Virus record (IMG/VR): IMGVR_UViG_3300025645_000491
Span: 1-22,832 of that record
DNA: 22,832 nt
Source of the DNA: a virus
Reading direction: 5' to 3' (one strand)
Numbering within the stretch: position 1 is the first letter of the stretch; each line of letters starts with the position of its first letter. A model generated the notes under the pieces. It made no database searches, was not told the origin of the DNA, and saw only the letters and a list, made by a program, of their open reading frames with translations. This document shows, piece after piece, positions 1 through 22,832 of this stretch. The position numbers and the translations under genes are program-made.

Positions 1-42
1 GCTTCCTTTACTGGAACCGGTGCAGGCGAAGTTTACGTTTAA
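1..42 (+). CDS. 3' end of an upstream phage gene (partial)
   Basis: The first 42 bases read in frame 1 as the last 13 residues of a protein, ASFTGTGAGEVYV, followed by TAA at 40-42. The next gene starts 18 bases later, so this is very probably the gene just upstream of the major tail protein in the same operon. In long-tailed phages that position is usually held by a head-tail connector or tail terminator gene. Too little is visible to assign a function. Confidence 0.5.
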   Translation, partial: ASFTGTGAGEVYV

Positions 43-60
43 ATAAATTAGGAGTCTTAA

Positions 61-663
61 ATGGCACACTTAACAAAAATTTCCGCTGGTAAGTTTACCT
101 CACTAGCATACGCTACTGCAGGTGCTCTTAGTTCATCTTCAAGTGATGCAGCTGTTGCAGCAGTGTTCACTAGTGGTGTCTTTCCTGCGAATGATACCGC
201 AGTCGAAGCCTTGGCTGCTACGCCACCTTTGGCAGTTGGAGATGTTCGTGAATTTCCAGCAGTAGGCACCCCCGCTAACGTTGTAAACGTACCTGTTTAT
301 GGCCAATCAACCTCTTCGCAGGTTGCTGGTCAATCAGATGCTCCGACTTTAGAATTTACGCTTAACTATGTTGCTAGCAAGCACGCTGCACTAGACGCAC
401 TACGTAAGGCCGGTACTAAACTTGCTTTTCGAGTACGACTGTCAGATTCTACGCCAAGCACCACCACTGACGGTGTAGCACGAAACAAGCGTACGGATGA
501 GTTTTCTGATTTCTACTTTTTGGGAAGCATTGCTTCTTTCGAAATTACAACTAACTTGACCGATTCAATCCAAGCTTCTATCTCTTTGACGGTAGACGGC
601 GACTTCCGTGGCCCCCTCTCTTTGAGAGCTGGCGTAACCACGGGCTATTTAGCACCTGCTTAA
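61..663 (+). CDS. Major tail (tube) protein
   Basis: This 200-aa protein is most likely the major tail protein that polymerises into the tail tube. It sits directly upstream of the tail chaperone and tape measure genes, which is the conserved place for the tube subunit (lambda V-like). The sequence is rich in small and beta-forming residues. It has a recognisable central part with VNVPVYGQ near residue 79 and TLEFTLNYVASKHAALDALRKAG near residues 96-118, then FYFLGSIASFEIT and SIQASISLTVDGDFRGP near the C-terminus, typical of tube-fold subunits. Length is normal for a tube protein without a C-terminal Ig-like domain, and no such domain is seen. The start is supported by AGGAG at 50-54, six bases before the ATG. 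No paralogue is present in the window. The role is inferred from position and general sequence style rather than a diagnostic motif. Confidence 0.8.
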   Translation: MAHLTKISAGKFTSLAYATAGALSSSSSDAAVAAVFTSGVFPANDTAVEALAATPPLAVGDVREFPAVGTPANVVNVPVYGQSTSSQVAGQSDAPTLEFTLNYVASKHAALDALRKAGTKLAFRVRLSDSTPSTTTDGVARNKRTDEFSDFYFLGSIASFEITTNLTDSIQASISLTVDGDFRGPLSLRAGVTTGYLAPA

Positions 664-673
664 ATAGCATACC

Positions 674-701
674 GGGCGGGGTTCTTCGGAGCCCCTATCC
701 C
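674..701 (+). promoter_or_regulatory. GC-rich hairpin with UUCG loop after the major tail gene
   Basis: A 7-bp stem (678-684 with 689-695, one G-U pair) is closed by a UUCG tetraloop, flanked by CUUCGG, which is the exceptionally stable form. An outer GGG/CCC pairing (674-676 with 699-701) can extend it. No T-run follows, so it is not a standard intrinsic terminator. It may protect or partly terminate the abundant tail-tube transcript. It lies entirely in the 58-base gap before the next gene. Confidence 0.55.
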
Positions 702-721
702 TTATAAACGAGATAAACATA

Positions 722-955
722 ATGAATAAACCATTTGATAAAGCATTCGTGCTTCAAGCTACCATCCGCAATATGCACAAAGATATCGACTTCAGCTTGC
801 GAAAGACTTTTGACCGATTTGAAGACTTTGAAGGTAACGAAGAAAAACGAATGGAAATTTTTGAAACGCTTAGCGTTCTAAACAAAATGCACAAGCTCCT
901 TGACGAGTTTAGTGCCCACAACGAACATTTATTTGATAAACAGGATATACAATAA
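722..955 (+). CDS. Small helical protein of the tail assembly region
   Basis: This 77-aa protein is charged and predicted by eye to be almost wholly alpha-helical, with a run of Lys, Glu, Asp and Phe and no Cys or Trp. I do not recognise a family. It lies between the tube gene and the chaperone genes, and its TAA overlaps the ATG of the next gene by one base (TAATG), which suggests translational coupling. Its position and charge make a helper role in tail assembly plausible, but that is inference. The ribosome binding site is weak (GAGAT about ten bases upstream). Confidence 0.7.
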   Translation: MNKPFDKAFVLQATIRNMHKDIDFSLRKTFDRFEDFEGNEEKRMEIFETLSVLNKMHKLLDEFSAHNEHLFDKQDIQ

Positions 956-1257
956 TGAAACAATTCGTAGGCAAGGTACACACCTCAAAAGTCCCATTCA
1001 TGGATGGCGAAGTGGAGATCAAGAAACTCACAGTAGGTGATGTTAAAGCCATTGAAGCCAAGACCAAAGAAATTCAAGCTCGTGAAGAAGAAGACCAAGA
1101 CCAATTAGAAATTCTGCGCTTTGTAATGCGTAGATCCGTTGTTGGAGCAGAAGACTTAACGGACGAAGAGTTCGAAGGTTTCCCTATTTCTGAATTGACT
1201 TCTCTCTCTGAAAAAGTAATGGGCGTAGCTCCTGCTGGTAAAGCGGGAAACGTATAA
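955..1257 (+). CDS. Tail assembly chaperone, short form (G-like)
   Basis: This 100-aa acidic protein is the shorter tail assembly chaperone, equivalent in position and logic to lambda gpG. These proteins bind the tape measure protein and recruit tube subunits, and they are not kept in the finished virion. Visible features are a small beta-type N-terminus (KVPFMDGEVEIKKLTVGDV), a charged helix rich in Glu and Gln, and a C-terminal DLTDEEFEGFPISELTSLSE segment of a type common in these chaperones. AGGA at 942-945 supports the start. The last codons contain the slippery sequence G GGA AAC just two codons before the stop, which allows the longer fused form. The family call rests on the frameshift arrangement and gene order, since chaperone sequences diverge strongly. 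Confidence 0.8.
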   Translation: MKQFVGKVHTSKVPFMDGEVEIKKLTVGDVKAIEAKTKEIQAREEEDQDQLEILRFVMRRSVVGAEDLTDEEFEGFPISELTSLSEKVMGVAPAGKAGNV

Positions 1258-1589
1258 CAGATGCTGAAATGTGGATGTTTGAGCTAGCATTCGCTCTTAG
1301 AATGCCAATGTATCAGTTAGAGGATGAAATGCCCCAAGCAGAGCTATTAATGTGGGCCAAGTTCTTTGAAGCCAGACCCATTGGGTGGCGCGAAGATCAC
1401 AGAGCCGCAATGATAATCTCTTCAAGTGGAAATACAAAAGCTAAACCTCATCAGATATTTTCTAGCCTAGCCCAGATGAACAAGTGGGAAGAAGAAAGAC
1501 CAGACGAAGAACTTATAAACAAGTCTTTACGAACCTCCGTATTTGGAGCAATGTTAGAAACAGCATTAAAAGAAAAGAAAGGACAATAA
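955..1589 (+). CDS. Tail assembly chaperone, frameshifted long form (GT-like; join 955-1251, 1251-1589)
   Basis: A -1 slip at 1245-1251 joins the first 99 codons of the short chaperone to a second open frame, giving a product of about 211 aa. The junction reads ...AGN then RITDAEMWMFE..., and there is no stop between the slip and the downstream frame. The added part is the T-like domain, which in lambda contacts the tube protein while the G part contacts the tape measure. It contains a Trp-rich helical segment (LMWAKFFEARPIGWREDH) resembling the downstream domain of other phage chaperones. Only a fraction of ribosomes would make this form. The frameshift is predicted from phase and context, not measured. 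Confidence 0.8.
1245..1251 (+). promoter_or_regulatory. Programmed -1 ribosomal frameshift site GGGAAAC
   Basis: The heptamer is read as G GGA AAC in the upstream frame, an exact X XXY YYZ arrangement. It lies one sense codon before the stop (GTA then TAA at 1255-1257). The frame entered after a -1 slip is open to 1589. A perfect 6-bp inverted repeat (GCATTC 1287-1292, GAATGC 1300-1305) lies downstream, but at 36 bases it is farther than a usual stimulator, so its role is doubtful. Confidence 0.85.
1269..1589 (+). CDS. Downstream (T-like) part of the tail chaperone, not an independent gene
   Basis: Taken alone this frame gives 106 aa from an ATG at 1269, but no ribosome binding site precedes that ATG and the frame stays open back to the slippery site. 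It is therefore best read as the C-terminal part of the frameshifted chaperone. It is listed separately because gene finders that ignore frameshifting will report it as its own gene. Its residues include several Met and Trp in the first 40 positions and a Lys-rich C-terminus (ALKEKKGQ). Independent translation from ATG 1269 or 1275 cannot be ruled out. Confidence 0.6.
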   Translation: MWMFELAFALRMPMYQLEDEMPQAELLMWAKFFEARPIGWREDHRAAMIISSSGNTKAKPHQIFSSLAQMNKWEEERPDEELINKSLRTSVFGAMLETALKEKKGQ

Positions 1590-1590
1590 G

Positions 1591-1983
1591 ATGGCAGCAA
1601 AGATAAGTATTCGAATAAAGAATGTAAAAGAAGAGTTCAAACGTTTAGATGATGAACTACTGAAAGAAGTAAATCTTGCTTTGCGAATCTCATCCTTTCA
1701 AGCATACGCAGCATTACAACTGGCAACCCCGGTGAAAACCGGGCGAGCTAGAGCCTCGTGGAATTTATCTGCTTCCGCAAATAACTTTTCACAAGGTGAT
1801 GGTTCTATCGGGATATTACCACCCCCTAGTACCACTAAATTTGACACTTTGTATTTGTCTAACGGTGTACCCTATATCACCGACCTAAACATGGGAAATT
1901 CACAACAAGCCCCTTCTCGCTTTATCGAGAAAACCGTATCACGTTTCTTCAGCTCCCAAGGTGCTGTTGTAACAGTTAAATAA
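1591..1983 (+). CDS. Tail completion / HK97 gp10-like minor tail protein
   Basis: This 130-aa protein resembles the HK97 gp10-like and minor tail Z-like proteins that complete the tail end and join it to the head. The clearest signs are TPVKTGRARASW near residues 46-57, the typical 'TPVdTGraR' signature, and a C-terminal PYITDLNMGNSQQAPSRFIEKTV segment, the usual region near the fold's end helix. It starts one base after the chaperone stop (AAAGGA upstream as ribosome binding site) and ends just before a terminator, so it closes the tube-assembly operon. In most phages this type of gene lies upstream of the tube gene, so its place after the chaperones is unusual. The family call is from motif resemblance only. 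Confidence 0.6.
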   Translation: MAAKISIRIKNVKEEFKRLDDELLKEVNLALRISSFQAYAALQLATPVKTGRARASWNLSASANNFSQGDGSIGILPPPSTTKFDTLYLSNGVPYITDLNMGNSQQAPSRFIEKTVSRFFSSQGAVVTVK

Positions 1984-1990
1984 TTCCTCG

Positions 1991-2044
1991 CCCTCGATGG
2001 TGTCTTCTGCCTAGAATAGGTGGCCGATCCATCGGGGGTCTTTT
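1991..2044 (+). terminator. Intrinsic terminator with nested hairpin
   Basis: A 10-bp stem (1991-2000 CCCTCGATGG with 2029-2038 CCATCGGGGG, one G-U pair) is followed by TCTTTT and more T/A. The 28-nt loop holds a second hairpin of up to 7 bp (2007-2013 with 2017-2023) closed by GAA. It lies 8 bases after the stop of the preceding gene and separates the tube block from the tape measure gene, so it probably lowers tape measure expression relative to the tube genes. Confidence 0.8.
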
Positions 2045-2069
2045 AATTTAAGCAAATACAAGGATAAAA

Positions 2070-2105
2070 ATGAAACACACACACAAGAACTATAAGGGGA
2101 GATAG
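2070..2105 (+). CDS. Possible 11-codon leader peptide before the tape measure gene
   Basis: AAGGA at 2060-2064 is correctly spaced from an ATG at 2070, which opens a very short frame, MKHTHKNYKGR, ending with TAG at 2103-2105. The tape measure ATG is only two bases further on, so terminating ribosomes could reinitiate there. The frame covers the tape measure's own ribosome binding site (AAGGGGAGA). It may be a translational-coupling leader, or just a chance ATG with a good ribosome binding site. Confidence 0.3.
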   Translation: MKHTHKNYKGR

Positions 2106-2107
2106 GT

Positions 2108-5100
2108 ATGTCTATCGAATTAGAGGTTAAATCGAACTCTAAACAAGCTCAAACAGACCTTCGTACCTTAAATAGGTCAGTAGATAAGATTACTGCTACA
2201 ACCGAGAATGCCACTAAAACGCTTCAACGTTTAGCAATCGGGGCTACCGCTTTATTTGCGACGATAGGCGTCACTAAAAGCATAACCGGGGTTACTGATA
2301 GCTACAGAAGACTGGAAGCACGAATTTCGCTTACCAACAACTCCTTACTGAAACAAGAATTCGCGTTTAGGCAAATAAATAAAATTGCCCTTGAAACCCG
2401 TTCTTCACAAGAAGGCCTCGCAGATCTCTACTCTAGAATAGGTAGAGCAACCAAGATTCTTGGTGTAGAGCAGAAGACTGTAATTAGTGTAACTCGCTCT
2501 ATTGCCAAGGCTATCACCATCTCTGGTGCTTCAGCTGAATCCGCTAACTCTGCTATTGTGCAGTTAGGTCAGGGTCTTGCTGCTGGCGCACTAAGAGGAC
2601 AAGAATTAAACTCTGTAATGGAGCAGACTCCCGCCGTAGCGCAAGCTATTGCTAGGGGGCTTAACATAACTCTTGGGGAATTGCGTCAGTATGCTAACGA
2701 AGGTAAGCTAACCGCTGCGGCAGTTGTAAAGGCACTAAAAGGGCAAGCAGACGAGATCGACAAAGAATTTGCTAGGGTTCCAGTTACTTTTGCTCAGGGT
2801 CTAACCGTTCTATCTACAGGATTCGGTAGACTAGTTAATGAACTTGACTTTGTAGCAGGCGTCACCGGAAGAAGTACTCGCAATCTTGTCAGGCTAGGTA
2901 CCACTTTAAATAGTGTTGCGAGACCGTTAGCTAACAGCTTAGACACCGCTATTACCTCAATATCAAATTTCGGAGCCTCCCTTGCACCAATTAACTTGGC
3001 AATAGGTAGCGTTATTAACTCCCTTGCTAATCTGGGAAAATCTACTTCCGAGGCTTTCGGTTTCGGCAGCTTAGTTAACCAGTTAGGCGGCATTGAAAAC
3101 TTATTCGCCTCAATTAAGAGGGCTATAAACAACATTATACCTTCTGTTCAAACTGTAGCATTCGCATTACAAATTGCTGCTAATGGCATTAATGCTTTTG
3201 CTAAAAACATTAGTAGGGCCTTAGCACCTATCCGCGACTTCACAAACAAAGTGGCAGGGTTCTTTTATGACCTGTATATAGAGGTTGTAGGTAATTCTAC
3301 GTGGCCTGACTTAATTGATGGAGTCATAGCATACAGCGGTAAAATCATAGACGCGCTAAAGCCTATTCAAAACTTTGCCGCCGCTGTTGCAACAGAGTTT
3401 TCCACGCTGTTCGAACAATTTAATAAGACAGTTACTGTTAACAAGCTAGAGAGTTCAATTCAAAAAATCATACATTTTTTTGTAGAGGTTGCTGACTCCG
3501 TTCAAACATTTTATGAAAATTTAGATGAAAAAGTTAAACTGGCTATTAAGGTAATGTTGTTTTTAGTTAGCCCAGTGATAACTACCACAATTATTATTGT
3601 TAGAAACTTTGACCTCATCAGAGAAACCATAAACAATGCATTAGACTCCTTAAGAGCTAATGGGTTTGTTAACCAACTTTATATAATTAAGGCTGCAGTT
3701 CTAGAGCTCTTTAACACTATACGTAAAACTGTTCGTAATGCCTTTGAAGGTCTTGAAGGTGTTGGTTCTCAGTTAGAGAGTATCATCTTGAGAGCCTCGA
3801 ATAATATAAGCAATATTCTCGCCTTAGCAATTGGAGCGGGTCTTTTAGCAGCTATTGCCGGTGCCAGTGCTGTATTTATTAGTCTCGGTCTTATTGTGTT
3901 TAGTGCAATTTCAAGTGGGCTAGATAATGGAATTGGCGCTCTTGAAACCTCACTAGGAGAACTTGCTAAGACTGCGGGGGCTTACGTTGGGCTCTTTATT
4001 GCCGCTATTTTAGTATCCCTCCCAGACGCAGGTGCAATCATTGGGCAATTCCTTCAAGGTGTTTTAGTAGGCATAGTCCAAGCGATACCTTTTATTGGAA
4101 CACAACTAGGGGCAGTTGTTAACTATGTCCTAGATAAGTTTAGAGGGCTATTTACAGCCGTAGGTACAATATTTGTTGCCGGGTGGTTACTTAAGGCCTT
4201 CGGAGTTGGAAAAGGTGGAATAGCACTCTTAGTTAAAGCATATTCATTAATTGTTGTATTAACCACTAAATTCTTCGGTACTCAAGCTGCCGTGGCTGCT
4301 AGTGGCGGGGCTAGTCTTGTAGCTACAAATAAGCTCACTTGGGGCACAATGTTACTCACTACCCGCACAGCTAGTGCTGGGATGCTGGCCTCTGTAACTG
4401 CGAGCTTCGCAGCTATGAACGCTAGAATTGTTGCAGCCTTTGTAATCGCAAAAGCTACTGTTATTGGAGCTTTCGCAGCAATGTCTGCCGCAGTCACAAG
4501 CTTCACTATTGCTATGTCTACTAGATTCCTCGCATTTGTAGCAGTAGTAACAGGAGGTAGTCTCCTTGCTGGTATAACCGCTATTGGAAGCGCGATGGTT
4601 GCTGCTGTTTTAGCGGTTAATGCCGCACTACTCACACTCTTGCTCAACCCTGTTTTCCTGACAATTGCCGCACTCACTACTGCTGTAGTTGCTGGAGGAG
4701 CCCTAGGCGTCCATCTCTTCGGAGAAGGAGATACCTTTAGTAAAAAGTTAGATAGTGCAGCTAGCGGCTTAAACGACATTATAACGTCTGCCACTGGCGC
4801 AAGCTTAGACTTCTTAGTTCCTAAGTCTATAGCGGCTGAACCCGGTCCCCTTCAAGGGCCATTGATTCCAGGTGTAGCTATTGGTGAGGAAGCCCCTGAC
4901 CTCTTAGCTAATAGCAAGGATAGTCTTAAAGACTTCTTTAGTGAACTTAAGTTTGGTTTTGAAGGTGTTGACTTTGGCGGTCTATTGACTGAAACAGTTG
5001 AGAAAGCAAAGACACCACTAGAATCCCTTCGTGGAATCATTTCTAGCTTCGGTGTTGACATATCTGATGAATCATTCCTTGGCATACGCACTTCTGTAGC

Positions 5101-6694
5101 TGCTCAAGTTACTACTTTAGCTGAGAAGGTATCTAAGCTACGAACTAAAATAGCTGAAACAGTAGGTATTACCGCTGAACAAGAAGCCAATATTCTTACC
5201 CAGATCAATGAAGCTACTAAGTCTAGTAAGAGCTTATTAGAGGTAAGCGCAGCAAATACGGATACACTTAGAGAAGCAGGTTATTCACTAAAAGAGATTC
5301 GTCAATTAAGCGATGAGCAATTAGCAAACTTACTAGCCCAGTTATCGGCAAATAAGAAAATTGTAGCTGAACGTGTTGATGTTGCGAAACAGTTAAAGGC
5401 CCTTCAAGCTGCTGGATTCACAGGTGATTTCGGTGATCTTGAAGCGTTACCAGAAGCATTAAGCGATAAGTTAAAGACCTTATCAGATAGTATTTCAGCT
5501 ATCTCAGGTCAAAATCTTATCACTGCTGAAGAACAATTAAGACTTGAAGCTTATCGAGACGAGTTAGTTGCCATTAATGATCAAATATTGTATGCGGAAT
5601 CACTTAGTGAAACCTTCCGAGAAGGGTTTGCTTCTGCATTTAAGGATGTTATTACTGGCGCTGAGTCAGTAGGAGACGCTATTCTAGGTCTTTTGACTAA
5701 AGTTGGTGATCAGATTCTTGAGAAGGGTATTTCTAACTTTACTGATAGTTTACTTGGTGAGAAAGGCGAAGGCGGTTTTGGCGATCAAGTCGGAGCAGCA
5801 GGCGCAAGTATCACCGGCCTATTTGGTAAAAAAGAAGGAGAAGGTGCAATCGGCGCTGGTCCTAATGGAACAGACGCTCTCCCTCTTTCAGTTAAAGTTG
5901 TACAAGGTGCTGCCGGTGGAGCTCTTGGTGATGCTATCTCTCCATTTTCAAGTGATGATGCGTTAAAGCCCAAAGATGCGGCTACGCCAATTACGGATAA
6001 GATCGATCCTCTCGCGGGGATGGGGGATACTGCCGGTGAAGATCCAGCAGAAGCTGTCAAAGAAACTACGCTATCATTAGGTGGTTTAACTAATATAGTA
6101 GACCAAGCCACAGGAGGAGTACTTAGCTTCGGAAGTAATATCCTTAGCTCTGTTGCTTCTATCTTCGGATTCTCCACCTCGGCTATAACTGGTGCTGCAG
6201 CTACATCTACTGGTGCATCTGCTGCGGTTAGTTTCACAGGTGCCTTAACTGCGGCTATTGTTGCTCTTGGAGTCTTTAATGCTTCCTTAGCTACTGGCGC
6301 TGCTCTTTCTATTATCCCCGGTTTTGCTACTGGTGGCCCAGTAAAAGGCCCCGGTACAGGAACCTCAGATGACATCCTTGCTAGTTTAAGTAACGGTGAG
6401 TATGTAATCAATGCTAGAAGCACTAGGAAAAATAGAAAGTTGTTAGAAGCTATTAATAATGGCGCTGACATCTCTAAGTTTGCTGATGGAGGGATGGTCG
6501 GAGTACCTAAAGACATGTCTGGTCCTTTGTCAAAAGGTGCTATTGACAATCGTAATCAACAGAAAACCGAACAGGTATTTAACATCAATGTCACTGGAGA
6601 TATCTCTAGACAAACTAGAGCAGAAATCCAAGCAATGATACCCGACATTACTCGTGGTGTAAACTCAGAAAATATGGAACAAGGAACTAGATAA
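2108..6694 (+). CDS. Tape measure protein
   Basis: This 1528-aa protein sets tail length and is threaded through the tube before DNA ejection. At about 1.5 angstrom per residue it predicts a tail near 230 nm. The N-terminal 250 residues match the common tape measure N-terminal domain (for example RSSQEGLADLYSRIGRATK near residue 98 and GALRGQELNSVMEQTPAVAQ near residue 166). Long hydrophobic, Ala/Gly/Val-rich stretches lie near residues 568-605, 629-670 and 751-875 and could insert into the host membrane. A coiled-coil-prone region follows near residues 995-1170. The C-terminus has the usual FATGGPVKGPGTGTSDD...LSNGEYVINA motif near residue 1405 and FADGGMVG near 1461. I see no NlpC/P60, M23 or lysozyme motif, so no built-in cell-wall enzyme is evident. 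AAGGGGAGAT precedes the ATG, and the gene stands alone between a terminator and the tip genes. Confidence 0.95.
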   Translation: MSIELEVKSNSKQAQTDLRTLNRSVDKITATTENATKTLQRLAIGATALFATIGVTKSITGVTDSYRRLEARISLTNNSLLKQEFAFRQINKIALETRSSQEGLADLYSRIGRATKILGVEQKTVISVTRSIAKAITISGASAESANSAIVQLGQGLAAGALRGQELNSVMEQTPAVAQAIARGLNITLGELRQYANEGKLTAAAVVKALKGQADEIDKEFARVPVTFAQGLTVLSTGFGRLVNELDFVAGVTGRSTRNLVRLGTTLNSVARPLANSLDTAITSISNFGASLAPINLAIGSVINSLANLGKSTSEAFGFGSLVNQLGGIENLFASIKRAINNIIPSVQTVAFALQIAANGINAFAKNISRALAPIRDFTNKVAGFFYDLYIEVVGNSTWPDLIDGVIAYSGKIIDALKPIQNFAAAVATEFSTLFEQFNKTVTVNKLESSIQKIIHFFVEVADSVQTFYENLDEKVKLAIKVMLFLVSPVITTTIIIVRNFDLIRETINNALDSLRANGFVNQLYIIKAAVLELFNTIRKTVRNAFEGLEGVGSQLESIILRASNNISNILALAIGAGLLAAIAGASAVFISLGLIVFSAISSGLDNGIGALETSLGELAKTAGAYVGLFIAAILVSLPDAGAIIGQFLQGVLVGIVQAIPFIGTQLGAVVNYVLDKFRGLFTAVGTIFVAGWLLKAFGVGKGGIALLVKAYSLIVVLTTKFFGTQAAVAASGGASLVATNKLTWGTMLLTTRTASAGMLASVTASFAAMNARIVAAFVIAKATVIGAFAAMSAAVTSFTIAMSTRFLAFVAVVTGGSLLAGITAIGSAMVAAVLAVNAALLTLLLNPVFLTIAALTTAVVAGGALGVHLFGEGDTFSKKLDSAASGLNDIITSATGASLDFLVPKSIAAEPGPLQGPLIPGVAIGEEAPDLLANSKDSLKDFFSELKFGFEGVDFGGLLTETVEKAKTPLESLRGIISSFGVDISDESFLGIRTSVAAQVTTLAEKVSKLRTKIAETVGITAEQEANILTQINEATKSSKSLLEVSAANTDTLREAGYSLKEIRQLSDEQLANLLAQLSANKKIVAERVDVAKQLKALQAAGFTGDFGDLEALPEALSDKLKTLSDSISAISGQNLITAEEQLRLEAYRDELVAINDQILYAESLSETFREGFASAFKDVITGAESVGDAILGLLTKVGDQILEKGISNFTDSLLGEKGEGGFGDQVGAAGASITGLFGKKEGEGAIGAGPNGTDALPLSVKVVQGAAGGALGDAISPFSSDDALKPKDAATPITDKIDPLAGMGDTAGEDPAEAVKETTLSLGGLTNIVDQATGGVLSFGSNILSSVASIFGFSTSAITGAAATSTGASAAVSFTGALTAAIVALGVFNASLATGAALSIIPGFATGGPVKGPGTGTSDDILASLSNGEYVINARSTRKNRKLLEAINNGADISKFADGGMVGVPKDMSGPLSKGAIDNRNQQKTEQVFNINVTGDISRQTRAEIQAMIPDITRGVNSENMEQGTR

Positions 6695-6695
6695 T

Positions 6696-9365
6696 ATGGC
6701 TACTTATGAATATAAAGGGAAGGACATAATTGCCCCCTTTAACATTGCAAGTAACCAACCTGTTATATCCACAGACACGACCTCTTTGCAATCGCAGAGG
6801 GTCGTTGCTGGGGGACAGCGTTGGGAGCTTGAATTTCAAGTGAAGGTAAGCGAAAGCACTGATGGAAACATTGATGCTGCTGATTTTCTAGCAGATTCTG
6901 TTTTAAGCTCTAATTTACACACAGCTGAAGAAATGGTAATGCCTCAGTTAACAACCTCTCAGGGAGATAACATTGATATCGCTTTGACAGGCTTTAATGC
7001 GGATGGTGCTCTTGGAATCCAAAATGTGGGTTTCAAAGGTGCTACTACCGTTGACATAAACGGAATCACAGAGCCAAACCAATATATACCTAAAGCCCAG
7101 TTTATTCAGTTTGACGGGGATGACAAGATTTACATGACTACAGAAAGAACCATTGCTAATTCTACTGCAGCAAGCCTAGATACTACTTTAGGCCCAAAGG
7201 ATTTTTACTCTTTTTCAAGCCCAGCCAATCGCACCCACTTTAATCTTGGCGTAGAGTTTTCTGGTAATCAATATCGGAGCTATGATCTAGTCCCCCCTGC
7301 CGTTTTAGTTAGTCCTAGAGATGGTTTGTATTATGAAAATACTCAGTATGTGCAGTATAATCAATTCACTTCTTATGAGGCAGACCCTACTATAGGATTT
7401 GATCGGTATAATGCAGGTCAGTTAGACTTTACTAGGACTGGCTCAGATTCACTTTTAGGTCAAGGTATAGTTCAACCGATGTCATCTCTTGATACCTTAG
7501 AATATATGGATATATATAAAAATGTAGACGCAGAAGGCGACTCAGTAGAACACTCTACTGGAGAAACCGTTTGGAGTGGTCACAAAGTATATAAGGGATG
7601 GGAATCTACTGTTACTTATGCTATTGGAGACACTGTAGTTCATGATTTTAATCACTGGGGAGCAAGAGCAATTAATACAAATGTTGAACCCGGTGAGTTC
7701 GTAGACCTTAATATTTGGGGTCTGTATGCCGGTTATTCTAACCAAGAGCCTATTCGTATTTACCAAGCTACTTGTATAGCTGGAATGCTGGGAACAGATA
7801 AGTTATCTGGTATTTTAGAAAACGACCCAAGTGATACTGCATACGCAGTTGGAGAAACTTATTTTCATCAAGCAGAAGGCTCTTCTAATTTAGATCAAAG
7901 CTTTGGTAGAAGTACAGTTATAGAATCAACCGAGGTTTCTACCTTTATTACTTGTATCTTAGCACATACTGCTAGCGAAAGAAGGAGTGACATCGACTCT
8001 GCGGGTAATGAGTATCTTCCGGGAAAACGCATAGTTCATGCTTCTCGCACTCACACGGGGTCTGTTATTGCGGATACTAAATACTGGAAATGTATTACCT
8101 TTGAACCTTTTCAGTTCTCACATCCCTATGGAGAATACGATATTGCTATCTATGATGGAAAGCTGTATCAAGTAAAAGCAGGACGAGCCGTAGATGGGCT
8201 TACTATTGTAACACCGAATGCTGATCTTGCTAATTGGACAGAAGATTTTAAATCTGATGGTCGTATAAATATAAAACTAGCTCAGACTCTAGCTACTGCG
8301 TCTCCCAATACTCTTAACCCTTCACTTAATGCTGATCACGGTAGGCCAAGTATAGTAGGGCAGGCAAGAATCTCAGGGCCTCAAACCATAAACGATACAA
8401 AGCCCAGCATAGGGACTTCTGGCATTAGTCTAGTTTCTAATTACGGCTACTCAGGTATCGAGTGGGTTGTTGACAGTCACCTTCACATGTCTCCGGAGAG
8501 AGAAGGCCAATACGAATTGGAATTTCAAGGTAAGTCAAATGGGACTTTAGAACCGAATAGTAATTGGATAGCGAAAAATCTCTTAACCGCAAACAATTAC
8601 GAAGGTTCAAATATATGGAGAGCAAGAAGATTGCTTGGAGCTTCGTGCTTAGATCACGATTTTTATAACCGTATAGATATAACAAAAATACCCCCTATAG
8701 ATAGAGCAGCAGACGTTCAAGTATTAACTTTTGATGTTGTACCTGCAAATACTCCAACGTTTTCCTTAACTATACTAGACCAAATTGGTAATAATAGTAT
8801 AACATTATCTATACCTCAACAAGCAACTGAAATCTCTGCTGAAGAGCTTAGAGAAAACTTCCTACTTAACGCTAACTGGAGCGCACGGGTTGGCCCCGAT
8901 GCTTACTTTAAAGTCGCTTCGAGATTTGGAACTAATCAAATTAGTTTCTTCGCTGCTTTGACTGGTCAGCCTGATAGACCGTTAGAAGCTCCTTCTACAT
9001 ACGTGCTTAGTGTAACTTCAGGAGGGGCGTACTTTGCTCTTAATACATTAACTTTCGTATCTGGCAATACTCCTGATTTAAATTGGAGTCAGTCCTTTTA
9101 CACGAGTAATAAGCGGTTAAGATCTACTACAATACCAGCGACTCTTCCTACTCCCCCGGGTGGAGTTCAGCCGGAAGACGTAGTAAACTCTATAAGTATT
9201 TATCCCGCATTAACTAAAGAATTACCTGTTACTTCTTTTATGAAGGCTCCAGCTAATACTAAAATTAAATATGTTTATACTCCAGATACAGTGCCCCGTT
9301 TAAAATACCAAGACGGTGTGTTGGCTACTTCTGGTAGTGTTAAAATAATAGAACAAGTAACTTAA
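6696..9365 (+). CDS. Large tail-tip protein, paralogue 1 (889 aa)
   Basis: This protein begins one base after the tape measure stop and lies where the distal tail (Dit/M-like) gene normally is. Its first 50 residues (MATYEY..., GQRWELEF) are nearly matched by the next gene, and the likeness continues in blocks to the C-terminus: a GDDKIYMTT block, a CILAHTASER block, a KCITFEPF...LYQVKAG block, an IWRARR...PPIDRAA block and a C-terminal ISIYPAL...YQDGVLATSG block. It has one putative carbohydrate-binding module near residues 299-345 (YAIGDTVVHDFNHWGARA). The N-terminal part may be the ring-forming domain attached to the tube end, and the remainder probably faces outward to the cell surface. 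It is much longer than a plain Dit protein. I recognise no enzyme motif. The tail-tip role is inferred from order and paralogy; the exact name is unknown. Confidence 0.65.
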   Translation: MATYEYKGKDIIAPFNIASNQPVISTDTTSLQSQRVVAGGQRWELEFQVKVSESTDGNIDAADFLADSVLSSNLHTAEEMVMPQLTTSQGDNIDIALTGFNADGALGIQNVGFKGATTVDINGITEPNQYIPKAQFIQFDGDDKIYMTTERTIANSTAASLDTTLGPKDFYSFSSPANRTHFNLGVEFSGNQYRSYDLVPPAVLVSPRDGLYYENTQYVQYNQFTSYEADPTIGFDRYNAGQLDFTRTGSDSLLGQGIVQPMSSLDTLEYMDIYKNVDAEGDSVEHSTGETVWSGHKVYKGWESTVTYAIGDTVVHDFNHWGARAINTNVEPGEFVDLNIWGLYAGYSNQEPIRIYQATCIAGMLGTDKLSGILENDPSDTAYAVGETYFHQAEGSSNLDQSFGRSTVIESTEVSTFITCILAHTASERRSDIDSAGNEYLPGKRIVHASRTHTGSVIADTKYWKCITFEPFQFSHPYGEYDIAIYDGKLYQVKAGRAVDGLTIVTPNADLANWTEDFKSDGRINIKLAQTLATASPNTLNPSLNADHGRPSIVGQARISGPQTINDTKPSIGTSGISLVSNYGYSGIEWVVDSHLHMSPEREGQYELEFQGKSNGTLEPNSNWIAKNLLTANNYEGSNIWRARRLLGASCLDHDFYNRIDITKIPPIDRAADVQVLTFDVVPANTPTFSLTILDQIGNNSITLSIPQQATEISAEELRENFLLNANWSARVGPDAYFKVASRFGTNQISFFAALTGQPDRPLEAPSTYVLSVTSGGAYFALNTLTFVSGNTPDLNWSQSFYTSNKRLRSTTIPATLPTPPGGVQPEDVVNSISIYPALTKELPVTSFMKAPANTKIKYVYTPDTVPRLKYQDGVLATSGSVKIIEQVT

Positions 9366-9398
9366 TCGCAATCTAGACTACTAAAGGAGTTTAATAGC

Positions 9399-12300
9399 AT
9401 GGCAACTTATGAATACAGGGGTAAAACGATAACGGCCCCCCTTACTATTGAAAGTAACAAGCCTGCTGAAACAGCTGAAACTGTTTCAATGAAGCAGCAA
9501 CGAGTTACAAGTAGTGGTCAACGTTGGGAATTAGAGTTTGAAGTTGAAAGCATGAATGGCATTACAGATGGAACAGCTGATGTAGGGGATTTCCTTGCTC
9601 AGTCTGTTCTTGGCCATACGAGTGATACAGGCGAAGAAATGATAATGCCCCAAATTACTAATAATTTAGGGGTAACTAATGACTTAACCTTATCAGTTGA
9701 AACAGAGAAAGAAGTTACAGAAGCAGCAGAAATTGGAAGCAGCTTTGTTAAATTTGGTAATTTGTCTTTTGGAAACGATATACCAAAAGGTCTTTTTGTA
9801 CAAATGGAGGGGGATGATAAAATTTATCTTACTACTGCAAAGACTATCGGTTCGGTTCAAACCTTAGATAGTACCACAGCAGATGCTACTTTTACTGATT
9901 TCTTTGCTAACGACACAAACTTACCTGCTCACACACCTACTACAGACAACCCTCCTCGAGTTGGTACATCTCAGTTAGCTGCTATGCGAAACTGGGTATC
10001 AGGTACTAACTATGAGATAGATGATAGCGCAAGAGGCTCGGACGGAAGACACTACTTGCTAAGTGATGATAGTAACGATGGAAACAATAACCCAGTATTT
10101 AATAACTCTTTCGACGGCAACGGCACTGAGGAATGGGACTTAATTTTTACAAAGGATATTTCTGGGACAAGCATTATTGACCCGTCAACAGTAAATATAA
10201 AAGATCAACCAATGGCAGCAGCACCGAGGGCTTACTATAGAGAAGATACCCAAGGTAACTTTTTCGTAGGAGATGTCGTACAAGATAATCGACAAGTATT
10301 TAAGTGCTTAACAGATACTACTAGTAAACCCTCTGTAACCCCTGCTAATTGGGAGCTTCTTGCAGATGGTAAGCTACCAATTGCGCATGAAACTTTTAGT
10401 TGGGTTCTTGCTCCATACGTTGTTCCGTTCTTTGATAGAGATAATGATGACAATTCTCTAGACGCTTATGACGACACCCTCTCGTATACTCAGGGCGATG
10501 AGGTAACTCATCTGTTTGCTCCCTGGAGAGCTAATGCTGCTATCGCTGCGGGGGCTACAAATGCTCCGGGATTAAATGCTGCTTGGGAAATCCTTACAGG
10601 AGGGTTCAACTCTTTTTATGATGATAAACAGAGCTATATGAGCTTTATGTGTAGAAAGGCAAATGTAAACTCTACCGCATTTCCTGCAGGGGTCACTAAA
10701 ACATTAGCCAAAGGCCTCGGACAAATAAATGCAGTGACTCAAACAAGCTCCACTAATAAGTTTGAAGAAGGACAGGTATTTTTTGGGTCTGGAAGTGGCT
10801 CTGGTATAAACAACGGCTATTCTGCTGGCATTGCTAAATCCTATCCTTTCGTATGTATATTAGCCCACGAAACCTCAGAGAGAATAGATATAAATCAAGT
10901 TCTTGTTGACATCCAAAGTTGGACGTATGACGCAGACTTTGTGTATCTCTTTGGGGGCAACAGATTTAAATGCTTAGTTGCAACCGCAGAAGGCCCAGAC
11001 CGTCGACCCGAACTTTGGACTCAGCTTACATCGGTTCTGAATGAAGACTTTAACGATGATTATATTGTAGGATCCAAAGGGTATTATAGTGAGGGTTTCA
11101 ATACTGTTGATTACAACTACCAAGAGATATATGGAGGCACTAAATCAATAACTAAAAACAAATATTTCAAGGCTATAACTTTTGAACCTTGGTGTGATAC
11201 CTCCCCTTATGAAGAATGGGACATCGCAATGGACGATGTTGATGGAAACTTCTATCAGGTGAAAAAGGGAGCTACTCCTCGTATTGGACTTAGGCCCGGG
11301 TTAGACGCAGGAGTGGCTGGCGTATGGACTACTTCGCTAAAGACCGCGTTGTCTTCCTTGAATGAGTTTCAGCCGGAGGATAATATACTAGGCCCGACTA
11401 TCGATATAACTATCGGTAAAGCAACAGATACTGATTCAATTCCCTACTATGCTGCTTATATCTCTTACCAAGATGGACTGTATGACTTTAATTCAAGCCT
11501 AGGTACTGCTGGATGGCGGCGAGACGCGCCGAGCGCATTCGCTTATTCTTCTGTTGAATGGTATACTATTCCTAGTACCTATACCCAAGATAGTCAGTCA
11601 GTTTGGGAGTATACTGAATATGGTAGAGGAGCAAACGCGGCATCGACCGCCGGAGCTAGAGGAGGGTTAATAAACGACCCCTCCAGCCTCGCTTGGGAAT
11701 CGCAGATAAAATCAAGCTATCCTACTACTCTCCCTGACGCAAGTGAATACTCTGATCTGTGGCGATTTCGTAGAGCTGTATCACAAGTTAGCGGACCGAC
11801 TTACACTAAGCCGCTAAACTTAAATGCACTTCCGCCGACAGACAGAGGTGGTATTCAGTATGAATTAGTAATTAACTCAGGTAGAACTGTTAGCGATCCT
11901 AAATTTGTTTTCCAACTAAATTCAGTAGACACTAGTTGTATATGGGCAGCGCCGCCTGTACTATTTAACACTTCAACGACTATGACCAAGACGGAAGTAA
12001 TAGAAAAGCTTATGAACGAGAGCCTTTCTAATGTTAACTATAATTATGGCAGCTCCAATAATGCCTCCAGTACATCAACTTTTGGTAGGATACTACCTTG
12101 GGACAATACCGCCATGCCTACTAGGTTTCAAAGGGTATTGTATGATAACTTAATCTGGAAATCGACAAGGTTAAGATCAGCAGGGGTAGTTCCGGGTACA
12201 AATGCCGATTACTGGGACATAGAAACGATTCAGGCACCGCCTTGGAAGAGTTCCGTATCTTATCCTTATAGGTCTATCGTAACTTATAATGGAAAGCAAT

Positions 12301-13220
12301 ATACAACTAGTTTTAATATTAATGCACCGACGCCTACTTTAGGAATTACGCCTGTTTTGGATCCGAACTGGTATATTAACCGTAATCCTGAAACTCTACT
12401 TACTTATACTTCTAGTGTAGATTATGGAATAAACCAGAGAGTAAATTCAGGGACGAACAGGAGTCTTGTTTATAGAGCAATAAGAGCTACTAAGGGGAAT
12501 TATCCTCCTACTAGTCCTTTAGATTTTGAATTAGAGGTTAGAGATCCTTGGGTTTTAGGAACAACCTATTCCGCAGAAGATTTAGTAACCTTTGCTGATA
12601 CAGGACAAGTCGGTTCAGTTTATAGAGCAATAAGATCTACTACTGGCGACCAACCAGATGAAAGCCCTTTGGACTGGGCTAACGAGACACTAATTCCCAA
12701 CGACTTTTCTATAAATTTTCACTCATTTGCTGATATAGAAAATGATAGGATTATAATAACTTTACAAGACCCTGCGAAAAGAGAAAACGGTAACGCTGCC
12801 GCGAACACTTTATTGTACCCTCTAAGCTTAGCAACGGCAAGTTCTTTGTTTACACTAAGACCCCTAACTACCGCTACTTCATCAAATGATGATGACTTGT
12901 ATTGGAACCAGCAATGGAAAATAGGTGCCACTACGGTTGGAGGAACTCCGGGTTACGTAAAGAAAGGGTTGGTAACTAGGCAGTTTGAAGAGAGTCGAAC
13001 TGACCCTAGGTTTAATGGAACTGGACCGGGAGAAGTTAATGGAGAAATAACAATTTATCCTCCGTTAGTAAAGGCCAAGGCTACTACAAGTAAGATTAAA
13101 AACTCAAATGAAACAACTTTAAAATACTTTGTTAACACCTCTAATATAGTTGGAATCAGGTATGTAGACGGTGTATTAGCAAGCGCTGGACGCACTAAAA
13201 TTTATGAAAAATTAATATAA
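9399..13220 (+). CDS. Large tail-tip protein, paralogue 2 with many putative glycan-binding modules (1273 aa)
   Basis: This is a longer paralogue of the preceding gene product, sharing the MATYEY/GQRWELEF start, the GDDKIYLTT, CILAHETSER, AITFEPW...FYQVKKG and LWRFRR...PPTDRGG blocks, and the C-terminal ITIYPPL...YVDGVLASAG end. The extra length comes mainly from inserted 40-50 residue modules of the pattern W-x(3-5)-Y-x(2)-G/N-D-x-V ... Y-x-A ... W, which resemble CBM5/12-type carbohydrate-binding repeats. Likely copies lie near residues 198-251, 278-322, 357-400, 501-543, 947-994, 1003-1047 and 1048-1097; the last two are a recent tandem copy. AAAGGAG precedes the ATG. The protein is probably a receptor-binding or surface-scanning part of the tail tip. 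No catalytic motif is seen. The carbohydrate-binding call is by pattern and needs profile support. Confidence 0.65.
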   Translation: MATYEYRGKTITAPLTIESNKPAETAETVSMKQQRVTSSGQRWELEFEVESMNGITDGTADVGDFLAQSVLGHTSDTGEEMIMPQITNNLGVTNDLTLSVETEKEVTEAAEIGSSFVKFGNLSFGNDIPKGLFVQMEGDDKIYLTTAKTIGSVQTLDSTTADATFTDFFANDTNLPAHTPTTDNPPRVGTSQLAAMRNWVSGTNYEIDDSARGSDGRHYLLSDDSNDGNNNPVFNNSFDGNGTEEWDLIFTKDISGTSIIDPSTVNIKDQPMAAAPRAYYREDTQGNFFVGDVVQDNRQVFKCLTDTTSKPSVTPANWELLADGKLPIAHETFSWVLAPYVVPFFDRDNDDNSLDAYDDTLSYTQGDEVTHLFAPWRANAAIAAGATNAPGLNAAWEILTGGFNSFYDDKQSYMSFMCRKANVNSTAFPAGVTKTLAKGLGQINAVTQTSSTNKFEEGQVFFGSGSGSGINNGYSAGIAKSYPFVCILAHETSERIDINQVLVDIQSWTYDADFVYLFGGNRFKCLVATAEGPDRRPELWTQLTSVLNEDFNDDYIVGSKGYYSEGFNTVDYNYQEIYGGTKSITKNKYFKAITFEPWCDTSPYEEWDIAMDDVDGNFYQVKKGATPRIGLRPGLDAGVAGVWTTSLKTALSSLNEFQPEDNILGPTIDITIGKATDTDSIPYYAAYISYQDGLYDFNSSLGTAGWRRDAPSAFAYSSVEWYTIPSTYTQDSQSVWEYTEYGRGANAASTAGARGGLINDPSSLAWESQIKSSYPTTLPDASEYSDLWRFRRAVSQVSGPTYTKPLNLNALPPTDRGGIQYELVINSGRTVSDPKFVFQLNSVDTSCIWAAPPVLFNTSTTMTKTEVIEKLMNESLSNVNYNYGSSNNASSTSTFGRILPWDNTAMPTRFQRVLYDNLIWKSTRLRSAGVVPGTNADYWDIETIQAPPWKSSVSYPYRSIVTYNGKQYTTSFNINAPTPTLGITPVLDPNWYINRNPETLLTYTSSVDYGINQRVNSGTNRSLVYRAIRATKGNYPPTSPLDFELEVRDPWVLGTTYSAEDLVTFADTGQVGSVYRAIRSTTGDQPDESPLDWANETLIPNDFSINFHSFADIENDRIIITLQDPAKRENGNAAANTLLYPLSLATASSLFTLRPLTTATSSNDDDLYWNQQWKIGATTVGGTPGYVKKGLVTRQFEESRTDPRFNGTGPGEVNGEITIYPPLVKAKATTSKIKNSNETTLKYFVNTSNIVGIRYVDGVLASAGRTKIYEKLI
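12403..12690 (+). repeat. Tandem 150-nt module duplication inside the 1273-aa tip gene
   Basis: Two neighbouring modules encode VYRAIRATKG and VYRAIRSTTG. The DNA stretch GTTTATAGAGCAATAAGA occurs at 12468 and again at 12618, exactly 150 bases (50 codons) apart, and the surrounding codons are similar. This is the freshest-looking copy pair among the putative carbohydrate-binding modules and points to growth of the array by in-frame tandem duplication. Confidence 0.7.
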
Positions 13221-13229
13221 GGTAATAAT

Positions 13230-14051
13230 ATGAAAAGCACACCCACAGTAATTACAGACGCAATAGATTTGGGTCGATTTGAAATGTTCGTTTTAATTGA
13301 CGTTATATTTAAAGAATCTGGTTTGAATTCTAATGGAAACCCTGCTGACAATTGGTCTATTAATAATACTTATCCCGTAGGTGAACATGTGCTATACCGT
13401 GGAGAGCGCTTTAAAGCCTTACAGGAAAACACAGGAGTCGCCCCTGTTGTAGGGGGCGGCACTGATGCTAACCCGGATACTACTTGGCAAGTTATGTCAT
13501 ACCACTTCACTGATCTCGCGGGAGGACTCCCTACTAAACTAAATGGAAACGTAGGGTATCCTGCTTATTCTAGGAACAACGGGTTGAGTGAGTATTCACC
13601 TCCCCAATTAACAACTGTGTTAGACCGAGAGGTTTATCGATTACAGTTTACAGATCTTAGCGATAAGTTTTTACAAGATGTAACAGTTCGTAGTTCAATA
13701 GGTGGAGAGCTAACAGTGCGTATGGGGGTAAATCCCGTATATTCTGATTTAGACATTGAGACTACTTACAACGGAGTTACCCAGCCTAAATTCTTTAATG
13801 ATTTAGATATCTTATACAAAGGCCGAATAGATGGTCTTTCTGTAACAACTGATTTTGGCAGTGGTAGCAAGGAATTGGTTATGGAAGGCTCCTCTCCTTT
13901 TGCGGATTTAGACTTAACTATAGATCGTGAAACATCTAAAAGATCTCAAGATAATGAAAAACTCTCACCTACAGACACATTAATTGACACATGCTACAAT
14001 GAACTCTACGACTCTGTTAAGGGTGTTGAAGTTCGTTGGGGTAAAAAATAA
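13230..14051 (+). CDS. Tail-tip hub-type protein upstream of the J-like gene
   Basis: This 273-aa protein lies directly before the J-like gene, the place of the hub or gpL-type protein that links the tip ring to J. Its start is FEMFVLIDVIF, a short beta/hydrophobic region. Residues 40-89 form one putative carbohydrate-binding module (NNTYPVGEHVLYRGERFKA ... DTTWQVM), apparently inserted after the N-terminal strand. The C-terminus (DRETSKRSQDNEKLSPTDT ... VRWGKK) recalls the end of hub proteins of the DUF2163 style, which often finish near a 'WG'. It is not a plain lambda L protein: only one Cys is visible, so a four-Cys iron-sulfur site is absent. A short AAGGT ribosome binding site overlaps the preceding stop. 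The hub role is moderately likely from position. Confidence 0.55.
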   Translation: MKSTPTVITDAIDLGRFEMFVLIDVIFKESGLNSNGNPADNWSINNTYPVGEHVLYRGERFKALQENTGVAPVVGGGTDANPDTTWQVMSYHFTDLAGGLPTKLNGNVGYPAYSRNNGLSEYSPPQLTTVLDREVYRLQFTDLSDKFLQDVTVRSSIGGELTVRMGVNPVYSDLDIETTYNGVTQPKFFNDLDILYKGRIDGLSVTTDFGSGSKELVMEGSSPFADLDLTIDRETSKRSQDNEKLSPTDTLIDTCYNELYDSVKGVEVRWGKK

Positions 14052-14060
14052 GGAAATTTT

Positions 14061-17000
14061 ATGATATGGCCATTAATATTAGCTATTGTCTCTGTAGTTG
14101 TTTCAATTGCTGGAGCAATCTCAGCAGCAAGAGCGCAAAAGAAAGCCAAAGAAAACGCAGATGCCCGAAAGGGTTTTGAATTAGTTGTAAAAGGAGAACC
14201 TAGAACTCTACCTATTGCTTATGGTAGAAATAAAATTGGAGCAGTTATTACCGGGGTTAGGTTAAGTAGCAACTACTACTTCCCCGGTGCTACTAACGAT
14301 GGAGACAACGTTCCATATTACAACGCTCAAGGCGATACAGGAGCTGCATTAGGCGGCACGGTGTGGTATAGAAATGCCTCTGATCGTTCAATGGCTGAAA
14401 ACATTAGCCCTAACTTATCAAGAAATAAAAATAACCAATTTCTTTTTGTACAATACGCTATTTGTGAAGGCGATATAGAATGTATTGGAGACATAGAAGT
14501 AGATGAACAAAACTGGAATGCTACAGAACTAGCATACGGTCAACGTATTCACACTTATAATAACCATGCAATAGGCAACTTCGAAGCTATTGAGCCTTGC
14601 GCAGATCCACTTAGCGTAGCTAATAACTTTCCTACAGGAAATATCTTTAAGAACACTGCTTATGCTGTTGGGGCTTTTCGATTAAATCGTGATGACTACC
14701 AGTACTTCGGTGTCCCTGAACCTCAGTTTTATGTTTTAGGAAAGAAAATAAGATATTATGATACAAATGGAGTCGGTGCGTTCGGATATTCCAATAACCC
14801 AGCATGGGTTCTTTATGATTACCTTACTTCTGATTATGGTAGAAACTTATCAGATGATGAAATAGATTTTGCAAGTTTTCTAAATGCTGGCACAGTATGT
14901 GATACACCGGTTTCCTTTGCAGATAACACTGCAATTATACATAGGCAGGGAAGAGTATGGAAAAATTGCACCCAGCCAGAGCCGATGTCCGGTCAAGTTA
15001 GAACTAGGACAGTAAGTCAACGAGAAGGGCATACTAACAACTTTGGGCTCGTGGCGCTGTTTGGTTCACAAACAAATGACCCTAACACCGCTGTTGACAG
15101 TCGATTTGCCTACTTAGGAAAAGCAAATTCCGTATTTTCTGGAGTAGCTTCAGGTAATCCAGACTCTCTTGCTGTTAATACCACTAACCCTCCTGCTAAT
15201 TTTAATGAAGTTACAAAGATACTGGTGCCTATATACACAGGTGGTGGCGTTAATCCTGCTCTTAATGATTGGCAAGGTATCTTTGGTAATGCAACCGCTG
15301 GTGCTCCTCCTAGTTCTGGTTATGTATACGCCTTCAATAAACTTAGCCCCACACTTGGTAATTATAGCTCCCTTATTTTTGAAATAACAGGGCCATCAAC
15401 ACAGAATACAAGCATCACTAATACTCTGGATCTTGATCACTGGGAAATGCCTGTTAATATAATAGAAGGTCGTTATGATCCATTTGATAACTATAGCACC
15501 CTGCCAACAAAAGAGTTTAACACTATATACAATTTAGACCAAACGCAGCTTACAGGCACACTTGTATTCACTAGTGATTTTCAGGAGTTTGTAGACGAAG
15601 GAGGATCAGCTCTCGTTAATGGTGACGAGTATATTTTTTACGATACTGAGGGAGTTAGATATTCTTTTATTTACGCAGATGACCCAAGCGATCTTCAGGT
15701 TAAAACAATTAGTTCAGACTTTAATACTATTACTCCATTTACCGGCATTTTGAGTAATATGAACCACTTAACTACCCTTATTAATAATACCTTAACTCTC
15801 TCTGCGGGTACCCCCGGGGTAACTGCTACAACCATGCCCCTCTATGAATGTAATATTTTAATAGACAGGTCTCAACCTGTTAGAGATAATGTTCAAGACA
15901 TTCTGATGACAATGGGACAAGCGGAGCTTATATGGTCTGAAGGCAAGTATAAGTTACAATTAGACTACCCCCGAACCTCTGCTGCTCCTAACCCTGCTGT
16001 AATTGAAAGTCCTGTTACTTCTATGGAAAGTTTGTTAAAGAAATCAGGTTCTTTTAAAGTTACATCAAGCAATTTAGTTAGAGAAACCATCAAGGTTAAT
16101 TACGCAAAGGCTACTGAAAGATACAATCAAGCAACAGTAAGATACCACGATGAAGCACAAGACTTTGCTAAAAGTTCAGCCGTATGGCCTGAGAAGAACT
16201 CTGCTGAATACGAGCAGTACTTAGCGGAAGATAGTAACCAACCGTTGACAACTAGCTTTTTGCTTGAAGGTATAACGGATGCTTACCACGCTAAAGCACG
16301 AGCGGAACAAATGGTTAAGGCTTCTAGATCACTAGCTACTTTTGAGTTTGAATGTGATATCTCTGCCTATAGATTAGAGCCGGGTGACTTTATCACAATT
16401 GATCCTGATGTAATTGGTATTCCTGAAGTAAGGAAATCCCTCGCTGCAGCTGGCGGCGTAGAGGCGCTTCGTGATGTCGTAGTAAAAGTACAGAGTATTA
16501 AAATTACTCAAGTATATACTGTTAGAATATTAGCTACTAAGTTTAACTTTACGGACCTTGTATTTGCTACGCCTACACCTTTAGTTGCGAGTTTCCCTCG
16601 CCATGCTGATTTTGTTATTGTAAGCACGGATGCCCCAACTGTAGTTTCTGACGATGATAACCGTACAGCAGCTATTAGTTTCTCAACAGACTATAATTCA
16701 ACTGAGGTTGAGCACTTCATGATAGAAAGGGCAGGACTAGATGCGGCAGGAACTATACCTGCTGACTTAACCTCTTTACTATGGGAACACGTAGGCTCCG
16801 TAAAACCTGCTCCGGAAGCTAGTGTAGCAAGCTACACTGACTTTTTGCCTTTAAACGCAGTTAAAGTAATTTATCGTATTAGAGCAGTTACGGGAAATGG
16901 ACGTAAATCTCCTCCTAGCCCGATTAGTGCAATACAGACTTTTACTGCTCTTGAAATAGCAGATACTATAGATGCGGATCTTGAACCTGCCGTTGTATCA

Positions 17001-20000
17001 CTAGTCTCCGATGCGTCAGGGGTAGTTCCCCCTGCTTCAGTAGTAACCGCAGCTAATGCCGTTACTGTAACAGTAGTTGCTTCTGGAGCTAACTTGACTG
17101 AAGTAGTAGACAGAAGCGCAACATTAATTCCCGGTCAGTTTAAAGTCAGTAATATAACTCAAACTGCTGGTGCATTTACGGGTGGTACTCCTAATGCTGA
17201 TGGTATTAACTTTGATCCCATTACCGCTTTCTCTGCATTACTGACCACTGCTACTCGTACCTATACGATTCAATTATTGCCTTTAAAAAGAACTATAGTT
17301 CAAACTGTAACTCGCACACAAACTTGGAATAAGGTTACTCCCGGTTCTACGCTAGATATTTCAGTAGACCCGCCAGCTATCGTATTCCCTTCGGATGCTA
17401 ATGGAGTGGTTACCTCTTACGTAGATACTACAACTACCGTTGCTGCTACTATTAATAGTATTGGACTTACACAAGTAGACCCTACTACACCCGATGGCAG
17501 TTTGTTAGATGAGCAGTTTAAATACACTGTAGCTACTGTCCCTGATGTATTAGGCGGCGGAGGTCAAGAACAAACAGAAGGTGTTGCATCAACAGGTAGT
17601 TTTAACCTTTCAACTCTTTCTGGAGCAATGGGAGATGTACCCCCTCCACCTCGTAGATTTAAGTTTGACATCACTAGTATTATAACAGGCCCAACTCTTC
17701 CAGCTCAAAGACCGCTTATAAGCGACCTTATTAGTAACCATTCTAGTACTAATAAATACTATGTTTTTGGTTATTGGCTAGATGACATCACGTTGCTCCC
17801 TACTATTCTAGATGATGCTACAACTACTGACGAAGACAGAAGTCGTCTTTTTGATATTTCTGTGTTATTAGGGCAGGTCTATAATGGCAACACTTTAAAA
17901 TTTGGATTTTTTTATAGACAAGGTGGTAGTACTCTAGTAGCAGACCAAAGGTCTTTAACTGCTAATTACTCAGTAAGCAACGTACATAGCGTTTCTACCG
18001 TACCTGCTGCTGGTGTAACAAAGCCACCAAATTGTACTACCTTTAAAACTGTATACTTTACCTTAACGGGCTTAACTGACACTCCTGTCAAGAATGTTTT
18101 TTCACAGGATGCAGCGAATGACGTTTGGGTAATAGAAACACCTACTACGCAAGCTCCTGCTTCAACTGATAGGATTGCGGGTTATGCGAGTGTAAAAGCT
18201 CTTGTTGAGATAGAAACTCCAATTACTCAATTCCCTAGTGATGTTGATAGGATTGTACGTACCTATACTGTTACTGCTAAACCGCAAGGTGCAGGCATAG
18301 TAACTGCTATTAAAACTCAGATTCTTAGTAAGTCTAAGGATGGTTCTGGAGGACTTACACTAGACTCAGTAGTAACCCCCGGAGTAGTACATTTAACCGC
18401 TGATGCTAGTGGAGTAGTTGCTGGTGCTACAGTAACTGCCGCAGCTAATGCTACTGCGGTTACCGTATCTTCTGATGGCGTTAGTCTACAAGAAGTAGGG
18501 CCAACTGTAGATTTAACAGCGGGTCAGTTTAGGGTCCGTAATATTCTTGATGACCCTACTGATGCTTTTATTGGAGGCAGCACTACTGTTGTTGAGTCTC
18601 TTGTAGGAAGTATTCCTAGTGCTGGCGCTGCTCCCTCCATTTCTACTAACCAAGTGCGTTGGAGAAGTGACTACGCTACATTTAGTACTGCTGCAGCCCT
18701 ACTCAGTAGCCCAATTAACCCTCCCGTTCAGAATTACTCAATAGGCTCAGAGGAGGGTAAAGGCGCTCTCGGTAGAATCTTTTCTTATAGAAATCAGCCT
18801 GATTCTAATTTCAGCACTGGATTTATGGATTTTAGATGGGCAGGTGGATTTAACTCTCCTACTTCTACTACAGCATCGGTATTAGCCCAAATAGCCTTTA
18901 TGAAGACTGTGTTTGTAACAGGTACTACTTTTGAGATGGTAGTACAAGCTCAAAGTAGCAGTACCAAAACAGGAACTGTGACCTGCCGAGTAGAAGCTAT
19001 ATTATCACTAGATGGTAATACTCTTCCTACTCCTATAAACGAGTCAGTAATTTGTGCGCAGTTTTCTATAAGTGCCTTCTCCCCTTCAGCAGAGGCCACT
19101 GATAGTGGTTCTATCACTAGCGTAGAGTCAATAAGCACTACAGTCACGGCAACAACCTTTACTCCTCCTACTGGGTTTTCTAGCACAATAGATAGCGCAA
19201 TAAGGACTTTTGAGATTGAAGCCCTCCCTGTAGGGAGCCCTAACGGCACTATTTTTGACTTAAGCAGAACCCAAACATGGTCCAAGTCTATAGCGGGTGA
19301 TACCTTAGACGTTAATGTGACCCCTGCTTCCATAGTATTAGCAGCGGACTCTTCGGGCAACGTAGCAACCAATACCGGCGGTATCCCTGACACTGGCACT
19401 GTTGTTTCAGTGTATGCTAATGGCACAGATTTAGCTGAGAAAGAGTCAGGGGCAACCCTTGCTGGTGGAGACTTTAACTATACTGTGGCTGATACTCCAA
19501 CTGGGGTTATCACTGAAGGTTTAGTAGGTGCTGGACCAATAACTCCTGGACCTGCACATTTTGACAACCAAGACTACCAACCTCTAGACCCTTCACCTAA
19601 TAACGGCTTCGTGTTTCAATTCACCACCGCTACTTCTAACTTTGACAGACCTACAATGGCTAGCATTTTGGCTAATACTGGAGGTACTTCGTACTCCCTA
19701 GATTTTAAAACTTGGGTTGATGCGGCAGGCGTGCCTACTTTAGACACATCTCAAGGTACTGAGAAACAAACGATTGCTAGGCTTTTCTTTGATTCGTTTT
19801 TTGTCACAGGTAAAAAGCTGGAAGTAATTTTTGCGGGTGACTCTCTTTCCGGTATTACAAGACAGCGGGTCAAACATCAGTGCGTTATTGGTACAGTGCA
19901 AAGAGTAGAAGTAACTAGAAACAGCCTAGGGCCTACGGGTTCTGTAGGTGAAGACTCACTACGCTTTACCTTAACACCTACAGGAACTGGTGTCGATGTA

Positions 20001-20402
20001 GGAAGTAGAACTCCAAGTACTGACATAGTTAGCCAACTCTTTTCAGTACAAGGCTCTGCATCTCTTATTACAGGTTTTGCTGATGGTACTGCCTCAGTGT
20101 CTCGCGTTTACAGTGTAGTATCAAAACTTAATGCCAACGCTAGTGAAATTACTACTCTTAAAACTCAAGTAGTATCTAAGGCATCAGCTGGTGCTACAGG
20201 AGCTCAAGGGCTTCCGGGATTACTTAGTTGGGCATCAGGTACTGACTATGCTGTAGGTAGTCTTGTAGTCTCTTTACCTACTTCCTCAACATCGGCAGGC
20301 ACCTTTTACTGTACAACAGCAGTAACGGGCAGCCCCGCCAACACTACTAGGCCCGAGAATCTTTCCGCTAATTGGCAACAAATCGGTGCATCATTTCCAT
20401 AA
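14061..20402 (+). CDS. J-like host specificity / central tail tip protein
   Basis: This 2113-aa protein is the central tip protein that forms the trimeric tip and contacts the receptor. It starts with a hydrophobic segment (residues 3-23) and KGEPRTLPIAYGR near residue 50. J-type landmarks follow: FVQYAICEGDIECIGDIEVD near residues 130-149, NPAWVLYDYLTSDYGRNLSD near 248-267, an IDRSQPVRDNVQDILMTMGQAELIWSEGKYKL block near 605-635 and a YRLEPGDFITID block near 770-780. A fibronectin type III-like domain spans about 858-961. Beyond it are four related Ig-like repeats starting near residues 974, 1097, 1434 and 1748, alternating with unique beta-rich domains. The end has a short GATGAQGLPG motif near 2045 and a final putative carbohydrate-binding module at about 2054-2110. 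The N-terminal half is conserved tip scaffold; the repeat half is probably the variable receptor-binding part. AAGGAAA precedes the ATG. Confidence 0.9.
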   Translation: MIWPLILAIVSVVVSIAGAISAARAQKKAKENADARKGFELVVKGEPRTLPIAYGRNKIGAVITGVRLSSNYYFPGATNDGDNVPYYNAQGDTGAALGGTVWYRNASDRSMAENISPNLSRNKNNQFLFVQYAICEGDIECIGDIEVDEQNWNATELAYGQRIHTYNNHAIGNFEAIEPCADPLSVANNFPTGNIFKNTAYAVGAFRLNRDDYQYFGVPEPQFYVLGKKIRYYDTNGVGAFGYSNNPAWVLYDYLTSDYGRNLSDDEIDFASFLNAGTVCDTPVSFADNTAIIHRQGRVWKNCTQPEPMSGQVRTRTVSQREGHTNNFGLVALFGSQTNDPNTAVDSRFAYLGKANSVFSGVASGNPDSLAVNTTNPPANFNEVTKILVPIYTGGGVNPALNDWQGIFGNATAGAPPSSGYVYAFNKLSPTLGNYSSLIFEITGPSTQNTSITNTLDLDHWEMPVNIIEGRYDPFDNYSTLPTKEFNTIYNLDQTQLTGTLVFTSDFQEFVDEGGSALVNGDEYIFYDTEGVRYSFIYADDPSDLQVKTISSDFNTITPFTGILSNMNHLTTLINNTLTLSAGTPGVTATTMPLYECNILIDRSQPVRDNVQDILMTMGQAELIWSEGKYKLQLDYPRTSAAPNPAVIESPVTSMESLLKKSGSFKVTSSNLVRETIKVNYAKATERYNQATVRYHDEAQDFAKSSAVWPEKNSAEYEQYLAEDSNQPLTTSFLLEGITDAYHAKARAEQMVKASRSLATFEFECDISAYRLEPGDFITIDPDVIGIPEVRKSLAAAGGVEALRDVVVKVQSIKITQVYTVRILATKFNFTDLVFATPTPLVASFPRHADFVIVSTDAPTVVSDDDNRTAAISFSTDYNSTEVEHFMIERAGLDAAGTIPADLTSLLWEHVGSVKPAPEASVASYTDFLPLNAVKVIYRIRAVTGNGRKSPPSPISAIQTFTALEIADTIDADLEPAVVSLVSDASGVVPPASVVTAANAVTVTVVASGANLTEVVDRSATLIPGQFKVSNITQTAGAFTGGTPNADGINFDPITAFSALLTTATRTYTIQLLPLKRTIVQTVTRTQTWNKVTPGSTLDISVDPPAIVFPSDANGVVTSYVDTTTTVAATINSIGLTQVDPTTPDGSLLDEQFKYTVATVPDVLGGGGQEQTEGVASTGSFNLSTLSGAMGDVPPPPRRFKFDITSIITGPTLPAQRPLISDLISNHSSTNKYYVFGYWLDDITLLPTILDDATTTDEDRSRLFDISVLLGQVYNGNTLKFGFFYRQGGSTLVADQRSLTANYSVSNVHSVSTVPAAGVTKPPNCTTFKTVYFTLTGLTDTPVKNVFSQDAANDVWVIETPTTQAPASTDRIAGYASVKALVEIETPITQFPSDVDRIVRTYTVTAKPQGAGIVTAIKTQILSKSKDGSGGLTLDSVVTPGVVHLTADASGVVAGATVTAAANATAVTVSSDGVSLQEVGPTVDLTAGQFRVRNILDDPTDAFIGGSTTVVESLVGSIPSAGAAPSISTNQVRWRSDYATFSTAAALLSSPINPPVQNYSIGSEEGKGALGRIFSYRNQPDSNFSTGFMDFRWAGGFNSPTSTTASVLAQIAFMKTVFVTGTTFEMVVQAQSSSTKTGTVTCRVEAILSLDGNTLPTPINESVICAQFSISAFSPSAEATDSGSITSVESISTTVTATTFTPPTGFSSTIDSAIRTFEIEALPVGSPNGTIFDLSRTQTWSKSIAGDTLDVNVTPASIVLAADSSGNVATNTGGIPDTGTVVSVYANGTDLAEKESGATLAGGDFNYTVADTPTGVITEGLVGAGPITPGPAHFDNQDYQPLDPSPNNGFVFQFTTATSNFDRPTMASILANTGGTSYSLDFKTWVDAAGVPTLDTSQGTEKQTIARLFFDSFFVTGKKLEVIFAGDSLSGITRQRVKHQCVIGTVQRVEVTRNSLGPTGSVGEDSLRFTLTPTGTGVDVGSRTPSTDIVSQLFSVQGSASLITGFADGTASVSRVYSVVSKLNANASEITTLKTQVVSKASAGATGAQGLPGLLSWASGTDYAVGSLVVSLPTSSTSAGTFYCTTAVTGSPANTTRPENLSANWQQIGASFP

Positions 20403-20416
20403 TACAAATAAACAAC

Positions 20417-20440
20417 GGGGTCCGTGTGACCCCTTAGTTT
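20417..20440 (+). terminator. Intrinsic terminator after the J-like gene
   Basis: A perfect 6-bp stem (GGGGTC 20417-20422, GACCCC 20428-20433) with a 5-nt CGTGT loop is followed by TTAGTTT. It lies 14 bases after the J stop and 28 bases before the first oxygenase gene. The T-tract is broken by AG, so termination may be partial, letting some transcription through to the fibre cassette. Confidence 0.65.
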
Positions 20441-20468
20441 ACTCATACTAAATAAGGAGATAATATTT

Positions 20469-21062
20469 ATGCGACAATCACTATATATCATAGATGACTT
20501 TTATGAAAATCCAGACCAAGTGCGAGAACAAGCACTAAAGATGCACTACTTTAAAGCAGGACACGGAAACTATCCCGGAGTCAGAACTGACCCCGTTAGT
20601 CCCCACGACTCTGAAGTAACAAAGAACTACATTCAAGACCATATTTTAAAAGAACAGATTACTTGGTGGCCTACTGAAGCTAATACAGCCTTCCAGTACA
20701 CCATTGAAACAGATACATCTTGGATTCACCACGATGCTACCACTTGGGCAGCTGTGTGTTATTTAACCCCTAACGCAGAGAAGGAAGCTGGAACAGCAAT
20801 CTTTCGGCATAAGGAGACAGGGACACACTGGTGGAACCCTGATGACGACTCTACGGACTTTAACCAGTCTGAGGGTCTCGGTAATCCTATGAACAACCCC
20901 CTCTGGGAGCCTATCACGGAAGTCAGCAACTTGTATAATAGACTTGTGCTCTACAGAGGCAATCTGTATCATAGCTCTATGAAGCCCGGATTCGGGGATT
21001 GTTTAGAGAACGGTAGATTGTTTCAAACATTTTTCTTTAACACAGCAAGGGGATTGAAGTGA
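20469..21062 (+). CDS. 2OG-Fe(II) oxygenase-like protein, DUF6445 type (copy 1)
   Basis: This 197-aa protein looks like a small jelly-roll dioxygenase that uses 2-oxoglutarate, O2 and Fe(II) to hydroxylate a substrate. The expected metal and cosubstrate residues are visible: H87-x-D89 in WIHHDATTW, a distal H168 in NLYHSS, and R183 in NGRLFQTFFF to hold the 2-oxoglutarate carboxylate. The conserved stretch YLTPNAEKEAGTAIFRHKETG (about 98-118) and YNRLVLYRGNLYH match the DUF6445 style. The start FYENPDQVREQAL is typical of the same group. AAGGAGA precedes the ATG. It overlaps the second copy by four bases. The substrate is unknown; its place between tip and fibre genes suggests a virion protein rather than a metabolite, which is an inference. 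Confidence 0.75.
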   Translation: MRQSLYIIDDFYENPDQVREQALKMHYFKAGHGNYPGVRTDPVSPHDSEVTKNYIQDHILKEQITWWPTEANTAFQYTIETDTSWIHHDATTWAAVCYLTPNAEKEAGTAIFRHKETGTHWWNPDDDSTDFNQSEGLGNPMNNPLWEPITEVSNLYNRLVLYRGNLYHSSMKPGFGDCLENGRLFQTFFFNTARGLK

Positions 21063-21625
21063 GAGAAGAACCTATAATGATGGTGTTCGATAACTTCTTT
21101 CACGACCCCGACGCAATAAGAGCCGAGGTGCTAACAAGAGATTTCGGTGATGGAGGAAGCAACTTCCCTTCCCAGAAGGCGGAGCCTGAACCTCCTCACT
21201 ACCAATTACATATTAAAAAACACATAGAAAATAGAATTTTGGGACGACCGATTACTTACTGGGAAAAGAGCTACAACACTTGTTGGCAATACTCAGTAGA
21301 GGGTCAAAAACAACCTGTTCATCACGACCACGGAAAGTATGTCGCGATAGTTTATCTAACGCCTAATGCCCCCGTATCAGCAGGAACATCCTTATATCAA
21401 CATAAAGAAACCGGTATCTCAATGTGGGATGCCAATAATCCTGATACTTACCCTAACAAACTTAACACAGGTCCAGACGAAAGCACTTGGACTCAAGTTA
21501 TGTTTTTTGGAAACATTTATAACAGACTCATTGTCTTTAATGCCCAGCATTATCACAAAGGCACTGGAACATTTGGTTCCAACAAAGAGAATGGCAGACT
21601 TTACTGTACATTTTTCTTTTCATAA
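21059..21625 (+). CDS. 2OG-Fe(II) oxygenase-like protein, DUF6445 type (copy 2)
   Basis: This 188-aa protein is a diverged paralogue of the preceding one. It keeps the full active-site pattern: H88-x-D90 in VHHDHGKY, distal H166 in QHYHKGTG, and R180 in NGRLYCTFFF. It also shares YLTPNA...AGTSLYQHKETG and YNRLIVFNAQHYH. A GTG start at 21059 overlaps the upstream TGA (GTGA), and AAGGGGA lies just upstream, so the two genes are likely co-translated; an alternative ATG at 21077 would remove six residues. The pair could act on two different sites or form a heterodimer. No sign of decay is seen in either copy, which argues that both functions are kept. Confidence 0.75.
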   Translation: MREEPIMMVFDNFFHDPDAIRAEVLTRDFGDGGSNFPSQKAEPEPPHYQLHIKKHIENRILGRPITYWEKSYNTCWQYSVEGQKQPVHHDHGKYVAIVYLTPNAPVSAGTSLYQHKETGISMWDANNPDTYPNKLNTGPDESTWTQVMFFGNIYNRLIVFNAQHYHKGTGTFGSNKENGRLYCTFFFS

Positions 21626-21699
21626 TAAGCTTTTCTGGCTTACATAATCTCACAACAAACTGTCCATAGACAGCACAAACATCCCATAGGAGTTTAACA

Positions 21700-22179
21700 A
21701 TGAGGATTTCAGGAATAGAAAATTACATCGGAGGTGCGGACAACATTCAAGCACTCTCTTTAATCCAAGGCGAACAAAGAATATTAAGCGGTCAAATCTT
21801 AAACCCAGATGGGACGGCTATCGACATTACTGATTTCAAGGTTACTGCCAAAGTAGATTTTTATTTAGCAGACGTAGTAGTTACAGCAAGGTCAATGTCT
21901 ATCTCACAATTGGTTCAAGACCCTGAACCGAAGATTCACACTATCACAGCAGCCAAGACAAACAATACGGAAGGTAAGTTTTCTATTACAATACCTAAAT
22001 TATTCTACGTAAACAATCTTGATGCGCCACTTGAAATTGACACGAATTTAACTACAAACGTGCCTATAGCAGTTATGTACATCGATTACAATGTAGATGA
22101 ACTTCTCGACACCTCTTCGATCCGCTCAAGCCGGATGGTGTTTGTCATAAGACGTGGCTCACCCTCTGTTGGGCTTTAA
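21700..22179 (+). CDS. BppU-like tail/baseplate structural protein
   Basis: This 159-aa protein has an N-terminal region (QGEQRILSGQILNPDGTAIDITDFKVTAKVDFY, about residues 23-55) that resembles the N-terminal Ig-like domain of BppU-type baseplate and fibre-attachment proteins, where a polypeptide extension is followed by 'dltg' and a beta strand. The rest is beta-rich and ends with IRSSRMVFVIRRG. AGGAG sits at a normal distance from the ATG. It precedes the collagen-like fibre gene by 10 bases, so it may be the adaptor that mounts that fibre on the tail tip. No enzyme motif is visible. The family link is by pattern only. Confidence 0.55.
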   Translation: MRISGIENYIGGADNIQALSLIQGEQRILSGQILNPDGTAIDITDFKVTAKVDFYLADVVVTARSMSISQLVQDPEPKIHTITAAKTNNTEGKFSITIPKLFYVNNLDAPLEIDTNLTTNVPIAVMYIDYNVDELLDTSSIRSSRMVFVIRRGSPSVGL

Positions 22180-22189
22180 GGGTTGAATT

Positions 22190-22832
22190 ATGTCAAATTT
22201 TAATGTTGAATTTACAGAAAATACAAACTTCAAGGTTAGTTTTGAAGAAGACAACTTTGAAGCGAGCTTTGAAGAAACCGTAGACTTCCAAGTCAATCTG
22301 GAACAGGATAATTTTGAAGTCAGTTTTCAAGAAACAGGAAATCAAGGACCAAGAGGTATTCCCGGTGACATCGGTCTTCAGGGCCTTATAGGTCTTCAGG
22401 GCGACATCGGTCTCCAAGGGGCCATTGGTCTTCAGGGTCTTACAGGAGGCATCGGTCTTCAGGGCCTTATAGGTCTTCAGGGCGACATTGGTCTTCAGGG
22501 AGACATTGGTCTTCAGGGTCTTACAGGCGACATCGGTCTTCAGGGCCTTATAGGTCTTCAGGGCGACATCGGCCTTCAAGGAGACATTGGTCTTCAGGGT
22601 CTTACAGGCGACATCGGTCTTCAAGGCCTTATAGGTCTTCAGGGCGACATCGGCCTTCAAGGAGACATCGGTCTCCAAGGCGACATCGGTCTTCAGGGTC
22701 TTACAGGCGACATCGGTCTTCAGGGCCTTATAGGTCTTCAGGGCGACATCGGCCTTCAAGGAGACATTGGTCTTCAGGGCCTCCAAGGCGATATTGGTCT
22801 TCAGGGCCTTATAGGTCTTCAGGGCGACATCG
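22190..22832 (+). CDS. Collagen-like tail fibre protein (5' part, runs off the window)
   Basis: An ATG at 22190 opens a frame that stays open to the end of the window, giving at least 214 residues. Residues 3-49 consist of five short beta-strand repeats of the type NFxVxFxE. From residue 50 a strict Gly-X-Y tract runs without interruption to the window end, starting GNQGPRGIPGDIGLQG and then built from GLQ, GDI, GLI and GLT triplets. Such tracts in phage fibres form trimeric stalks. Proline is almost absent (one in X, one in Y), lysine is absent and Asp is the only acidic residue, which is unusual for a triple helix. The receptor-binding head would lie beyond the window. A weak AAGGG ribosome binding site overlaps the upstream stop. 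It was easily missed because no stop is reached. Confidence 0.75.
   Translation, partial: MSNFNVEFTENTNFKVSFEEDNFEASFEETVDFQVNLEQDNFEVSFQETGNQGPRGIPGDIGLQGLIGLQGDIGLQGAIGLQGLTGGIGLQGLIGLQGDIGLQGDIGLQGLTGDIGLQGLIGLQGDIGLQGDIGLQGLTGDIGLQGLIGLQGDIGLQGDIGLQGDIGLQGLTGDIGLQGLIGLQGDIGLQGDIGLQGLQGDIGLQGLIGLQGDI
22196..22336 (+). repeat. Five-fold beta-strand repeat at the N-terminus of the fibre gene
   Basis: Five units begin at 22196, 22226, 22253, 22283 and 22310, with spacing alternating 30, 27, 30, 27 bases. Each encodes an N/D-F-x-V/A-x-F/L-x-E pattern (NFNVEFTE, NFKVSFEE, NFEASFEE, DFQVNLEQ, NFEVSFQE). Alternating hydrophobic residues suggest short amphipathic strands, probably the virion-attachment or trimer-forming base of the fibre. 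Confidence 0.75.
22364..22832 (+). repeat. 81-nt higher-order Gly-X-Y coding repeat (minisatellite)
   Basis: Blocks of nine Gly-X-Y triplets (81 nt) start at 22364, 22445, 22526, 22607, 22706 and 22787. The block at 22607 carries one extra 18-nt pair of triplets (99 nt). Most blocks read GDI GLQ GLI GLQ GDI GLQ GDI GLQ GLT. Within each block the basic unit is 18 nt (GGTCTTCAGGGC plus GACATC or CTTATA). All unit lengths are multiples of three, so gain or loss of units keeps the frame. The array is cut by the window end. Confidence 0.9.

Follow-up and report, generated by a model that had tools for sequence, protein, structure and literature searches.

Why would a phage keep two oxygenase genes of one family, back to back, at the junction between its tail tip and its tail fibre genes? 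Marine phages encode few unexplained enzymes more often than 2OG oxygenases, which are usually ascribed to DNA repair or host metabolism. We addressed the question in an IMG/VR record of 22,832 bp, the whole of which was analysed and is called the window below. The features that matter for the argument are these:

14061-20402, plus strand: lambda-J-like central tail fibre or tip protein of 2113 aa (PF13550, 2.3e-11; PHROG 31 'central tail fiber J', 3e-26)
20417-20433, plus strand: GC-rich hairpin GGGGTC-cgtgt-GACCCC with a weak T tract, between the J-like gene and ox1 (fold calculation and comparison with relatives)
20469-21062, plus strand: ox1, ATG start, 197 aa, putative DUF6445 2OG-Fe(II) oxygenase (PF20043, 2.8e-20; PHROG 1644, 6.9e-38)
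21059-21625, plus strand: ox2, GTG start, 188 aa, divergent putative DUF6445 2OG-Fe(II) oxygenase (PF20043, 6.9e-9; PHROG 1644, 3.2e-29)
21700-22179, plus strand: conserved protein of 159 aa between ox2 and the fibre gene (ORF; 65-69% identity to relatives)
22190-22831, plus strand: start of a collagen-like fibre gene, inside which the contig ends (PF01391, 3e-27; GLQ, GDI and GLI triplets)

The ORF calls, an alignment and the Pfam and PHROG matches bear out what a preliminary description of this DNA had reported, namely two intact oxygenase ORFs between the J-like and the fibre genes, with the complete H-x-D...H...R set in each and a GTGA overlap joining the end of ox1 to the start of ox2. 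The GTG start of ox2 is sound, because relatives L003 and L005 have an ATG at the same position (and thus an ATGA overlap). Both proteins match Pfam DUF6445 over their full length and above its curated gathering cut-off of 24 bits (73.7 bits for ox1, 36.4 for ox2), and an NCBIfam search returned no match for either. Against L003 the dN/dS is 0.18 for ox1 and 0.10 for ox2, so that both copies are maintained by purifying selection; between the window and L005 synonymous sites are saturated, yet 80-82% of residues are kept in the two proteins, and conservation of the pair is far beyond chance. The two are 37% identical in protein sequence and were earlier called paralogues, which holds at the level of the family, whereas a direct duplication was neither supported nor rejected by tree and AU test (p 0.475). 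Their nearest relatives in the tree differ (L009 and L061 for ox1, L076 for ox2), and by the same methods a DUF6445 pair in L062 is a true local duplication. The late terminator that was said to precede the pair is at best tentative, since the hairpin is kept in L003 and absent from L005, and its folding is unexceptional (z -1.6).

The H-x-D...H...R set comprises H87 (20727), D89, H168 (20970) and R183 (21015) in ox1, and H88 (21320), D90, H166 (21554) and R180 (21596) in ox2. All four ox1 positions are invariant in 26 aligned relatives, as are N157 and R158, and ox1 and ox2 are predicted, almost certainly correctly, to bind Fe(II) and 2OG. The AlphaFold model of ox1, on which the fold comparison was made (pLDDT 91.8), is a double-stranded beta-helix with the prolyl-hydroxylase fold, as in OGFOD1, the HIF prolyl hydroxylase PHD2, a Pseudomonas P4H and the PBCV-1 collagen P4H, and it aligns with solved 2OG oxygenases at Z 12.5-14.2 over about 155 residues and 2.7-3.8 A. 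A PDB sequence search with ox1 returned nothing, and a profile built from the 26 relatives found no PDB chain with E<=1. Together with the model, these residues support the view that ox1 and ox2 are intact putative 2OG/Fe(II) oxygenases of the prolyl-hydroxylase fold.

What, then, stays with the pair? In the window and six related contigs ox1, ox2, the 159-aa protein and the collagen-like fibre occur in the same arrangement, and the survey of co-occurrence that had been proposed finds the fibre with the pair in 7/7 contigs reaching that point. Upstream, L005-L008 carry other tail genes, coding for a spike-like protein of 765 aa and a tail chaperone-like protein of 218 aa, and it is thus the fibre, not J, with which the pair moves. 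In L003 and L004 a 293-aa GT2-like gene lies exactly between ox1 and ox2, overlapping each of them by 4 bp; its product matches PF00535 just under the cut-off (E 2.8e-4) and the PDB glycosyltransferase 6p61 with E 0.005. No glycosyltransferase adjoins ox1 or ox2 in the window, and G003 has no GT2 match. The major capsid protein of a 34-kb relative shares 38% identity with its counterpart in DSS3_PM1 and DSS3_VP1, which are phages of Ruegeria, and this places the lineage among marine siphophages. The 159-aa protein, for which Pfam, PHROG and NCBIfam give no confident family match, is a candidate fibre or adaptor protein; a supposed kinship with the small protein that follows DUF6445 in L090 was dropped (hhalign probability 1.4%). 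Elsewhere in the window (9399-14051) CBM_5_12 is matched by two tail proteins, of 1273 aa (1.2e-9) and 273 aa (weakly, below the cut-off), and by their sequence these modules suggest glycan recognition at the tail tip.

We then consider the family at large. A profile scan of viral contigs yielded 386 stretches encoding DUF6445 relatives, and the best 80 of the 386, with the earlier loci, formed 56 clusters at 85% identity. In several of them DUF6445 is fused on one chain to a glycosyltransferase or a methyltransferase: GT17-DUF6445 (L105), GT25-DUF6445 (L092), GT2-DUF6445 (L113), Methyltransf_24-GT2-DUF6445 (L089), FkbM-DUF6445 (L102) and Methyltransf_24-FkbM-DUF6445 (L125). In L113 the GT2 portion of the fused protein is similar to GmaR (E 5.6e-5), a protein that glycosylates flagellin. 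The link also holds for separate genes: GT2 makes up 13/88 immediate neighbours of DUF6445 vs at most 1/72 of the genes four to five places away (Fisher p 0.0003-0.003), and on 12 of 26 non-redundant contigs DUF6445 has a GT2 gene within 1.5 kb, where random placement gives a mean of 2.0 (p<=2e-4). Collagen-like or fibre genes adjoin DUF6445 in L079, L090, L093, L085, L132, Pandoraea-type genomes and DSL-LC02, in the last of which its neighbours are genes for a collagen-like protein and a mannosyltransferase as well as FkbM. Independent tandem DUF6445 pairs occur in L062, P-SSM2 and L110, where the pair follows a GT25-FkbM-GT2 protein; sequence searches of the PDB found no kin for the GT25 part or for the GT parts of L110. 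These fusions and neighbourhoods give DUF6445 a testable partner, the glycosyltransferases, and in the window's lineage a testable place, the tail fibre.

Two further arrangements were seen along the way. On the T4-like contigs L089, L113, L084, L118 and L132 a GT-DUF6445 or FkbM-DUF6445 fusion lies directly upstream of gp13/gp14-neck-like proteins, in many cases accompanied by more GT2 and 2OG genes, in what appears as a recurring decoration island. In S-CREM1 (L050 58058-68651) about eight overlapping genes of 2OG-oxygenase type directly follow a tryptophan halogenase.

Considering these observations, our preferred reading, to which we give a probability of roughly 0.4, is that ox1 and ox2 covalently modify the phage's own tail or fibre proteins, with a virion protein as acceptor, and do so either with glycosyltransferases or alone. 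The two would be active, functionally diverged DUF6445 2OG/Fe(II) hydroxylases, produced together by translational coupling and late in infection, and their candidate substrates would be the collagen-like fibre or the 159-aa protein. Hydroxylation might be the end product, or it might open a decoration pathway whose next step is the addition of a sugar by a glycosyltransferase to, or beside, the oxidised position, the transferase being encoded between the two genes (as could be the case in L003 and L004) or fused to the oxygenase in some lineages. The genes themselves, the fold, the catalytic residues, selection, synteny, the statistical GT2 link and the fusions are observed, and from them we infer the catalytic activity, the late expression, the substrate and the order of hydroxylation before glycosylation; the recurrence of glycosyltransferase partners suggests a single decoration pathway that comprises both the oxidation and the addition of sugar. 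It is doubtful, in our estimate, that this extends to a general phage system of hydroxylation followed by glycosylation, in which DUF6445, often paired or fused to GT2, GT17, GT25 or FkbM, would prime collagen-like fibres or further tail proteins for sugar attachment at unusual positions other than proline.

Foremost among the candidate substrates, though unproven, is the adjacent fibre. Classical hydroxylation of collagen Pro or Lys was considered for it and rejected: in the repeats that are visible, the window gene being incomplete, the Y position is almost always Gln or Ile, so that textbook collagen hydroxylation is not the chemistry there. Pro stands at Y in 1/55 triplets of the window's fibre start, 0/152 in L005 and 1/142 in G002, and Lys in none. 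If the fibre is the substrate, the targets must be Asp, Gln, Leu or Ile positions, or parts outside the repeats. The proposal of the preliminary description, hydroxylation of a virion or host surface protein, thus keeps the support of the fold, of selection and of the tail/fibre operon, finds no support, as discussed below, for specificity for structural modules, and had missed the link to glycosyltransferases; ordinary collagen hydroxylation is unlikely.

Those same glycosyltransferases could also argue against a role at the fibre, as their targets could be host polysaccharide or small molecules and not virions (PMC7824862). The enzymes would then act on sugars or glycans, oxidising capsule, LPS or a secreted metabolite as part of surface-polysaccharide or secondary-metabolite modification, as proposed for the cyanophage clusters described in that jumbo-phage survey, an account we regard as possible but rather unlikely for this pair. 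The neighbours of DUF6445 do include sugar-nucleotide dehydratases, epimerases, WbqC and FkbM methyltransferases, and in S-SSM7 and Sf-FS3 it lies within glycosyltransferase clusters, amid GT11/GT25 and UDP-glucose dehydrogenase genes. Moreover, the best Foldseek match of the ox1 model is HygX, a sugar-antibiotic oxygenase, and therefore the fold does not name the substrate; structural Z-scores are nevertheless better to protein hydroxylases. In the window's own family, however, no sugar-pathway gene stands near the pair except the GT2-like gene of L003 and L004, and the genes that always accompany it are those of the 159-aa protein and the fibre.

Cellular homologues bear on the same question. 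Among sampled Pseudomonadota genomes 30/398 carry DUF6445, and by hand count 21 of the 31 full-length, strong matches lie within 1.1 kb of Trp_halogenase, apparently a strong and undescribed functional pairing; no paper joining Trp halogenase with SapC and TonB-dependent was found in the open-licence literature. The family is therefore not dedicated to glycosylation, and the halogenase neighbours can be counted on the side of sugar or metabolite chemistry. Separately, a conserved Pandoraea-type chromosomal cassette (L133:3696-8151, L167-L171) combines a collagen-like GXQ protein, a PP-loop protein, DUF6445, a protein of about 120 aa and a radical SAM enzyme, and has the look of a locus for modifying peptides or proteins.

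Modification of a host protein, EF-Tu or a ribosomal protein, in aid of takeover, as with OGFOD1/Tpa1 and Pseudomonas P4H, seems to us unlikely, even though the best VIA matches of the ox1 model are OGFOD1 (Z 14.2) and the P. putida P4H that was solved with EF-Tu (Z 13.4-13.7). Consistent with it, many DUF6445 homologues adjoin genes for UvsW, PhoH, ThyX, DNA polymerase or gp55, or sugar-nucleotide genes, and most lie outside structural modules by our reading of the neighbourhoods, which is not a formal count. Homologues found mostly outside such modules had been named beforehand as the outcome that would speak against a structural role, and specificity for structural modules is not supported. 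Against a host target stand the position of the pair in a late tail operon, its constant link to the fibre in this lineage, and the tie of DUF6445 to glycosyltransferases. The same scatter across many modules would fit mobile accessory genes that settled in a permissive site behind the tail-tip gene and whose function has nothing to do with the genes around them: in the siphophage L076, whose head protein is 57% identical to that of the window lineage, an ox2 orthologue (72%) stands by itself, with terminase on one side and portal on the other, and the GT2-like gene has been gained or lost between ox1 and ox2. We consider this improbable too, because seven contigs keep the position although their proteins diverge by up to 20% and synonymous sites are saturated, and because the association with GT2 is significant elsewhere. 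AlkB-like repair or demodification of nucleic acids, the older proposal for cyanophage 2OG oxygenases near uvsX/uvsY/uvsW (PMC2984593, PMC9146016), is very improbable here, for although some relatives adjoin UvsW-like helicase or gp55 genes, the best matches of the model are of prolyl-hydroxylase type with no AlkB entry among the matches listed, and the fusion partners are glycosyl- and methyltransferases.

How much of this is new? That marine phages carry multiple 2OG oxygenases is already published, as are the proposal of a role in DNA repair, folds of PHD type and clustering with glycosyltransferases and halogenase (PMC9146016, PMC2984593, PMC12774648, PMC7824862), and to call the locus an undescribed system, as had been done, was too strong. 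New here are the fusions, the statistical link to GT2, a glycosyltransferase gene lying between ox1 and ox2 and, in a siphophage lineage, the conserved placement on the fibre side. In the open-licence literature we found no paper naming DUF6445 and none joining prolyl 4-hydroxylase, collagen-like and phage tail fiber, and the sets searched held no DUF6445 member with a described function. Within DUF6445/PHROG 1644, ox1 and ox2 share length, motif and fold with the family, and the window differs in having two divergent tandem members at the tail-tip/fibre junction. The PHROG 1644 label 'minor coat protein' finds no support here, the enzyme fold argues against it, and it appears misleading; PHROG 274, 'DNA endonuclease V', appears to contain 2OG oxygenases too and is probably mislabelled as well. 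Both names have propagated widely, among others into RefSeq records of cyanophages such as L046 and L047. The phage oxygenases of prolyl-hydroxylase fold in PHROG 61 and the EGLN3-like proteins (PMC12774648) belong to the same superfamily, are likewise distributed in marine phages and often number several per genome, but form a different sequence family. The cyanophage clusters with glycosyltransferases, halogenase and 2OGFeDO (PMC7824862) also hold DUF6445 (S-SSM7, Sf-FS3, and L062 with a Trp halogenase), whereas the pair in the window belongs to a siphophage's tail-fibre operon, which no cluster of this kind surrounds.

Further parallels come from collagen-modifying enzymes. The PBCV-1 vCPH (5c5t) has a similar predicted fold (Z 12.5) and a viral collagen-like context, as here, but identity is about 13%, and vCPH acts on a Pro-rich sequence whereas the window's fibre repeats are almost without Pro. 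Mimivirus L230 is the precedent for a viral hydroxylase-glycosyltransferase that acts on collagen (PMC9614988). No sequence kinship between the PLOD oxygenase domain and DUF6445 was detected (Pfam reports only DUF6445, and the 26-relative profile matched no PDB chain at E<=1). The fusions in the distant homologues L092 (GT25-DUF6445) and L113 (GT2-DUF6445) resemble L230 and the animal PLOD/LH3 lysyl hydroxylase-glycosyltransferases in carrying a glycosyltransferase domain and a C-terminal HxD...H...R oxygenase on one chain, and a collagen-like protein lies near DUF6445 in several loci; the window differs in that its pair is unfused and its collagen triplets lack Lys. If virion proteins are indeed hydroxylated and glycosylated by phage enzymes, this would reveal that bacterial viruses also control host range at a post-translational level, and a system that hydroxylates and then glycosylates, if true, would alter adsorption or fibre stability with an architecture comparable to that of PLOD/LH3 and mimivirus L230.
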